Shown: piece after piece, positions 1-64,000 of the stretch
Position numbering within the stretch: the stretch's first letter is position 1
Layout: every line of letters begins with the position of its first letter
NCBI RefSeq assembly: GCF_021375795.1
Contig: NZ_JAEIOI010000001.1
Coordinates: forward strand, 248,001 to 312,000
Direction of reading: 5' to 3'
Source: Pseudomonas anguilliseptica
Lineage (GTDB): Bacteria > Pseudomonadota > Gammaproteobacteria > Pseudomonadales > Pseudomonadaceae
DNA: 64,000 bases
Made by a program: the position numbers and the translations under genes
The notes under the pieces: model-generated
The model's database searches: none
Seen by the model: the letters and a program-made list of their open reading frames with translations, nothing else
What the model was told of the DNA's origin: nothing

Positions 1-1
1 C

Positions 2-577
2 CTCAATACCGATTCGGAGCTGACCGAGGATATGGTCCGCGATATCGAGGACATGGATGCCATTCTCGACCAGTTCCTCGCCTTTATCCGCGATGGCCGT
101 GACGAGCCGCTGGAGCAGCTCGACCTGCTGGAGCTGATCCGCGAGGTGGTGGCGCCCTACAACCAGAAGCAGGAAATGGTGCGCCTGTGCCTGGAGCCCG
201 TGCCGGCCTTCCCCCTGCGCCGGGTGTCGCTCAAGCGCCTGCTGGTCAACCTGATCGAAAACGCCCTGCGCTACGGCTGCAATGCCGTCGAGGTGGCGGT
301 TTCCCTGTCGGGTGACCACAGCGCGCCGTACGTGGTGCTCAGCGTGCTGGATCGCGGTACGGGTATTGATCCGGCCGAGCTGGGCAGCATCTTCAACCCG
401 TTTATTCGCGGTGACCGTGCTCGCGGCGGGCAGGGCGCTGGCCTGGGCCTGGCCATCGTCAAGCGCATCGCTGCGCTGCATGGCGGCAGTGTCGAGTTGC
501 GCAACCGCTCCGGCGGCGGCCTGGAAGCCCGGGTATGCCTGCCACTGGGCCTGCTGTTGCCGCGCGACGCCGTCTAG
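2..577 (+). CDS. envZ: EnvZ-type osmosensor histidine kinase, 3' part
   Basis: The reading frame is open from the first bases of the window, so only the C-terminal 191 residues are present. The segment RDIEDMDAILDQFLAFIRDG is the helix that follows the phospho-acceptor histidine in EnvZ kinases. It is followed by the ATP-binding domain: N box (NLIENALRYG), G1 box (DRGTGID) and G2 box (GAGLGLAIVKR). EnvZ phosphorylates OmpR at the inner membrane. The in-frame ATG at 32 is internal and not a start. The call as envZ rather than another kinase rests on the helix sequence and on the rimK/hslR/hslO/pckA neighbourhood, where pseudomonads carry ompR-envZ. The sensor region and catalytic His lie outside the window. 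Confidence 0.85.
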   Translation, partial: LNTDSELTEDMVRDIEDMDAILDQFLAFIRDGRDEPLEQLDLLELIREVVAPYNQKQEMVRLCLEPVPAFPLRRVSLKRLLVNLIENALRYGCNAVEVAVSLSGDHSAPYVVLSVLDRGTGIDPAELGSIFNPFIRGDRARGGQGAGLGLAIVKRIAALHGGSVELRNRSGGGLEARVCLPLGLLLPRDAV

Positions 578-643
578 GGGCGCTGGCATACTGTCATCGT
601 TGCGCTGAACTATGCTCTATCAGCGCCATGACATGAGGTCAGC

Positions 644-3600
644 ATGCCTACCGTTCCAGCCCGCCTTTCTGCATGGACTTGGTTGCTGCCGCTGCCACTG
701 CTCCATATTGCCACCTGGTTTTCCCTGGCGACCCAATTCACTGACGGGGCGGCGCTCTGGTACCTGCCATTTGCTCTGGCCCTGGTGTTGGTGCTCTGGT
801 GGGGGCCGCGGGTGTTGCTGGCGGTGTACCTCAATGCGCTGCTTTGTATGCCGCTTTGGGGCCTGGACTGGCGCTTGGCGCCGCTCTATGCCATCCCGGA
901 AACCCTCGGGGTAACCCTGGCCTGGCTGCTGTTACGGTTGCGTCCGTTCGACCCGGCCCTGCCTGATCTTGGCCACCTGCTGCGCCTGATGCTGCTGGGC
1001 GTGTTGCTGCCGGCCGTCCCCATGGCGATTGGCGTGCAGGGCAACCTCTGGCTGACCGGGCATATTCCGCTTTCGATGCTGCCGTCCGGCAGCATGACGC
1101 TGTGGCTGGCTGATAGCCTGACCGCGCTGGCATTGGCCATTCCGCTGCTGGTGTACCTCACGCCTTGGCTGCGGGGGCATGGTTGGTTGCGTGGCCAGGC
1201 GCTTGTCGGCAGCGAGCAATTACCGCCAGTGTTGCGGCAATTACCGCCCTGGCCGCTATTGCTGATGCTGTTGCTGGGCATGCCCTGGCTGCTTGGTGTG
1301 CTGCCGCTGACCCTAAACCTGCCGCTGCTGGGTGTGATGATGCTGGGCCTGGCGTTGGTCTGGGGCTTTGCCGGCGGCGTGTGCGGGGCCATATTGAGTG
1401 TGTTGATGGTGTTGATCCTGCCGCTGTTGCGCGGCCTGGGCGATACCGAGGCATGGCTCGACCCGCAGCGCCTGGAGCTGCACTTCAGCGTGCTGCTGTT
1501 CATGATCGCCACCTTGCTGGTGGGACGCAGCCTCAGTGACTTGCGCCAGGCCCTGGCGCGCAGTGCGCAGATGCAGCAACAACTGGCACTGGCCAATCTG
1601 GCACTGGAAGCCAGCCCGCTGGGGGTGATCATCGCCGATGCGCGTCAGCCCTCCTTGCCGCTGATCTACTGCAACCCGGCCTTTGAGCAGATCACCGGCT
1701 ACAGCCGTGCGGAAACCCTGGGCAATAACTGGAATTTTCTGCTCCGCGATGACCAGCAGCAACAGGCGTTCAGCCGTTTGCAGCAGGCAGTGCGCGAGGG
1801 CGTGGCCTGTGATGTGGTGTTGCGCAGTTACCGCAAGGATGGTCAACAGTTCTGGAACGAACTGACTCTGGCGCCGATGCGCGACGAGCAGGGCATCAGC
1901 CACTTTGTCGCACTGCAAAGCGATGTGACCGCCCGCGAACAGTTGGCCAGTCAGGTGCGCCTGCAGAGCGATGAGTTGCTCAAGCAGAGTTACTTGTTCA
2001 GCCAGACCGAGCACATTGCCAACCTCGGTGGTTGGGTGCTGAACATGCCGCAGCAGACCATGGACTGGAGCGCCGGCTGCTTCCGGATCTACGAGCTGGA
2101 CCCGAAAAACGGTACGCCCGACCTCAACGAAGCACTGAGTTACCTGGATGCCGGCGGCCGTGTGCTGGCCGAGCAGACCCTGCAGCAACTGGTGTCGGGT
2201 CAGGAGCAGTTCGATTTCGAGGTGCGCCTGCTTACCGCCAAGGGCAAGACGCGCTGGTTGCGCATCCGGGGTATCAGCGAGCGCGATGGCAGTGAACTGG
2301 TGCGGGTGTATGGCGCGCTGCAGGATGTCAGTGCGCGCAAGTATGCCGAGCAGCAGCTACGCGAGCGCGACGAGCGGCTGCGGCTGTTCTTTGAGGCACC
2401 ACTGATTGGCATGGCCCTGACCAGTCCGACTTTTGCCTGGGAAGAGGTCAACCACAAATTCTGCAGCATCCTCGATTGCAGTCGCGAGCAACTGTTGGCC
2501 AGCAGTTGGGAGAGCCTGTCGCTGGACGAAGATCTGCTGGTCGAACAGCCGCTGCTGGATCAGGTGCTCAGCGGTGAGCGTGAAGGCTTCGAACTGGAGA
2601 AGCGTTTTCGCCGCGCCGACGGCAGCCTGGTGCATACCCGCGTCAGCCTGCGCGCCGTGCGCCACAGCACCGGGCGGGTGCGCATGTTCCTGTTGCTGGT
2701 GGAAGACATCAGCGAGCGCCTGCAGGCCGAAGCGCGCTACCGCACCATCGTCGAGAACGCGCCGGAAGCAATCATGCTGTTTGACCTGCACGGCACGTTG
2801 GTCGAGTGCAACGACAATGCCCTGCGGCTGCTGCGCTATAGCCGTGAGGAAATTGCCAGCAAGCGCGTGTTTGACCTGAGCCCAAGCAAGCAGGCCGATG
2901 GCCAACTGACGGCCGATCTGGGCCGGCTTTACCTGCAGCGCGCGATGGCGGGTGAGGCGCCGGTCTTCGAATGGCTGCACCGGGACAGCGCTGGTCGGCA
3001 GATTCCCTGTGAGGTCCGTCTGGTGCGCATGCCGGGCGAACCGGTGCTGATTCGCGGCAGCGTCACCGATATTTCCGAGCGGCAGCGCTATCAGCGTGAG
3101 ATCGAGCGGCTGGCCTTCAGTGACGAACTTACCGGGCTGCCCAACCGGCGCCTGCTGCTCGACCGCCTGCAGCATGCCATGGACCGTGAGCTGCGCGAGA
3201 ATACCCTGGGCGCTTTACTGTTTATCGACCTGGATCACTTCAAGACAGTCAACGACAGCCTGGGGCACCAGGTTGGTGATGGCCTGCTGCGCGAAGTCAC
3301 GGCACGGCTGGCCAGCGGCCTGCGCGCCGAAGACACCCTGGCGCGGATGGGCGGTGACGAATTTGTGGTACTGCTCGAAGGGCTCGACAGCAACCCGCAA
3401 CTGGCCGCTGAGTCCGCCGCGATCACGGCAGAGAAACTGCTGAAAAGCCTGGTTGGCACCTGCTGGATCGACGGCCATGAGCTGTCCATTAGCGCCAGTA
3501 TCGGCATCGCCCTGCATCCGTTTGGCAGCCAGCGGGCCTCGGATGTGCTGAAGCAGGCAGACACTGCGATGTACCGGGCCAAACAGGGCGGACGCAATGC

Positions 3601-4429
3601 GCTGCATTTCTTCGCCCCGGAGATGCAGGCGGCTATCGACCAGCGCCTGCAACTACAAAGCGAGTTGCGCCAGGCCGTACAGCGCAACCAGTTGTACCTG
3701 GTGTTCCAGCCGCAGTTGGCCCTGAGTACCGAGCGAGTGGCCGGCGCCGAGGTGTTGCTGCGTTGGGTGCACCCGGAGCGTGGCGAGATCATGCCGGCGG
3801 ACTTTATCCCGTTGGCCGAAGAAACCGGGCTGATCGAGGAACTGGGTGGCTGGGTGCTGGAGCAGGCCTGTGCAACGCTTGCGCGCTGGCTACCGCAGTG
3901 GCCGCAGCTGGTTCTGGCGGTCAATCTCAGCCCACGCGAATTGCGCCAGCGCAGCTGCGTGACGCGGGTCCGCGAGTGCCTGCAGCGTCATCAGGTTCCG
4001 GCCACGGCGCTGGAGTTGGAGATTACCGAGGGCGTGCTGCTGGAAGATGTTGAGCAGTGCATCAGCAATATGCAGGCGCTCAAGGCGCTCGGCGTGCGTT
4101 TCGCCATCGACGACTTCGGCACCGGCTACTCCTCACTGACCTATCTAAAGCGTCTGCCGCTGGATCGGTTGAAGATCGATCGCAGCTTTACCTGGGACAT
4201 GGACGGTGAAGACGGCAGCGGCCTGATGCTGGTGCAGACCATTCTGGTGATCGCTCGCAATCTGGGTCTGGAATGCGTGGCCGAAGGTATCGAAAGCCAG
4301 TGGCAACTCGATTGCCTGCGCCAGCATGGCTGCTCGCTGGGGCAGGGCTATCACTTCAGTCGGCCGTTGAAGGAAGCGGATTTCCAGGCCTGGTTGCAGC
4401 AGCATCAGGCGCCACCACCACTTTTTTGA
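644..4429 (+). CDS. Membrane PAS-GGDEF-EAL c-di-GMP signalling protein
   Basis: A 1261-residue protein. Residues 1-300 are a run of hydrophobic helices resembling a MASE1-type integral sensor. Four PAS domains follow (about 315-440, 450-565, 572-690 and 697-815), then GGDEF (about 826-985) and EAL (about 1005-1250). The cyclase motif GGDEF near residue 901 is intact. RAED lies five residues upstream of it and matches the RxxD inhibitory I-site. The EAL domain keeps its metal and catalytic residues: AEVLLRW, LEITEGVLLED, DDFGTGYSS, LKIDRSF and VAEGIES. It could therefore synthesise and hydrolyse c-di-GMP; which activity dominates cannot be read from sequence. The stop lies 3 bp from the end of convergent rimK. 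P. fluorescens has a c-di-GMP phosphodiesterase, RimA, linked to RimK; whether this is its counterpart is uncertain. GAGG precedes the ATG. Confidence 0.9.
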   Translation: MPTVPARLSAWTWLLPLPLLHIATWFSLATQFTDGAALWYLPFALALVLVLWWGPRVLLAVYLNALLCMPLWGLDWRLAPLYAIPETLGVTLAWLLLRLRPFDPALPDLGHLLRLMLLGVLLPAVPMAIGVQGNLWLTGHIPLSMLPSGSMTLWLADSLTALALAIPLLVYLTPWLRGHGWLRGQALVGSEQLPPVLRQLPPWPLLLMLLLGMPWLLGVLPLTLNLPLLGVMMLGLALVWGFAGGVCGAILSVLMVLILPLLRGLGDTEAWLDPQRLELHFSVLLFMIATLLVGRSLSDLRQALARSAQMQQQLALANLALEASPLGVIIADARQPSLPLIYCNPAFEQITGYSRAETLGNNWNFLLRDDQQQQAFSRLQQAVREGVACDVVLRSYRKDGQQFWNELTLAPMRDEQGISHFVALQSDVTAREQLASQVRLQSDELLKQSYLFSQTEHIANLGGWVLNMPQQTMDWSAGCFRIYELDPKNGTPDLNEALSYLDAGGRVLAEQTLQQLVSGQEQFDFEVRLLTAKGKTRWLRIRGISERDGSELVRVYGALQDVSARKYAEQQLRERDERLRLFFEAPLIGMALTSPTFAWEEVNHKFCSILDCSREQLLASSWESLSLDEDLLVEQPLLDQVLSGEREGFELEKRFRRADGSLVHTRVSLRAVRHSTGRVRMFLLLVEDISERLQAEARYRTIVENAPEAIMLFDLHGTLVECNDNALRLLRYSREEIASKRVFDLSPSKQADGQLTADLGRLYLQRAMAGEAPVFEWLHRDSAGRQIPCEVRLVRMPGEPVLIRGSVTDISERQRYQREIERLAFSDELTGLPNRRLLLDRLQHAMDRELRENTLGALLFIDLDHFKTVNDSLGHQVGDGLLREVTARLASGLRAEDTLARMGGDEFVVLLEGLDSNPQLAAESAAITAEKLLKSLVGTCWIDGHELSISASIGIALHPFGSQRASDVLKQADTAMYRAKQGGRNALHFFAPEMQAAIDQRLQLQSELRQAVQRNQLYLVFQPQLALSTERVAGAEVLLRWVHPERGEIMPADFIPLAEETGLIEELGGWVLEQACATLARWLPQWPQLVLAVNLSPRELRQRSCVTRVRECLQRHQVPATALELEITEGVLLEDVEQCISNMQALKALGVRFAIDDFGTGYSSLTYLKRLPLDRLKIDRSFTWDMDGEDGSGLMLVQTILVIARNLGLECVAEGIESQWQLDCLRQHGCSLGQGYHFSRPLKEADFQAWLQQHQAPPPLF

Positions 4430-4432
4430 GGC

Positions 4433-5338
4433 TCAGCCCTTACCCTTGGTGCGCGTCAGGTGGGGGCCGCCGTTCTTCTCGATGTACTGGATGATCATCC
4501 CGGCAACGTCCTTGCCGGTGGTGGTTTCAATGCCTTCCAGGCCCGGCGATGAGTTCACTTCCATCACCAGCGGGCCGTGATTGGAGCGCAGGATATCCAC
4601 CCCGGCCACGCTCAGCCCCATGACCTTGGCCGCGCGGATGGCGGTCATGCGTTCTTCCGGGGTGATCTTGATCAGGCTGGCGCTGCCACCACGGTGCAGG
4701 TTGGAGCGAAATTCGCCGGGCCTGGCCTGACGCTTCATCGCTGCAATCACCTTGTCGCCGACCACGAAGCAGCGGATGTCCGCGCCGCCGGCTTCCTTGA
4801 TGTATTCCTGCACCATGATGTCCTGCTTGAGGCCCATAAAGGCTTCGATCACCGACTCGGCGGCAGTGGCGGTTTCGCACAGCACCACGCCGATGCCCTG
4901 GGTGCCTTCCAGCACCTTGATCACCAGCGGTGCGCCGTTGACCATCTGGATCAGGTCGGCAATGTCATCCGGCGAGTGGGCAAAACCGGTGACTGGCAGG
5001 CCGACGCCGCGGCGCGACAGCAGTTGCAGCGAGCGCAGCTTGTCCCGCGAGCGGGCGATGGCCACCGATTCGTTGAGTGGAAACACGCCCATCATTTCGA
5101 ACTGACGCAGTACGGCGCAGCCGTAGAAGGTCACTGAGGCACCGATGCGCGGAATCACCGCATCGAAGCCTTCCAGCGGTTTACCGCGGTAATGGATCTG
5201 CGGCTTGTGGCTGGCGATGTTCATGTAGGCGCGCAGGGTATCGATCACCACCATCTCATGGCCGCGCAACTGCCCGGCTTCAACCAGGCGGCGGGTGGAA
5301 TACAGGCGCGGGTTGCGCGACAGCACGGCGATCTTCAT
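4433..5338 (-). CDS. rimK: RimK, ribosomal protein S6 alpha-L-glutamate ligase
   Basis: A 301-residue ATP-grasp ligase of the normal RimK length. It adds glutamate residues to the C-terminus of ribosomal protein S6 using ATP. Visible features are the N-terminal preATP-grasp start ([18 protein letters not shown]), the glycine-rich nucleotide loop [11 protein letters not shown], the substrate-binding stretch [15 protein letters not shown], and the metal-binding [13 protein letters not shown]. Its ATG overlaps the stop of rimB by 4 bp, so the two are translationally coupled. In P. fluorescens RimK is controlled by RimB and c-di-GMP, and a GGDEF-EAL gene ends 3 bp away here on the opposite strand. 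Confidence 0.97.
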
Positions 5339-5802
5339 TGGGCACCAGAAGGGTCAGCAAGGGTGGGTTTGTTCTGTACGTAGCTCAGGGCCGGGTTGAC
5401 CAGCAGTTGTCCGGCAATCAGCGCCTTGGAGCCGAGCAGCACGCGGTAGCGCATGGTCTTGCGGCAGGTCAGGGTGAACTCCACCGGCCATTCGCGCTCA
5501 CCCAGGGTCAGGGTGGTGCGGATGACGTAGCGCGACTGACTCTGGCCGTTGGAACTTTTGATGGTCTTTACCGATACCAGTTGCGCCTCGCAGCGATGCC
5601 GGCGTTGTACCAGGGTGCCGAGGTGCGCGGTGAAGCGTACCCAGGGCTGGCCATCGCGGTCGAACGGCTGGATATCGCTGGCGTGCAGGCTGGATGTGCT
5701 GGCCCCGGTATCGATCTTGGCGCGCAGGCCGACCATGCCCAGTTCCGGCAGGTTGATCCATTCGCGCAGGCCGATGACGCCAAGTTGGTCAAAAGTCTTC
5801 AA
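5335..5802 (-). CDS. rimB: RimB-like retropepsin-type protease
   Basis: A 155-residue protein of the family often labelled 'ATP-dependent zinc protease' (PF05618), which has a retropepsin-like fold. The [13 protein letters not shown] stretch near residues 29-41 contains the Asp-Thr-Gly-Ala active-site motif of that fold. In P. fluorescens the equivalent RimB is a polyglutamate-specific protease that trims RimK-modified RpsF. It is upstream of rimK in the same operon with a 4-bp overlap, which supports the same job here. No signal peptide is visible, so it should act in the cytoplasm. Symbol assigned by context and family; activity is not shown by sequence alone. Confidence 0.85.
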
Positions 5803-5900
5803 AGGGCAGTTCCAGGCTATTTGCGGGCATTCTAGTTGGCACGTGTGACAACTGCATCAGGCAAAATGTCCGCCTGCACAGTGTGATCAGCGAGGGCTGG

Positions 5901-6332
5901 ATGAGCGAGAAACAAGACGACAAGGTGCGCCTGGACAAATGGCTGTGGGCCGCGCGCTTCTATAAAACTCGCGCCCTGGCCAAGGCCGCCATCGAAGGCG
6001 GCAAGGTGCATCACCGCGGCGAGCGCTGCAAACCGGGCAAGGAGCCCAAGGTGGGTGACGTCTATGTAATCCGCACCGGCTTTGAGGAACGCAGTGTGGT
6101 GGTGCAGGCGTTGTCCGTGGTGCGGCGTGGCGCGCCAGAAGCACAGGCGTTGTATGCCGAAACCGCCGAGAGCATCGTGCGCCGCGAGCAGGCCGCCGCC
6201 CAGCGCAAGGCCGGAGCATTGGGGCTGCAGACCGAGGGTCGGCCAAGCAAGAAGCAGCGCCGGCAGATTCACGATTTCAACGAGCGACAGGATGGCGGCC
6301 TGCGCCATCCCTGGGCTGACGAAGAGGACTAG
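5901..6332 (+). CDS. hslR: S4-domain RNA-binding heat-shock protein (Hsp15 family)
   Basis: A 143-residue protein with an N-terminal S4 RNA-binding domain (VRLDKWLWAARFYKTR and the IEGGKVHHRG loop, residues 8-45) and a basic C-terminal tail (RPSKKQRRQIHDFNERQ). This is the HslR/Hsp15 layout; Hsp15 binds free 50S subunits carrying a nascent peptide after heat shock. An in-frame GTG at 5883 exists, but ATG 5901 is preferred because it has GAGGG just upstream and because family members begin just before the S4 core. The stop codon shares the palindrome CTAG with the convergent PAP2 gene. Confidence 0.92.
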   Translation: MSEKQDDKVRLDKWLWAARFYKTRALAKAAIEGGKVHHRGERCKPGKEPKVGDVYVIRTGFEERSVVVQALSVVRRGAPEAQALYAETAESIVRREQAAAQRKAGALGLQTEGRPSKKQRRQIHDFNERQDGGLRHPWADEED

Positions 6333-7123
6333 CGCCCGCTGATCACACTCAGGCGGCCCAGCAGGGGCAGCTTGGCCAGGCTTTGCAGCAGTGGCTGGGT
6401 GACATACTCCAGCCACTCGCTGGCTTTGTAGGCAAACGGCGTAAAGCAGCCCCAGGCCAGGGCCAGTATTGCCAGGAACACGCCGCCGACCAGCGCATCC
6501 GAGCCCCAGTGTGCGCCGGCTACCAGGCGCGGCAGCATAAAGATCACGGCCATCGTCCAGACCAGCAACAAACGCCAGTTGCGCGCAAAGAAGCTCATAA
6601 ACATCGCCCAGATCAACAGCACCGAGGCGTGATCGCCGGGGAAGCTGCGGGTAGCGCTGTCCTTCATGTCCCAGCGTTCTTCCCAGGTTGGGAACAGCTC
6701 AGTCAGCCGCGCGGCGCCTTCCACCACCAAGGATGCGCTCGGACGCTGCCAGCCCATCAGCTTGACCAGTTCGGCAAAGCCGACGCGAAACAGCAGCATC
6801 ACGAACAGCGCGGCGAGAAAGGCGTAGAGCGCTTTACGTACCTGAGCGGCGCTAAACACCAGGTTGGCCTTGAGCATCACCGCCAGCATCAGCACGCCAA
6901 CCCCCATGTCGACCGGGCGCATGCTGCCGATGGCCCAAACCTGTGCCCACAGGCCGGCGCCGTGCACGGGCTCGTTGAGCAGGGCAAACAGTTGCAGATC
7001 GAACTGGTCCCACAGCATGCGGCTCGGTGCCCACAGCCAGCTGGCGAGCAGCAGCAGGGCGACGACATGGCAGGCAAGCAGCGGGCGCAGGCGCCATTGG
7101 TCGTTAATAAAGGAAGGGCTCAT
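6329..7123 (-). CDS. PAP2-family membrane phosphatase
   Basis: A 264-residue membrane protein with several hydrophobic helices and the three phosphatase signatures of the PAP2 superfamily: K...RP in KLMGWQRPSA (about residues 122-131), a PSGH-like SFPGDHAS, and SRxxxxxHxxSD-like RLVAGAHWGSD. Family members dephosphorylate lipid phosphates such as phosphatidic acid or undecaprenyl pyrophosphate at the periplasmic face. The actual substrate cannot be told. It is convergent with hslR, overlapping by 4 bp, and divergent from hslO. Confidence 0.88.
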   Translation of the reverse strand: MSPSFINDQWRLRPLLACHVVALLLLASWLWAPSRMLWDQFDLQLFALLNEPVHGAGLWAQVWAIGSMRPVDMGVGVLMLAVMLKANLVFSAAQVRKALYAFLAALFVMLLFRVGFAELVKLMGWQRPSASLVVEGAARLTELFPTWEERWDMKDSATRSFPGDHASVLLIWAMFMSFFARNWRLLLVWTMAVIFMLPRLVAGAHWGSDALVGGVFLAILALAWGCFTPFAYKASEWLEYVTQPLLQSLAKLPLLGRLSVISGR

Positions 7124-7279
7124 GCAGTGGCATCCTTGTCATCTGTAAGGGATTAAGGCGGCGGGCATGCTAGGGATTCAGTCCTTGAATTGCAAAGATT
7201 CGCGCGGCCTTTTGTCGACAACTGTGACCCGGGTTGGTATCGATAGCTTCTGCCCGCAGGGCTGATAGATAAGAGGCGC

Positions 7280-7308
7280 TTGGTCGGTTGGGCGTTTGCG
7301 CCTAAAAT
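7280..7308 (+). promoter_or_regulatory. Candidate sigma70 promoter of hslO
   Basis: TTGGTC at 7280-7285 and TAAAAT at 7303-7308 are separated by exactly 17 bp and end 31 bp before the hslO ATG. The -10 matches the consensus at 5 of 6 positions, the -35 at 3 of 6. A heat-shock sigma factor could also use this region, but I see no clear RpoH pattern. Confidence 0.4.
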
Positions 7309-7339
7309 CGCGGGCCGAAACACATTCAGTGAAATTGGC

Positions 7340-8227
7340 ATGTCTGATTTTTCCCAACGCTTCTTGTTCGATGACAGCGATATTCGCGGCGAGCTGGTCG
7401 GCCTGACCGACAGTTACGGCCACGTACTGGCCAAACATGACTACCCGCAGCCGGTCGCCCAGTTGCTCGGTGAACTGCTGGCGGCCGCCTCGCTGCTGAT
7501 CGGCACCCTGAAATTCGACGGCCTGCTGATCCTCCAGGCGCGCTCCTCCGGTGCCGTCCCGCTGCTGATGGTCGAATGCTCCAGCGACGGCGAGTTGCGT
7601 GGCATTGCCCGCTACCATGCCGAGCAGATCGCCGCCGATGCCAACCTGCGCGAGCTGATGCCCGATGGTGTACTGGCCATGACCGTCGACCCGAAAGCCG
7701 GGCAGCGTTACCAGGGCATCGTTGATCTGGAAGGCGACACCCTGGCCGATTGCCTGACCAATTACTTCGCCACCTCCGAGCAGTTGCCTACGCGCTTCTG
7801 GCTCAACGCCGATGGCCAGCGTGCGCGCGGCCTGCTGCTGCAGCAGTTGCCGGCCGACCGTCTGAAGGAAGCTGATGAGCGTGAAGCCAGCTGGCAGCAC
7901 GCCATGGCTCTGGCCGACACGCTGAAGGCCGAGGAACTGCTCGGGCTGGACAACGAGACTCTGTTGCACCGCCTGTATCACCAGGAAGCGCTGCGCCTGT
8001 TCGACCCGCGCGCTCTGCAATTTCGTTGCAGCTGCTCGCGTGAGCGCTCCAGCCGCGCGCTGATCAGCCTCGGTCAGGCCGATGCCGAGGCGCTGGTGCA
8101 GGAGCATGGCGGCAGCGTGGAAATCGACTGCCAGTTCTGCAACGAGCGCTACCTGTTCGATGCCGCCGATGTGCTGCAACTGTTTATCGACGGTAGTACC
8201 GATGCGCCGTCAGACACGCGCCACTAG
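7340..8227 (+). CDS. hslO: Hsp33 redox-regulated chaperone
   Basis: A 295-residue cytoplasmic holdase chaperone activated by oxidative unfolding. The C-terminal zinc centre is visible as CSC (in [10 protein letters not shown]) followed by CQFC (in [11 protein letters not shown]), giving the four conserved redox-sensing cysteines. The N-terminal domain begins at [18 protein letters not shown], the standard family start. An open frame extends upstream to 7280, but ATG 7340 fits the family and lies downstream of the candidate promoter. It sits between hslR and pckA, as is usual in pseudomonads. Confidence 0.96.
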
Positions 8228-8295
8228 GGCGCGCAGCTCTAAAACGAGGCGCGGAGAACTGATCAGAGGCTGCACCCGCAGCTAAATTTTTCTGG

Positions 8296-8301
8296 CATAA
8301 T
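8296..8301 (+). promoter_or_regulatory. Candidate -10 element upstream of pckA
   Basis: CATAAT lies 86 bp before the pckA start inside an otherwise GC-rich leader. A matching -35 is weak (TGCACC about 18 bp upstream), so the promoter call is tentative. Confidence 0.3.
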
Positions 8302-8318
8302 CCGCGCACTTTTTCGCT

Positions 8319-8374
8319 GTAGTAGTGCTCCACTTTCTACTACAAAACGTTCGGAAGACTCGGCCACGTGGCCG
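8319..8374 (+). promoter_or_regulatory. Two inverted repeats in the pckA leader
   Basis: GTAGTAG at 8319-8325 is complementary to CTACTAC at 8337-8343 (11-nt loop). A perfect 14-bp palindrome, CGGCCACGTGGCCG, lies at 8361-8374, only 12 bp before the pckA ATG and next to the GGGG of the ribosome binding site. They could be an RNA structure controlling translation or protein-binding operators. Neither is followed by a T-run, so they are not intrinsic terminators. Confidence 0.5.
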
Positions 8375-8386
8375 ACGGGGATCCAC

Positions 8387-9928
8387 ATGACGCAAGCCAA
8401 CAACGCCGTGTACACCGACATCAGCGCCGCCCAACTGGTCGAAGAAGCCCTTCGTCGCGGTGAAGGCGAGCTGGCCGCCAATGGCTCGCTGGTCGTACGT
8501 ACAGGCCATCGCACGGGTCGTTCTCCGGCTGACCGCTTCATCGTGCAAGAGCCGAGCACCGAGGCGAAAATCGCCTGGGGCGCAATCAACCGTCCGTTCC
8601 CGGCTGACAAGTTCGACGCCCTGTGGGACCGCGTGCAGGCGTTCTCCGATGCCCAGGACAGCTTCGTTTCCTACGTTCATGTAGGTTCTGCCGACGCACA
8701 CTACCTGCCGGTCAAGATGACCACCGCCACCGCCTGGCAGAACCTGTTCGGCCGTTGCCTGTTCATCAACCCGGAGCAGTACAACCCGGCTGGCAAGGAC
8801 GAGTGGCAGATCCTCAACGTTGCCAACTTCGAGTGCGTACCTGAGCGTGACGGCACCAACTCCGATGGCTGCGTGATCCTCAACTTCGCCGCCAAGAAAG
8901 TCCTGATCGCCGGCATGCGTTACGCCGGTGAAATGAAAAAAGCCATGTTCAGCGTGCAGAACTTCCTGCTGCCGGACGCCGACGTGCTGCCGATGCACTG
9001 CGCCGCCAACATCGGTGAAGAGGGCGACGTGACCCTGTTCTTCGGTCTGTCCGGCACCGGCAAGACCACCCTGTCCGCTGACCCAAGCCGCTACCTGATC
9101 GGCGACGACGAGCACGGCTGGGGTGTGGGCGTGGTGTTCAACATCGAAGGCGGTTGCTATGCCAAGTGCATCGACCTGTCCGAGAAGAACGAGCCGGTGA
9201 TCTGGAAAGCCATCCAGTTCGGCGCCGTACTGGAAAACGTCGTCCTCGACGAAAACCGCGTCCCGAACTACGCCGACGACAGCCTGACCCAGAACAGCCG
9301 TGCGGCCTATCCGCTGGAGCTGGTCGAGAAGCGCAGCGAGAAGAACCTCGGCGGCGAGCCGAACGCGGTGATCTTCCTGACCTGCGACCTGACTGGCGTA
9401 CTGCCGCCGGTGTCGATCCTCAACGAAGAGCAAGCGGCTTATCACTTCCTCTCCGGTTACACCGCGCTGGTCGGTTCTACCGAAATGGGCAGCGGCGGCG
9501 GCATCAAGTCGACCTTCTCCACCTGCTTCGGCGCACCGTTCTTCCCGCGTCCGGCTGGCGAGTACGCTGAGCTGCTGATCAAGCGTATCCGTGGTTTCAA
9601 CTCCAAAGTCTATCTGGTCAACACCGGCTGGACCGGCGGTGGCTACGGCGTGGGCAAGCGCTTCAACATCCCGACCACCCGTGGCGTGATCGCAGCGATC
9701 CAGAGCGGCGCGCTGATCGGTGCCGAAACTGAGCTGCTGCCGATCATCAACCTGAGCGTGCCGAAGTCGGTACCGGGCGTTGAAACCAACCTGCTCAACC
9801 CGCGCAACACCTGGGAAGACAAGAACGCCTACGACGAAGCGGCGAAAGGCCTGGCTGGTCTGTTCATCGACAACTTCAAGAAGTTCGATGTGTCCGACGC
9901 CATCCGCAACGCCGGCCCGCAACTCTAA
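8387..9928 (+). CDS. pckA: Phosphoenolpyruvate carboxykinase (ATP)
   Basis: A 513-residue cytosolic enzyme that converts oxaloacetate and ATP to phosphoenolpyruvate, CO2 and ADP, the first committed step of gluconeogenesis. Motifs are the kinase-1a P-loop [13 protein letters not shown] (about residue 220), kinase-2 [10 protein letters not shown], the adenine-binding region [13 protein letters not shown], and the substrate segment [14 protein letters not shown] near the N-terminus. Length is normal for the bacterial ATP-type family. It is monocistronic, with a structured leader and a strong intrinsic terminator. Preferred codons are used throughout, suggesting high expression. Confidence 0.98.
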
Positions 9929-9950
9929 GTTGTAAGCGCTGTACTGAAAA

Positions 9951-9975
9951 AACCGCCGAGATCGGCGGTTTTTTT
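9951..9975 (+). terminator. Intrinsic terminator of pckA
   Basis: The stem AACCGCCGAGATCGGCGGTT (9951-9970) is followed by an uninterrupted T-run to 9975, starting 22 bp after the pckA stop. Confidence 0.92.
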
Positions 9976-10001
9976 ATGCATGGGAAATTGCAGCGATAGC
10001 C

Positions 10002-10068
10002 TGTGGGAGGCGCTTTAGCGGCGAGTTCTCGTCAATGAAGGCGTTGTTGCGGCTAAAGCCCCTCCTGC
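10002..10068. repeat. REP-like imperfect palindrome
   Basis: TGTGGGAGGCGCTTTAGC at 10002-10019 pairs imperfectly with GCTAAAGCCCCTCC near 10050-10065. It belongs to the same family as the element at 53412-53460. Such TGTGGGAGG...CTTTAGC elements are dispersed between genes in pseudomonads. Confidence 0.75.
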
Positions 10069-10096
10069 GGTGCTCTGCATGTGCGATAAGCAACGG

Positions 10097-10119
10097 AAAA
10101 GCCGCCCGGAGGCGGCTTT
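10097..10119. terminator. Hairpin, possible second terminator
   Basis: AAAAGCCGCCCGGAGGCGGCTTT forms a short, strong GC stem flanked by A and T runs. It resembles a bidirectional intrinsic terminator, although no gene ends immediately before it apart from pckA. Confidence 0.6.
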
Positions 10120-10689
10120 GGGTGCGTATCTGCTAACAGATCAGGCACATTTGCGAGTGTTGCGCGTTGCATTGTTGCTCAGGTGGCCGCTCTGCACGGC
10201 CTGGCTGTTGCTATGTGGTTGTCTCGGGCCACAGCGCTAACGGGGTTGGCAACTCAGGCGATTTCCGGGGCCGTTGTCTGCAACTGTCGACTTCAGCATG
10301 ACTGGCTACTGCCAGATAGGTGTCGATATGTCGCGGGTGAGCACTGGCGCTTTCGAGTTGTATGGCGGCGTTAGGTCTATGGTTTGGCATCACTCACGGC
10401 GAACCTGAGTTGTCCCGCCAGACTGCGCATCGGCCTGTTGCTGCGTCAGCTACTCCGGTTCTTCCGGGGTCTATGCGGCGCGGCCATCGGGCCTGGGTGG
10501 TGAGCGATCTAGTGGAAAACCGGCAAGCTGCCGCTGAACCCAGATACCTGCATACTCATCTCCTCTTTCACTTGCATGGTTTGAATGTACGCCAGAGTGG
10601 CCGATGCTGTTAGTTGGATTGGCAATAGCGGCGCGGCCTGTAGGAATCAATCATTGTTTGCCGCCAGTGCGGTCAATGGAGTGACAGCC
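10120..10689. other. Long gap without a convincing gene
   Basis: About 570 bp separate the hairpin from the recQ start. Open frames here are short, lack ribosome binding sites and show no protein motif. On the minus strand a GAGGAG precedes an ATG whose frame reads MSMQVSGFSGSLPVFH before a stop at about 10511. Downstream on that strand other frames look weakly protein-like. This may be the eroded start of a lost gene, but evidence is thin. No RNA gene was recognised. Confidence 0.4.
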
Positions 10690-12630
10690 ATGAGTACCCT
10701 GGAACGTGTATTTGGCTTCAAGCAATTGCGCCCCGGTCAGGAGCGCGTGGTGACGGCTGTACTCGCTGGCCGTTCGGCGGCGGCGATTTTCCCCACCGGG
10801 TCGGGCAAGTCCCTGTGCTACCAGCTGCCGGCGCTGCATCTGCCGCACCTGACCCTGGTGGTCTCGCCCTTGCTGGCGCTGATGCAGGACCAGCTGGCGT
10901 TTCTGCATAGCCGTGGCATCAGCGCTGCGAGTATCGATTCGGCGCAAAGCCGCGAGGAGGCCAGCGCGGTAATGGCGCGGGCGAAATCCGGCGAGCTGAA
11001 GATTCTGATGATCTCGGTCGAACGGCTGAAAAACGAGCGCTTTCGCAACTTTATCGCCCAGGTGCCGATCTCTCTGCTGGTGATCGACGAGGCGCACTGT
11101 ATTTCCGAGTGGGGGCACAACTTCCGCCCGGATTACCTCAAGCTGCCGGACTACCAGCGCCAGTTCGGCATCCCGCAGGTGCTGTTGCTCACCGCCACGG
11201 CCACGCCGCCGGTGATTGCCGATATGCAGCAGAAGTTCGCCATCGCCGCCGAGGATGTGGTCACTACCGGTTTCTATCGCGCCAACCTCAACCTGCTGGT
11301 GGAGCCCGTCAGCGGCGCCGACAAGCAGCGCCGTCTGGAGCAGTGGTTGGGCGCCAAGGCCGGGCAGCCGAGCATCGTTTACGTGACCCAGCAGAAAACC
11401 GCCGAGCAAGTGGCTGCGCACCTGAGCCAGCGCGGAATTGCCGCCAGCGCCTACCACGCCGGCATGGCCTCTGATGCGCGGGAGGCGATTCAACGGCAGT
11501 TTATGGCCGGACAGATCAACTGCATCGTTGCCACTATCGCCTTCGGCATGGGCATCGACAAGGCGGATATCCGCAATGTGCTGCACTTCGACCTGCCGAA
11601 ATCCATCGAGAATTACAGCCAGGAAATCGGCCGTGCCGGCCGCGATGGCCAGCCCTCCGACTGCTTGGTGCTGGCCAATCGCGACAGCCTCAACGTGCTG
11701 GAAAACTTCGTGTACGGCGATACGCCGGAGCTGGACGGCATCCGTTGTGTGCTCGACGAACTGCTGAATAGCAGCCAGAACGGCGAATGGGAGCTGATGC
11801 TTAACCAGCTCTCCGAGCAGAGCAATATTCGTCAGCTGCCGTTGAAGACCCTGCTGGTGCAATTGGAGTTGCGCGGGATCATCGCCCCGCGTTACGCCTA
11901 TTTCGCCGAATATCGCTTCAAATACTTGGTGGAACCTGAAGCCCTGCTGGAGCAGTTCGAGGGTGAGCGGCGGCAGTTTGTCGAGGCATTGATCAGCACC
12001 TCGCAACGCGCGCGAACCTGGTGCACGGTGGATTTCGACCAGCTCTATCAGCAGCACCAGGCCGAGCGGGGCCGGGTGATCAAAGCCCTGGATTATTTCC
12101 AGGAAAAGGGCTGGGTCGAGCTGGAAAGCAAGCAGATGGCCGAGGTTTACGCGCTACTTGAGCCAGGCTTTGACCCGGCAGCCTTGAGCGTTGAACTGCA
12201 CCGCTATTTCAGCCAGCAGGAAGCCAGCGAGATCAGCCGGATTCACGCCATGCTCGCGCTGTTTGCCAGCGAGCAGTGCCTGAGCCAACGCTTGGCCGCC
12301 TATTTCGGTGACGCCAACGCGCCGCAGCAGTGTGGGCATTGTTCGGTGTGCTGTGGGCAGGCGGCTCGGCTACCCGAGCCGCCAGCGTTGCCGCCGTTGG
12401 CAGAGCTGGATAGGCAGGCGCTCTGTGACGGCTTCGTGCGCAAACATCAGGAGCTCAAGGACGTTGCGCCGAGCCGCGAATGCCTGACGCGCTACCTCTG
12501 CGGCATCAGCGTGCCGCTGTTTACCAAGCTCAAAGCGCGTCAGTTCAGCGGCTTTGCCGCGTTGGAGGCTTACCCTTATGCGGCAGTGCGCGAGTGGCTA
12601 GGGACGTCGGCAGGGTTGCCTAACGGCTGA
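10690..12630 (+). CDS. recQ: RecQ-family ATP-dependent DNA helicase
   Basis: A 646-residue SF2 helicase unwinding DNA 3' to 5' in repair and recombination. Motifs in order: motif 0 FKQLRPGQERVV, Walker A FPTGSGKSLCYQLPA (about residue 37), VVSPLLALMQDQ, DEAH box IDEAHCISEWGHNFRPDYL (about 133), LLTATAT, and motif VI QEIGRAGRDG. The zinc-binding signature (CLSQRLAAYFGD, then CGHCSVC) sits near residues 528-552, well beyond its usual place right after the core. The C-terminus is not a classic HRDC domain. It is thus a divergent RecQ, possibly a second paralogue. ATG 10690 has GGAG upstream; the in-frame extension to 10585 has no family similarity. It converges with the pilus operon with one base between stops. 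Confidence 0.88.
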   Translation: MSTLERVFGFKQLRPGQERVVTAVLAGRSAAAIFPTGSGKSLCYQLPALHLPHLTLVVSPLLALMQDQLAFLHSRGISAASIDSAQSREEASAVMARAKSGELKILMISVERLKNERFRNFIAQVPISLLVIDEAHCISEWGHNFRPDYLKLPDYQRQFGIPQVLLLTATATPPVIADMQQKFAIAAEDVVTTGFYRANLNLLVEPVSGADKQRRLEQWLGAKAGQPSIVYVTQQKTAEQVAAHLSQRGIAASAYHAGMASDAREAIQRQFMAGQINCIVATIAFGMGIDKADIRNVLHFDLPKSIENYSQEIGRAGRDGQPSDCLVLANRDSLNVLENFVYGDTPELDGIRCVLDELLNSSQNGEWELMLNQLSEQSNIRQLPLKTLLVQLELRGIIAPRYAYFAEYRFKYLVEPEALLEQFEGERRQFVEALISTSQRARTWCTVDFDQLYQQHQAERGRVIKALDYFQEKGWVELESKQMAEVYALLEPGFDPAALSVELHRYFSQQEASEISRIHAMLALFASEQCLSQRLAAYFGDANAPQQCGHCSVCCGQAARLPEPPALPPLAELDRQALCDGFVRKHQELKDVAPSRECLTRYLCGISVPLFTKLKARQFSGFAALEAYPYAAVREWLGTSAGLPNG

Positions 12631-12631
12631 T

Positions 12632-13351
12632 TCAAGGGCAGATCATCCGCCCGCCGCCGGTGCATTGATCTTCGTCGTCCACCGCTGCGCTCTGCATGCG
12701 TACCGTGGCTTCGGAGGTGACGATAAAGCCGGCGCGGCTGCGGCAGACGTCCGCATAGTTGGTACTGGTACGACGTGACACATCCTGGAAACTGGCGGAA
12801 GCCCGGCCTGTATTCTTGCGGTCGACAAATTGCGAGGTCGAGCTGAGTAGCCTGTCGACGATTGGAACGATCAGCCTCATGCAGTACTGCACGCGAATTT
12901 TCAGCAGGTTGGCGTCCTGGATCGATACCGGGTTCTGCTGCATCGGGCGGTACATCAGGTTGTCGTTGGGGATCGCGTCATAGGCGTTGCCGTCACCGAG
13001 CGGGTCATCCTGTTCTATCGCCCAGGCCCCGAACGCTGCGCTGTCAGGACTGACACGGGTGATCAGCAGGAAGTTGTCGATTTCCTCGGCCGTATGATCC
13101 AGACGCTGCTCTTCATCCTGAATCTGGGAAAACATCGGGTACATGCCACGCACCAGGCCACGGCGCATGTCGGCGTACTGGGCGTTATTCATCGCACCGA
13201 TACGCGCCGCCTGAAAGGTGGCGTAGTTCAGGCCGGTTTTGGTCGAGTAAATAAAGGCAGCCTGCACGGCCCCGAAAATCAGCAGGATCAGCACCGGGAT
13301 GATGATCAGGAATTCGGTCATTGCTTGTGCAGCTTGCCCGCGCCGTTTCAT
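12632..13351 (-). CDS. TadE-like pilus assembly protein
   Basis: A 239-residue protein with the short basic leader MKRRGQAAQAMTEFLI and a single hydrophobic helix (about residues 12-33), the TadE/TadF minor pseudopilin layout. The QAMTEF segment matches the class III prepilin cleavage region with the conserved Glu. The rest is predicted periplasmic and has three cysteines near the C-terminus (YADVCRS, DQCTGG, MICP) that could form disulfides. It is the last gene of the 13-gene Tad operon, 1 bp downstream of the TPR gene. Role inferred: minor pilin needed for Flp assembly. Confidence 0.82.
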   Translation of the reverse strand: MKRRGQAAQAMTEFLIIIPVLILLIFGAVQAAFIYSTKTGLNYATFQAARIGAMNNAQYADMRRGLVRGMYPMFSQIQDEEQRLDHTAEEIDNFLLITRVSPDSAAFGAWAIEQDDPLGDGNAYDAIPNDNLMYRPMQQNPVSIQDANLLKIRVQYCMRLIVPIVDRLLSSTSQFVDRKNTGRASASFQDVSRRTSTNYADVCRSRAGFIVTSEATVRMQSAAVDDEDQCTGGGRMICP

Positions 13352-13352
13352 T

Positions 13353-13802
13353 TCAAGGCTCCTGCTCGGCGTCGCGGCCGGGTTGCTCCATCACGTCGAG
13401 CAGGCGCTTGCCCAGTGCCAGGGCGCGGTCGGCCTGGGGCTGTTGCGGGTTGAGGGTGCTCTGCATCTCGGTAGCGGTGAACAGTGCTTCGCGCAGTTGC
13501 AGCTGCAGCAGGTTATGCCAGGCGCGTGCGTGCTGGCGGTCGCGCAGCAGTGCTTCGCGGTAGCTGTTGATCGCGCCCTGAACATCGCCCTGGCGGGCTA
13601 GGCTGTTACCAAGCTGGTAACGCACGCCGGCATCGGCCGGCATGGCCTTGGCCAGACGGCGATATTGCTCGCCAGCCTCAACGAAGCGGCCGTTGGCGTA
13701 GTCCTGATTGGCGGCATTCTGCAGGGCCAGCAAATCGGATTGCGGCAGGCCGGCGCAGCCTGACAACAGCAGGCTGGCGAGGGCGAGGCTCAGGATGCGC
13801 AT
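13353..13802 (-). CDS. tadD: TadD-like TPR lipoprotein
   Basis: A 149-residue lipoprotein: signal peptide with lipobox LLSGC (Cys16), then tetratricopeptide helices (NGRFVEAGEQYRRLAKAMPA, QGDVQGAINSYREALLRD). TadD proteins are outer-membrane lipoproteins with TPRs that act like pilotins or assembly factors for the Tad secretin. It is shorter than many TadD proteins. It overlaps the DUF192 gene by 13 bp and is followed directly by the TadE gene. Assignment to TadD rests on family features plus position. Confidence 0.75.
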   Translation of the reverse strand: MRILSLALASLLLSGCAGLPQSDLLALQNAANQDYANGRFVEAGEQYRRLAKAMPADAGVRYQLGNSLARQGDVQGAINSYREALLRDRQHARAWHNLLQLQLREALFTATEMQSTLNPQQPQADRALALGKRLLDVMEQPGRDAEQEP

Positions 13803-14134
13803 TTAAGACTGTCTCCGGGTTCTATGTGCAGGCGTTGGCATTCGCCGGCGCTCAGTTCAACCACGCTACGGGCGCGCCAGCAGGCACTGAAGCGCCAGGG
13901 GCGCAGGTTATGGCGTATCGCGATAATGCGCTGTTCGGCGTCTAGATAAAGTACGTCGATGGCAAAGCGCATAAAACAGCAGTGTACCGAGTTGCAAGGG
14001 CTGATCCACAAACCGTGGGTTGCCGGCAGGCTACGTCGCCCGAGCAGGCCGCGCAGGCGCGTCCAGGGCGTTGCCGCCGACTCCAACTGCAACGGCGTGA
14101 CTCCGCCAGCCTGGTGGATAAGCTGGCTGTTCAC
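13790..14134 (-). CDS. DUF192 family protein
   Basis: A 114-residue protein with the DUF192 pattern: TRLRGLLGRRSLP, then GLWISPCNSVHCCFMRFAID, VLYLDAEQRIIAI, and a C-terminal VVELSAGECQRLHIEPGD. The function of the family is unknown; many members are exported, but this one has no signal peptide. It overlaps tadC by 4 bp and the TPR gene by 13 bp, so it is a translationally coupled part of the pilus operon. A role in pilus biogenesis is only an inference from position. Confidence 0.8.
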   Translation of the reverse strand: MNSQLIHQAGGVTPLQLESAATPWTRLRGLLGRRSLPATHGLWISPCNSVHCCFMRFAIDVLYLDAEQRIIAIRHNLRPWRFSACWRARSVVELSAGECQRLHIEPGDSLKCAS

Positions 14135-15009
14135 GTCTGGCCCATAAACTTGACCACAATCGGGAAGAGCAGAATCACGAAGGTCAGCGGGAAGATAAAC
14201 ATGATCAGCGGGATGACCAGTTTTACCGGTGCCTGCATGGCGGTTTTCTCGGCCCGTTGGAAGCGTTCTTCGAGGCGCTGCTCAGCCTGGATCTTCAAGG
14301 TGGTGCGCAGGCTGCTGCCCATCTTTTCCGCCTGGATCACCGAGCGTACGAAGGTGCTGACATCCTTGAGGTTGACGCGTTGTTCCAGGCGCGTAAGGGC
14401 CTCGGCACGCGGCAGACCGGAACGGATGTCGCGCAGGACGATGCGAAACTCATTCTTCATCGCGCCATCCGGGCCTTTATCCACGGCCTGCTGCAAGGCG
14501 CCAAGAAAGTTCAGGCCGGCGTCCACGCACATGGTCAGGTATTCGAGAAATACCGGCAGGTTGCGGATGATGTCACGGTCGCGGCGCTTGTGTGTGTCGC
14601 TGATCCACATCATCGGCAGCGCCGCACCCATGACCAGCATAACCAGCAGCACTGGCCAGATGATGCCGCTCTTGCCAGTGGCCATGGGCAGCGCGGCGGC
14701 GAGTGGGAAGAGGATCGCCAGGGTGATGCACAGGGCGAGAAAGTCCTCGGCAGTCAGCACATAGAGTGCACCGGTCTTCTGCAGCTTCAGGTCGAGCTTG
14801 TCCATCTGCTGGGGCGGCACGTTGCTGCAGAAGAAATGGCTGATCAGGCGTACCAGCGGCCAGATAGGGCGCACCCAACTGGGTACCGGATCCATATAGG
14901 CGCGGTTTTCCTCGGGCACCAGCGTCAGCAGCCAGATAAACAACAGCAGTGAGCAGCTGACGGCAATCCCCAGGCCGGCGCTGCTGAGTAGGGCGAGTAG
15001 TTCAGTCAT
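14131..15009 (-). CDS. tadC: TadC, inner-membrane pilus platform protein
   Basis: A 292-residue polytopic protein of the type II secretion F (GspF/TadC) family. The conserved cytoplasmic core reads RNLPVFLEYLTMCVDAGLNF and ALQQAVDKGPDGAMKNEFRI, with hydrophobic helices at the N-terminus (about 5-25), mid-region (about 95-135) and C-terminus (about 265-288). With TadB it forms the inner-membrane platform on which TadA acts. Its ATG overlaps the stop of tadB by 4 bp. Confidence 0.93.
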   Translation of the reverse strand: MTELLALLSSAGLGIAVSCSLLLFIWLLTLVPEENRAYMDPVPSWVRPIWPLVRLISHFFCSNVPPQQMDKLDLKLQKTGALYVLTAEDFLALCITLAILFPLAAALPMATGKSGIIWPVLLVMLVMGAALPMMWISDTHKRRDRDIIRNLPVFLEYLTMCVDAGLNFLGALQQAVDKGPDGAMKNEFRIVLRDIRSGLPRAEALTRLEQRVNLKDVSTFVRSVIQAEKMGSSLRTTLKIQAEQRLEERFQRAEKTAMQAPVKLVIPLIMFIFPLTFVILLFPIVVKFMGQT

Positions 15010-15863
15010 GCGTCAATCCGGGTAATGCGTCTGATGGACATAAAGCCGAGCACTTCCATCACCACCATCACGGTCAGCACCATCAGGCCGTTGCGGGTGG
15101 TGTAGAGCTGGCTCATGGCCTCCGGCTCAATGGCGCTGAGGATGCCGGCGAGAAACACCGGCAGCAGCGCCATAAAGGTGCCCTGGGCGCGGCCCTGGGC
15201 GGTCAGGCTGTCGATCTTGCCTTCCATGATGCGTTTGCGGCGCAGCATGGCCGCCATGCCATTGATGGTTTCCACCAGGTTGCCACCGACCTCACGGCTG
15301 ATACGGATCGCCGAGCTGGCCATGATGAAGGAGGGCAGCGGGATGCGTTTCTCCAGCTTAAGCAGGGCATCTTCCAGGGTGACCCCGAGGCGGATGTTCT
15401 TGATCAGCAGGCCGAACTCCTGCGACAGCGGAGCCGGCGACTGCTGCACCACGTTCTCCAGCGCCATATTCAGGCTGGCCCCCGATTGCAGGCTGCTGGA
15501 AAGCAGCATAAAGGCATCGGGCAACTGCTCTTCGAACTTCTGCAAGCGCGCCTTGGTCATCTGTTTAAGGATCAGCCGTGGCACGAATACCGCCACTATC
15601 GCGCCGGCGATGGTCAGCACGAGGATCTGGAACAGCACATGCAAGAACAGCGGGATCAGCACCAGCAGCATCAGGTTGAGGATGAACAGCTGGCGGCCGT
15701 TAGCGAAGATGAACATATCGGCCATCTCAATCTCGGCATTGCGCGAGAACTGCTTGCGATAGAAACCGAAAAAGTCCGAAACGCGGTCGGCCAACAGCAC
15801 GGCGGCAATCCCCACCGCCGCGCCAAGGGCCGCGATACAGCCGATCAGGAGCAGGTCGCTCAT
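15006..15863 (-). CDS. tadB: TadB, inner-membrane pilus platform protein
   Basis: A 285-residue F-family platform protein paralogous to TadC. The cytoplasmic core EEQLPDAFMLLSSSLQSGASLNMALENV is characteristic, followed by IPLPSFIMASSAIRISREVGGNLVETI. Hydrophobic helices are at about 5-25, 55-95 and 225-275. It overlaps tadA and tadC by 4 bp each, the tight arrangement typical of tad loci. It probably couples the TadA motor to pilin insertion. Confidence 0.93.
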   Translation of the reverse strand: MSDLLLIGCIAALGAAVGIAAVLLADRVSDFFGFYRKQFSRNAEIEMADMFIFANGRQLFILNLMLLVLIPLFLHVLFQILVLTIAGAIVAVFVPRLILKQMTKARLQKFEEQLPDAFMLLSSSLQSGASLNMALENVVQQSPAPLSQEFGLLIKNIRLGVTLEDALLKLEKRIPLPSFIMASSAIRISREVGGNLVETINGMAAMLRRKRIMEGKIDSLTAQGRAQGTFMALLPVFLAGILSAIEPEAMSQLYTTRNGLMVLTVMVVMEVLGFMSIRRITRIDA

Positions 15864-17518
15864 GAGTCCATCCTTGGGCGGAAGATGTCCAGGTTGACCG
15901 GAATGCCGCGTTTGGCCAGGGCCTCGTAGAACTCCGGTACCTGACCCGTGGCGTGGAACTGGCCTTTGACCCGGCCGTTCTCGTCGAAACCGTTCTGCTG
16001 GAAGCGGAAGATTTCGTTGAGCTGGATGGTGGCCTGCTCCATGCCGGTGATTTCACTGATGCTGGTGATGCGCCGTGAACCGTCGCCGAAACGGGTTTGC
16101 TGCACGATCAGTTGTACCGCCGAAGCGATCTGCTCACGGATCGCCTGTACCGGCAGGTCCATACCGGCCATCAGCACCATCACCTCCAGACGGCGCAGCA
16201 TGTCGCGTGGGCTGTTGGCGTGGCCGGTGGTCAGCGAGCCGTCGTGACCGGTGTTCATCGCCTGCAGCATGTCCAGTGCTTCGCCACCACGGCACTCGCC
16301 GACCACGATGCGGTCGGGGCGCATCCGCAGGCAGTTGCGCACCAGGTCGCGGATGGTCACATGGCCTTTGCCTTCCATGTTCGCCGGGCGCGCTTCCAGC
16401 GCTACCACGTGGGGTTGCACCAGCTTCAGTTCGGCGGCGTCTTCCACCGTTACCACGCGCTCTTCAACCGGGATAAAGTTGGAGAGGATGTTCAGCAGTG
16501 TGGTTTTGCCTGAGCCGGTACCACCACTCACCACGATATTCAGACGTTGCTCTACCGCCGTACGCAGAAACTCGACCATTTGCGGGTTGATGGTGCCGAA
16601 GCCGATCAGATCGTCGGTGGTCAGCTTTTTTTCCGAGAATTTACGAATGGTCAGGCACGGCCCACGCAACGCCAGTGGCGGGATGATGGCGTTGACCCGC
16701 GAGCCATCCTTGAGGCGCGCGTCGACCATCGGTGAGCTTTCGTCGATGCGCCGGCCCAGCGGCGAGATGATCCGCTCAATGGTCGAGAGCACTGCGGCGT
16801 TGGAGCTGAAGTTGATCGGTGTTTTCTCCAGCCGGCCGGCGCGCTCGACGTAGATGTCGTTGTGCGCGTTGACCATGATTTCGCTGACGGTTTTGTCGGC
16901 GATCAGGTCCTCCAGCGGGCCAAGGCCGATGGCTTCATCCAGTACGATCTTGCGCAGTGTTTCGGTATTCAGGGCTGGTAGGCGACCACCGACCTGCTGG
17001 AGGATTTCATCGATCAACCCGGACAGGGTGCTGCGTACCTGCTCGTGGTCCATGCTGTCGAGGTTCATCCGGCGCAGGTCGAGGGCACGGAACAGCTCGC
17101 CCTGAATGAACTGCGCCCACTCCATATAAGCCTGATCGTGGCCTTGCTTCTCGGCCGGAGCCTCCAAGTCTTCCAGCTCCGGTACCAGCGGTGCCAGGCT
17201 GTCGGCTTCGTCGTTCTGCTGAGTGTTCAGGGCGCGCACACGCACCAGATAGCCGCCGATGGCAATTGCATCTTCGGGGGTCAGTGGGCCATGGCGCGAC
17301 ACCGGACGTTCGTTGACCAGCACCTCGTAGCCACGGCTGACGTCTTCGACAAACAGTCCGGCCAGGGAGTGTTCGATGCGAGCATGCACCGGTGCGATCT
17401 TCCAGCCGCGCAGGCGGATCAGCCCGCCGCGCGCCTTGCCCAGCTCACAGTAGGCGCTGGTGCAGGTGAGCTTTTCCAGCGGTTTGCCGTCGCGATAAGT
17501 GACTTCAATCTCGAACAT
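15860..17518 (-). CDS. tadA: TadA/CpaF ATPase with N-terminal FHA-like domain
   Basis: A 552-residue secretion ATPase powering Tad pilus extension and perhaps retraction. The C-terminal part has Walker A SGGTGSGKTTLL (about residue 330), the Asp box GECRGGEALDMLQAMNTGHD, and the His-containing TTGHANSPRDMLRRLE. Residues 1-100 form an extra domain with an FHA-like strand pattern: LGKARGGLIRLRGWKIAPVH, VEDVSRGYEVLVNERPV, then AIAIGGYLVRV. The usual GR and SxxH phosphothreonine-binding residues are altered, so binding may be lost. CpaF ATPases usually lack this domain, and no tadZ is present here. It may therefore replace TadZ as a localisation module. It sits 7 bp downstream of the secretin gene. 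Confidence 0.93.
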   Translation of the reverse strand: MFEIEVTYRDGKPLEKLTCTSAYCELGKARGGLIRLRGWKIAPVHARIEHSLAGLFVEDVSRGYEVLVNERPVSRHGPLTPEDAIAIGGYLVRVRALNTQQNDEADSLAPLVPELEDLEAPAEKQGHDQAYMEWAQFIQGELFRALDLRRMNLDSMDHEQVRSTLSGLIDEILQQVGGRLPALNTETLRKIVLDEAIGLGPLEDLIADKTVSEIMVNAHNDIYVERAGRLEKTPINFSSNAAVLSTIERIISPLGRRIDESSPMVDARLKDGSRVNAIIPPLALRGPCLTIRKFSEKKLTTDDLIGFGTINPQMVEFLRTAVEQRLNIVVSGGTGSGKTTLLNILSNFIPVEERVVTVEDAAELKLVQPHVVALEARPANMEGKGHVTIRDLVRNCLRMRPDRIVVGECRGGEALDMLQAMNTGHDGSLTTGHANSPRDMLRRLEVMVLMAGMDLPVQAIREQIASAVQLIVQQTRFGDGSRRITSISEITGMEQATIQLNEIFRFQQNGFDENGRVKGQFHATGQVPEFYEALAKRGIPVNLDIFRPRMDS

Positions 17519-17525
17519 GTTGGCC

Positions 17526-19076
17526 TCAGTCGATCAGCTCAATGGCACCGGCTTTTTCCTGGTAGCGCTTGAGCAGTTCGTCATTACGCTGCAGCTCCTG
17601 GGCGTTGATCGAGTCCGGGGCGGCGGTCATCAGGCGCGGGGTGATAAAGATCACCAGTTCGGTGCGTTTGTCCGTGCCGGAGTCGCTGCCGAACAGGCGG
17701 CCGATCCAGGGCATCTCACGTAGCAGCGGGATACCCTGATTAGCGTAGGCGTTTTCCGTGGTAATCAGGCCAGACAGCACCAGGGTTTCGCCCAGGCGCA
17801 GTTGCACGTCGTTCTCGGTGCGGCGGGTCTTGAAGGCCGGGTAGCCGCTGACCTGGTTAGCCATGTCCACCTGGCTGATTTCGGCGGAAACCTTGGTGGA
17901 AATCTGCTCGTTGCCGTAGACCTTGGGCTCGATATTGAGCATCACCCCGTAGTCCTTGTACTCCACCGAAGGACCGCTGATGCTGCTGGTAACCACCGGT
18001 GTTTGCCCGCCGACAGTCAGTTGTGCCTTGCCGCCGCTGCGTGCGGACAGCCGTGGGGAGGCCAGGGTCAGTGCCGCGCCGTCCTTTTCCAGCAGGTTGA
18101 TACGCGAGGTGATTTCGGTGGCTATACCCCAGTAGCCCACAGTACCCAGCGCGAATTTCTCCGAATTGGCAGCCAGTCCCGAGACTGCCAGGCCGGTGGT
18201 TTTGTCGACAGCGGGAGGCAGGCTATTGATGGGGCTAAGCGTAGAGTTGGTCGAGGGGAACTGGCCACGGAAGTATTTGTTATTACGCTGGTCAGAGGCG
18301 AGCGACCAACTTGGGCCATTGATCTGGTCATCCCAGATAATGCCCAGGCTTTCGGTGTAGTCCTTGGAGAACTCGGTCACGCGCACATCGAAATAAACCA
18401 TCGGCGCGTCGTATTCGGAGGTCGGCTGGGCCAGCACCATGACGTCCGGGTAGCTCTGCTTGACCACCTCGATGCGCGTCATGTCTACCGCGTCGAGGCT
18501 GCCGTCGATGACGATCTGCCGGCCGACGGCCTTGATGCTGATGCCGGGGATATTGCCGAGCATGGCTTGTACCTCGCTCAGCACTTCGAGGGCGTCGGAC
18601 TTGCTGGCCGCGCCTTGCTGCTCCTCGGCGAGGACAATCACGTTGTCGCCATAAGGCTTGGCTGCGTCCTTGATCTGCACCAGTTGCGTGGCACTGACCC
18701 GTCCTTCGATCACCACCTGGCGGCCTACCGTACGCAGGCGTGCACCGGGAATGCTGCTCAGCAAGGCGCGCAGTTCCGGCAACTGGCGATAGCCGTTCGC
18801 TTTGGCCACCACCACGCTCATCTGCTCGCGGCTGCCATCCTCGAACCAGATCAGCATGGTGGTTTCGCCATCCTGCTGGGCAGTGAGAACGATTTCCTCG
18901 TTTTTCAGCAGAGTGGCGCTGATCAGCTCGACATTGCCCACTGCCACGCGCTCGACCCCCGGCGCCTTGAGCACCCGTACATCGCCATCGTAGAGCAGCA
19001 GTGCGGTGGGAAGTACGTTGGCCTGAGCGGCAAAGCTCAGGCACAGGGTTGCCAGCATTCCTACTAAAAATCGCAT
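17526..19076 (-). CDS. rcpA: RcpA/CpaC outer-membrane secretin
   Basis: A 516-residue secretin forming the outer-membrane pore for the Flp pilus. It begins with a signal peptide (MRFLVGMLATLCLSFAAQA). The N-terminal domain has the CpaC pattern GDVRVLKAPGVERVAVGNVE. Two BON-like segments follow (RQVVIEGRVSATQL and RQIVIDGSLDAVDM), and then the secretin core with GQTPVV..., VEYKDYGVMLNIEPKVYG and a C-terminal RLGETLVLSGLI...RTELVIFITPRL. Length fits RcpA/CpaC. It is 87 bp downstream of rcpC in the operon. Confidence 0.95.
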   Translation of the reverse strand: MRFLVGMLATLCLSFAAQANVLPTALLLYDGDVRVLKAPGVERVAVGNVELISATLLKNEEIVLTAQQDGETTMLIWFEDGSREQMSVVVAKANGYRQLPELRALLSSIPGARLRTVGRQVVIEGRVSATQLVQIKDAAKPYGDNVIVLAEEQQGAASKSDALEVLSEVQAMLGNIPGISIKAVGRQIVIDGSLDAVDMTRIEVVKQSYPDVMVLAQPTSEYDAPMVYFDVRVTEFSKDYTESLGIIWDDQINGPSWSLASDQRNNKYFRGQFPSTNSTLSPINSLPPAVDKTTGLAVSGLAANSEKFALGTVGYWGIATEITSRINLLEKDGAALTLASPRLSARSGGKAQLTVGGQTPVVTSSISGPSVEYKDYGVMLNIEPKVYGNEQISTKVSAEISQVDMANQVSGYPAFKTRRTENDVQLRLGETLVLSGLITTENAYANQGIPLLREMPWIGRLFGSDSGTDKRTELVIFITPRLMTAAPDSINAQELQRNDELLKRYQEKAGAIELID

Positions 19077-19163
19077 CGTGTCCCGCCCTGATCTGTACGA
19101 ATTTGTCTTGTTATGGTTTTGTCCGCCCCTTATCCGGCTGGAAGAGGGGCAGCGGGGAAGTGC

Positions 19164-21062
19164 TTATTCCAGCCGCAGTGTCTGGATGGGCAGCACACCC
19201 TGTTTGCCGGTACCGCCGGGGATAAACTGGATCATCCGCGTGGTATCGCGGCGAGTCGCGCTGACGGGTGTATCCCTTGGGGTTTCCACGCCGATGCTGA
19301 CGCCACGAGCCAGCACGTTGCCGTTGTTGTCCACCACTTTGCCGTCGACCACCTTGCCGATGGCTTTGCCGGACGCATCGTAGACGGTGTCTCCACGTAC
19401 TGTACCGAGTACCTTGCCGGATGCATCGCGCACCACTTGCTGGGCATCCTGGCGCAGCCCGACGTCGGCATCGGCCTTGAGGTTGCCGGCCAGGTCGTAA
19501 ACCTTGCCGTCGCGCACGGTGCCGACCTTGCGACCCTGGCTATCGATCACGTCGTTGCCGACAATACTGCCGAGCACATTGCCGTTGGCGTCACGCGCCA
19601 CCAGTACTGCGTCGGCCATTGGCTTGCCATCGCTGTCGAGTACGGCCTGTTCGGCTTTGCCCAGTACCTTGCCGTCACTGCCGATGGCCACGCCGTCCTT
19701 GACCGTACCGAGCACCTTGCCGTTGGCATCAATCAGTTGGCCGTCCTTGACGGTACCGAGTACCTTGCCGTTGGCATCCCGGACGATTTCCCCCGGTGCA
19801 CCAATCACCTTGCCGCTGGCATCGACCAGTTTGCCGTCAACCAGTTTGCCGCTGACATCACTGCTGGCGCCTGCAACGCTTGAGCTGCTCATGTCGATCA
19901 CTCGGCCGTTGGCATCCAGAGCGACATTCTGTTCAACCCGGCCCAGTTCCTTACCATCGAGGCCGACGGCTTTGCCGTCCTGGTAAGCACCGATGACATT
20001 GCCCTGGGCGTCGACTACCTTGCCGTCGACTACCTTGCCGATAACGTTGCCATCAGCATCACGTACCACGGTGGCGCGTTCGCTCATGCGCAGTAACGGG
20101 TCGTCGGTAGCCAGGCCGCGAACGATACGGCCCATGACTTTGCCATCGAGGCCGATGGCCTGGCCGTCGATAATCTGGCCGATGATGCGGCCCCGCTCAT
20201 CCACCACGTTGTTACCGACGATGCGGCCGAGCAACTTGCCGTCGGCACCCAGCACCACGTCGACGGTTTCTGCCGGTAGTGGGTCGAGCAGGCTGGAAAC
20301 GGTGACCTGACCCAACTCGGCAGCGCTGCTGTCTTTCGGGTGGCGCAGCACGGCGACCAGTTCGCCGGCTTTTTCCGCCAGCTCCACACGAGCGACCTGT
20401 GCCGGGGTGAGCATCAGCGACAGAGTAGAGAAGTTCATGTTGAAGCCGTCAGGTGTGCTGCGGTCGTGGTAGTTCTCGTACTTGCGACCTTTGGCGTCTT
20501 CGCGGCCGGCAGCGAGCACCTCGACATCTTGCAGAACGTTGATCACTACTTCGTCGGAGTAATTGGTTTGCTCCTGCAGGCCGATATCGGTGGCCGAAAA
20601 AGTGCCGAGTAGGTCGATGCGGTCGCCAGGGCGCAACATGCCATCGAAGGAGTTGATCTTGCTGACTTTGACGGTCTTGACCCGCTTGCCCAGCGCGACG
20701 TTTTCCGAGAAGCGCGACACGCCGTCCTGTTCCACCGAGTCCCAGCTCAGGGGGCGGCCTTTCTGCAGGTCGCGAATGGTCAGGCGGTTTTCCAACTGTG
20801 CCCAATCATCGGCCAGCACGGCATTGGAGGGCAGGTAGTCGCGTGGAACGTCCATGATTGCCACGTTTTCCGGGGTCAGCGGCTGGGCCTTGGCGATGTC
20901 GGTCTTGGGGACGATCACCGATACCTTTACCTCGTTGGCCGGCTGATAGGCCGCACGGTACTGCGATTCCTTGGCTTTCAGGTACAGCCAGCCGAGCAGT
21001 GCGGCGAGCACTCCGCAGGCGATGGCGATGATCAGTAGTTTTTTTCCCGAAACGGATGACAT
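19164..21062 (-). CDS. rcpC: RcpC/CpaB protein with long repeat domain
   Basis: A 632-residue protein. One N-terminal helix (KLLIIAIACGVLAALLGWLY) is followed by SAF-type domain segments (VPKTDIAKAQPLTPENVAIM, RDLQKGRPL) and an RcpC/CpaB core (residues 40-260: RVKTVKVSKI..., LRPGDRIDLLGTF). From about residue 265 to 590 there are about 18 tandem units of a 16-residue motif, consensus DxxGKVLGxVxDGxVV, as in DANGKVLGTVKDGQLI. Ordinary CpaB proteins are about 250-350 residues, so the repeat half is an addition. RcpC acts in the periplasm with the secretin. An upstream ATG at 21080 is in frame; ATG 21062 is chosen for its GGGGAG five bases upstream. Confidence 0.88.
   Translation of the reverse strand: MSSVSGKKLLIIAIACGVLAALLGWLYLKAKESQYRAAYQPANEVKVSVIVPKTDIAKAQPLTPENVAIMDVPRDYLPSNAVLADDWAQLENRLTIRDLQKGRPLSWDSVEQDGVSRFSENVALGKRVKTVKVSKINSFDGMLRPGDRIDLLGTFSATDIGLQEQTNYSDEVVINVLQDVEVLAAGREDAKGRKYENYHDRSTPDGFNMNFSTLSLMLTPAQVARVELAEKAGELVAVLRHPKDSSAAELGQVTVSSLLDPLPAETVDVVLGADGKLLGRIVGNNVVDERGRIIGQIIDGQAIGLDGKVMGRIVRGLATDDPLLRMSERATVVRDADGNVIGKVVDGKVVDAQGNVIGAYQDGKAVGLDGKELGRVEQNVALDANGRVIDMSSSSVAGASSDVSGKLVDGKLVDASGKVIGAPGEIVRDANGKVLGTVKDGQLIDANGKVLGTVKDGVAIGSDGKVLGKAEQAVLDSDGKPMADAVLVARDANGNVLGSIVGNDVIDSQGRKVGTVRDGKVYDLAGNLKADADVGLRQDAQQVVRDASGKVLGTVRGDTVYDASGKAIGKVVDGKVVDNNGNVLARGVSIGVETPRDTPVSATRRDTTRMIQFIPGGTGKQGVLPIQTLRLE
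19305..20265 (-). repeat. Tandem coding repeats of 16 residues (48 bp) in rcpC
   Basis: The DNA encoding the C-terminal half of RcpC is built from degenerate 48-bp units. The best-preserved pair is at 19693-19730 and 19741-19778: 36 of 38 bases agree at exactly 48 bp spacing. Others have diverged and carry insertions. The pattern points to expansion by tandem duplication. Confidence 0.85.
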
Positions 21063-21085
21063 GTTGCTCCCCAATCCCATGAATG

Positions 21086-21099
21086 CCCCATTTGGGGTT
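21086..21099. other. Short palindrome before rcpC
   Basis: CCCCATTTGGGG (21087-21098) is an inverted repeat just upstream of the chosen rcpC start, in the 104-bp gap after the pilin-like gene. It could stabilise the 3' end of the upstream message or shape the rcpC leader. It has no T-run on the coding strand. Confidence 0.3.
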
Positions 21100-21166
21100 T
21101 CAGTTTATTATTCGCTGCCTCAATGCCGCGTCTTGTTGTTTCAGCCGTCTATTGCTGCCAGCGGCC

Positions 21167-22198
21167 TTACTTGCTTAACGTCCATTTGCTGGTAACGGGG
21201 TCGTAGGTCACGGTGGTTTTGCCTTTGCAGTCCTGGCTGTCGTCGACCCCATTGACGAACCCGCCCACGCCTTGTTGCCCGCCGTTACTCAGGCGCAAGG
21301 ACGGGTCGTTGAACTTGCTCTCCGGAACGCCACTGAGAATGTCGCCATTGTTGAGCGTGTCGCTCCAGCCCCCGGGCATCACCAGACATGGCGAATAGTT
21401 TTTCCAGTTGCTGTTTGGCATGAGGACAAACTCCACGCTTACCAGCTCCTCGTCTTCGTTGCCCACTTCATTGGTGAATGTGGACGGGGCGGTAAGCGTG
21501 CTCTTGAGCGAGTAGAGGCGACCGTTCAATTCATAGCTGGAGGTCTGCGGTACGCCGTTGTCATCCAGTGTCACGATGCGGCGCATCGGCGCAGCGGTAA
21601 ATCCTGTGGGTTGCGGGTCGAGCAGTTTGCGGTCGTTGGCGGAATAGAACTTGTTCTTGTACAGGTAGGCGAAGCCGTAGACCTTGCCGCCGGCGGTGAG
21701 CGCCATCAGTGGCAACTCGTTGCCATTTTCGTCGACCCACTGGCGGTTGCTTGTGGCGCCGCCATAGATGATGTTGCCGGCCCCGTCGACGAATACGCAG
21801 TCGCCGCTATCGGTGCGTCGGCACCAGGCGAGGATATTGCCGTTGTCGTCAACCAGCATGTCGCCGTCCATGCGTCCGAGCAGATCACCGTTCTGGTCGT
21901 AGACCCATTCGATGGAGGGAAGCTGTGCGTCGACGTCCGGCAGTTCGGTATCACCTGGCGCTGGGGTTTCGCCGTCGTCGTAGTCGCCTTCTTCGGAGTC
22001 GTTCTCGTTGAAGCGCACCTTGGTGTTGTTATAGCGCTGCACCTTGTTCATTTCGCTGGACTGGGTGCGGTAGTTGTTGTGCACATTGTCGAACAGCTGC
22101 GTGACATCAGTAGTCGCAGCCAGCAGCGCCACGCCAGTGACACCGAGTACCACCATGTACTCGGTCATGGATTGGCCCAGCTGGCGCAGGCGACTCAT
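21167..22198 (-). CDS. Pilin-like protein with RcpC-type repeats
   Basis: A 343-residue protein. The N-terminus MSRLRQLGQSMTEYMVVLGV is a class III prepilin leader: basic residues, G/Q cleavage region, conserved Glu-Tyr and a hydrophobic helix to about residue 30. After an acidic stretch (NENDSEEGDYDDGE) come units resembling the RcpC repeats: YDQNGDLLGRMDGDMLV, DDNGNILAW, VDGAGNIIYGG and VDENGNEL. The C-terminal 130 residues match nothing I recognise. It lies directly upstream of rcpC and overlaps the preceding gene by one base. It could be a large minor pilin or adhesin. Function is not known. Confidence 0.8.
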   Translation of the reverse strand: MSRLRQLGQSMTEYMVVLGVTGVALLAATTDVTQLFDNVHNNYRTQSSEMNKVQRYNNTKVRFNENDSEEGDYDDGETPAPGDTELPDVDAQLPSIEWVYDQNGDLLGRMDGDMLVDDNGNILAWCRRTDSGDCVFVDGAGNIIYGGATSNRQWVDENGNELPLMALTAGGKVYGFAYLYKNKFYSANDRKLLDPQPTGFTAAPMRRIVTLDDNGVPQTSSYELNGRLYSLKSTLTAPSTFTNEVGNEDEELVSVEFVLMPNSNWKNYSPCLVMPGGWSDTLNNGDILSGVPESKFNDPSLRLSNGGQQGVGGFVNGVDDSQDCKGKTTVTYDPVTSKWTLSK

Positions 22199-22863
22199 CA
22201 GCGATCCATCCGGTTGAGCAGGATTTGCGTGCGGCCGTCGGCGCGTATCAGGCCGACGGTCATCAACTCGCGACCCTTGGCGAAATTGAGGACGATGGCG
22301 TTGTCCTGGTTGCTGCGGCCCTCCAGGGCCCAGCCCTGGCTGAGCAGTTCGGCTTCGTACCAGGCACGGGTGTTGTCCAGGTCGTCTTCGCCCAGCAGCA
22401 TGACCATGCGGCCCTTGCGAATATCGTCATCGCTGCGCATGTCGCTGATCACCTGCGCCCCTAGCGGCACCGGCATGCCAGTCCCCAATGCCTGTTTGCC
22501 GGCGTCACTGGCCGGGGGGTTGGTCAGCAGCATACGACCGTAGCTGAAGCGATCATTCTGGGCGCGTACCTGCAGCATCATCATGCAGTGCTTGTTGATG
22601 TGCAGAATCTGCTCCCAGCCATTGAACTCGGTGAAGTCCACCTCTTGCCACTTCCCGGTGTAGAAGGTCTTGACCTGTTCCACGGTGGCAGGCACGCGGA
22701 AACTGCGTCCGGCCATGGGCGAGTGGTTCCACTGCACATTGCCGCCCAGTGAGCTGACCAGCATGCCGTCCATCCGCGGGAAATCGTCATAGTCACAATC
22801 GGCCTGGGCGTTGGCGCAGGCCAGCAGCAGGCTGCCGCATAGAAGTCGGGAAAGTCTGTTCAT
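22198..22863 (-). CDS. Exported hypothetical protein of the Tad operon
   Basis: A 221-residue protein with a clear signal peptide (MNRLSRLLCGSLLLACANAQA) and a predicted periplasmic body. Two segments look related: VEQVKTFYTGKWQEVDFTEF...HCMMMLQV and LDNTRAWYEAELLSQGWALE...NAIVLNFAKGRELMTVGLI. Each has a helix with YxxxL and W, then two strands, suggesting an internal duplication of about 80 residues. I do not recognise the family. It overlaps its neighbours by 4 bp and 1 bp, so co-production with the pilus proteins is likely. Confidence 0.75.
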   Translation of the reverse strand: MNRLSRLLCGSLLLACANAQADCDYDDFPRMDGMLVSSLGGNVQWNHSPMAGRSFRVPATVEQVKTFYTGKWQEVDFTEFNGWEQILHINKHCMMMLQVRAQNDRFSYGRMLLTNPPASDAGKQALGTGMPVPLGAQVISDMRSDDDIRKGRMVMLLGEDDLDNTRAWYEAELLSQGWALEGRSNQDNAIVLNFAKGRELMTVGLIRADGRTQILLNRMDR

Positions 22864-23774
22864 TTGAAGTAGCAGAAGCCGGTGGTGGCGTTGCAGGTAA
22901 CCTCGCTGTCGGGCATCGGGTCGGTGTTTACCGGGGCGAAGTTGACGTCATTGAACGAGGGCTCGAACAGGCCGATCAGGCCTTTGAGCACACCCCAGAC
23001 CGGGTTGTCCTCGACCATGGTGCCGAGTACAAAGTCATCGGTCTTTTCATGGAAGTGCCCTTCACTCTGCGCAACCCAGCCATCGGCCAACACTGCCGAT
23101 TTGGCCCTGACGTTGAGCTGGTTGGCGAACTGGTCACCGAATAGCGGGTTGCCGCCAAGCTGACCGCCAGCCATCGGTACAGGGATATTGATGGCGGTCC
23201 GGTAGAAGTTCTGGGTCGGATGAGCGATCTGCAGCAGGTCGCCGTCGCCGCCGCCGAAACTGAGGATGCTGACCACCTTGGCCACTCCGCCCATGACATC
23301 GTTGTAAGTGTCGATGATGGTGTAGGCCAGCCCAGGCGTAGCGGTTTTGGCCAGGCTGGCATTGTTCGCCGCACTGCCAGCGCTGGCCATGGTCTGGCCG
23401 CTGTGGGTCCAGCGCCAAAGCCGGTTGTTGGCCGTTGGCTGGTCGATGTCGCTGGCGGCCAAGGCCCGGCTGGTAGCCTCGAATGGCAGCAGGCGTTGTT
23501 CGGCGCTGTTGCGGATATCGGCATCCGAGCGGATCGCCAGATAGCCATTGGTGGTGTCGATCTGGCTTGGCAGGTCTTCTTTTTCCTGGCCGTATGGGCT
23601 GTACCAGACGGTACGTTCCCAGGCGGTGTAACGCGCCAGTTCCTGGGCCTTGTAGGACATGTCGGCCAACTTGGCCACCACGGGCACCAGAACAAACAGC
23701 AGCAACAGACAACCGGCGGTCATCACCACAAATTCGGCCATTGCCTGCCCACGGCAGCGCCAGTGCAGGTTCAT
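22860..23774 (-). CDS. TadE/TadG-like pilus assembly protein
   Basis: A 304-residue protein with N-terminus MNLHWRCRGQAMAEFVVMTA and a hydrophobic helix at about 13-35, as in TadE-type pseudopilins; the QAMAEF segment carries the conserved Glu. The remaining 270 residues are predicted periplasmic, with two cysteines at the C-terminus (VTCNATTGFCYFK) that could form a disulfide. It overlaps its neighbours by 4 bp on both sides. Probably a minor pilin or assembly component; exact role unknown. Confidence 0.8.
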   Translation of the reverse strand: MNLHWRCRGQAMAEFVVMTAGCLLLLFVLVPVVAKLADMSYKAQELARYTAWERTVWYSPYGQEKEDLPSQIDTTNGYLAIRSDADIRNSAEQRLLPFEATSRALAASDIDQPTANNRLWRWTHSGQTMASAGSAANNASLAKTATPGLAYTIIDTYNDVMGGVAKVVSILSFGGGDGDLLQIAHPTQNFYRTAINIPVPMAGGQLGGNPLFGDQFANQLNVRAKSAVLADGWVAQSEGHFHEKTDDFVLGTMVEDNPVWGVLKGLIGLFEPSFNDVNFAPVNTDPMPDSEVTCNATTGFCYFK

Positions 23775-25834
23775 GGCAATGCTCCCGTGACACCGTCCTG
23801 GGCTTTATCCAGCACTTCGTCGGTGATCTTTTCCAGCACCGGTTTGGCGACCGGTTTGATCATCGGTGGCAGTTTGTCCATCAGCCGGTCTCGGCCCGGC
23901 TCGATCACAAACTGACGGGCCAGGTCGAACAGAAAACCAGCCACGTTCGCCGGAGTGACATTGAGAATCTCGGTCAGGTCGATCTTGCCGGATGCAATAA
24001 ATTGCATGACCTGACTCGGCTCGCGCAGGCGTGCATCCCAGAACGGGCTGTACTGGTTGGGCGACTCGCTACGGCCCGGCGGTGGGGCGAAATAGGTTTC
24101 CGCCGAGGAAATGGTCATCATCCGCTCGCCATCGCCCCACAGGAATACCAGCGGGTTGTCATCCACCCCTTCGGTTTGCAGGGCGAAACGCCCCTTGCGA
24201 TTCAGCACATTGGAGGTGTCGGCGACCGGCCGCAGGTTGAGGCTGTCGGGGTTGTCGCTGGTGCGAATGGACGTCAGCGGTTTGGAGACCGCCACGGTGA
24301 ACTCCTTGCTGCGTCCGGTTTCGGCATGGTCCTCACCGAGCACGAAGAATGACGGTGAGCCGCTATAACCGGTGTTGACGTCCTCGGCGAGGTTGGTGCC
24401 GTAGATCATCATGGGAAAGATGCCCCAGCCGTACGTCACGGCATGTACCGGATGCAGCGCATCTCCATAGGGCCGCGGTTTGCTCGCGAGCAGGCCTTGA
24501 GTGGGATTACCCCACTGTGGGCCGAACAGGTATTGGTCACCGACGTTAGTGACCAATTGTTGGGTTGCGCCGCCCAGCGGCAAGCCGAGCCCGAACTGGA
24601 TGCCGTCATCGAAAATGGTGACGCAGCCGACCAGCGGCAGGCACAGCTCGATCGCCAGATCCAGTTCGAGCTTGAAACCCATCGAACTGTAGTCCAGCGA
24701 GCTCCAGCCAAATACCGGCATGGCCTTGCCGGCCCCCGAAGTGCTCAGCGGGTTGTACACGTAGGCGGTGCCGCCGTTGTTGAACACCCCAACCTCGAAG
24801 CCGAACCTGAATTTGATATTGATAAAGCCCAGCGGCAGGCGGATTTCCGGCGTGCTGAAGCCGACGGCCGCATCAAAGGTGCGCTCCGACAGCCAGGCAT
24901 TTCGCTGTTCGTTGATGGTGGCCGCGAAATAGCGTGACGCGTTACCGGTTACGGTCATGTCCTTGGATTTGCTGGTGCCGGTCTTGTTGTGCATCTCCGG
25001 GGCCATATTGACCAGCATCGATCCGGGCGTATAACCACCGAGAAAGTCGGCCAACAGATCCTCATCATCTGCTGGCGGAGTGCTGGTGCTTCCGCCACTT
25101 GTGCCACCCCCGGTGCCACCGGGTGGCGTGCTGGCGGTGTCATTGGCGCCCCTGATTTTCTCCAGCAGGGTGTCGACCGGCAGGTAGTCGGCAAAATAGG
25201 TGAGGATAAAGTTCTGCACCAGCAGCATGGTCGACAGCGGTGCGACCTCCAGGCGATCGCCGGGGCTGCCGGGGGGCCTGTCCATCTGGTGTTGCCTGAC
25301 TATTTCACCGGGTATTCGCGCCTGCGCCTCGAAGGTGGCAATGGCGAAGGCTTTTTGGAAAAAGCCCATGATCATGTTGAAACTCGATACTACGTCCGGG
25401 TAGACCTTCATCACCGGCGTGGCCACGGCGCGTACCCCGTGGCCGAGTATCTGGTACGGCAGGGTGACGACGTTGAGCACGTCGGCAACTGACGGTTTGG
25501 GTGGGATCAGCAGGATCGGCACCTGATAGGCCGGAAAGCTGTTGACCCAGCGCGGAATGTTGGCGTAACGCTTGGCCCAGGACATCAACGCCACCACCTG
25601 GCCAATCGACAGCTCGTTAGCGACGATGGCGCGGTTGGTGTAGGCGATCAGATTCTGATGGCGGGCGAACAGTTTGGCCTGGGAGTAAGCGGCCGCGTCA
25701 GCAGCGTTTTCCAGCTGCACGCGATCACGGGTAAGGATGCCCTGATTGAATAGCAGAATCAGGGCGATCAGGGCGATACCCATAAACAGCAGGCCAAATA
25801 CCATGGCCTGCCCGCGTTGCCGTTGCCGGTTCAT
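23771..25834 (-). CDS. TadG-like pilus assembly protein
   Basis: A 687-residue protein beginning MNRQRQRGQAMVFGLLFMGI with one N-terminal helix and the NAADAAAYSQAKLFARHQN segment typical of TadG family N-termini. The large predicted periplasmic domain lacks an obvious von Willebrand A domain. It contains a Gly/Ser/Thr/Pro linker (around residues 230-255) and is rich in aromatic and glycine residues. TadG proteins are envelope-anchored and needed for pilus assembly. It is the second gene of the operon, 24 bp downstream of the pilin gene, and overlaps the next gene by 4 bp. Confidence 0.78.
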   Translation of the reverse strand: MNRQRQRGQAMVFGLLFMGIALIALILLFNQGILTRDRVQLENAADAAAYSQAKLFARHQNLIAYTNRAIVANELSIGQVVALMSWAKRYANIPRWVNSFPAYQVPILLIPPKPSVADVLNVVTLPYQILGHGVRAVATPVMKVYPDVVSSFNMIMGFFQKAFAIATFEAQARIPGEIVRQHQMDRPPGSPGDRLEVAPLSTMLLVQNFILTYFADYLPVDTLLEKIRGANDTASTPPGGTGGGTSGGSTSTPPADDEDLLADFLGGYTPGSMLVNMAPEMHNKTGTSKSKDMTVTGNASRYFAATINEQRNAWLSERTFDAAVGFSTPEIRLPLGFINIKFRFGFEVGVFNNGGTAYVYNPLSTSGAGKAMPVFGWSSLDYSSMGFKLELDLAIELCLPLVGCVTIFDDGIQFGLGLPLGGATQQLVTNVGDQYLFGPQWGNPTQGLLASKPRPYGDALHPVHAVTYGWGIFPMMIYGTNLAEDVNTGYSGSPSFFVLGEDHAETGRSKEFTVAVSKPLTSIRTSDNPDSLNLRPVADTSNVLNRKGRFALQTEGVDDNPLVFLWGDGERMMTISSAETYFAPPPGRSESPNQYSPFWDARLREPSQVMQFIASGKIDLTEILNVTPANVAGFLFDLARQFVIEPGRDRLMDKLPPMIKPVAKPVLEKITDEVLDKAQDGVTGALP

Positions 25835-25858
25835 CGCTGCTGTTTCGCAGGTTATGAA

Positions 25859-26119
25859 TTAGCGTGTCGACTCATCCTGCTGGAAGTTGCTTAGAGTATG
25901 GTTGGTAGCTGCAGCGCTTTGGGCGGCTTGGCCTCGAGCTTCGGCCGTTGACTGTGCGGTACCGCCGCCCAGTTCGGCGGCCATATCGCCTACCTGATCG
26001 CGTACTGTGCTACCGAACAGGTTGTAAACGACGATGGCGGCAATGGCGATCAGGGCGACGATGATGATGTATTCGGTCATGCCTTGGCCTAACTGACGAG
26101 CGCGCGATTTGATGGACAT
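25859..26119 (-). CDS. flp: Flp-type major pilin
   Basis: An 86-residue prepilin, MSIKSRARQLGQGMTEYIII..., with a basic 11-residue leader, cleavage expected before QGMTEY (Glu at +5, Tyr at +6), and the hydrophobic stretch IIVALIAIAAIVVYNLFG. The C-terminal tail is small, Ala/Gln/Thr-rich and charged. It is the first gene of the operon, with AGAGGAAG before the ATG. Its size and motif make it the likely major pilin subunit. No prepilin peptidase (TadV) gene is in the window, so processing must come from elsewhere. Confidence 0.93.
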   Translation of the reverse strand: MSIKSRARQLGQGMTEYIIIVALIAIAAIVVYNLFGSTVRDQVGDMAAELGGGTAQSTAEARGQAAQSAAATNHTLSNFQQDESTR

Positions 26120-26486
26120 GGTGCTTCCTCTGGACTCGGCCGAGTCTTCTTCTTGATAAGTGGTTGGCGTGGCCGCTCATTGGCCTCCAGCGGTGTTCAT
26201 CCTGCGGCTAGGAAAGTTCCATGCCGTTCATCGCTTTTGTGACATTACCGCGCCAGTACGCACAGCGCCCCCTCTGTTCAGATAGGTAGTTACAAGGTGT
26301 TGCAGGCTGTAATGGTGCGGGCTGCCTTGAAAACTCCCGTACAAGCCTCTGGAATCAGGGTTTTGCCAGTTACGGCCGCTTGAGTTGTTGTTATAAATTT
26401 TGTGCTGTTTTTTTGACGATTTTGGGGTTTCCGGCATTTTTCGGACGCGAGCAGAGGTGTGGCCTGCCTTGCGGTTGGTCATGTGC

Positions 26487-26502
26487 TTTGTTATAGATCA
26501 CA
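26487..26502. promoter_or_regulatory. Weak Vfr/CRP-like site
   Basis: TTTGT-TATAGA-TCACA: the right half and adjacent spacer match the CRP/Vfr pattern well (AGATCACA), the left half only 3 of 5. In P. aeruginosa Vfr is the CRP homologue. Suggestive only. Confidence 0.25.
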
Positions 26503-26515
26503 ATTCTTGCGTGTG

Positions 26516-26545
26516 CAGTGGGTAGTGGGTAGTGGGTAGTGATAG
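26516..26545. repeat. Tandem heptamer repeat
   Basis: GTGGGTA is repeated three times in direct succession (starting at 26518), with partial units on either side. It lies upstream of the regulatory operon in the divergent region. Heptamer repeats in promoters can vary in copy number by slippage. Confidence 0.8.
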
Positions 26546-26651
26546 TAAGAATGATTCGATAATCGAACAGGTGTGAGGCGCTGTAGTGGGGGGCTGCTGC
26601 ACGCGCTGTTCAGCTGGATTTGAGGGCAGTGTGATCAAAACTATAATAAAA

Positions 26652-27200
26652 ATGCGGGCACTGGCTCGTTCCATGGTCGGTGGCAGCAAGGGCTTGATTG
26701 CGGCCATCTCCGGGCCGTTCTGTCTGTTGTTACTGTTGTTGGCGTGGCCTTGCGTATCTCAGGCGGATGAAGTGATGGCGCAGGCGGCACCTGTGCTGTC
26801 CTTGCGTCTCGGCGAGCGGCTGATCGAGTTGGATCGTGTACAACTGGCGGCCTTGCCCCAGCATCGTGTGCAGACCAGTACAGCCTGGACCGATGGCAAG
26901 AAGGTCTTCGAAGGGCCGTTGATGCGTGATGTGCTGGCGTTGCTGGGGCTCTCGGCCACGAGCGTGCAAAGCGTCACCTTGCAGGCCTGGAACGATTACG
27001 AGGTCGAGGTTAATGCTGCCGACTACTACCAGTGGGATGTCGTGCTGGCTCACAGCATGGACGGTCAGGCTCTGACCCTGCGCGACCGTGGCCCGCTCTG
27101 GGTGGTGTACCCACGCGATGATTTTGCGCCATTACAGGACCCGCGTTTCGATCACCGCTGGGTCTGGATGTTGCGTACGATCATCGCCAAGCCCTTGTGA
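26652..27200 (+). CDS. Exported protein with molybdopterin-oxidoreductase-like domain
   Basis: A 182-residue protein with a signal peptide (hydrophobic FCLLLLLLAWPC, cleavage near SQA-DE) and a single domain resembling the sulfite-oxidase/YedY molybdopterin fold (FEGPLMRDVLALLGL, SVTLQAWNDYEVEVNAADYYQ, GPLWVVYPRDD). It contains no cysteine after the signal peptide, so the residue that ligates Mo in true enzymes is missing. It is also shorter than the enzymes. It may be a periplasmic ligand-binding or sensory subunit. It is first in an operon with a response regulator and histidine kinase. ATG 26652 is chosen; GTG 26631 is an alternative. Confidence 0.78.
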   Translation: MRALARSMVGGSKGLIAAISGPFCLLLLLLAWPCVSQADEVMAQAAPVLSLRLGERLIELDRVQLAALPQHRVQTSTAWTDGKKVFEGPLMRDVLALLGLSATSVQSVTLQAWNDYEVEVNAADYYQWDVVLAHSMDGQALTLRDRGPLWVVYPRDDFAPLQDPRFDHRWVWMLRTIIAKPL

Positions 27201-27215
27201 TGCATGGAGTCGTGT

Positions 27216-28250
27216 ATGTCGCCGTGCATCTTGTGCATCGAGGATGAGACCACCCTGCTGGCCGATGTTGCTGAGGAACTCACAGCAGCCGGTTACCGGG
27301 TGATCAGCGCCACATCGGCGGAGCAGGCGCTGGCATTGCTCGATGCCCAGCATCCTGACCTGATTCTCTGCGATGTGCTGCTGGGCACTGATGATGGTCG
27401 TGATGGCTACTTTATTCATCAACATATTCGCCAGCGGCGGCCTGATCTGAAGACCACGCCGTTTATCTTCCTGACGGCTCTGGGACACCGCAGCGCATTG
27501 CTGGAGGCCAAGCGCCAGGGCGTGGATGATTACCTGGTCAAGCCCATCGATTACGACATGCTGCTGGCCACCATCAGCTCGCGGCTGGCGCAGGTGGGGC
27601 GTTTGCATGACCCTGCTGCGCCCCGGCAGGGCTACTATTTCGAGCGTCTGAGCGAGGTGTTTGCCCAGTTACCTGGCGCTGTGCTGCTGTGTGACCGCGA
27701 TGGCCAGCTGCTGTACGCCAACCCCCAGGCCGAGCGCCTGGCGTGCGAGGAGCAGATATGGCAGCGCACAGCCCAGGGGCGAGTGCACTGGGCCGGTGTT
27801 GTGCCGGCCTCCCTGCAGGCGTTGCAGCAGATGATGCTGAACGTCAGCACCAGTGCTTCCGGTGAGCGGCGCATGCTCGCACTGGAGCGGCACATGGCCG
27901 ATAGCCCGGTGCTGGTCAGTCTGTTGTGCCTCGAACCTGAACCCGAGCAGAAGCTCCTGGCCTTATTCATCTGTTCGGCTCACAGCCGTGCCTTGCCGGA
28001 TCTGGATGCCTTGCGTCTGATGTTCTCCCTTACTCCCAGCGAGGCTCGCGTCGCGCTGTTGCTGGCCGAAGGGCGGCGGCGTGATGAAGTGGCGCGCGAG
28101 TTGGGGGTTTCCGCCAGTACCGTGGCCTTTCACTTACGCAATCTGTTCCTCAAGACCGGCGTTTCCCGGCAATCGGACCTGGTTGCCCTAGTGTTGGTGG
28201 CCGGCTGGTCTCTGCCTGGCCTCTGCGGCCCGGGGGACAGCTCGCAGTGA
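27216..28250 (+). CDS. REC-PAS-LuxR response regulator
   Basis: A 344-residue regulator. Receiver domain at residues 1-125 has the acidic pair in CIEDE, phospho-acceptor Asp in LILCDVLLG, a conserved T in FIFLTAL and K in YLVKPID. A PAS-like domain follows (about 140-235: VFAQLPGAVLLCDRDGQLLY). A LuxR-type helix-turn-helix ends the protein (LTPSEARVALLLAEG, LGVSASTVAFHLRNLFLKTG). ATG 27216 has GGAG at 27207-27210; the ATG at 27204 has no such site. Its stop overlaps the kinase start (GTGA). It probably regulates transcription together with the kinase. Position suggests the pilus operon as a target. Confidence 0.93.
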   Translation: MSPCILCIEDETTLLADVAEELTAAGYRVISATSAEQALALLDAQHPDLILCDVLLGTDDGRDGYFIHQHIRQRRPDLKTTPFIFLTALGHRSALLEAKRQGVDDYLVKPIDYDMLLATISSRLAQVGRLHDPAAPRQGYYFERLSEVFAQLPGAVLLCDRDGQLLYANPQAERLACEEQIWQRTAQGRVHWAGVVPASLQALQQMMLNVSTSASGERRMLALERHMADSPVLVSLLCLEPEPEQKLLALFICSAHSRALPDLDALRLMFSLTPSEARVALLLAEGRRRDEVARELGVSASTVAFHLRNLFLKTGVSRQSDLVALVLVAGWSLPGLCGPGDSSQ

Positions 28251-29578
28251 ACCTGGCCCGCCTGCGTTTGAGCAGCGTCGCGCTGGTCGCGGTGATGTTC
28301 TTCCTGTCGATGCTGGCCTATACCCTGTACAACCTGTATTCGCTGCAGTCGGCGTTGCGCCAGGATGTCGGTGAGAACATGGTCTGGGCCCTGAGCCAGG
28401 GCGTCTACCAGAGCGCTCGTCTGTCCCAGGTGGCCGCTCGGCAACCGCGTACGGCTGCTGATGATGCTGAACAGCAGATGCGTCAGAGCATTCTCACAGC
28501 CAACCTGTCGATGCTCGTCGAAGGCCCGCAACGGCGTTTTATGGAGCACAGCGAAGTACTGGCAGATATCAGCCGCGTGCTGGGCATGCTGGAGCAGCCG
28601 GTGGTGGACCATATCGGGTTGCAACAGCAGCTGCAGTTGATCGGCAACAAGGTGATGCTGGCCGAGCGCGAAAGCGAAGGGCGCGACCGCGACCGGCACC
28701 GGCAATTGGTGATGCAGGTGATCCTGACGGTGCTGGGCATTCTGCTCGCAGGTTCGATTCTCTGCGTACAGTTGTTGCGTAGCCTGAAGCAGGTTCGCGT
28801 GGCCAGCGAAGAGATCAGTCGTCAGCACGAACAGGCGCGCACGCTGCTCGATGCGCTGCAGCAGGAGCGTGCGGCGCGACTGCGCTACCGGGACTTCGTC
28901 TCACTGATGTCACACCAACTGCGTACCCCGCTGGCGGTGATCGATTCCAGTGCCCAGCGCCTGCTCAGGCAGAACCCAGATCAAGAGATCACCCAGCGCG
29001 TGCAACGCATGCGCACCTCGGTCAGCCAATTGAACGAGCTGATCAGCCGGGTGCTGGATGGCGTCCGCCAGGATGATGCAATGGAGAGCAGCACACGTGC
29101 CTCCTCATTGGAGCTGCTCGTGCATGATTGGCGCGATGTGTTAGCCGAGGCCATGGCTCGTCTGGATGAGATGCTCAGCGCGCGGCCCGTGCGGGTGGAC
29201 TGGCGTGAGGCGGGTGAGGGGCCGTTGCCGATCAGTTGCGATCGCCTGTGGTGCGTGGAAATTCTCTGCAACCTGCTGTCCAACGCCGATAAATACAGCC
29301 CGCCCGGCAGTCCTATCGAGCTGGCTGTGGAGCTGCGTGAGGAGCACCTGTACTGCAGCGTACGCGATTTTGGCCCCGGCCTGACCGATGACGACCGTGA
29401 ACGGGTATTCGAACGTTTCTACCGTGCGCAGGGCACACGCAGTATTGCCGGCACCGGTCTGGGCCTGTCGATTGCCCGCGCCCTGGCGCAATGGCATGGC
29501 GGCTCGTTAACCGTATGCAATGCTGAGGGTGGTGGAGCGCTATTTACCTTGGTGCTGCCACGCTCCGCTGAGCTCTAG
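28247..29578 (+). CDS. Membrane sensor histidine kinase
   Basis: A 443-residue kinase. Helix 1 is at about 11-30, a periplasmic domain of about 130 residues follows, then helix 2 at about 155-178 and a coiled linker. The dimerisation/phospho-acceptor region contains the H box SLMSHQLRTPLAVIDSSAQ (about 220-240). The ATP-binding domain has an N box (CNLLSNADKYSPPGSP), G1 (DFGPGLTDDD), F box (VFERFYRA) and G2 (GTGLGLSIARAL). Start is GTG, overlapping the regulator's stop. The periplasmic domain could be the partner of the molybdopterin-like exported protein encoded first in the operon. Confidence 0.94.
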   Translation: MNLARLRLSSVALVAVMFFLSMLAYTLYNLYSLQSALRQDVGENMVWALSQGVYQSARLSQVAARQPRTAADDAEQQMRQSILTANLSMLVEGPQRRFMEHSEVLADISRVLGMLEQPVVDHIGLQQQLQLIGNKVMLAERESEGRDRDRHRQLVMQVILTVLGILLAGSILCVQLLRSLKQVRVASEEISRQHEQARTLLDALQQERAARLRYRDFVSLMSHQLRTPLAVIDSSAQRLLRQNPDQEITQRVQRMRTSVSQLNELISRVLDGVRQDDAMESSTRASSLELLVHDWRDVLAEAMARLDEMLSARPVRVDWREAGEGPLPISCDRLWCVEILCNLLSNADKYSPPGSPIELAVELREEHLYCSVRDFGPGLTDDDRERVFERFYRAQGTRSIAGTGLGLSIARALAQWHGGSLTVCNAEGGGALFTLVLPRSAEL

Positions 29579-29597
29579 ACGCCATTGCCACTGCCGC

Positions 29598-30218
29598 TCA
29601 ATTGATTGTGCGGGTGTATGCCGTCTGCCCCTGATTCAGGGTCCATTCCAGCACGTCGCGAGCCAACTGGTCGCCGGCCTGGCCGAAGGCATTGACCACT
29701 GCGGGTAACGAGGTGTCGCTGGCTGTCTGGCTGACTTCGAAGCGCCGGCTGGCGAGGATGCGCAGGCTGCCACTCTCGACCAGGCGCGCCTCGAACAGGA
29801 TACGCGCGGCTGGGCGGCCGTTCTGGTATTCGCTGTGGAAGGCGCGCAGGTCACCGTCCAGTTCGAGGTCGGCCTGCAGGCGGCTGTCATCACTGCTGAC
29901 GGCTTTGAGCCGGCCGTCGTCGAGGAAGGCGTCGATCAGTCGGTCGCGCAGCAGCAGCGGTGCACGGTCGCTCCAGCGTACGCCCTGGTAGGCACTGATC
30001 TGGTCGCCTGGCGGTAGTACGGCAATCCGTGTGCTATCGAGCAACTGGCTGCTGTAGGGCTTGTTCACGCGCAAGGCCCAATTGGCGCTGACGTTGTGGC
30101 TGGGCAGGCTGCTGGCCGGCAGGCGGTAGATGCTCAGCACCTGGCTTTTCGGCAAGATCGAGCAGGCGCTCAGGCTGCCGATCAGCAGCAGGGTGGCGAG
30201 CAGGCGTAGTCGGCTCAT
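29598..30218 (-). CDS. PqiC-type ABC transport auxiliary lipoprotein
   Basis: A 206-residue lipoprotein with lipobox LSAC (Cys19) and the ABC-transport auxiliary (DUF330/PqiC) pattern: LSIYRLPAS, then RIAVLPPGDQISAYQGVRWSDRAP and LLLRDRLIDAFLDDGRLKAV. Such proteins are outer-membrane partners of MCE lipid transport systems. It is last in a four-gene operon and overlaps the MCE gene by 4 bp. It ends 19 bp from the end of the convergent kinase gene. Confidence 0.88.
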   Translation of the reverse strand: MSRLRLLATLLLIGSLSACSILPKSQVLSIYRLPASSLPSHNVSANWALRVNKPYSSQLLDSTRIAVLPPGDQISAYQGVRWSDRAPLLLRDRLIDAFLDDGRLKAVSSDDSRLQADLELDGDLRAFHSEYQNGRPAARILFEARLVESGSLRILASRRFEVSQTASDTSLPAVVNAFGQAGDQLARDVLEWTLNQGQTAYTRTIN

Positions 30219-31132
30219 GGCTGGAACTCCTTGATGGTATCGCTGCGCAGCAGGTAGCCGGTCGGGTCTTCTTCCAGGCGGCGGGCGAAGGAGCGCAGGG
30301 CGCTGAGGGTTTCGCGCAGTTCGACAATGGTCGGGCCCAGTTCGCCGAGGCCTTGCATGCCGTTGTTGAGGGTACTGTGGTTATCCGCTAACAAGCGTTC
30401 GACGCTGTTGCTGCTGCGCTCCAGCGAGGCCATCAGGCGGCTGGCGCTGTCCACCGCTTCACGGCCTGGCCCGCCGAGCAGTTGGTTGGCGTTGCGCATC
30501 AGGTCGGCGGCTTCCTGGCTGGCGCTGGTCATCTGTTGCAGGGCTTGGCGCAGCTCGTCGCGCTGTTCGGCGACGCTGGCACTGGTCTGCTCGATGTTGT
30601 CCAGGGTGCGTGAAATACGCCCGATGTTTTCTCGAGAAAACAGTAAGTTGGCGCGGTTGAGTAGGCGGGTGACGCTGACCACCAAGTCTTCACCGTTGGA
30701 CATCAGGCGGGTAAGAGGAGAGGGATCGGCGATGATTTCCGCCCGCTGGTCGTCCTTGCCTACCAATGCCGGGCTTTCCGGGGTGCCGCTGTGCAACTGG
30801 ATCAATGAGGCACCGGTGATCCCGGTGATCGACAGGCGAGCGCGGGTGTCTTCTTTGATCGGTGTGCTGGCGCTGACGCGGATGTGCGCGCGCACCTTGC
30901 GCGGATCGTTCGGGTCGAGGCGCAGGCTGATCACGTCGCCGACCTTGATGCCGCTGTATTGCACCGCGCTGCCGGCCGACAGACCACTGACCGCTTCGTT
31001 GAAGATCACGTCAAAGTCGTGGGTTTCCTGGTCCGAGCTGGCTTTGCTCAGCCACAGGGCAAAGCCCAGGGCTGCGCTGACCATCAGCACGGTGAACAGG
31101 CCAATCAATACGTGGTGGGCACGCGGTTCCAT
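30215..31132 (-). CDS. MCE/MlaD-type lipid transport protein
   Basis: A 305-residue protein starting MEPRAHHVLIGLFTVLMVSA: one N-terminal membrane helix followed by an MCE domain (about 40-120; SGLSAGSAVQYSGIKVGDVI) and a long helical C-terminal region. MCE proteins form periplasmic hexamers that bind phospholipids between membranes. The open frame extends to 31210, but ATG 31132 overlaps the stop of the ATPase gene by one base and gives the family N-terminus. The system lacks a separate MlaC shuttle gene here. Confidence 0.92.
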   Translation of the reverse strand: MEPRAHHVLIGLFTVLMVSAALGFALWLSKASSDQETHDFDVIFNEAVSGLSAGSAVQYSGIKVGDVISLRLDPNDPRKVRAHIRVSASTPIKEDTRARLSITGITGASLIQLHSGTPESPALVGKDDQRAEIIADPSPLTRLMSNGEDLVVSVTRLLNRANLLFSRENIGRISRTLDNIEQTSASVAEQRDELRQALQQMTSASQEAADLMRNANQLLGGPGREAVDSASRLMASLERSSNSVERLLADNHSTLNNGMQGLGELGPTIVELRETLSALRSFARRLEEDPTGYLLRSDTIKEFQP

Positions 31133-31920
31133 CAGTGGCTCCCTGGCGCGCCGTTGGCGGCCTGTTCGGCTGCGCGTCCGCGCGGGCCGTGAAAATACTC
31201 GTGAATCCAAGGGTTTTCGGTGGCTGCCACTACGTCCAGGCGGTCAGCCACCAGCACGCGTTTTTCCGCCAGCACCGCCACCCGGTCGCAGATGGTGTAG
31301 AGCGTATCCAGGTCATGGGTGACCAGAAATACACTGAGGCCGAGGGCGTCGCGCAGGGTCAGGATCAATTGGTCAAAGGCCGCCGCGCCAATTGGGTCGA
31401 GCCCGGCGGTGGGTTCGTCGAGAAACAGAATGTCCGGCTCCAGGGCCAGCGCGCGGGCCAGTGCCGCGCGCTTGATCATGCCGCCGGACAGCTCAGTCGG
31501 GTACTTGTCGCCGGCTCCGCGCGGCAGGCCGACCAGCGCCAGCTTGACCTGGGCCAGGCGCTCGGCGGCGGCGGGGGTCAGGCCGGCATGTTCGATCAGC
31601 GGCAGGGCGGTGTTCTCGGTCACCGTCAGCGAGGAAAACAGCGCCCCGCGCTGGTAGAGCACACCGAAACGCCGTTCGAGCTGCGAGCGGCGCTGTGGCG
31701 GCAGGGCCAGCAGTTCTTCACCAAAGACCCGCACGGTGCCGGCGTTGGCCTGGCGCAGGCCGAGAATGCAGCGCAGCAGAACCGACTTGCCGGTGCCCGA
31801 ACCGCCGACCACGCCGAGTACCTCGCCGCGATACAGGTCCAGGGCCAGGTCCTGGTGCACGGTTTGCGTGCCGAAACGGTTGACCAGGCCGCGTACTTCG
31901 ATAATCGCTTCGCCCATCAC
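31132..31920 (-). CDS. MlaF-type ABC transporter ATP-binding protein
   Basis: A 262-residue ABC ATPase: Walker A GGSGTGKSVLL, Q loop in LYQRGALFSS, signature LSGGMIKRAALARAL, Walker B ILFLDEPTAGLDP, and switch His in LVTHDLDTL. The LSGGM and TAGLDPIGAAAFDQLI features are those of MlaF/Mkl-type ATPases for lipid transport. It overlaps the permease gene by 4 bp and the MCE gene by 1 bp. It should energise phospholipid movement between inner and outer membranes. Confidence 0.94.
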   Translation of the reverse strand: MMGEAIIEVRGLVNRFGTQTVHQDLALDLYRGEVLGVVGGSGTGKSVLLRCILGLRQANAGTVRVFGEELLALPPQRRSQLERRFGVLYQRGALFSSLTVTENTALPLIEHAGLTPAAAERLAQVKLALVGLPRGAGDKYPTELSGGMIKRAALARALALEPDILFLDEPTAGLDPIGAAAFDQLILTLRDALGLSVFLVTHDLDTLYTICDRVAVLAEKRVLVADRLDVVAATENPWIHEYFHGPRGRAAEQAANGAPGSH

Positions 31921-33062
31921 CAGCCCATCTCCATCAGAAACAGCGCGGCCAGGGCATCTAGCACGATCACCACGAAAATTGATTGCACCACTGCCGAGGT
32001 GGTGCGCTCGCCCACCGACTGCGCGCTGCCGGTGACCTTGAAGCCTTCCAGGCAGCCGATCACCGCGATCAGGAAGGCAAACAGCGGGGCTTTGGCGATG
32101 CCGACCAGAAAGTGCTTGAGGGCGATATTCTCCTGCAGCATGGCCAGGTACATGGCCGGCGAAATATCCAGGCTCAGGGCGCAGACCACCGCACCGCCGA
32201 GGATGCCGCTGAGCATGGCGATAAAAGTGAGGATCGGCAGGGCGATCAGCAGGGCGAACACCCGTGGTAATACCAAGAGCTCCAGAGGGCTCAGGCCCAG
32301 GGTGCGGATGGCGTCGATTTCCTCGTTTGCCTTCATCGAGCCGATCTGCGCGGTAAAGGCGCTGGCGGTACGGCCGGCGATCAGAATGGCGGTGAGCAGC
32401 ACGCCAAACTCACGCAGGAAGGAGAACGCCACCAGATCGACGGTGTAGATGCTCGCGCCGAAATCGGCGAGCACCGTGGCGCCGAGGAAGGCCACCACCG
32501 CGCCCACCAGAAAGGTCAACAGGGCGACGATAGGCACGGCATTCAGGCCGCTCTGTTGCAGGTGCGCCACCAGCGAGGTGATGCACCAGCGTCCGGGGCG
32601 CAGGATGATGGCGAACATTGCCGCCAGCGTCATGCCGATAAAGCCGAGCAGGGCGATGCCCTGTTGCCAGAGCTCGTCAACGGCCTGACCGATCTGTCCG
32701 AAGAATTCACGCCAGGCCGGGGGGCGTCTGCTGGGTTGCGCATCGCCGGCTTCGGCAATCGCCGTGCCTACGGTTTGTAACAGGGCGCGGCGTTCGCTGG
32801 GCAGCCCCGGTGCATCCTGAGCCAGTTGTGCCAGGCGCTGACTGCCAAGCAACTCCACCAGCAAGGCGGCCCCGGCGGTATCCAGCGCGGCGAGGCTTTG
32901 CAGGTCGACGCGGGCGCTGCTCGGTAGCGTGCCGCGCAGTTGCAGAACCTGCGCCTCCAGGCTGGCGTAGTGAGCCAGTGTCCAGTCACCGCCAATACGC
33001 ACCCCAGAAGGCGCATCCGTGCGGCTGGACTCAAGCGGCGTGATAAAGGGTGCTGTGCTCAT
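31917..33062 (-). CDS. MlaE-type permease with N-terminal STAS domain
   Basis: A 381-residue protein. The first 120 residues resemble a STAS domain (RIGGDWTLAHYASLEAQV, SLAALDTAGAALLVELLG). The remainder is an MlaE permease with about five or six helices and the family signatures FAIILRPGRW and ASAFTAQIGSMKANEEIDAI, plus a LRTLGLSP-like segment. In other systems the STAS component MlaB is a separate protein; here it is fused. It is first in the four-gene operon, an order also found in P. aeruginosa. Confidence 0.93.
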   Translation of the reverse strand: MSTAPFITPLESSRTDAPSGVRIGGDWTLAHYASLEAQVLQLRGTLPSSARVDLQSLAALDTAGAALLVELLGSQRLAQLAQDAPGLPSERRALLQTVGTAIAEAGDAQPSRRPPAWREFFGQIGQAVDELWQQGIALLGFIGMTLAAMFAIILRPGRWCITSLVAHLQQSGLNAVPIVALLTFLVGAVVAFLGATVLADFGASIYTVDLVAFSFLREFGVLLTAILIAGRTASAFTAQIGSMKANEEIDAIRTLGLSPLELLVLPRVFALLIALPILTFIAMLSGILGGAVVCALSLDISPAMYLAMLQENIALKHFLVGIAKAPLFAFLIAVIGCLEGFKVTGSAQSVGERTTSAVVQSIFVVIVLDALAALFLMEMGW

Positions 33063-33115
33063 GGGCCACAGCTTACCCCTGTCGTTACGCTCACGCCCAG
33101 TGCCAAGGTGCAGGC

Positions 33116-34042
33116 TTAACCGTCAGCAGTGATTTCAGCGATCAGTTCGCGCAGGGCTGCTTCGGCGTCCTCGTTGGCCACCTGGCAGGTGCCGGCATTG
33201 GCGTGGCCGCCGCCGTTGTAGCTCAGGCACAGTTCGCCAACATTGGTCTGCGAGCTACGGTCGATGATCGATTTGCCGATGGCGAACACGGTGTTCTGCT
33301 GTTTCACGCCCCACATCACGTGGATGGAGATGTTGCACTGCGGGTACAGGGCATAGATGACGAAGCGGTTGACCGCGTAAATCGTCTCCTCGTTGCGCAA
33401 ATCCAGCACCACCAGGTTGTGGTAGATCGTGGCGCAGCGCTGGATCTGTGCCTTGGCTTCGCGCTGGTGGTCCAGGTACAGCGATACGCGCTCATCGACA
33501 TCGGGCAGTTCAAGGATTTCATCGATGCCGTGGGTCTGGCAGAAGTCGATCAACTGCATCATCAACTGGTAGTTGGAGATGCGGAAATCTCGGAAGCGGC
33601 CAAGGCCGGTGCGTGCATCCATGATAAAGCTCAGCAGTTCCCAGCCCTGCGGGTCGAGGATGTCGTCGCGGTTGAATTGGGCGGCGTCGGCCTTGTCCAC
33701 GGCCGCCATCATTTCGTCCCAGTCGCGCGGGAAGGCGTCGTGGCCGCCGTAGTGTTGCCACACCACACGCGCTGCCGAGGGTGCAGTGGCGTCGATCAGA
33801 TGGTTGCTCGCCGGCTGGTTGCGGATGGTTTCGCTCAAGTGGTGATCGAAGGCCAGGTAGCAACCGGGTACGTAGGGCAGGTTGGTGGTGATGTCGTTGC
33901 TGGTGATGGCGACTTTGCCGTCCTGCATGTCTTTGGGATGGACGAAGAGGATGTCGTCGATCAGCTTGAGGTGTTTGAGCAGGGCGGCGCACACCAGGCC
34001 GTCAAAATCACTGCGGGTGACCAAGCGATAGGAACTGGACAT
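33116..34042 (-). CDS. DHH-family phosphoesterase
   Basis: A 308-residue protein with the DHH superfamily metal motifs: SDFDG near residue 11, the DHH triad in LAFDHHLSE (about residue 67), AVDKADAAQF, and the C-terminal DHHA1 nucleotide-binding motif GGGHANAG (about residue 278). Family members hydrolyse short phosphodiesters or polyphosphate. The substrate here is unknown; it has been annotated as exopolyphosphatase-like in pseudomonads. It stands alone, with GGAG 9 bp upstream of the ATG. Confidence 0.88.
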   Translation of the reverse strand: MSSSYRLVTRSDFDGLVCAALLKHLKLIDDILFVHPKDMQDGKVAITSNDITTNLPYVPGCYLAFDHHLSETIRNQPASNHLIDATAPSAARVVWQHYGGHDAFPRDWDEMMAAVDKADAAQFNRDDILDPQGWELLSFIMDARTGLGRFRDFRISNYQLMMQLIDFCQTHGIDEILELPDVDERVSLYLDHQREAKAQIQRCATIYHNLVVLDLRNEETIYAVNRFVIYALYPQCNISIHVMWGVKQQNTVFAIGKSIIDRSSQTNVGELCLSYNGGGHANAGTCQVANEDAEAALRELIAEITADG

Positions 34043-34230
34043 AGAGCATCTCCGGAGCAGGCAAGCGACGTTAGGAACGTACAGGCCCTCTTCAAGGTAG
34101 CACGCGCTTTGCCCCTCAGCTCGGCGGTTGTCGCTGCGTTTCCAGGCAGCTGAAGGTCGACTTCAGGACAGTCTCGAAGAGGCCATGGCCCTAGGCTGCG
34201 GCTGTTGTTCTACCGATCTCAGGAGCCACC

Positions 34231-34572
34231 ATGTCGCCGATTACCGTACTGCGTGATACCCATCCGATTCCGCTGCTGGATGCCTGCAAGTGGACGCGCA
34301 TTGCTGGGGAACCGCACACCGTCAATCTGAATGCCTACACCTCGGCCGATGGCAGCAAGATCATGGGCACCTGGATCTGCACGCCCGGCAAATGGCAGGT
34401 GGCCTATGAAAAGTGGGAGTACTGCCACTTCCAGGAGGGCTACTGCATCATCACCCCGGAAGGCCAGGCGCCGATTCACCTGCGGGCCGGCGATATTTTT
34501 ATCGTCGAACCGGGCATGAAAGGCACCTGGGAGGTGGTGGAAACCGTGCGCAAGTACTTTGTATTTGCCTGA
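34231..34572 (+). CDS. Cupin-domain protein (DUF861 type)
   Basis: A 113-residue single-domain cupin. The pattern is WICTPGKWQVAYEKWEYCHF followed by QEGYCIITPEGQAPIHLRAG and DIFIVEPGMKGTWEVVETV, matching the small (S)-ureidoglycine aminohydrolase-like cupins (DUF861). Only some of the usual metal-binding His/Glu residues are visible. Substrate unknown. It is preceded by AGGAG and faces the lipoprotein gene downstream, with 6 bp between stops. Confidence 0.85.
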   Translation: MSPITVLRDTHPIPLLDACKWTRIAGEPHTVNLNAYTSADGSKIMGTWICTPGKWQVAYEKWEYCHFQEGYCIITPEGQAPIHLRAGDIFIVEPGMKGTWEVVETVRKYFVFA

Positions 34573-34578
34573 GCCCAT

Positions 34579-35232
34579 TCAGGGTTTGAAGCTGCGCGCA
34601 TCCTTGGCCCACACATCTAGCGCCGGCTTGATGTCCTTGAGGCGCAACTGGGTGCTGTCATTCTCCAGCTGCAGGCCATGGCCTTTGCGCACCACGCGGG
34701 CCATCGGCTGGCTGTTGCGGGCTTCGATGACCTCCAGTTCGACATAGATCTCCGTGTTCAGATCGCGAGTACCGGCGGCGGTGCTGGCTGCAGCGGCCAG
34801 CAGGGCGACCGGCACCACTTCATAGACCTTGAGCCCTTCCGGTGACAGGTTCACCGCCGTAATGGCCGAGCGCAGTACCAGGGTGTCGGTATCGGGGTAC
34901 TCGACAATTCGCAGCCGCCCGGCGAGCTCCAGGCGCATGGCCTGCTGCAGATAGAGGGCGATTTCGTCCAGGGTCTGCTGGCTGACCTGGGCATCGGGTG
35001 TTGGTGCCGGGTAGAACAGCGGCCGCTCCACCAGCACCGAACGGTAGTTCTCCGGCTTGAAGTCCGGTGAGACCCAGCGCATCACAGGTGCGCCGCTGGC
35101 CGATTGCGCCGGTTGCAGCTGCGAGTAGTCGCTGAGAAACCCTGAATACTGCGACGGGGTGGGCGTTTGGCTGGCGCAACCGACCAGCAGCAGGGTGGCG
35201 GACAGGGCAAGAACGGGGGCAGTGAGCTTCAT
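34579..35232 (-). CDS. DUF3313-type lipoprotein
   Basis: A 217-residue lipoprotein with lipobox LVGC (Cys19) and the DUF3313 pattern: YSGFLSDYSQLQP, then WVSPDFKPENYRSVLVERPL and a C-terminal TEIYVELEVIEARNSQPMARVVRKG. The family is widespread in the envelope of gammaproteobacteria with no defined function. It is likely anchored in the outer membrane. No operon partner. Confidence 0.85.
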   Translation of the reverse strand: MKLTAPVLALSATLLLVGCASQTPTPSQYSGFLSDYSQLQPAQSASGAPVMRWVSPDFKPENYRSVLVERPLFYPAPTPDAQVSQQTLDEIALYLQQAMRLELAGRLRIVEYPDTDTLVLRSAITAVNLSPEGLKVYEVVPVALLAAAASTAAGTRDLNTEIYVELEVIEARNSQPMARVVRKGHGLQLENDSTQLRLKDIKPALDVWAKDARSFKP

Positions 35233-35298
35233 CGCAGCGGCCTTGATTGGGGACAGTTGCCTAACTGTAGACCAGCCTTGAGCCCTGTTCTGCGTGGG

Positions 35299-36237
35299 TT
35301 AGTTGCGCCGGAAGACCAGGGCCTTGAGGGCGCTGTCCGGCTGGCTGTCGGGGAACTCCGGCGGGTTGGCCAGGCGTTCGCAAAAGCGCAGGCTTGGTGC
35401 TTCATCGGCCATGGCCTGGATCAGATAATCCGGGCCAATTTCCGGCTCGTTACTGCAGGCCAATACCACGCCGTTGGCATTCAACAGCTCGGGCAGGCGA
35501 CGCAGCACCTTTGGGTAATCCTTGCTCAGTACAAAGCTGCCGCGCTGGAAGGAGGGCGGGTCGATGATGATCAGGTCATAGGGACCGTACTTGGCCACTT
35601 TGCCCCAGGACTTGAACAGGTCATGGCCGAGAAACACCACCTGGCTGAGATCGTGCTGGTTCAGCCGATGATTATCGCGACCCCGACTGAGCGCGGCTCG
35701 GGCCATGTCCAGATTGACCACCTGATGTGCGCCGCCAGCCAGTGCTGCCACCGAGAAGCCGCAGGTGTAGGCGAACAGGTTGAGCACGCGCTTGCCCGCC
35801 GCCTGGGCCTGCACCCATTGGCGGCCATAGCGCATGTCGAGAAACAGCCCGCTGTTCTGCTTTTTGCCTAGGTCGAGGCGATAGTGCAGGCCGTGCTCAC
35901 AGATATCCCAGTGCTCGACCGGCTCGCCGAGCAGCCACTGGGTCGGGCTTTCCGGCAGGTAGCGCAGTTGCAGCAACAGGCTGTGTGCGCCGCTCTGCTG
36001 CCAGGCGGCGGATTGGCCGAGATCGAGCAGCATCTGCTGCAGTGCGGCCAGTTCGGCATCGCTTACTGGCTTGAACAGCGCCACCAGCAACACGCCTTGC
36101 AGCCAGTCCACGGTGATCTGCTCCAGGCCCGGCCAGCAGCGACCACGACCGTGAAACAGCCGACGGGTTTCGCTGGGCGCTGCCGATAGGGCATCAAGCA
36201 GGTGTTGCTGCAGGGTGGCAAGGGCGGTTGGATGCAT
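35299..36237 (-). CDS. RlmI/RlmK-like SAM-dependent methyltransferase
   Basis: A 312-residue class I methyltransferase. SAM-binding motif I reads VLNLFAYTCGFSVAALAGGA, with the acidic residue in VVNLDMARAAL, and motif IV is DLIIIDPPSFQRG. This DPPSF pattern and the overall layout are those of RlmI/RlmK-type 23S rRNA methyltransferases, but an N-terminal PUA domain is not evident. The substrate is probably rRNA, by similarity only. An upstream extension to 36288 is open, but ATG 36237 gives a better-fitting N-terminus. Confidence 0.85.
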   Translation of the reverse strand: MHPTALATLQQHLLDALSAAPSETRRLFHGRGRCWPGLEQITVDWLQGVLLVALFKPVSDAELAALQQMLLDLGQSAAWQQSGAHSLLLQLRYLPESPTQWLLGEPVEHWDICEHGLHYRLDLGKKQNSGLFLDMRYGRQWVQAQAAGKRVLNLFAYTCGFSVAALAGGAHQVVNLDMARAALSRGRDNHRLNQHDLSQVVFLGHDLFKSWGKVAKYGPYDLIIIDPPSFQRGSFVLSKDYPKVLRRLPELLNANGVVLACSNEPEIGPDYLIQAMADEAPSLRFCERLANPPEFPDSQPDSALKALVFRRN

Positions 36238-36386
36238 GGTCAGGGCCTGTTTGCGGGGCGGGGATTTTAACAGGCCGGCCATAACCATCGCCTGCTTCGA
36301 TAGTTTCTATCGTCAATCGCGTTTGGCATTCGCCTGGCCGAGTGCCTAGCATTGCCTTCTCTTTCAACCGCATTTAAGGAACGACC

Positions 36387-36989
36387 ATGCACATCGACGA
36401 AGCCATCCGCAGCCGCCGCGCCGTCAAGGGTTATGACCCGGCTTTCACCCTGAGCGAGGCCGAGAAGGATGAACTGCTGCAACTGGCGCTGCTGGCACCG
36501 TCGGCGTTCAATCTGCAGCATGTACGCCTGGTCGAAGTCAGTGATCCGGCACTGCGTCAGCAACTGCGCGAAGTGGCCTGGGGCCAGGCGCAGGTGACCG
36601 ATGCGTCGATGCTGGTGGTGGTGTGCGCGCAACTCGACAGCTGGCAGCAGAATGTCGGTCGCGTCTGGGAAGGCGCGCCGCAAGAAGTGCAGGCCTATAT
36701 GGCCGGCGCCATCGACACCTACTACCGTGACAAACCGCAGGTGCAGCGTGATGAAACCATGCGCAGCTGTGGCCTACTGGCGCAGACCCTGATGCTCGCC
36801 GCACGCGGCAAGGGCCTGGATTCCTGCCCGATGGACGGCTTTGATTTCGATGCGGTGGGCAAGTTGATCAACCTGCCTGAAAACCATGTGATCGCCCTGA
36901 TGGTCGCCGTCGGCAAGAAGACCATTGAACCCAAGCCGCGTATCGGCAAGCTGCCGTACAACGAAGTGGTGTTGCGCAACCGCTTCTGA
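36387..36989 (+). CDS. Nitroreductase-family flavoprotein
   Basis: A 200-residue FMN-dependent oxidoreductase with the family N-terminus RSRRAVKGYDPAFTL, the FMN-binding LLAPSAFNLQHVR, and a C-terminal NLPENHVIALMVAVGKK. Such enzymes reduce nitroaromatics, quinones or flavins with NAD(P)H; the natural substrate is unknown. Preceded by TAAGGAA eight bases before ATG. A nitroreductase occupies the same relative position near pckA in P. aeruginosa. Confidence 0.92.
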   Translation: MHIDEAIRSRRAVKGYDPAFTLSEAEKDELLQLALLAPSAFNLQHVRLVEVSDPALRQQLREVAWGQAQVTDASMLVVVCAQLDSWQQNVGRVWEGAPQEVQAYMAGAIDTYYRDKPQVQRDETMRSCGLLAQTLMLAARGKGLDSCPMDGFDFDAVGKLINLPENHVIALMVAVGKKTIEPKPRIGKLPYNEVVLRNRF

Positions 36990-37164
36990 TTGCCAGGCAG
37001 ATGGTTGCGCGCTTCGGTCATTTTTCAGCTATCACTGTGGTCAGTCTGCGGCTGTTCACACCACTAAAGGTTGGATGGCAAACGCGTTGTAGGGGGGGAA
37101 TCTGGCGGGCATACGGGGGCTACACATGGCCCCGCAGCCATAACAAGAAGCCTGAGGAGCCCCC

Positions 37165-38655
37165 ATGTCTGCCGAACATCTGGATGTATTGATCATTGGT
37201 GCCGGTCTGTCCGGCATCGGTGCTGCCTACCACCTGATGAAGCACTGCCCCGGCAAGCGCTTTGCCATCCTCGAAGGCCGCGCAGCATTGGGCGGCACCT
37301 GGGACCTGTTCCGCTATCCGGGCATTCGTTCCGACTCTGATATGTTCACCCTCGGCTACAACTTCAAACCCTGGACCAACCCGCTGGCGATTGCCGATGG
37401 CCCGTCGATCCGCAGCTACATCGAGGAAACGGCCGAGGAAAACGGTATTCAGGAGAAGATCCGCTTCCGCCACAAGGTGCTCAAGGCCGACTGGTGCAGC
37501 GAGCGCGCTATCTGGACCTTACAGGTGCAGTGCGGCGATGAACCGGAGCCGATCAAACTGAGCTGTCAGCACCTGCTGATGTGCACCGGCTATTACCGCT
37601 ACGAAGCGGGTTACACCCCCGAGTTCAAAGACCGCGAACAGTTCCAGGGTGACTTTATCCACCCGCAGTTGTGGCCGGAAAACTTTGATTACAGCGGCAA
37701 GAACGTGGTGGTCATCGGCAGCGGTGCGACTGCCGTGACCCTGGTGCCGGCGATGACCGACAAGGCCAGGCACGTGACCATGCTGCAACGCTCACCGACC
37801 TATGTGGTGAGCTTGCCGCAGGGCGATCCGATCTCTGACGTGCTGCGCAAGTTCTTGCCAGAAACCTGGGTCTATCGTCTGGCGCGCACCCGTCAGGTGG
37901 CGATACAGCTGGGTTTCTACAAGCTCGCCAAGGCCTTCCCCAACCTGGTGCGCAAGGCGTTGCTGGGCCTGGCTCGGCATCAGCTGGGTAAGGATTTCGA
38001 CATGCGCCACTTCAGCCCGCGTTACAAACCCTGGGATGAGCGAGTCTGCACGGTACCCAACGGCGATCTGTTCAAGGTGCTGCGCAATGGCAAGGCCTCG
38101 GTGGTCACCGAGCATATCGACGGCTTTACCGCCAAGGGCATTCGCCTGAAATCCGGCGAGGAGCTACCGGCAGATGTGATCATCAGCGCCACTGGTCTGG
38201 AGTTGCAGTTGTTTGGTGGTATGCAGGTGGCGGTCGACGGGCAGCCGTTCGACGCGTCCAAGAGCATGGGCTACCGCGGCATCATGCTGCGCGACCTACC
38301 CAATGCCGCCGTGGTGCTGGGCTACACCAACGCCAGCTGGACGCTCAAAGCCGACCTTTCCAGCGAATACTTCTGCCGGCTGATTAACCACATGGACGCC
38401 ACTGGTATGCGCCAATGCACCCCGCGCGACAGTACGCGGCAGGTTAAAGAGGCACCCTTCCTCGATCTGGCGTCCGGCTATATCCAGCGCGCCGCCGACA
38501 GGATCCCTACCCAGGGTGATCGTGCGCCGTGGAAGCTCTACCAGAACTACCTGCTCGACCTGGCGCTGCTGCGCTATGGCAAGGTGGAAGACGGCTACCT
38601 GGAGTTCAGCTCACCGCATGTCGGCGAATCTACTGCAACGGCTACAGCGGTCTAG
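37165..38655 (+). CDS. Flavin-containing (Baeyer-Villiger type) monooxygenase
   Basis: A 496-residue FAD/NADPH enzyme. The FAD-binding Rossmann motif GAGLSGIG is at about residue 12 and a second nucleotide motif, GSGATAVTL, at about residue 180. Between them is FQGDFIHPQLWP, which matches the Baeyer-Villiger fingerprint FxGxxxHxxxWP. GGTWDLFRYPGIRSDSDMFT is also characteristic. It probably oxidises ketones or related substrates; the specific one is unknown. Monocistronic, with GAGGAG before the ATG. Confidence 0.93.
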   Translation: MSAEHLDVLIIGAGLSGIGAAYHLMKHCPGKRFAILEGRAALGGTWDLFRYPGIRSDSDMFTLGYNFKPWTNPLAIADGPSIRSYIEETAEENGIQEKIRFRHKVLKADWCSERAIWTLQVQCGDEPEPIKLSCQHLLMCTGYYRYEAGYTPEFKDREQFQGDFIHPQLWPENFDYSGKNVVVIGSGATAVTLVPAMTDKARHVTMLQRSPTYVVSLPQGDPISDVLRKFLPETWVYRLARTRQVAIQLGFYKLAKAFPNLVRKALLGLARHQLGKDFDMRHFSPRYKPWDERVCTVPNGDLFKVLRNGKASVVTEHIDGFTAKGIRLKSGEELPADVIISATGLELQLFGGMQVAVDGQPFDASKSMGYRGIMLRDLPNAAVVLGYTNASWTLKADLSSEYFCRLINHMDATGMRQCTPRDSTRQVKEAPFLDLASGYIQRAADRIPTQGDRAPWKLYQNYLLDLALLRYGKVEDGYLEFSSPHVGESTATATAV

Positions 38656-38835
38656 ACTGGAGGGCAATGTAAGCCAAACGCTATAGCCGCCTGACGCGTT
38701 ACGCCTACAGAGATGTGGCCATTTGCCGCTTTGGTGGATTGGCAGAAGGCCACTATGCTTTTGTGACAGCTTTCACGGATGAATGGCCGCTATGCCGGCT
38801 GCTGTCACAAAGGAGTCCTCTAGAGGATGAAAAGA

Positions 38836-39006
38836 ATGGAATCGCTTCAGCAAGAGCAACGCTACCTGCCTGAACTGCGGGCGCATATCGACAAGTTGCT
38901 GGCCAAGGGCTGGGTGATCGCTGATCGCAACCCCTTGACCCTGCAGTCCGGGCGCAAGACCTACATGGTTGTGCACGGCATGTTGATTGGTGATGCTGCG
39001 TTCTAG
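38836..39006 (+). CDS. Small uncharacterised protein
   Basis: A 56-residue ORF, MESLQQEQRYLPELRAHIDK..., with codon usage like its neighbours and an AGAGG 9 bp before ATG 38836. An in-frame ATG at 38827 would have that site directly against it, so the later start is chosen. It has a charged amphipathic N-terminal half and a TLQSGRKTYMVVHG segment. I do not recognise it. It is followed 23 bp later by a strong terminator, which supports it being expressed. Confidence 0.65.
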   Translation: MESLQQEQRYLPELRAHIDKLLAKGWVIADRNPLTLQSGRKTYMVVHGMLIGDAAF

Positions 39007-39028
39007 CGCCTGCCCCATCGTTTTCCCG

Positions 39029-39064
39029 GGCCACTGTCGACCTCGATCGACAGTGGCCTTTTTT
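39029..39064. terminator. Strong intrinsic terminator
   Basis: GGCCACTGTCGA at 39029-39040 pairs with TCGACAGTGGCC ending at 39058, then a T-run to 39064. It ends the small ORF on the plus strand and lies 12 bp beyond the end of the convergent GGDEF-EAL gene. Confidence 0.92.
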
Positions 39065-39075
39065 GTGGCCGGTGA

Positions 39076-41442
39076 TTAACCCGTATTGCGCGGCAGTTGC
39101 CAGTGGGTCGCCGCCAGCCAGTCGGCAAACGCGGCAGGCGGCAGCGGTTTGCTCAGTAAGTAACCTTGAGCGATATCGCAGCCGAGCTGATCGAGACGGT
39201 CGAGAATGGCTTCGGTTTCCACCCCTTCGGCGACGATCTTGAGATTCATGTTGTGGCCCAACTCGATGGTCGAGCGGACGATGATGTCGTCGTCGGGATT
39301 GCTCAGCAGGTCCAGCACGAAGGACTTGTCGATCTTCAGCTCATGCACCGGCAGCCGCTTGAGTTGAGCCATGCTTGAGTAACCCGTGCCGTAGTCGTCG
39401 ATCGATAGCTGCACCCCCAATTCGCATAATTCCTGCAGTTGTCCCATGGCCAGCTCCGGGTCTGCCATCACCGCGCTTTCAGTGATTTCCACGATCAGGG
39501 CAGATGGCGGCACGCCATGCTCGGCCAGTTGCGCGGCGATAAAACCGGCAAAGCCGGGATCGGCCAGATCCAGTGCGGAGATATTGATCGCTGTCTTCAG
39601 GTCCAAGCCCTGCTCCTGCCAGGCGCGACTCTGCGCCACCGCAGTGCGCACCACCCAGCGCGTGAGGGCGCAGACGTTGCCGGTCTGTTCGGCCAGGGGG
39701 ATAAATTCGTCCGGCGGAATAAACCCGTGCACCGGGTGAATCCAGCGCACCAGGCATTCCACGCCATACAGGCTGCGCGCGCGGATATTCAGTTTGGGCT
39801 GGAAGTACAGGCTGAGTTGACCGCCTTCCACCGCGCCTTTCAGTTCGCTCATCAATGCCAGGCGCAGCAGGCTGTGACGGTCCAGCTCGGGGCGGTAAAG
39901 GGCGTAGGGGGAGCGCTGCTGTTTGCCTAGGTACATCGCCACTTCGGCATGCTGCAGCAGGCTGCCGGCGCTTTCACCGTGATCCGGATACAGGGCGATG
40001 CCAATCGTGGCGTTGAGGGTCATGCTGATGCCGCGTACAGCAAAGGGTTCGTGCAAGGCCGTGCGGTAATGCTCGGCCGCGGGTATCAGCCAGCCCGGCT
40101 GGCAGGGGCTGATCAGCAACGCAAACTCGTCACCGCCCAGGCGTGCCAGCTGCTCGCCTGGACGCAGCAGCGTTTGCAGGCGTCCAGCAAGCTGGCACAG
40201 CAGAAGGTCGCCGGCATCATGGCCGAGGGTGTCGTTAAGGTCCTTGAAGTTATCCAGGTCCATCAGCAGTACGGCGACGCCTGCGTCTGGCGGGCACTGC
40301 GTCAGGGCCTGTTGCAGCTGGGCAACAAAGCGGTTGCGGTTGGCCAGTTCTGTCAGCGGGTCGCGGTAGGCGAGAAAACTGATGGTGGTTTCGCGCTCGG
40401 CAATGCCTTGCTGCATGGCGACGAATTCGCGGGCAAGCAGGCCGACCTCGCCACTGGCCTGGGTCGCCGGCACTTGCATCGCCACCTGATAGTCGCCGCT
40501 GGCGATGCGTCGCACGTTGTCGACCATCTGACTCAGCGGCCGGCTGACGGTATTGGCGATCCATAGCGCGCCGAGACCAGCCAGCAGCAAAGCGATGGCG
40601 AAGATGGCGGCCAGCTGCCATTGCAGTGGCTGGTAGTCGGCCAGCTCGGCGGACAGCGAGCGCATCAGTAGCACCTGCAATTCGCTGCTGGTGCCGCTCA
40701 GCGGCGCCCGCAGGGCAACCTGCTCCAGGCCCTGCAGGTCAAAGCGAAATACCCCCTCGGTATTCGTCAGTAACTGGCCGGCCAGTGCCGCTCGTGGCAG
40801 CGCCTGCAGGTTGCTGGCCAGTACCCGGTACTGGCCAGGGCTGCCGTCGAGCAGGGCGACATCGGCGCCGCTCAGGCGTGCCAGGTGCGCAGTGGCCTGA
40901 TCGTCCAGTTCAAAAGCCATCAGCAGCCAGCCCATCAGGTTGGGGCGTGGGGCGAAGATCGGCGTGGCGTTGATATGCAGCACTCGCTCGCCAAACACCA
41001 CCAGGCGGTCGGCGCTTTGCGGATCGTCTGCATCCAGCAGGTCATCCCACGGCAGTGGCGCACCGGGCAGCAGTTCGCCACTGGTGCCTGCCAGAATAAG
41101 CCCCTCGGGGGCGCTGACCAGGGCGAAGCTGGCCTGGCTGCGCGAGGCGAAGGACTCCAGCGCGGCAGACAGCGACTGCGCTTCCTGCTGTGGGCTGGCG
41201 ATCAGGTCGGCGATTTCGCCGAGCAGGGTGAAGTCCTTGGCGATCAGGTCGGCCATGGCGCTCTGCGCCTGCCGCCGGCTCTGCAGCTCGTTGCTCAGTA
41301 CGGCATGGGCGAAGTTCAGCTGTCCGGCCACCTGGCTCAGGGTGTGCTGATAGGTGGAGCGATAGACCAGCGCCAGTAGCAGCAGCATCACCGCCAGCAA
41401 TAGCAGCAGAAAGAAGCCGAGAATCTTGCCGCGCAGGGTCAT
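39076..41442 (-). CDS. Membrane HAMP-GGDEF-EAL c-di-GMP protein
   Basis: A 788-residue protein. Helix 1 (about 7-28), a periplasmic sensor of about 250 residues, helix 2 (about 283-303), HAMP (about 305-357), GGDEF (about 365-525) and EAL (about 540-780). The cyclase site LARLGGDEF is intact, but the I-site position reads RPGE instead of RxxD. The EAL side keeps ECLVRW, VEITES, DDYGTGYSS, LKIDKSF and VAEGVET, so it should bind metal and hydrolyse c-di-GMP. Its ATG overlaps by 4 bp the stop of the cupredoxin-like gene, suggesting that protein feeds a signal to the periplasmic sensor. Confidence 0.93.
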   Translation of the reverse strand: MTLRGKILGFFLLLLLAVMLLLLALVYRSTYQHTLSQVAGQLNFAHAVLSNELQSRRQAQSAMADLIAKDFTLLGEIADLIASPQQEAQSLSAALESFASRSQASFALVSAPEGLILAGTSGELLPGAPLPWDDLLDADDPQSADRLVVFGERVLHINATPIFAPRPNLMGWLLMAFELDDQATAHLARLSGADVALLDGSPGQYRVLASNLQALPRAALAGQLLTNTEGVFRFDLQGLEQVALRAPLSGTSSELQVLLMRSLSAELADYQPLQWQLAAIFAIALLLAGLGALWIANTVSRPLSQMVDNVRRIASGDYQVAMQVPATQASGEVGLLAREFVAMQQGIAERETTISFLAYRDPLTELANRNRFVAQLQQALTQCPPDAGVAVLLMDLDNFKDLNDTLGHDAGDLLLCQLAGRLQTLLRPGEQLARLGGDEFALLISPCQPGWLIPAAEHYRTALHEPFAVRGISMTLNATIGIALYPDHGESAGSLLQHAEVAMYLGKQQRSPYALYRPELDRHSLLRLALMSELKGAVEGGQLSLYFQPKLNIRARSLYGVECLVRWIHPVHGFIPPDEFIPLAEQTGNVCALTRWVVRTAVAQSRAWQEQGLDLKTAINISALDLADPGFAGFIAAQLAEHGVPPSALIVEITESAVMADPELAMGQLQELCELGVQLSIDDYGTGYSSMAQLKRLPVHELKIDKSFVLDLLSNPDDDIIVRSTIELGHNMNLKIVAEGVETEAILDRLDQLGCDIAQGYLLSKPLPPAAFADWLAATHWQLPRNTG

Positions 41443-42083
41443 GAGGCGTAGTCACGTTTGGCCGTGGGGCGGGTTTTGGGCTCTTGCGGGCGTGGGTCGC
41501 GCTTCAGCGCGCCGGTGAGTTGCCAGGTCAAGGTGCCGTCGCTGGGTACGGCGCGGCTCAGGGCTTCCTGCGGATCGGCGATGCGCGGGTGCCAGAGTTG
41601 CAGAGTTTGCCCAGCGGCAGCGTCGAATTGCAGGCTGGCCTTGCCCTGCTTGTCGGTTTGAGCGAACCAAGGGGTGTCGAGCACCAGAATAAAGCCGAGC
41701 ATCCAGTCATGGATATTGCAGCCCAGGGTGACCAGGCCAGGCTGATCGAAACGCATCTCCTGTGGTGCGGCCTTCTGTTGGTGCAGGCGCAGTTCGAAGC
41801 GCTTGGCCGGGGAGAAGGAATAGACGTGGTGGTTGATCGGGTCGGAGTTGGGAAAGCTCACCGTGGTGCCGACCTGCACCGGCAGAACATAGGGGGTGAA
41901 CTGGCGCTGCTGCTGGTCCATCACCGCAGTAGCGGGTTGGCTTTGTGCCGGGCCGGGTTCGATCCACAGCACGGCGTCGCTGAGCGGTTGGCCCTGATTA
42001 TCGAGCAGCATGACCTCAAGACTTTGGGCCTGCGCCAGTGTGCCCAGCAGCACCAACAGCAGCGCCAACGCCGATTTCAACAT
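41439..42083 (-). CDS. MauL-like cupredoxin-type periplasmic protein
   Basis: A 214-residue exported protein (signal peptide MLKSALALLLVLLGTLAQA). The body resembles the methylamine-utilisation/plastocyanin-like family: VGTTVSFPNSDPINHHVYSF and LVTLGCNIHDWMLGF, which supply the His, Cys, His and Met of a type 1 copper site. A C-terminal beta-rich segment and a basic tail follow. It may bind copper and carry electrons or act as a sensor. It is coupled to the downstream GGDEF-EAL gene by a 4-bp overlap. Confidence 0.85.
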   Translation of the reverse strand: MLKSALALLLVLLGTLAQAQSLEVMLLDNQGQPLSDAVLWIEPGPAQSQPATAVMDQQQRQFTPYVLPVQVGTTVSFPNSDPINHHVYSFSPAKRFELRLHQQKAAPQEMRFDQPGLVTLGCNIHDWMLGFILVLDTPWFAQTDKQGKASLQFDAAAGQTLQLWHPRIADPQEALSRAVPSDGTLTWQLTGALKRDPRPQEPKTRPTAKRDYAS

Positions 42084-42151
42084 GATCGATTCCCCAAGAC
42101 CGCACGACAGTAGCCGTCAGTATAGGAAGGCTTTGTCCGGCTGCTGGACGC

Positions 42152-43051
42152 TCAGCGCTGACCGATGTGCTGGATCTGTTCAATCAGCCACTGCAGCGCC
42201 GGGTCACGCTGGCGCTGGGCCAGGCTGACAATTTCCAGGTGAAACGGGCCAAGGGCGAATGGCAACTCGAACAGTTGCAGCGGCAGCAGGCTGGCGAAGT
42301 GGCGTGCCAGCTGAGTCGGCAACACGGCGGCCAGCTCGCTGCTGGCGACGATATGCGCGGCTTGCAGGTAATTGGGCGTGGTGTAGAGGATTTCCCGACA
42401 CAACCCCTGCTCCCCCAGCCATTGGTCGACCATGCCACGCGTCTGACCGCCGTGTACCCACAGGTGGCGCAGCTGCAGAAAGGTCGGCAGGTCCATGGGT
42501 TGGTTGCCCAGCGGGTGGTCGCGGCGCAGCGCCAGTTGTAGGGTTTCGCTCATCCAATGCTGGCGGGCAAAGCGCGCGGGGATGTCCTCGAAACGCCCCA
42601 GCACCAGGTCCAGCTCGCCCTTGTCCAGTGCTTCGGCCGGCAGGCTTGGGCTCAGGTGGCGGATATCGATGCGCATGCCGGGAGCCTGCTGGCTGAGTTG
42701 TTCAAGCAGGCGTGGCATGCAGATCAGCTCGACATAGTCAGTGACGGCGATGCTGAAGTGCTGACGGCTGCTGGCGGGGTCGAACACGTCGCCGGCACTC
42801 AGGCTCTGTTCCAGTTGCTGCAGGGCCGCGCGGATCGGCGTTTCCAGCGCCTGGGCGCGCGGCGTGGGTTGCATGCTGCGGCCCACCCGCACCAGCAGCG
42901 GATCGCCGAGCAATTCGCGCAGGCGATTCAGCGCGTTGCTCACCGCCGGCTGGCTCAGGGCCAGGCGCTCAGCCGCGCGGGAAACGTTCTGCTCCCGCAT
43001 CAGCGCATCGAACACGCGCAACAGGTTGAGATCAAAGGTCGAAAAATTCAT
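42152..43051 (-). CDS. LysR-family transcriptional regulator
   Basis: A 299-residue regulator starting MNFSTFDLNLLRVFDALMRE. The winged helix-turn-helix is at residues 5-65 (NVSRAAERLALSQPAVSNALNRLRELLGD), followed by a substrate-binding domain (about 90-295). The pattern is that of the NodD/PA-type LysR subgroup. It is divergent from the acyl-CoA catabolic genes, so it is the likely local regulator, responding to a pathway metabolite. The open frame continues upstream to 44071 through antisense sequence; ATG 43051 gives the true family N-terminus. Confidence 0.93.
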   Translation of the reverse strand: MNFSTFDLNLLRVFDALMREQNVSRAAERLALSQPAVSNALNRLRELLGDPLLVRVGRSMQPTPRAQALETPIRAALQQLEQSLSAGDVFDPASSRQHFSIAVTDYVELICMPRLLEQLSQQAPGMRIDIRHLSPSLPAEALDKGELDLVLGRFEDIPARFARQHWMSETLQLALRRDHPLGNQPMDLPTFLQLRHLWVHGGQTRGMVDQWLGEQGLCREILYTTPNYLQAAHIVASSELAAVLPTQLARHFASLLPLQLFELPFALGPFHLEIVSLAQRQRDPALQWLIEQIQHIGQR

Positions 43052-43171
43052 CTGCTGAATACGACTTATCACAAGACTAAATTTCAAAAATAGTAGCGCC
43101 TTGCTTAAGGTGGCTGGCGAATTTTCTTTGCAGCACAGGCATTTCATTCGGCACCAACTAGAGGAGTGGGC

Positions 43172-44410
43172 ATGAGCAAGGCATTCGAGGTTCGACAGGC
43201 CGCCGTGATCGGCGCGGGCACCATGGGCCGGGGTATCGTCATGAGCCTGGCCAACGCCGGTATTCAGGTGCTGTGGCTGGACAACAACCCGCAGATGCTT
43301 GAGCAGGCCATGCAGGTGGTGGCCGAGACCAATGCCCACAACCTCAAACTGGGGCGGATCAGCGCCGAGCAGTCGGCCGCACGCCTGGCTTGCGTCACCC
43401 CGGTGGGTGACTACGCCGCGCTGGCCGATGCCGATCTGGTGATCGAAGCGGTGTACGAGAACCTTGAACTCAAGCAGCAGATCTTCCGCACGCTTGATGC
43501 CACCCTGAAGCCTGGCGCGATTCTCGCCAGCAACACCTCGGCGCTGGATATCGATGCGATTGCCGCCGTGACCAAACGCCCGCAGGACGTACTGGGTCTG
43601 CACTTCTTCAGCCCGGCGCACATCATGAAGCTGCTGGAAATCGTGCGTGGCGCCAAGACTGCGCCGGCGGTATTGGACGCGGCGCTGGCCCTGGGTCAGC
43701 GTATCGGCAAGGTCAGCGTGGTGGCGGGTAACTGCGACGGCTTTATCGGCAACCGCATGCTGCACACCTATGTACGCGAGGCGCGCATGCTGCTGCTCGA
43801 AGGCGCTTATCCGCATCAGGTAGACGCCGCGTTGCAGGGCTTTGGTTTCGCCATGGGCCCGTTCCGCATGTACGACGTGGTCGGCATTGATCTGGAATGG
43901 CGCGCTCGCGAGCTGGCCGGCAAAGGCCAGGATGATCCGGCGGTGCAGGTGGATAATCGCCTGTGTGGCCTCGGCCGCTTTGGCCAGAAGGTGCGCATGG
44001 GTTACTACCGCTACGCCGAAGGCAGCCGCCAGGCCGAGCACGACCCTGAAGTGGATGCGCTGGTGCTGCAAGTGTCCGAGCAGCTGGGTTTCACGCGCCG
44101 CGACATTGATCCTTCAGAGATTCTCGAGCGCTGCCTGCTGGCACTGGTTAACGAGGGCGCAAAAATCCTCGAAGAGAACATCGCCGCCAACAGCCACGAC
44201 ATCGATCTGGTCTACCTCAATGGCTACGGTTATCCAGCCGACAAGGGTGGGCCGATGAGCTGGGCGGACAGCCAGGGTGTGGCGGCGATTCATGAGCGTT
44301 TGAAAGCGTTGCAGGCGGCCTTCGGTGAGCACTGGCTGCCGGCGCGGCTGATTGAAAAACTGGCCAGCAGCGGTCAGCGCTTCGTTGATGTGCAGGAGGG
44401 CCGGGTATGA
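43172..44410 (+). CDS. 3-hydroxyacyl-CoA dehydrogenase
   Basis: A 412-residue NAD-dependent enzyme oxidising 3-hydroxyacyl-CoA to 3-ketoacyl-CoA. NAD-binding motif VIGAGTMGRGI at the N-terminus, catalytic His in LGLHFFSPAHIMKLLEIV (about 135-150), and two C-terminal dimerisation segments (GNCDGFIGNRML... and GYPADKGGPMSWAD). It has no fused enoyl-CoA hydratase, unlike FadB. ATG 43172 has GAGGAG five bases upstream, better than GTG 43166. It overlaps the next gene by 4 bp. Confidence 0.94.
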   Translation: MSKAFEVRQAAVIGAGTMGRGIVMSLANAGIQVLWLDNNPQMLEQAMQVVAETNAHNLKLGRISAEQSAARLACVTPVGDYAALADADLVIEAVYENLELKQQIFRTLDATLKPGAILASNTSALDIDAIAAVTKRPQDVLGLHFFSPAHIMKLLEIVRGAKTAPAVLDAALALGQRIGKVSVVAGNCDGFIGNRMLHTYVREARMLLLEGAYPHQVDAALQGFGFAMGPFRMYDVVGIDLEWRARELAGKGQDDPAVQVDNRLCGLGRFGQKVRMGYYRYAEGSRQAEHDPEVDALVLQVSEQLGFTRRDIDPSEILERCLLALVNEGAKILEENIAANSHDIDLVYLNGYGYPADKGGPMSWADSQGVAAIHERLKALQAAFGEHWLPARLIEKLASSGQRFVDVQEGRV

Positions 44411-46197
44411 GTTATCAGGCTCCGCTGCGCGATATGCGCTTTGTGCTGCACGAGCTGTTCGATGTCAGCGGCCACTGTGAGCTGCTCGGTAATGGCCTCG
44501 ACCGTGAGCTGATCGACGGCGTGTTGGAAGAGGGCGCGCGTTACGCCGCCGAGGTGGTCGCGCCGCTCAATCGCAACAGTGACGAGCAGGGTTGTCAGCT
44601 ACGTGATAGTCAGGTCAGCACGCCGGACGGCTTTGCCGAGGCTTATCAGCAGTATGTGGATAACGGCTGGGCGAGCATGACCGGGCCGAGCGAATACGGC
44701 GGCCAGGCGCTGCCGCAAATGCTCGCGTGCAACTTCCACGAGATGTTGATGGGCGCCTCGCTGTCGTTCCGCGTCTACTCCGGGCTGACCGAAGGCGCGG
44801 TGCTGGCGCTGTACAAACACGGCAGCGAAACGCTGAAAGCCACCTACCTGCACAAGTTGGTGAGCGGCCAATGGACCGGCACCATGTGCCTCACCGAGCC
44901 GCAGGCTGGCACCGATCTGGCCCTGCTTAGAACCCGCGCCGAGCCGCAGGCGGATGGCAGTTTCAAGGTCAGCGGCAGCAAGATCTTTATCAGCGGCGGT
45001 GAGCAGGATCTGTCGGAAAACATCATCCATCTGGTGCTCGCGCGGCTGCCGGATGCACCGGCCGGGGTGAAGGGCATCAGCCTGCTGCTGGTGCCGAAAT
45101 TTATCGCCGCGGCCGATGGCACGCCGGGCGCGCGCAACGCGCTGTCCTGCGGCGCCATCGAGCACAAGATGGGCATCAAGGGCGCGTCCACCTGCGTGAT
45201 GAACTTTGACGGCGCCACCGGCTGGCTGATCGGTGAAGCCAACCAGGGCCTGGCCTGCATGTTCACCATGATGAACGACGCGCGCTTTCAGGTCGGTTTG
45301 CAGGGCTTGGGCATTGGCGAAGCGGCTTTCCAGGGTGCGCTGCGCTATGCCCGCGAGCGTTTGCAATCGCGTGCCCTGAGCGGGCCGGCGGAGCCGGGCA
45401 AGGCGGCTGATCCGATCATCGTTCACCCCGATGTGCGGCGCATGCTGCTGACGCAGAAGAGCCTGGTCGAAGGCAGCCGCATGCTCGCCGTCTACTGCGC
45501 GCGCCAGCTTGATCTGGAACACGCTCACCCGGACGCCACGGCACGCAAGGCCGCTGGCAAACGCGCGGCGCTGCTGATCCCGATCGTCAAAGCCTTTTTT
45601 ACCGATATGGGCCAGGAGGTCGCCAGCCATGCGGTGCAGGTGTACGGCGGCCACGGTTTTATCCGCGAGTGGGGTATCGAGCAGCTGATGCGCGACAGTC
45701 GCATTACCCAGCTGTATGAGGGCACCAACGGCATTCAGGCGCTGGACTATATTCGCCGCAAGGTGCTCGGCGACGGCGGTGCCGAACTGTCGGCGTTGCA
45801 GGCTGAGTTCAGCGAGCTGTGCGATGCCCAGGTTGGGCGTTCGGCATTGGCCGAGATGGCCAAGAGCGTGCAGGTGCGTCTGGGCGAGTGGCGCGAGCTG
45901 AGCAGCGCGGTGATCACCGCCAGTCAGCGTGATGTGCAGGAGATCGGCGCGGTGTCGGTGGATTTCCTCCAGTATTCGGCCTATGTGTTGCTGGCCGGTT
46001 TCTGGCTGCAGGCGGCGGCGCGGGCGCAGGATGCCCTGCAGGCGGGCAATGGCGATGCCGCGTTCTACCAGGCCAAGCTGCAGTCGGCTGACTTCTACCT
46101 GCGCCGGGTATTGCCACGGGCCAGCGCCCATCGAGAAGCCCTGTTGGGTGGTGCCGACTGCCTGATGGCCATGGATGAGGCGAGTTTCGCGTTTTAA
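44407..46197 (+). CDS. Acyl-CoA dehydrogenase
   Basis: A 596-residue FAD enzyme with an acyl-CoA dehydrogenase core (MCLTEPQAGTDLALLRTRAE, SGSKIFISGGEQ, VYGGHGFIREWGIEQLMRDSRI, YEGTNGIQALD) and an extra C-terminal domain of about 130 residues, as in long ~600-residue FadE-like enzymes. The Glu in YEGTNG is the usual catalytic base. It introduces a double bond into acyl-CoA. It is translationally coupled to the hydroxyacyl-CoA dehydrogenase, so both act in one beta-oxidation-type pathway; the substrate is unknown. Confidence 0.95.
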   Translation: MSYQAPLRDMRFVLHELFDVSGHCELLGNGLDRELIDGVLEEGARYAAEVVAPLNRNSDEQGCQLRDSQVSTPDGFAEAYQQYVDNGWASMTGPSEYGGQALPQMLACNFHEMLMGASLSFRVYSGLTEGAVLALYKHGSETLKATYLHKLVSGQWTGTMCLTEPQAGTDLALLRTRAEPQADGSFKVSGSKIFISGGEQDLSENIIHLVLARLPDAPAGVKGISLLLVPKFIAAADGTPGARNALSCGAIEHKMGIKGASTCVMNFDGATGWLIGEANQGLACMFTMMNDARFQVGLQGLGIGEAAFQGALRYARERLQSRALSGPAEPGKAADPIIVHPDVRRMLLTQKSLVEGSRMLAVYCARQLDLEHAHPDATARKAAGKRAALLIPIVKAFFTDMGQEVASHAVQVYGGHGFIREWGIEQLMRDSRITQLYEGTNGIQALDYIRRKVLGDGGAELSALQAEFSELCDAQVGRSALAEMAKSVQVRLGEWRELSSAVITASQRDVQEIGAVSVDFLQYSAYVLLAGFWLQAAARAQDALQAGNGDAAFYQAKLQSADFYLRRVLPRASAHREALLGGADCLMAMDEASFAF

Positions 46198-46208
46198 CCG
46201 CGAGTCTC

Positions 46209-46273
46209 TGTAGGAGCCAGCTTGCTGGCGATGCTTTTGATCTGCCGGGATCGCCAGCAAGCTGGCTCCTACA
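46209..46273. repeat. Pseudomonas REP-type palindrome
   Basis: Perfect 24-bp arms, TGTAGGAGCCAGCTTGCTGG... and its complement, separated by 17 bp. This is the classic 'GCCAGC...GCTGGC' pseudomonad REP family. It lies between the acyl-CoA dehydrogenase and Fe-alcohol dehydrogenase genes and could act as transcript boundary. Confidence 0.92.
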
Positions 46274-46305
46274 TGAACGTTACATAACAACAAGAGGATC
46301 ACCCC

Positions 46306-47469
46306 ATGCTGCCCTTTAGCTTTGCCACCACGGCACAGATTTTCTGCGAAACCGGCGCGTCTCGGCGTCTGGCCGAGTTGTGCCGCGAGCGCGGCGCGCA
46401 GCGGGTACTGATCGTCACCGATCCGGGCATCAGCAAGCTCGGCCTGCTGGACGAGGTGTTGCCAGGCTTTGCCCGTGCCGAGCTGACGGTTGAAGTATTC
46501 GATCAGGTGGTTGCCGACCCGCCCGAGGCCATTCTGCTGGCAGCGGTGGAGCAGGCTCGGGCGCTCAAGGCGCAGCTGATCATTGGTTTTGGTGGCGGCA
46601 GTTCGATGGACGTGGCCAAGCTGGTGGCGCTGCTGGCGCATCCCGAGTGCAGCCAGGCTTTGGCGCAGATGTATGGCGTTGGCAATGCTCGTGGGCAGCG
46701 CCTGCCGCTGATTCTGGTGCCGACCACCGCCGGTACCGGTTCGGAAGTCACGCAGATTTCCATCATCACCACCGGTGAAACCACCAAGATGGGTGTGGTT
46801 TCGCCGCTGCTGCTGCCGGACCTGGCCCTGCTCGATGCCGAGCTGACCCTCGGCTTGCCGCCGGCGGTGACTGCCGCCACCGGAATTGACGCCATGGTGC
46901 ATGCCATCGAGGCCTACACCAGTGTGTTGAAAAAGAACCCGCTGTCCGACCTGCTGGCCCGCGAAGCGTTGCGTTTGTTGGCGGCCAATCTGGATGAGGT
47001 CGTGCATAACGGCGGTAACCGCGAGGCGCGTCAGGCCATGTTGCTGGGTTCCTGCCTGGCCGGCCAGGCGTTTGCCAATGCGCCCTGCGCGGCGGTACAT
47101 GCACTGGCCTATCCACTGGGCGGGCATTTCCATATTCCCCATGGGCTGTCCAACGCCCTGGTACTGCCACATGTGCTGGCCTTCAACGCCAGTGCCGCCG
47201 CGCCGCTGTATGCCGAGCTGGCACCGCTGGTACTGGGCGAGCGCTTGCAAGGTGGCAGTGCTGCGCAGCAGACCGAGCACTTTATCGCGGCCCTGGCCGA
47301 TTTCAGCGTGCGCAGCGGCCTGCCGACGCGTCTGCGTGACGCCGGTGTACCGCAGGACATGCTGCCGACCATGGCCCGTGATGCGATGTTGCAGCAACGC
47401 CTGCTGGTGAATAACCCGCGTGAAGTGAACGAAGCCCAGGCCCAGGCCATTTACCAGGCGGCGTATTGA
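46306..47469 (+). CDS. Iron-containing alcohol dehydrogenase
   Basis: A 387-residue group III alcohol dehydrogenase. NAD-binding GFGGGSSMDVAK near residue 95, PTTAGTGSEVTQISII, and metal ligands in GIDAMVHAIEAY and HALAYPLGGHFHIPHG. It should interconvert an alcohol and aldehyde. It follows the acyl-CoA dehydrogenase across a REP element and precedes a thioesterase, with AAGAGG before ATG. In P. aeruginosa a similar set (LysR, 3-hydroxyacyl-CoA dehydrogenase, acyl-CoA dehydrogenase, Fe-ADH, thioesterase) occurs in the same order. Confidence 0.95.
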   Translation: MLPFSFATTAQIFCETGASRRLAELCRERGAQRVLIVTDPGISKLGLLDEVLPGFARAELTVEVFDQVVADPPEAILLAAVEQARALKAQLIIGFGGGSSMDVAKLVALLAHPECSQALAQMYGVGNARGQRLPLILVPTTAGTGSEVTQISIITTGETTKMGVVSPLLLPDLALLDAELTLGLPPAVTAATGIDAMVHAIEAYTSVLKKNPLSDLLAREALRLLAANLDEVVHNGGNREARQAMLLGSCLAGQAFANAPCAAVHALAYPLGGHFHIPHGLSNALVLPHVLAFNASAAAPLYAELAPLVLGERLQGGSAAQQTEHFIAALADFSVRSGLPTRLRDAGVPQDMLPTMARDAMLQQRLLVNNPREVNEAQAQAIYQAAY

Positions 47470-47497
47470 GCCGCCTCGCTAACTTCAAGGATTACCG

Positions 47498-47941
47498 ATG
47501 AGCCAACCCCAACACCTGCGCGGCGATTACCGGCACTTTCAGCCGATCACCACGCGCTGGCATGACAACGACGTCTACGGCCACGTCAACAACGTCACCT
47601 ACTACAGCTTCTTCGACAGTGCGGTGAACACCTACCTGATTGAGGTCGGTGGCCTGGATATCCATAACGGCAGTGTGGTGGGCTTTGTGGTCAGCTCCAG
47701 CTGCGATTACTTCGCCTCCATCGCCTTCCCCGAGTGCATCGAGATCGGCTTGCGGGTCGGCAAACTGGGCAACAGTTCGGTGCAGTACGAGCTGGCGGTG
47801 TTCAAGGCTGGTGAAGGTGAGGCCTGCGCTGCCGGGCGCTTTGTGCATGTCTTTGTCGACCGCAGCAGCAACCGCCCGGTGAGCATTCCCGAGAACCTGC
47901 GGGCGGCGCTGACGGTGCTGCTGGTGGAACCGACAGCGTAG
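47498..47941 (+). CDS. Hotdog-fold acyl-CoA thioesterase
   Basis: A 147-residue 4HBT/YbgC-type thioesterase with the motif RWHDNDVYGHVNNVTYYSFF, whose Asp in DVYGHVNN is the catalytic residue, followed by beta strands typical of the hotdog fold. It hydrolyses an acyl-CoA, probably a product or overflow intermediate of the upstream genes. It is the last gene of the cluster and is followed by a bidirectional terminator. Confidence 0.92.
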   Translation: MSQPQHLRGDYRHFQPITTRWHDNDVYGHVNNVTYYSFFDSAVNTYLIEVGGLDIHNGSVVGFVVSSSCDYFASIAFPECIEIGLRVGKLGNSSVQYELAVFKAGEGEACAAGRFVHVFVDRSSNRPVSIPENLRAALTVLLVEPTA

Positions 47942-47982
47942 CGGCACTTGAGTGGCGTGCCGTCAGGCTCTCCCACATAAAC

Positions 47983-48009
47983 AAAAAAGCCGCTGTTAGG
48001 CGGCTTTTT
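47983..48009. terminator. Bidirectional intrinsic terminator
   Basis: AAAAAGCCGC and GCGGCTTTTT form a stem with a short loop, A-run before and T-run after. It serves the thioesterase on the plus strand and the glycine-zipper gene, ending at 48028, on the minus strand. Confidence 0.92.
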
Positions 48010-48027
48010 GCTGTCAGCATTCGGCAC

Positions 48028-48453
48028 TTAGCGGTGTTTGTGCTTTTTATGCTTCTTGTGTTTCTTGCCGTGGTAATGGCCGCGATCACGTTCGCTGCCG
48101 CCGGCGTATTCATTAGCCAATGCGCCACCGGCCGCGCCGCCCAGGCCGGCGCCGATGGTTGAACCGGTGCTGCCGCCGACCTTGTTACCCAGTACCGAGC
48201 CACCGGCTGCGCCCAGGCCGCCGCCCAATGCGGCTTCGGTCTTGTTACCGTCGCGGGCGGTAATGACGCCACCTGCCGCGCCGCCCAGGCCTGCACCAAT
48301 CGCCGCGCCGGTACTGCCACCGACCTGTTGACCGATTACGTTGCCCAGGGCACCACCAATACCGCCGCCGATGGCGACCTTGCCGGTATCGCCCGCCAGG
48401 GCCAGGGGCGAAGCCAGGGCGCTGAATAACAGCGCAGAAAATAATGTACGCAT
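48028..48453 (-). CDS. Glycine-zipper envelope protein with His/Lys tail
   Basis: A 141-residue exported protein: signal peptide MRTLFSALLFSALASPLALA, then two near-identical glycine-zipper units 48 residues apart (GGSTGAAIGAGLGGAAGG at 45-62 and GGSTGSTIGAGLGGAAGG at 93-110). The C-terminus is HYHGKKHKKHKKHKHR, very rich in His and Lys. Glycine zippers pack helices in membranes; the tail could bind metal, nucleic acid or anionic lipid. Function unknown. Monocistronic. Confidence 0.85.
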   Translation of the reverse strand: MRTLFSALLFSALASPLALAGDTGKVAIGGGIGGALGNVIGQQVGGSTGAAIGAGLGGAAGGVITARDGNKTEAALGGGLGAAGGSVLGNKVGGSTGSTIGAGLGGAAGGALANEYAGGSERDRGHYHGKKHKKHKKHKHR

Positions 48454-48597
48454 ACGGCAGACCTTCTCGACTAAATGGGTGTGCGGAGCTAGGCCTTTGT
48501 TTCTAAAGGATGATTTGTCCGCGCACAGTCTTAGAGGGCGATTTGCCGAAAAATTCCCTGCCGCTGGTCGCCGCTGTGATCGCCGCCACAGATTCGC

Positions 48598-50919
48598 TTA
48601 AAGAATGCGCGCAGCGGCCTGATGGGCCTGCAAGCGGATGGCTACGTACTTCGAGGTCGGAGTAAAGCTGCCCGCACCAAAACTCTGCAACGGCACCAGC
48701 GGGTTGGCCTCTGGGTAATAAGCGGCGGCCTGGCCGGCGGGGATGTCGAAAGCCAGCAGGGTAAAGCCCTCGACCTTGCGCTCAATGCCGTCATCCCAGA
48801 TGGACTGGATATCGACCTGCTGCCCCGGCTGAAAGCCCAGGCGCAGAATGTCCGCCTCATTGACGAACAGTACCTGGCGCTGGCCCTTGACCCCACGGTA
48901 GCGGTCATCCAGGCCATAGATGGTGGTGTTGTACTGGTCGTGAGAGCGCAGCGTCTGCAGGATCAGATCCGGCGTTTGCCCGCTGCTGCGCACTTGCGGC
49001 GGCAGCAGGTCGGCGGGCAGCGGGTTGGCCTTGAAGTTGGCTTTGTGGCTGGCGGTCAGCCAGCGCCGTTCGGCAGCGGCGTTGCCCAGGTAGAAGCCGC
49101 CGGGATGTTGCAGGCGTTGGTTGAAATCGCTGAAACCGGGAATGGTCTCGGCAATCAGTTCGCGGATGCGCCGGTAATCGGCAATCAGCGCGTCCCAGTC
49201 CGCCGGATGGTTACCCAGGGTGGCCTTGGCGATACCGGCGATGATCGCCGGCTCCGAACGCATCTGCGCCGACAGCGGTTCGAGCTGGCCGTAAGAGGCG
49301 TGGATCATGCTGAACGAGTCTTCCACGGTCACCGCCTGCGGGCCGCCGGCCTGCTGGTCGATATCGGTGCGGCCCAGGCACGGCAGAATCAGCGCGTCGG
49401 CTCCGGTGGTCAGGTGGCTGCGGTTGAGCTTGGTGCTGATCTGCACGGTCAGCGCGCAGCGGCTCAGCGCGGCATGGCTGCGCGGGCTGTCCGGAGTGGC
49501 CTGGGCAAAGTTGCCGCCCAGGCCGATAAACACCTTGGCCTGACCGTCGAGCATGGCGTTGATCGCCTCGACGGTGTTGTGGCCCTGCGCGCGCGGCACT
49601 TGGAAGTTAAAGCGTTGCTCCAGCGCATCGAGAAAAGCCGCCGACGGGCGCTCATTGATGCCCATGGTGCGATCGCCCTGCACGTTGCTGTGGCCGCGCA
49701 CTGGGCACAGGCCAGCGCCGGGGCGGCCGAGGTTGCCGCGCAGCAGCTGCAGGTTGACGATCTCCTGAATGGTCGCCACCGAGTTGTGGTGCTGGGTGAT
49801 GCCCATGGCCCAGCAGATGATCACCCGCTCGGCGCGGCGGTAGAGCAGGGCGGCGTGTTGCAACTCGTCCAGACTCAGGCCGGATTGCTCGACCAGCGAA
49901 TCCCAACTGCTGGCATCCAGCAGCGCTAGATAGTCGTCCACGCCGTGGGTGTGTTCCGCGATAAAGGCCAGATCGAACACCGCCGGTTCGCCCTGGGCCA
50001 GCGCTTCGCGGTGCCACTGCAACAGAAACTTGGCGATGCCGCGCAGGGCGGCTAGATCGCCACCCAGTGCCGGGCGGAAGAACGCGGTGTTGAGCGGCTC
50101 GGAGCCGTTGGTCAGCATTTCCAGCGCATGTTGCGGATGCTGAAAACGCTCCAGTCCGCGCTCTTTCAGTGGGTTAAAGCACACCACTTGGGCGCCGCGT
50201 TTAACCGCCTCGCGCAGCGGTTCAAGCATGCGCGGGTGGTTGGTGCCGGGGTTTTGCCCAAGCACGAAGATCGCATCGCTGTGCTCGAAGTCGGCGAAAG
50301 TCACGCTGCCCTTGCCGACGCCCACGCTTTGCCCGAGGGCCACGCCGCTGGCTTCGTGACACATGTTCGAGCAGTCAGGAAAGTTGTTGCTGCCAAAGGC
50401 GCGGACGAACAGCTGATACAGGTAGGCCGCTTCGTTGCTGGCGCGGCCGGAGGTGTAGAACTCGGCCTGATTGGGGCTTTCCAGCGCCTTTAAATGCTCG
50501 GCAATCAGGGCGAAGGCGGCATCCCAACTGATCGGTTGGTAGTGATCGCTGGTGGCGTCATAGCGCATCGGCTCGGTCAGGCGTCCCTGGTATTCGAGCC
50601 AGTAATCGCTCTGCTCACGCAACTGACTGACGCTGTAACGGGCGAAGAAGGCGGCATCCACCCGGCGCTTGGTGGCTTCCCAATTGACCGCCTTGGCGCC
50701 GTTCTCGCAGAACTTGATCCGCCCGTCTTCCGGCGAATCACCCCAGGCGCAGCCGGGGCAGTCGAAACCGCCGTTCTGGTTGGTCTTGAGCAACGCGCGC
50801 AGGTTCTTGAACGGCTGTTTGCTGTCCAGCCAGAAGCGGGTCACGGCGTTCAGTGCACCCCAGCCAGCGGCAGCCCCTTTGTAGGGTTTGTAGCGTGGAT
50901 TGATCGGTTGCAGGCTCAT
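48598..50919 (-). CDS. YdeP/FdhF-like molybdopterin oxidoreductase
   Basis: A 773-residue member of the molybdopterin oxidoreductase superfamily close to E. coli YdeP. Visible features: N-terminal GGFDCPGCAWGD, NNFPDCSNMCHEASGV, a molybdopterin-binding GQNPGTNHPRM, RGHSNVQGDRTMG, and a C-terminal molydop-binding domain (SHDQYNTTIYGLDDRYRG). The four-Cys N-terminal cluster of true formate dehydrogenases is reduced to a CPGC pair, so an Fe-S cluster is doubtful. No signal peptide. ATG 50919 overlaps the stop of fdhD by 4 bp; the open frame extending to 51099 has no family similarity. Confidence 0.92.
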   Translation of the reverse strand: MSLQPINPRYKPYKGAAAGWGALNAVTRFWLDSKQPFKNLRALLKTNQNGGFDCPGCAWGDSPEDGRIKFCENGAKAVNWEATKRRVDAAFFARYSVSQLREQSDYWLEYQGRLTEPMRYDATSDHYQPISWDAAFALIAEHLKALESPNQAEFYTSGRASNEAAYLYQLFVRAFGSNNFPDCSNMCHEASGVALGQSVGVGKGSVTFADFEHSDAIFVLGQNPGTNHPRMLEPLREAVKRGAQVVCFNPLKERGLERFQHPQHALEMLTNGSEPLNTAFFRPALGGDLAALRGIAKFLLQWHREALAQGEPAVFDLAFIAEHTHGVDDYLALLDASSWDSLVEQSGLSLDELQHAALLYRRAERVIICWAMGITQHHNSVATIQEIVNLQLLRGNLGRPGAGLCPVRGHSNVQGDRTMGINERPSAAFLDALEQRFNFQVPRAQGHNTVEAINAMLDGQAKVFIGLGGNFAQATPDSPRSHAALSRCALTVQISTKLNRSHLTTGADALILPCLGRTDIDQQAGGPQAVTVEDSFSMIHASYGQLEPLSAQMRSEPAIIAGIAKATLGNHPADWDALIADYRRIRELIAETIPGFSDFNQRLQHPGGFYLGNAAAERRWLTASHKANFKANPLPADLLPPQVRSSGQTPDLILQTLRSHDQYNTTIYGLDDRYRGVKGQRQVLFVNEADILRLGFQPGQQVDIQSIWDDGIERKVEGFTLLAFDIPAGQAAAYYPEANPLVPLQSFGAGSFTPTSKYVAIRLQAHQAAARIL

Positions 50920-51758
50920 GGCTGAGCGACTCCGGGCGCGGCCGGGCTGTAAACCCGTGGCGCACTTTGTTGGGGCAGATGGATCAGGTTGAGGTTGTGC
51001 TGGCGCGCCCATTGCACGCTGAGGGTGGTCGGCGCAGACAGGCTGACCAGGGTGCCGATGCCGGCGCGCAGCGCCTTGTGGATCAGCTCCAGGCTGCAAC
51101 GGCTGGTGACCACGGCAAAGCCCTTGCGCGGGTTTTCCCCTGCGCGATGCAGGGCGCCGAGCAGCTTGTCGAGGGCGTTATGCCGGCCGATATCTTCGCG
51201 GCACAGGCGCATCTGCCCCTGGTCATCGACAAACAGCGCGGCATGTACCGCGCCGCTGTGGCGGGCCATGGTTTGCACGGTCTGAATACGCGAGCGTAAA
51301 CCCTGCAGATGAGCGGCGGCCGGCAGTGGGCTGGGCGTGAGGCTTTGCAGGTGCGGTAGGGCTTGCTCCAGCGCTTCGACCCCGCACAGGCCGCAGCCGC
51401 TATTGCCGGCTAAGGTGCGGCGCTGCTGCTTGAGTGCCCAGAACGCGCGGTTGCTGACTTGCACCTCGGCGTTGATGGCGTCGGCATGTGGCGTGAGACG
51501 GATATCGTAGACCTCATCGAAGCTGTCGATCAGGCCGGCGCTCAAGCTGAAACCGTAGATAAAGTCTTCAAGGTCGCTGGGCGACACCATCATCACGCTG
51601 TGGCTGATGCCGTTGTAGCTGATCGCCAGCGCTGTTTCGCTGGCCAACGCGGCATTGCCGTCCTGCTGGCTTTCCGCCAGTTCGACATAGTGATAGGTGG
51701 GCGCTGGCAGCAGCACCGGCGCGGAATCTTTATCGATGGTCGGGGCGTGACGTGGCAT
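50916..51758 (-). CDS. fdhD: FdhD sulfurtransferase
   Basis: A 280-residue protein that transfers sulfur from IscS to the molybdenum cofactor of formate-dehydrogenase-like enzymes. The conserved loop GNSGCGLCGVEALEQ with the CxxC cysteines is at about residues 112-126. Also visible are RCSLELIHKALRAGI and the N-terminal LAISYNGISHSVMMVSPSDL. It is coupled to the YdeP-like gene by a 4-bp overlap, so that enzyme is its likely client. Confidence 0.95.
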   Translation of the reverse strand: MPRHAPTIDKDSAPVLLPAPTYHYVELAESQQDGNAALASETALAISYNGISHSVMMVSPSDLEDFIYGFSLSAGLIDSFDEVYDIRLTPHADAINAEVQVSNRAFWALKQQRRTLAGNSGCGLCGVEALEQALPHLQSLTPSPLPAAAHLQGLRSRIQTVQTMARHSGAVHAALFVDDQGQMRLCREDIGRHNALDKLLGALHRAGENPRKGFAVVTSRCSLELIHKALRAGIGTLVSLSAPTTLSVQWARQHNLNLIHLPQQSAPRVYSPAAPGVAQP

Positions 51759-51878
51759 GAGCAGGCTTCCGGGCAGCGAGGCAGTAGCGCCAGCCTAGGC
51801 CGCTCTAACGGGGGCGTCTAATCGCTGTTGCCGATCTAGTGATCGACAGCGTCTATCAAGGCTTCAAGGCTGGGGCTT

Positions 51879-52772
51879 TCAGCTTGTCGCGTCTGCTAAA
51901 AGTTTCTGTGCTTCGGCAAAGCAGGCCTCTGCCAGGGCCGAGCGCGGCGCGCTGCGGCGCAGGATCAGGCCCAGCGGGGCGAGGGTGTGGGCGTCTTCGA
52001 TGGGCGTCAGCGCCAGGTGTTCGGTGAACTCGGCCAGGCCGCTGTTGAGCGGCATGATCGCGCAGCACAGCCCGGCGCTGACTGCTTGCAGCAGTTGATG
52101 CACGGCATCGGTTTCCAGTCGTGGGTTGGGCGTCAGGCCACGGGAGCGAAAGCTGTGGTCGATCGACTGGCGAAAATGCATGCCGGCCGAGAGCAGGCCC
52201 AGCGGCAGGTCGATCAGGCTTTCCCAGCGCAGCGCCGGGCGGGTGAACTGGAAATGCCGGCGGTCATACAGCAGGCCCATGCGCGTTTCCGCCAGCTCCA
52301 GGCTGTCGAAATGCTCCGGGTTGAGGCGGTCGAGGTAGGACAGGCCGAGGTCGAGCTGATTACGCCCGAGGCGTTCGAGAATTTCCTCGCTGCTCAGGGC
52401 AAACAACTGAAAGCGCAGCCCGGCATGCTGCTCGGCGAAAAACTGTACCAGGCGCATCGGATCAAAGCCGGCCAGCGGCACCACGCCCAGACGCAAGGTG
52501 CCGACCAGCTGGCCACGGCAGGCAGCGGCTTCGGCATACAGGCCGTCGTGGGCGGCCATCACACTGCGTGCCCAGGCCAGGATGCGCTCACCTTCGGCGC
52601 TGAAACCTTCGAAGCGCTGGCCGCGTCGGACCAGTTCCAGACCCAGTTCGTCTTCCAGCTGACGCAGACGCATCGACAAGGTTGGCTGGGTGATATGGCA
52701 GCGCGCGGCGGCCTGACCGAAGTGGCGGGTTTCATCCAGGGCGATGAGGAACTTCAGCTGTTTGATATCCAC
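51879..52772 (-). CDS. LysR-family transcriptional regulator
   Basis: A 297-residue regulator starting MDIKQLKFLIALDETRHFGQ. Winged helix-turn-helix at residues 1-62 (GQAAARCHITQPTLSMRLRQLEDELG) and an effector-binding domain (about 90-290). It lies between fdhD and the LysM-protein gene, which it faces away from. The same LysR gene is next to these genes in P. aeruginosa. Targets unknown. Confidence 0.93.
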   Translation of the reverse strand: MDIKQLKFLIALDETRHFGQAAARCHITQPTLSMRLRQLEDELGLELVRRGQRFEGFSAEGERILAWARSVMAAHDGLYAEAAACRGQLVGTLRLGVVPLAGFDPMRLVQFFAEQHAGLRFQLFALSSEEILERLGRNQLDLGLSYLDRLNPEHFDSLELAETRMGLLYDRRHFQFTRPALRWESLIDLPLGLLSAGMHFRQSIDHSFRSRGLTPNPRLETDAVHQLLQAVSAGLCCAIMPLNSGLAEFTEHLALTPIEDAHTLAPLGLILRRSAPRSALAEACFAEAQKLLADATS

Positions 52773-52964
52773 GATGTGTCCTTAATACCCTGGTTTGCGC
52801 CGATTCTATCAGGCAGTTGCGTGCGCCCAGGCGCTGAATACGGCCTATGGCGCGGCCGGCAGCGACAGTGGCGGCTGTGGCACCTTTGTCACGAATCAGA
52901 GTCTAGACTTCTGGCTCCGGGCAGCACCGCCCGGTCACTTTCCAAGGAATCACGAGGAAGCCTT

Positions 52965-53402
52965 ATGAGTCTGTTTGCCTTTGTCAAAGAAGCCGGAACC
53001 AAACTCTGGGAGTCGCTGGTCGGTCAGGAGGCCCAGGCGGCCGAGTCACTGGCGGCGCATGTCGCCAAGGTGGGCTTGGGGAACCCGGCGATTCAGATCA
53101 GCGTCGAGGGCGAGAAGGTCATTGCCCGTGGCGAGGTAGCCAGCCAGGAAGAGAAGGAGAAAATCCTGCTGGCGTTGGGCAACGTCGCCGGCGTCGCCGA
53201 AGTGGAAGACCATATCAGCGTGACCACGCCGGCCCCGGCGGCGCGCTTTGTCACGGTGAAGAAGGGCGACACCCTGAGCGCGATTGCCAAGGCCGAATAC
53301 GGCAACGCCAATGCCTATCCGAAAATCTTTGAAGCCAACAAGCCGATGCTCAGCCACCCGGACAAGATCTATCCGGGCCAGGTGCTGCGTATTCCCGAGT
53401 AG
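52965..53402 (+). CDS. BON and LysM domain protein (Kbp/YgaU type)
   Basis: A 145-residue protein with an N-terminal amphipathic segment (MSLFAFVKEAGTKLWESLVG), BON domain (about 30-85) and C-terminal LysM domain (VTVKKGDTLSAIAKAEYGN... to YPGQVLRIPE). E. coli Kbp (YgaU) has the same layout and is a potassium-binding protein. No signal peptide is visible. ATG 52965 has GAGGAAG upstream; an open frame extends far upstream through the antisense LysR but is not coding. Confidence 0.93.
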   Translation: MSLFAFVKEAGTKLWESLVGQEAQAAESLAAHVAKVGLGNPAIQISVEGEKVIARGEVASQEEKEKILLALGNVAGVAEVEDHISVTTPAPAARFVTVKKGDTLSAIAKAEYGNANAYPKIFEANKPMLSHPDKIYPGQVLRIPE

Positions 53403-53411
53403 AGCGCCATT

Positions 53412-53460
53412 GTGGGAGGGGCTTTAGCCGCGACTGTCGCCGCTAAAGCGCCTCCCACAC
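53412..53460. repeat. REP-like palindrome
   Basis: TGTGGGAGGGGCTTTAGCCG... pairs with CCGCTAAAGCGCCTCCCACA, a near-perfect inverted repeat of about 23-bp arms between two convergent genes. Same family as 10002-10068. May also terminate transcription from both sides. Confidence 0.88.
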
Positions 53461-53464
53461 ATCA

Positions 53465-54139
53465 TTAGCCGTTCTTCTCAAGGCCTTGCAACAACTCCCG
53501 ATAATCCTCGACGGCCGCAAATTCCTCGGTGTCCTTCGGCCCCGCCTGACTATCCGGCTGGCGCACGGCGAGCAGGTGGCCGACGCCGAAACGCCCGGCG
53601 CTGCGCAGAATCGGCAGGCTGTCATCGATAAACAGGCTACGCGCAGGTGTGAAGCGGATGTCCTGCTGCAGGGCGTGCCAGAACTGCTGGTCTTCCTTGG
53701 GGAAACCATAGTCGTGGGAGCTGATCAGTCGGTCGAAATAGGGCGCCAGTTCGATACGTTCCAGCTTTAGCGACAGCGAATCGCGGTGTGCGTTGGTGAT
53801 CATGACCACCTGTTTGCCGGCGGTGCGCAGGGCCTGAATAAAGGTGTCGGCGTCCGGGCGCAGGGCGATCAGGTGCGCCACTTCGCGCTTGAGGTCGCGG
53901 ATCGACAGGTTCAGCTCGCGGCTCCAGAAATCCGTGCAGTACCAGTTGAGGGTGCCGGCGTGCTCGCGAAACAGCGGCAGCAGCTCGGCCTCGGCCAGCG
54001 CGCGGCTGACGCCATGCAACTCGGCATAGCGCTGCGGCAGGTGCTGCAACCAGAAGTGGTTGTCGAAGTGCAGGTCGAGCAGGGTGCCGTCCATATCCAA
54101 CAGGACGGTGTCGATGGCGTTCCAGATCAGTGACGGCAT
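53465..54139 (-). CDS. yrfG: HAD-family nucleotidase (YrfG type)
   Basis: A 224-residue HAD hydrolase. Motif I LLDMDGTLLDL with the nucleophile Asp, motif II MITNAH, motif III Lys in PKED, and motif IV SLFIDDS. The sequence resembles E. coli YrfG, a GMP/IMP nucleotidase. ATG 54139 is chosen; the open frame to 54205 adds a segment not seen in the family. It is divergent from nudE, an arrangement shared with other gammaproteobacteria. Confidence 0.9.
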   Translation of the reverse strand: MPSLIWNAIDTVLLDMDGTLLDLHFDNHFWLQHLPQRYAELHGVSRALAEAELLPLFREHAGTLNWYCTDFWSRELNLSIRDLKREVAHLIALRPDADTFIQALRTAGKQVVMITNAHRDSLSLKLERIELAPYFDRLISSHDYGFPKEDQQFWHALQQDIRFTPARSLFIDDSLPILRSAGRFGVGHLLAVRQPDSQAGPKDTEEFAAVEDYRELLQGLEKNG

Positions 54140-54352
54140 GCAGGTTCTTTCGTTTACGCTGCGGGGCCTGTCGCGATTTTCGCCATGGGCGTCGTCATCG
54201 CGCAATCTCCGGCAGGGACAATGGGAAAAGGCACGGTATGATAACCCGCTACTTCACTTCACTCTCGATACATCCGGGCATTGCTGCACGCGCCAACGCG
54301 TGGCCGCCACACAGTCCGACAGGCCTGTAACAACCCGTCAAGGAGCCGCCCC

Positions 54353-54919
54353 ATGCGTCAGAAGCCCACTGTCCTCGCTCGCGAAATCGTCGCCAGCAGC
54401 CGCCTGTTCCGCGTTGAGGAGTTGCAACTGCGCTTCAGCAATGGCGTGGAGCGCACCTACGAACGCCTGGTGGGCAAGGGCTCGGGCTATGGTGCGGTGA
54501 TGGTGGTGGCGATGGTCGATGACGAGCACGCGCTGTTGGTCGAGGAATACTGCGGCGGCACCGATGACTACCAGTTGTCACTGCCCAAAGGGCTGATCGA
54601 GCCCGGTGAGGACGTGTTGGTGGCGGCCAACCGTGAGTTGAAGGAAGAAGCCGGCTTTGGTGCGCGTCAGCTGGAGCTGCTGGCCGAGCTGAGCCTGTCG
54701 CCGGGCTATATGAGCCAGAAGATTCAGGTGGTGCTGGCCTCGGACCTCTATGAAGAGCGCCTGCCGGGCGATGAGCCGGAGCCGATGCGCGTCGACCAGA
54801 CCAGCCTGCGTGAGCTGTCTAGTTTGATCCAACACCCTCAATTCACCGAAGGCCGTGCCCTGGCGGCGCTGTATCTGGCCCGCGATGTACTGACTCAGCG
54901 CGGGATCTTTAAACCATGA
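54353..54919 (+). CDS. nudE: NudE ADP-compound Nudix hydrolase
   Basis: A 188-residue Nudix hydrolase cleaving ADP-ribose, Ap3A and NADH-type compounds. The Nudix box starts with GLIEPGED and ends with RELKEEAG (about residues 81-102), matching GX5EX7REUXEEXGU. ATG 54353 has AAGGAG upstream. It overlaps cysQ by 4 bp, a pairing seen widely (nudE-cysQ). Confidence 0.95.
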   Translation: MRQKPTVLAREIVASSRLFRVEELQLRFSNGVERTYERLVGKGSGYGAVMVVAMVDDEHALLVEEYCGGTDDYQLSLPKGLIEPGEDVLVAANRELKEEAGFGARQLELLAELSLSPGYMSQKIQVVLASDLYEERLPGDEPEPMRVDQTSLRELSSLIQHPQFTEGRALAALYLARDVLTQRGIFKP

Positions 54920-55737
54920 GCCATCCGCTGATCCATGCTGTGATTGAACTGGTACGCCAGGCCGGCGTGGCGACGCTGCCGCATTGGCGCGCCGATGTAA
55001 CGGTCAATGAAAAAGCCGACGCCTCGCCTGTGACTGCTGCGGATATGGCCGCGCACCATATTCTTAATGACGGCCTGCTGGCCCTTGCCCCGGATATTCC
55101 GGTGCTGTCTGAGGAAGCAGCGGATATTGCCCTGAGCACCCGTGCACAGTGGTCGCGTTGGTGGCTGGTCGACCCGCTGGATGGCACCAAGGAATTTATC
55201 GCCGGCTCCGAGGAATTCACCGTCAACGTCGCGCTGATCGAACAGGGCCGCGTAGTATTCGGCGTGGTGGGCATTCCGGCCACCGGTCAGTGCTATTACG
55301 GCGGTGCCGGTCTTGGGGCTTGGCGCGCCGATGCGGCGGGTATGGCTGAGCCGATTCATGTGCGTCTGGCCCCGCAGGAGGCCTTTACCCTGGTGGCCAG
55401 CCGCCGTCATTCCAGCCCGGCGCAGGAAGCGTTGTTGACCGGGTTGAGCGAGCGCTTTGGTGATCTGCAACTGGCCAATGTCGGCAGCTCGCTGAAGTTC
55501 TGCCTGCTGGCCGAAGGCAATGCCGATTGCTACCCGCGTTTGGCGCCGACTTCGCAGTGGGACACCGCCGCAGCGCAGGGCGTGCTGGAAGGGGCGGGCG
55601 GTGAAGTGCTGACGCTCAAGGGCGAAGTGTTGACCTATGAGGCGCGTGAGTCGCTGCTTAATCCGTATTTTCTGGCGCTGCCGGCTGCAGCAGCCTGGCG
55701 CACCGAGTTGATTCAGCTGGCCCGCGCGTTGGATTAA
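54916..55737 (+). CDS. cysQ: CysQ, 3'(2'),5'-bisphosphate nucleotidase
   Basis: A 273-residue Mg-dependent, Li-sensitive phosphatase removing the 3' phosphate of PAP formed in sulfate assimilation. The inositol-monophosphatase family motifs are SEEAADIALS (metal-binding Glu pair), DPLDGTKEFIAGSEEFTVN, and the C-terminal APTSQWDTAAAQGVLEGAGG. It is coupled to nudE. A short palindrome follows at 55746. Confidence 0.96.
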   Translation: MSHPLIHAVIELVRQAGVATLPHWRADVTVNEKADASPVTAADMAAHHILNDGLLALAPDIPVLSEEAADIALSTRAQWSRWWLVDPLDGTKEFIAGSEEFTVNVALIEQGRVVFGVVGIPATGQCYYGGAGLGAWRADAAGMAEPIHVRLAPQEAFTLVASRRHSSPAQEALLTGLSERFGDLQLANVGSSLKFCLLAEGNADCYPRLAPTSQWDTAAAQGVLEGAGGEVLTLKGEVLTYEARESLLNPYFLALPAAAAWRTELIQLARALD

Positions 55738-55745
55738 GCCCGTAG

Positions 55746-55772
55746 GATGGGTTAGCCGCAGGCCAACCCATC
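55746..55772. repeat. Short intergenic palindrome
   Basis: GATGGGTT and AACCCATC flank an 11-bp loop just after cysQ and before the end of the convergent fabY. This GTAGGATGGGTT element is another dispersed pseudomonad repeat and may serve as a terminator. Confidence 0.6.
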
Positions 55773-55780
55773 ACTGATGC

Positions 55781-57691
55781 TCAGTCGAGCATATCGCCGT
55801 AGCGCGCGTCCTTCTTGAACAGCAGCGGCTGGGCGAAGCCCGGCACCTTGATCTGCTCGGTGCTGATCTCGATCTGCTGATCGTCGATCAGGTCATTACC
55901 GAAGTTATAGATAATCCCCAGATCTCCCAGCAGCGCTTGCGCGTCGTAGGTTTGAGCGGCGTGGCGCGTGGCTTCGCGGCGTTGCAGGTAGGCGGCGAAG
56001 GCCGCTTCGCCATGGCGCTTGCGCAGCATGCGTTCGGCCACATGCGGCGCCAGCAGCAGGGCGCTGGCGTTGTTGCCGCCAAAACCCTTGGAGTTGATAA
56101 AACAGACGTCGAGCTGCTCGGGCGTGCGGGTGCGGTCGCTGGTGGCGAAGCTCAGATGCTGCTGGTGCACGTCTTCAGCCACCGCATCGATGGTCTTGAT
56201 GCCGGGGATGATGCCGTACTTGAAACTGCCCAGGGCGGAGATCACCTGATCGCCACTGGCGGTGGCCAGGGAGTGGCCGACAAAGGCTTTCACCGCCGTG
56301 ACCGGCCATTGCTCGATGGCGAAGGCGCTGGCCACGCGGTCGAGAATTTCCGATTCGGTCACCCGGTTGGCCGGGGTGCTGGAGCCGTGGGCATGCACAA
56401 AGCTGCGCTCGCGCACCGCGTCGATGCCCAGCAGCTGAACGGCGCTGGCCACGGCCTTGGCCACGGTCAGGTAGTTGCCGGGGCCGGGGGCGGAAATGGA
56501 TTTCTTGAAGCCGTCGGCGTTGATAAACACATCCGGCACCGCACCATGAATATCCGCGCCCAGCTCCAGAGCCAGTTCATCATCCATCAGCACCACGAAC
56601 TGGCAGGCCTCGGCCAGGGTAAAGCCACAGTTTTCGCCAAACGGGCGGCTGGCGCGGCGGAAGTCGACCGAGTCCTTGCCTTCGATCTGGCGTAGGCCGT
56701 CTTCGGTGGCCAGCGCGCCCATGGCGCCGTAACCCTCGATGCATTCCTGATTGATTGGCGCTTCGCTGCTGCCGATTATCACTACCCGCGCTTTGCCATT
56801 GGCAATCTGTTCGATGCCCTTCTGCAGGTTATAGAGGAAGGTGGCGCAGGCGCCGGTGATGGCGCCGGTGGTGCCAACGCTGCCCAGCACGTAGGCGTTG
56901 ATAAAGTCCGCCGACATGGTGTTGAGGCCCAGGGCCAGTTGCTTGGCGGTGACGCGGCCGCCTTTGAGGCGCGACTGCATCAGGCCGCCGAAGCCGTTTT
57001 CGTCGAGCTGACTCATGATGCAACTGGAGAACACCGCGACTTCGTCGGGGGCCACGTGCTGCATGATGGTTTGCCAATCGATGCCGGTGGCGCGTAGCGC
57101 GTCGGTGACGCCGGCGATGGTCATGGCCAGGCCGCGCGGGTGGAAGCGCGCGTTGTACAGCTCGCTCGGTTCGAAGCCTGTGGGCAGCTGGCCGGCGGAT
57201 TTCACCGGCAGGGCGCGGTAGCTGTCGACCTTGAATTCGCAGTTGTCGTGCAGGGTCACCAGCACTTCGCTGGCGTTCAGTTCGTCCACTGTCCAGTCGC
57301 TCGGCAGCGGCTCGGGCAGGTGCTTGCGCAGGGTGATAAAGCTCAGCGGCTGACCGGCGGTGGCGCTGATGTCGATGGTTTTCTGCCAGTGTGCGGCGTC
57401 GACATCCAGATGCTGTTTCTCGATACGGCGCACCAGGGTCGAGGCGAGAATCTGCTCGGCGAAGCGGCTGTCGATCTCGGCCAGGCTCAGGGTGTTGCCG
57501 GAGTCATCCTGATAGTGGCCATCAACCACCTTGACCAGCTTCATCATCACTGCCAGGCCGGCGAGGGTTTGCTGGCGCGCGGGCGTATCCATGGATTCGA
57601 TTACGGTGCGGCGGAAGCCATGGTGAAAGGAGCTGCGCCCGGCCGCGTTATAGCCACCAAAACCAACGATCACAGGTAAGCGTGAGGTCAC
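55781..57691 (-). CDS. fabY: FabY, acetyl-CoA-utilising beta-ketoacyl-ACP synthase
   Basis: A 636-residue ketoacyl synthase, far longer than FabB/FabF. The active-site Cys is in TGACATFLYNLQKG, and catalytic His residues are in HAHGSSTPANRVTE and KAFVGHSLATASG. The size, the N-terminus (VTSRLPVIVGFGGYNAAGRS) and the neighbours cysQ-nudE match P. aeruginosa FabY, which starts fatty acid synthesis from acetyl-CoA and malonyl-ACP in place of FabH. Start is GTG 57691 with AAGGAG seven bases upstream; the frame extends to 57724 but without a site. Confidence 0.93.
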   Translation of the reverse strand: MTSRLPVIVGFGGYNAAGRSSFHHGFRRTVIESMDTPARQQTLAGLAVMMKLVKVVDGHYQDDSGNTLSLAEIDSRFAEQILASTLVRRIEKQHLDVDAAHWQKTIDISATAGQPLSFITLRKHLPEPLPSDWTVDELNASEVLVTLHDNCEFKVDSYRALPVKSAGQLPTGFEPSELYNARFHPRGLAMTIAGVTDALRATGIDWQTIMQHVAPDEVAVFSSCIMSQLDENGFGGLMQSRLKGGRVTAKQLALGLNTMSADFINAYVLGSVGTTGAITGACATFLYNLQKGIEQIANGKARVVIIGSSEAPINQECIEGYGAMGALATEDGLRQIEGKDSVDFRRASRPFGENCGFTLAEACQFVVLMDDELALELGADIHGAVPDVFINADGFKKSISAPGPGNYLTVAKAVASAVQLLGIDAVRERSFVHAHGSSTPANRVTESEILDRVASAFAIEQWPVTAVKAFVGHSLATASGDQVISALGSFKYGIIPGIKTIDAVAEDVHQQHLSFATSDRTRTPEQLDVCFINSKGFGGNNASALLLAPHVAERMLRKRHGEAAFAAYLQRREATRHAAQTYDAQALLGDLGIIYNFGNDLIDDQQIEISTEQIKVPGFAQPLLFKKDARYGDMLD

Positions 57692-57933
57692 TCGATAACT
57701 CCTTGAAAAGAGGGCGCCAGACAAGCCGAGATAAAGCTATGGAGGCTTGTCACGCAGTCTGGAGCGCGCTGCGGCGGTTATTACGCCGCGCTCAAGCGCC
57801 CAGCATGGCTGTTCGGATGCCTATGCTGACGTGATTGCTGACTTGCGAGTCACGGTTTCGACCAAGGTCGCGCATCGCTAAAGCCTTACGGCTGTTATGG
57901 TCTCTGCGCACAACGCCCAGCTGGAGAACAACA

Positions 57934-59583
57934 ATGCACAGCGTCAATCCCTACGAGTACGGCATGCCCCGCGATGCGGCGAATTTTCAGGCACTCAGCC
58001 CACTGAGCTTTCTTGAGCGCGCCGCCAGTGTCTATCCGCAGCGCCTGGCGTTGATCAATGGCAGCCTGCGCCAGACCTGGGGCGAAACCTACAGCCGCAG
58101 TATTCGTTTGGCCTCGGCGCTGGCCCAGCGCGGCATCGGCCTGGGCGACACGGTGGCGGTGATCGCGCCCAACGGCCCGGCAATGTTCGAGGCGCATTTT
58201 GGCGTGCCGATGTGTGGCGCGGTGCTGAATGCCATCAACACTCGCCTGGATGCCGAAGCCATCGCCTTTATCCTGCAGCACGGCGAAGCCAAGGTGCTGC
58301 TGGTGGACAAGGAGTTCGGCGAACTGGCGCAGCGTGTGGTCGGCCATTTGCCCCAGCCGCCGTTGGTGATTGGCATCGATGACCCGGAATACGCTGACGG
58401 TCTGCTGATCGGCCAGCTGGAGTACGAGGCGCTGCTGGCCGAAGGCGACCCTGACTATGCCTGGCAGTTGCCGGCGGACGAGTGGCAGGCGATCTCGCTC
58501 AACTACACCTCCGGCACCACCGGCAACCCCAAAGGCGTGGTCTATCACCACCGAGGCGCTCACCTGAATGCGCTGTCCAACGCCATGTGCTGGGACATGA
58601 GCCGCTTCCCGGTGTACCTGTGGACGCTGCCGATGTTCCACTGCAATGGCTGGTGCTTCCCCTGGGCGCTGGCCGCCTATGTCGGGGTCAACGTGTGCCT
58701 GCGCCATGTGCGCGCCGAAGCCATCTACCCTGCCATCGCCGAGCATGGTGTCGACCATTTCTGTGGCGCGCCGATCGTGCTGAATATGCTGGCCAACGCC
58801 GATGACGCGCTGAAAGCGCTGAAAACCCAACCGGTCAAAGTGCTCACCGCCGGCGCCGCGCCGCCTGCGGCGGTGATCGAGGCCATGGAAGCCCTGGAGT
58901 TTCGCGTGACCCACGTTTATGGCCTGACTGAGACCTACGGCCCCAGCGTGGCCTGCGAATGGAAGAGCGAGTGGGACAGCGAAACTCCGGAACAGCGCGC
59001 GCGCCTGAAGTCCCGCCAGGGCGTGCGTGCGCCGCTGCTCGACGGCCTGATGGTGGCCGACCCGGATACTCTGCAACCGGTGCCGAAAGATGGTCAGACC
59101 ATCGGCGAAATCATGATGCGCGGCAACGTGGTGATGAAAGGCTATTTGAAGAACCCCTCAGCCACCGCCGAGGCCTTTGCCGGCGGCTGGTTCCACTCCG
59201 GCGACCTGGCGGTGTGGCACGCCGACGGTTATGTAGAAATCAAGGATCGCAGCAAGGACATCATTATTTCCGGCGGCGAGAACATCTCCTCCATCGAAGT
59301 GGAAGACGTGTTGTATCGCCATCCACTGATTCTGGAGGCGGCCGTAGTGGCCATGGCCCATGCCAAATGGGGCGAAACACCCTGCGCCTTCGTCACCCTC
59401 AAGCCGGGCGCCGAGTTGACCGCCGAGGAAGTCGTCACCTTCTGTCAGCAGCGCATGGCGCGCTTCAAGGTGCCGGGCTGTGTGGTGTTTACCAGCCTGC
59501 CGAAAACCAGCACCGGCAAGGTGCAGAAGTTCGTGCTGCGCGAGCAGGCCAAGCAGTTGGCTGCCCAGCAGGCAGTGGCATAA
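57934..59583 (+). CDS. AMP-dependent acyl-CoA synthetase
   Basis: A 549-residue adenylate-forming enzyme that activates a carboxylic acid to acyl-CoA through acyl-AMP. Motifs: P-loop YTSGTTGNPKGVVYHH, YGLTETYGP, HSGDLAVWHADGYVEIKDR and the catalytic Lys in PKTSTGKVQK. The substrate is probably a short- or medium-chain fatty acid, not determinable here. ATG 57934 follows GGAGA. It is divergent from fabY with about 240 bp between. Confidence 0.94.
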   Translation: MHSVNPYEYGMPRDAANFQALSPLSFLERAASVYPQRLALINGSLRQTWGETYSRSIRLASALAQRGIGLGDTVAVIAPNGPAMFEAHFGVPMCGAVLNAINTRLDAEAIAFILQHGEAKVLLVDKEFGELAQRVVGHLPQPPLVIGIDDPEYADGLLIGQLEYEALLAEGDPDYAWQLPADEWQAISLNYTSGTTGNPKGVVYHHRGAHLNALSNAMCWDMSRFPVYLWTLPMFHCNGWCFPWALAAYVGVNVCLRHVRAEAIYPAIAEHGVDHFCGAPIVLNMLANADDALKALKTQPVKVLTAGAAPPAAVIEAMEALEFRVTHVYGLTETYGPSVACEWKSEWDSETPEQRARLKSRQGVRAPLLDGLMVADPDTLQPVPKDGQTIGEIMMRGNVVMKGYLKNPSATAEAFAGGWFHSGDLAVWHADGYVEIKDRSKDIIISGGENISSIEVEDVLYRHPLILEAAVVAMAHAKWGETPCAFVTLKPGAELTAEEVVTFCQQRMARFKVPGCVVFTSLPKTSTGKVQKFVLREQAKQLAAQQAVA

Positions 59584-59693
59584 AGGGGGTTGAAGGCACT
59601 TGTTACAGGTTTAAATGGATAGCGAGTTGAGAACCTAAATGGCATTCACTAGTATTTGGCACCTTAACTCGTCTATACCAAGAGGCATTCTTC

Positions 59694-60695
59694 ATGCAGG
59701 TAAGCAAAGGGTTGTTCGCTGCACTCTCTCTCACAGCGCTGGCCAGCACGGCGCAGGCCGCCGATGAAGTGGTGGTTTACTCCGCGCGTATCGACGAGCT
59801 GATCAAGCCGGTATTCGACGCCTACACCGCGAAAACCGGGGTTAAGGTCAAGTTCATCACCGACAAGGAAGCGCCGCTGATCGCGCGTCTGAAAGCTGAA
59901 GGTGCCAACACCCCGGCTGACCTGCTGATCACCGTCGACGCCGGCAACCTCTGGCAGGCCGAGCAGGAAGGCGTGCTGCAGCCGACCAAATCCGAGCTGA
60001 TTGCCGCCAATATCCCCGCCCAGTATCGCTCCAGCACCGACAGCTGGACTGGCTTGTCGCTGCGCGCGCGGACCATCTTCTACTCCACCGAGCGGGTTAA
60101 ACCGAGCGAGCTGAGCACTTACGAAGCCCTGGCCGACAAGAACTGGGAAGGCCGTCTGTGCCTGCGTACCAGCAAGAAGGTCTACAACCAGTCGCTGACC
60201 GCCACCCTGATCGAAACCCATGGTGAAGCCAAAACCGAAGAAATCGTCAAAGGCTGGGTGAGCAACCTGGCGACCGACGTATTCGCCGATGACACCGCGC
60301 TGCTGCAGGCCATCGACGCGGGTCAGTGCGACGTCGGTATCACCAACACTTACTACTACGGCCGTCTGCACAAGCAGCAGCCTGATCTGAAAGTGAAGCC
60401 GTACTGGCCGAACCAGAACGACCGTGGCGTGCACGTCAACCTGGCCGGTGCTGGTGTGACCAAGCATGCGCCAAACGCTGAAGCCGCGCGCAAACTGCTG
60501 GAGTGGATGACTACTCCGGAAGCGCAAACCATCTTCGCGGGCGTCAACCAGGAGTTTCCGGCCAACCCGGCTGTTGAGCCTTCTGCCGAAGTGGCAGCCT
60601 GGGGTACCTTCAAGGCCGACACCATCGCCACTGAAGTGGCTGGCAAGCGTCAGGCAGAAGCGACCATGTTGATGGATCGCGCTGGCTGGAACTGA
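59694..60695 (+). CDS. Periplasmic ferric-iron binding protein (FbpA/HitA type)
   Basis: A 333-residue solute-binding protein: signal peptide [22 protein letters not shown], then [20 protein letters not shown] typical of iron-binding family 1 proteins. The Tyr residues in [13 protein letters not shown] near residue 220 are the usual Fe(III) ligands. It delivers ferric iron to the inner-membrane permease encoded downstream. Two hairpins separate it from the permease gene. No convincing Fur box was found upstream. Confidence 0.94.
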
Positions 60696-60710
60696 GCCTG
60701 GGCTAAGCCG

Positions 60711-60745
60711 GCAGGTGGAAAAGCCGTCACGGTTTTCCACCCTGC
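60711..60745 (+). terminator. Intercistronic hairpin after the binding-protein gene
   Basis: GCAGGTGGAAAA at 60711-60722 pairs with TTTTCCACCCTGC (one mismatch) at 60733-60745. It lies 16 bp after the stop and would stabilise the upstream message or partly terminate, giving more binding protein than permease. Confidence 0.65.
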
Positions 60746-60769
60746 AACTCGCTGGCTTTATACTGCCGA

Positions 60770-60797
60770 CGCCCCGCACTTGCGGGGCGTTGTCTTT
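60770..60797 (+). terminator. Second intercistronic hairpin
   Basis: CGCCCCGC and GCGGGGCG (60770-60789) form a tight stem with a 4-nt loop followed by a T-rich tract, 20 bp before the permease start. A partial terminator or attenuator. Confidence 0.6.
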
Positions 60798-60817
60798 TCC
60801 GCTGTAGAGGACTTTGC

Positions 60818-62431
60818 GTGGCCCATCCTGCCCAGCGCCGCTGGTACCCCATCGCCTTTGCCGTTGCCTTGCTGGTGCTGTTGCCGCTGAGCGTGTTGCT
60901 GTTCAGCTGGCACGAGGTCGATCAGCAGATCTGGGCGCACCTGTGGCAAACCCAGTTACCGCGTCTGCTCGGCAATACCCTGGTGCTGGTAGTGGGCGTA
61001 GGCGTAGGTGTGACGCTGCTCGGCGTCAGCCTGGCCTGGCTTACCAGCCTCTGCGAGTTTCCCGGCAGGCGTTGGCTGGACTGGGCGCTGATGCTGCCAT
61101 TTGCCATTCCCGCCTATGTACTGGCGTTCGTGTTTGTCGGCCTGCTGGATTTTTCCGGCCCGCTGCAAACCCTGCTGCGCGAGTGGTTTGGCAACGATGT
61201 GCGCTTTCGCGTGCGTTCGACTGGCGGGGTGATCATCGTTCTGGTGCTGGTGTTCTATCCCTACGTTTACCTGCTCGCGCGCAATGCCTTTCTGGCGCAG
61301 GGCAAGGGCCTGATGGAAGCCGCGCGGGTGCTTGGTCTGAGCCCGTGGCGGGCGTTCTGGCGTGTCGCTTTGCCGATGGCGCGACCGGCGATTGGTGCCG
61401 GTCTGGCCCTGGCCATCATGGAAACCCTGGCGGATTTCGGTGCGGTGGCGGTATTCAACTTCGACACCTTTACCACCGCGATCTACAAGACCTGGTACAG
61501 CTTCTATAGCCTGACCAGCGCCACTCAGCTGGCCAGCCTGCTGTTGCTGGCGGTGATGCTGGTGCTTTACGGCGAGCGCCGCGCCCGTGGTGCGGTGCGC
61601 CCGGTGAATGAGCGAGCACGCAGCAAGGCGCTCTATCACCTCACGGGCGGCAAGGCGTTGGCCGCCAGCGCCTGGTGCGGGCTGGTGTTTGCCTGCGGCT
61701 TTGTTATCCCGGTGCTGCAGCTGCTTATCTGGTTCTGGCAGCGTGGCCGCTTCGATCTGGATGAGCGCTACAGCGCGCTGATTCTGCACACCCTGTATCT
61801 GGGCGCGATGGCGGCGCTGATCACCGTCAGCGTGGCACTGTTGCTGGCCTTCGCTCGGCGTATGACACCAACCCGGCTGATGCGCTCCACTGTCGGCGTG
61901 GCCAATCTTGGCTATGCCTTGCCCGGTTCGATGCTGGCGGTGGCGATCATGCTGGCGTTCAGTTACCTGGACCGTGAGCTGGTGATCCCGCTTTCCACAT
62001 GGCTGGGTGGTGCGGGCAAGCCGGTGCTGCTCGGCAGCCTGTCGGCGCTGTTGCTGGCTTATATGATCCGCTTTATGGCGGTGGCCTACGGGCCGCTGGA
62101 AAACAGTCTGGCGCGGATTCGCCCGTCCTTGCCGGAAGCTTCGCGCAGCCTCGGTGTTGGCGGCGTCGGGCTGTTCTTCAAGGTCTATCTGCCCCTGCTG
62201 GTGCCGGGTGCGCTGTCGGCGGCGCTGCTGGTGTTCGTCGATGTGCTCAAGGAAATGCCCGCCACCCTGCTGATGCGCCCGTTCGGCTGGGACACGTTAT
62301 CGGTGCGGGTATTTGAAATGACCAGCGAAGGCGAGTGGGCGCGCGCCGCGCTGCCGGCCCTGACCCTGGTACTGGTCGGCCTGTTGCCGGTGATTCTGCT
62401 GATCCGCCGATCTGCGCGCCGTCACGGTTAG
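60818..62431 (+). CDS. Ferric-iron ABC transporter permease (FbpB type)
   Basis: A 537-residue inner-membrane permease with about 12 helices in two homologous halves, the FbpB/SfuB layout. Each half carries an EAA-type loop: EAARVLGLSPWRAFWRVALPMARP and PEASRSLGVGGVGLFFKVYLPLL. Start is GTG 60818 with TAGAGGA upstream. No ATP-binding subunit gene follows; the next gene is gcvT, so the ATPase must be encoded elsewhere. Confidence 0.94.
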   Translation: MAHPAQRRWYPIAFAVALLVLLPLSVLLFSWHEVDQQIWAHLWQTQLPRLLGNTLVLVVGVGVGVTLLGVSLAWLTSLCEFPGRRWLDWALMLPFAIPAYVLAFVFVGLLDFSGPLQTLLREWFGNDVRFRVRSTGGVIIVLVLVFYPYVYLLARNAFLAQGKGLMEAARVLGLSPWRAFWRVALPMARPAIGAGLALAIMETLADFGAVAVFNFDTFTTAIYKTWYSFYSLTSATQLASLLLLAVMLVLYGERRARGAVRPVNERARSKALYHLTGGKALAASAWCGLVFACGFVIPVLQLLIWFWQRGRFDLDERYSALILHTLYLGAMAALITVSVALLLAFARRMTPTRLMRSTVGVANLGYALPGSMLAVAIMLAFSYLDRELVIPLSTWLGGAGKPVLLGSLSALLLAYMIRFMAVAYGPLENSLARIRPSLPEASRSLGVGGVGLFFKVYLPLLVPGALSAALLVFVDVLKEMPATLLMRPFGWDTLSVRVFEMTSEGEWARAALPALTLVLVGLLPVILLIRRSARRHG

Positions 62432-62601
62432 CCTCGCGGGCTTGCGCGACAGGCTGCCACGCTGGGATGACCGCCCCCGGTGTTGCGGCTACAATGCGCG
62501 CCATTCGCAGCGGCCGATCATCTTGATAGCCCGTGCCAGTGCCCGATTGTGTGGGCTCAGCCGGGTTGCCGCTGCACTGCCCAGCCCGCAAGGAGACACT
62601 T

Positions 62602-63684
62602 ATGGGACAGCGCACACCACTCTATGACCTGCACCTCGCTTTGGGTGCCAAGATGGTCGACTTCGGCGGTTGGGACATGCCGTTGCACTATGGCTCGCAG
62701 GTCGAGGAGCACCACCAGGTGCGTCGCGACTGCGGGGTGTTCGATGTGTCGCACATGACCGTGGTGGATGTCAGCGGCAGCCAGGCCAAGGCCTACCTGC
62801 AACACCTGCTGGCCAACGACATCGAACGCCTGCAAAGCATCGGTAAAGCCCTCTACAGCGGTATGCTCAATGAACAGGGCGGGGTGGTGGATGATTTGAT
62901 CGTCTACCTCACCGACTTTGGTTACCGCGTGGTGGTGAATGCCTCGACCCGCGACAAGGACCTGGCCTGGATGCGCCTGCAGAGCGTCGACTTTGACGTG
63001 CAGCTGCAAGAACGCGCCGAGCTGGCGATGCTGGCCATTCAAGGCCCGCATGCGCGCAGCAAGACTGCCGAGCTGGTAAGCCAATCGCGTGCCAACCTGA
63101 TTCAGAGCCTCAAGCCGTTCGAAGGCCAGCCCGATGGCGAGTGGTTTATCGCACGCACTGGCTACACCGGCGAAGACGGTCTGGAAATCATGCTGCCGGC
63201 CAGCGAAGTGGTGGCCTTCCTCAATGAACTGGTCGGTGCTGGGATTTCCCCGATTGGTCTCGGCGCGCGCGACACCCTGCGCCTGGAAGCCGGGATGAAT
63301 CTGTACGGCCAGGACATGGACGAAAGCGTCACCCCGTTGGCCGCCAATATGGCCTGGACCATCGCCTGGGAGCCGGCCAGCCGTGGTTTTGTTGGTCGTG
63401 CCGCGCTGCAGAAGCAAAAAGCCGAAGGCGTCGCCTCCAAGCTCGTCGGCCTGGTGCTGGAAGAGCGCGGCGTGCTGCGTGCGCATCAGGTTGTGCGGGT
63501 TGAGGGCGTGGGCGAAGGCGAGATCACCAGTGGCAGCTTCTCGCCGACCCTGGGTAAATCCATCGCCCTGGCCCGTGTGCCGGCGGCGACCAGCGAACGC
63601 GCCGAGGTAGAGATTCGCGGCAAGTGGTACCCGGTGCGGGTGGTCAAGCCGACGTTTGTACGTAACGGCAAGGCGCTTATCTGA
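62602..63684 (+). CDS. gcvT: Glycine cleavage system T protein
   Basis: A 360-residue aminomethyltransferase. It takes the aminomethyl group from lipoylated GcvH, releasing ammonia and making 5,10-methylene-tetrahydrofolate. Family motifs: [49 protein letters not shown] and [21 protein letters not shown] (with the catalytic Asp region). ATG 62602 has AAGGAGA upstream. An in-frame extension upstream to 62533 is open but not like the family. Confidence 0.96.
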
Positions 63685-63785
63685 GCCTTGAGCTGGCCAT
63701 GGATGGTCGAGAACGCCCCGGTTTGTAACGGTGCGCCAGGTTTTTAAAGACTTTCTTTCGGTATGGCCAAGGCCTGCTAAATTTC

Positions 63786-63809
63786 CATGACGGCGTGGTC
63801 GCCGTCATG
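63786..63809. promoter_or_regulatory. Perfect hairpin in the gcvH leader
   Basis: CATGACGGCG and CGCCGTCATG form a perfect 10-bp stem with TGGT loop, ending 18 bp before the gcvH ATG and just before its ribosome binding site (GATGAGGA). No T-run follows, so it is not an intrinsic terminator. It may control translation or be an operator. No glycine riboswitch motif was recognised. Confidence 0.6.
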
Positions 63810-63827
63810 TCAGATGAGGAACGACAC

Positions 63828-64000
63828 ATGAGCAATATCCCCGCCGATCTGCGTTACGCCGCCAGCCACGAGTGGGCGCGCCTGGAAGCCGATGGCAGCG
63901 TTACCGTAGGCATTTCCGATCACGCTCAGGAAGCCCTGGGTGATGTGGTGTTCATCGAGCTGCCAGAAGTCGGCAAGAGCCTGAATGCCGGTCAGGAAGC
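63828..64000 (+). CDS. gcvH: Glycine cleavage system H protein, 5' part
   Basis: The first 57 residues are present and run off the window. [20 protein letters not shown]... followed by [26 protein letters not shown] is the GcvH N-terminal signature. GcvH carries a lipoyl arm that shuttles the aminomethyl group from GcvP to GcvT. The lipoyl-lysine segment lies just beyond the window end. It is 143 bp downstream of gcvT. Confidence 0.95.

Follow-up and report, generated by a model that had tools for sequence, protein, structure and literature searches.

Among the closest known counterparts of the protein reported here is RcpC of Pseudomonas aeruginosa, which, in the accessible text on its solved structure, forms a dodecamer and has a single transmembrane helix, an L3 linker and a C-terminal hairpin, the hairpin being required for binding to the N-domain of RcpA and for function (PMC12307814). 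The link between the inner and outer membranes in Tad systems is described differently for different bacteria in the openly available part of another source, with CpaI as a proposed bridge in Caulobacter and direct contact of RcpC with the secretin in P. aeruginosa (PMC13170226).

The beta-flower fold was described in 2023 (Durairaj) from predicted models and, in the part of that paper available, was of unknown function at the time; its beta-hairpins are arranged as shallow barrels of four-, five- or sixfold symmetry, their tips carry a semiconserved [DNEQ]xxG motif, and the fold belongs to the clan of Tubby (PMC10584680). According to the same portion of text, the member described first consists of one domain of 96 residues (PMC10584680), whereas the CpaB protein considered here carries 18 units within a component of a pilus machine.

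Repeat regions in envelope-spanning VirB10-like proteins are known from DotG of Legionella pneumophila and CagY of Helicobacter pylori (PMC7511231, PMC9371333, as far as their accessible sections go). In L. pneumophila DotG, the TrbI domain is part of the outer-membrane dome (PMC8486379, accessible section) and a stalk location has been suggested for the pentapeptide repeats (PMC7511231, likewise), but the repeats of DotG and CagY are of other types than the beta-flower, those of CagY being alpha-helical by a title cited in the available part of PMC9371333. Within openly searchable titles and abstract openings, a body of text that leaves subscription papers mostly outside, no description of a beta-flower array in CpaB or in secretion systems was found. 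CpaB and the beta-flower are each known; the literature searched contained no case of their combination through an inserted array, nor of the parallel in DotG/VirB10-like proteins, and in that sense the combination is new.

The CpaB gene and its Tad operon

The window, by which we mean the whole stretch of 64,000 nt analysed, contains a CpaB gene (122 bits against TIGR03177, the NCBIfam CpaB model, cut-off 71) that sits in a Tad operon beside genes for a secretin, an ATPase and platform proteins identified by Pfam (Table 1), and it is the single CpaB match of its genome. The protein resembles P. aeruginosa RcpC (9gzr) in its family profile, its SAF/D1 and D2 domains, its N-terminal helix and its location in a Tad operon with a secretin, and a C-terminal hairpin is possibly common to both. 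By homology, the helix at residues 12-44 would be the inner-membrane anchor. The two proteins differ in length and in what follows D2, RcpC having 303 aa and a poorly resolved L3 in the available text (PMC12307814), where the window CpaB has about 320 residues of beta-flower units.

Table 1. Coordinates of the CpaB gene, its parts and neighbouring Tad genes in the window
Feature	Position	Strand	Evidence
TadC-like platform protein (named by order)	14131..15009	minus	T2SSF 73.9 bits
TadB-like platform protein (named by order)	15006..15863	minus	T2SSF 58 bits
TadA/CpaF-like ATPase, N-terminal FHA-like domain	15860..17518	minus	T2SSE 217.8 bits; FHA 20.5 bits, just below cut-off 20.7
RcpA/CpaC-like secretin with N-domain (PF13629, residues 25-90)	17526..19076	minus	Secretin 133.2 bits
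CpaB/RcpC with beta-flower array, 638 aa	19164..21080	minus	ORF, TIGR03177, Pfam SAF, RcpC, Bflower_2, Bflower
Conserved C-terminal tail, residues 614-638	19167..19241	minus	IQFIPGGTG invariant in 9/9 rows
Array, 18 sixteen-residue beta-flower units, residues 278-599	19284..20249	minus	Pfam, self-comparison, weight matrix, models
SLLDPLPA, residues 263-270, directly past the RcpC-matching part (to RcpC residue 267, L3/alpha-7)	20271..20294	minus	
RcpC / D2 ring domain, residues 123-246	20343..20714	minus	PF16976 61.5 bits, cut-off 28.8
SAF domain, residues 55-117, D1 by position	20730..20918	minus	PF08666 34.3 bits, cut-off 21
N-terminal helix, residues 12-44	20949..21047	minus	helix in AlphaFold2 model, low pLDDT
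Prepilin-like protein, 343 aa, G/QSMTEY, large C-terminal region	21167..22198	minus	

The structural match to D2 stops at residue 262 and the array starts at residue 278. Since the last ~25 residues form a conserved tail, the array has an internal position, with the D2 ring domain before it and this tail after it. The LLDP within residues 263-270 is invariant in all nine aligned rows. The earlier note had placed the repeats in the C-terminal half, at 19305-20265; the repeats themselves stand, with limits close to those given, but the very end of the protein is occupied by the conserved tail past the array. Its premise that ordinary CpaB proteins end soon after the SAF region does not hold, since in the accessible text the RcpC structure continues from D1 through D2 and a linker to a terminal hairpin (PMC12307814).

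The N-domain of the adjacent secretin (T2SS-T3SS_pil_N, 42.1 bits, cut-off 23) is the expected partner of the tail. Between its N-domain and its secretin domain this secretin also has extra residues, which by eye resemble a pair of related segments, PGARLRTVGRQVVIEGRV and PGISIKAVGRQIVIDGSL. The TadC-like gene and a TadE-like gene (12632-13351) flank the gene of a DUF192 protein (81.6 bits; 13790-14134, minus strand), and a DUF192-like protein adjoins the operon in P. guineae as well, again by eye. A small ORF of ~86 aa (start inferred) at about 25859-26119 on the minus strand, with G/QGMTEYIIIVALIAIAAIVVYNLF, probably encodes this operon's major Flp pilin. In G1118, a genome of the same order but another family, the gene that follows the secretin has a start that by eye resembles that of the ATPase with the FHA-like domain.

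In the prepilin-like protein, one or two beta-flower-like units are discernible by eye near residues 99-130; the Bflower model gives E 0.018 and 15.9 bits, below the cut-off of 25, and one unit scores 6.0 in the unit matrix described below, under its threshold of 7.6. The counterpart in G1118 (L140:1598-2665) has one unit above the matrix threshold. A beta-flower module may be common to two proteins, CpaB and the prepilin-like protein, of one Tad machine.

Repeat units and predicted fold

Self-comparison of residues 256-610 gave the highest identity at a shift of 16 (0.23 vs 0.095 after shuffling, n=200, z 8.4), with smaller peaks at shifts of 47 (z 5.2), 12 (z 3.9) and 31 (z 2.6). An iterative position-weight matrix built from the protein itself, with the 95th percentile of shuffle maxima as threshold, counted 18 units, in agreement with the roughly 18 tandem 16-residue repeats of the earlier note; the count is descriptive because the matrix was trained on the same protein, and independent support comes from Pfam. 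The consensus of the 18 units, DADGKVLGKVVDGKVV, agrees with the one given earlier. DxxG is present in 13 of the 18 units, G comes first in the other five, and the fourth column is G in 17 of 18. The same threshold gives zero units for the window's 247 further stop-to-stop frames of 100 aa or longer.

Over the whole protein, PF21785 (Bflower_2) scores 91.6 bits (cut-off 38, E 3.8e-26) and PF21784 (Bflower) 79.5 bits (cut-off 25, E 3.2e-22), and these scores above curated cut-offs, the DxxG turn and the predicted hairpins are the likenesses to the described beta-flower families. DUF3659 overlaps the array (48 bits, cut-off 24.8), and the PRC-barrel family PF05239 reaches 21.4 bits against a cut-off of 21.2, yet no single stretch passes alone. 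Readings of the array as RHS (PF05593) or MORN repeats were set aside, the window protein having no Pfam match to them at E 0.1.

At the DNA level, the identity of 36 of 38 bases between 19693-19730 and 19741-19778 is exact as first reported. DNA identity is above 72% in only 3 of 153 unit pairs and reaches 81% at most, and Tandem Repeats Finder gives only one array, of 15 bases and 2.1 copies, in 17000-22000. Recent DNA slippage was rejected on the grounds of this lone short tandem array and of the conservation of units position by position, which is described below.

Modelling with AlphaFold2 and nine orthologues predicted successive beta-hairpins across residues 272-600, with pLDDT mostly 70-90 and a dip near residues 403-407; residues 263-638 folded alone gave the same hairpin pattern (mean pLDDT 75.9, pTM 0.51). 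By eye, the units group in threes and fours into about five to six modules, of which one is truncated here and one is missing in P. guineae. By profile and prediction, the fold class of the array would be the beta-flower, with predicted hairpins, not disorder. The earlier proposal of a long beta-structured repeat is thus borne out by the models, the protein being periplasmic by homology; in place of the disordered, unconserved stretch that had been named as the contrary outcome, hairpins are predicted and the units are conserved.

The D2 region was modelled poorly (pLDDT block means about 37-62), and residues 123..262 of the model nevertheless match chain residues 119..267 of 9gzr_A with Z 9.4, rmsd 4.2 and 107 aligned residues, the next row having Z 4.2. 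In Foldseek, the full model found 9gzr_B (E 7.3e-06, probability 1.00); an RHS-repeat protein, 4igl_B, had E 2.8e-04 but a probability of 0.15 and a TM of 0.06 and was not trusted. Compared with PDB folds, the array alone gave nothing with E <0.001 and Z of at most 4.1 (sialidases), and an array-alone fold search returned three viral matches <0.001 with probability 0.20 or less; these results do not show the fold to be new. A sequence search of solved structures yielded neither an array relative nor RcpC itself, the matches being FlgA (0.033) and an unrelated polymerase (0.36).

Composition and fold bear on whether the array is a binding module, in which DxxG hairpin tips or the flower channel would hold lipid, glycan, peptidoglycan, calcium or filament and so anchor the machine. 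In favour of this, Asp and Gly abound in the units, but no peptidoglycan-binding Pfam family matches at E 0.1, a result that also leaves the peptidoglycan binding suggested earlier without support. The predicted array has one helix only, of four residues, unlike the helix-filled flowers in the available part of the original description (PMC10584680), and conservation of both ends while length varies suits a spacer better; we consider a binding module unlikely.

The C-terminal tail

IEFIIGGQ and FEVIRGGKRS exemplify the tails of many repeat-less CpaBs from the same order, and a Pro/Ala-rich stretch past D2 is often seen in ordinary Pseudomonas CpaBs. A motif built from 17 repeat-less CpaB tails, ungapped and from tails picked by a pattern written after the window's tail was known, has its top score in the window protein at residues 613-624, a score that 12 of 2000 shuffles reach. 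Among 27 repeat-less order-level CpaBs, 22 fit the pattern and five were dropped (L113, L130, L135, L136, L139); of those that fit, L115, L122 and L132 were left out as gapped and L121, L123 and L124 as near-copies, and L019 was added. The motif scores highest at the terminus in 14 of 14 long CpaBs of the Pseudomonas clade, a set that includes the window and some near-copies; for G1118, with its CpaB of 826 aa, the tail ranks second (7.2 vs 7.5).

Without the pattern, the last 40 residues had their best local match in residues 600-638 for 6 of the 27 repeat-less order-level CpaBs, where shuffled queries gave a mean of 2.6 and 7 of 200 runs reached 6. Among repeat-less Pseudomonas CpaBs, one of 35 best matches fell in residues 600-638, and an HMM of 31 repeat-less tails (28 from Pseudomonas) did not find the window's tail. 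The last 36 residues are without structure in both models (pLDDT about 28-42). Judged from these alignments, the likelier, if weakly supported, reading is that the tail would be the CpaB hairpin that docks on the secretin. The array had been suggested to extend through or around the secretin; passage through it is unlikely if the tail makes this putative docking contact with the N-domain.

Occurrence, conservation and possible role of the array

An RcpC match is present in 222 of 298 Pseudomonas genomes. At least nine of the 298, the window's own included, have open frames of 636-720 aa, in all of which the window protein matches to its end, and the other Pseudomonas matches, among those listed, measure 239-363 aa; array-bearing CpaB is therefore rare in Pseudomonas. 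A tenth genome (G680), from the phylum sample, encodes a 685-aa CpaB. In that sample 166 of 398 genomes have an RcpC match, with open frames of 252-396 aa among the matches listed except one of 539 aa (in G633), which is an upstream read-through, and G417 has a 472-aa frame with an RcpC match below cut-off.

In a D1-D2 tree of 46 rows, 17 long CpaBs form one clade (100/100), most of the ordinary Pseudomonas CpaBs, a number of order-level rows and the near-copies having been removed in advance; the nearest neighbours of the clade are unsure owing to long branches. All 17 long rows, which were chosen as long, carry the array. Measured from the conserved start, the Pseudomonas long CpaBs span 575 to 685 aa, most of them 632-685, and the longest of the clade set is the 826-aa protein of G1118. 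The length differences are blocks of roughly 45-55 residues, neither single units nor clean multiples of 16.

Across eight orthologues, units at the same position are 58-82% identical, versus 30-33% for different positions. Between the window and four orthologues, dN/dS is 0.13-0.26 in the array, a rough value as dS there is high (about 0.7-1.4), and 0.07-0.17 in D1-D2. These ratios indicate purifying selection on the array, and the repeats are conserved in orthologues. A functionless repeat expansion tolerated in the linker could account for the variation of the post-D2 stretch among repeat-less CpaBs and for the blocks lost or gained in the array. It is highly improbable because of the purifying selection on the array, and it is further opposed by the same-position identity, by the scarcity of closely similar unit pairs in the DNA and by the presence of the array throughout the long clade rows.

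Length also bears on the role of a strict ruler, in which module number would adjust the machine's height to periplasmic width. A span of 575 to 826 aa in whole-protein length, with the two ends retained, would suit it, but most Pseudomonas versions fall within 632-685 aa and most CpaBs seen are without an array, and we rate a strict ruler as improbable. A spacer role, or the ruler suggested in the earlier note, would fit the position and the length variation of the array.

With moderate confidence, we read the window protein as a Tad alignment-ring CpaB/RcpC in which a folded beta-flower string, running from D2 to the tail, acts as a periplasmic spacer. The string would replace the flexible linker of ordinary CpaBs and, with each ring presumably containing about twelve copies, the number in P. 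aeruginosa RcpC, a palisade of such strings could space the ring from the secretin and might line the route of the pilus through the periplasm or brace it. The tail would complete the sheet of the secretin N-domain, the array keeping it within the secretin's reach.

Beta-flower arrays also occur in proteins of type IV secretion systems. A Bflower_2 match was found in 6 of 274 Gammaproteobacteria genomes, the window's own and five others, and the five others are DotG/IcmE homologues with an N-terminal anchor followed by the array. Four have long frames with a TrbI domain above cut-off past the array; the frame of the fifth, 244 aa long, runs to the end of its locus and stops inside the repeats. 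Against NF033900, a model of 1008 positions, the five score 77-338 bits, below the cut-off of 750, and a sequence search of solved structures found L. pneumophila IcmE for both of the homologues tried. An alphaproteobacterial protein of 2308 aa (L011:4914-11837) has an anchor, an array and a ComB10/VirB10-like end; its 97 loosely matched units make it the longest such array met in this analysis. RHS PF05593 scores above cut-off in the repeats of four of the six DotG/VirB10-like proteins scanned. These proteins (L091-L095, L011) share with CpaB a membrane anchor followed by a beta-flower array, but they are unrelated hosts that, where the frame is long enough, carry TrbI, which is absent from the window CpaB (Pfam, E 0.1).

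In the phylum sample, 7 of 398 genomes gave a beta-flower match, including three with long CpaBs (G000, G301, G680) and three with other beta-flower proteins (G544, G357, G626), the starts of those in G357 and G626 being signal-peptide-like by eye; the match in G438 is a VgrG-like protein below cut-off. The idea that beta-flowers are confined to envelope machines was found to be wrong, as they occur also in small proteins that have no relation to such machines.

We tentatively propose, as a possibility, that beta-flower arrays are an exchangeable periplasmic spacer acquired separately by CpaB rings and by DotG and VirB10/ComB10-like proteins, each time between the membrane anchor and the part that docks at the outer membrane, in which module number would tune the reach or stiffness of the conduit. 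The array bears on how inner- and outer-membrane parts join in Tad systems, which vary by species. Its conservation in a pilus-machine protein and its presence in DotG/VirB10-like proteins offer a concrete, testable idea of beta-flower function and, if true, the reading as an exchangeable spacer would give the beta-flower fold its first function.
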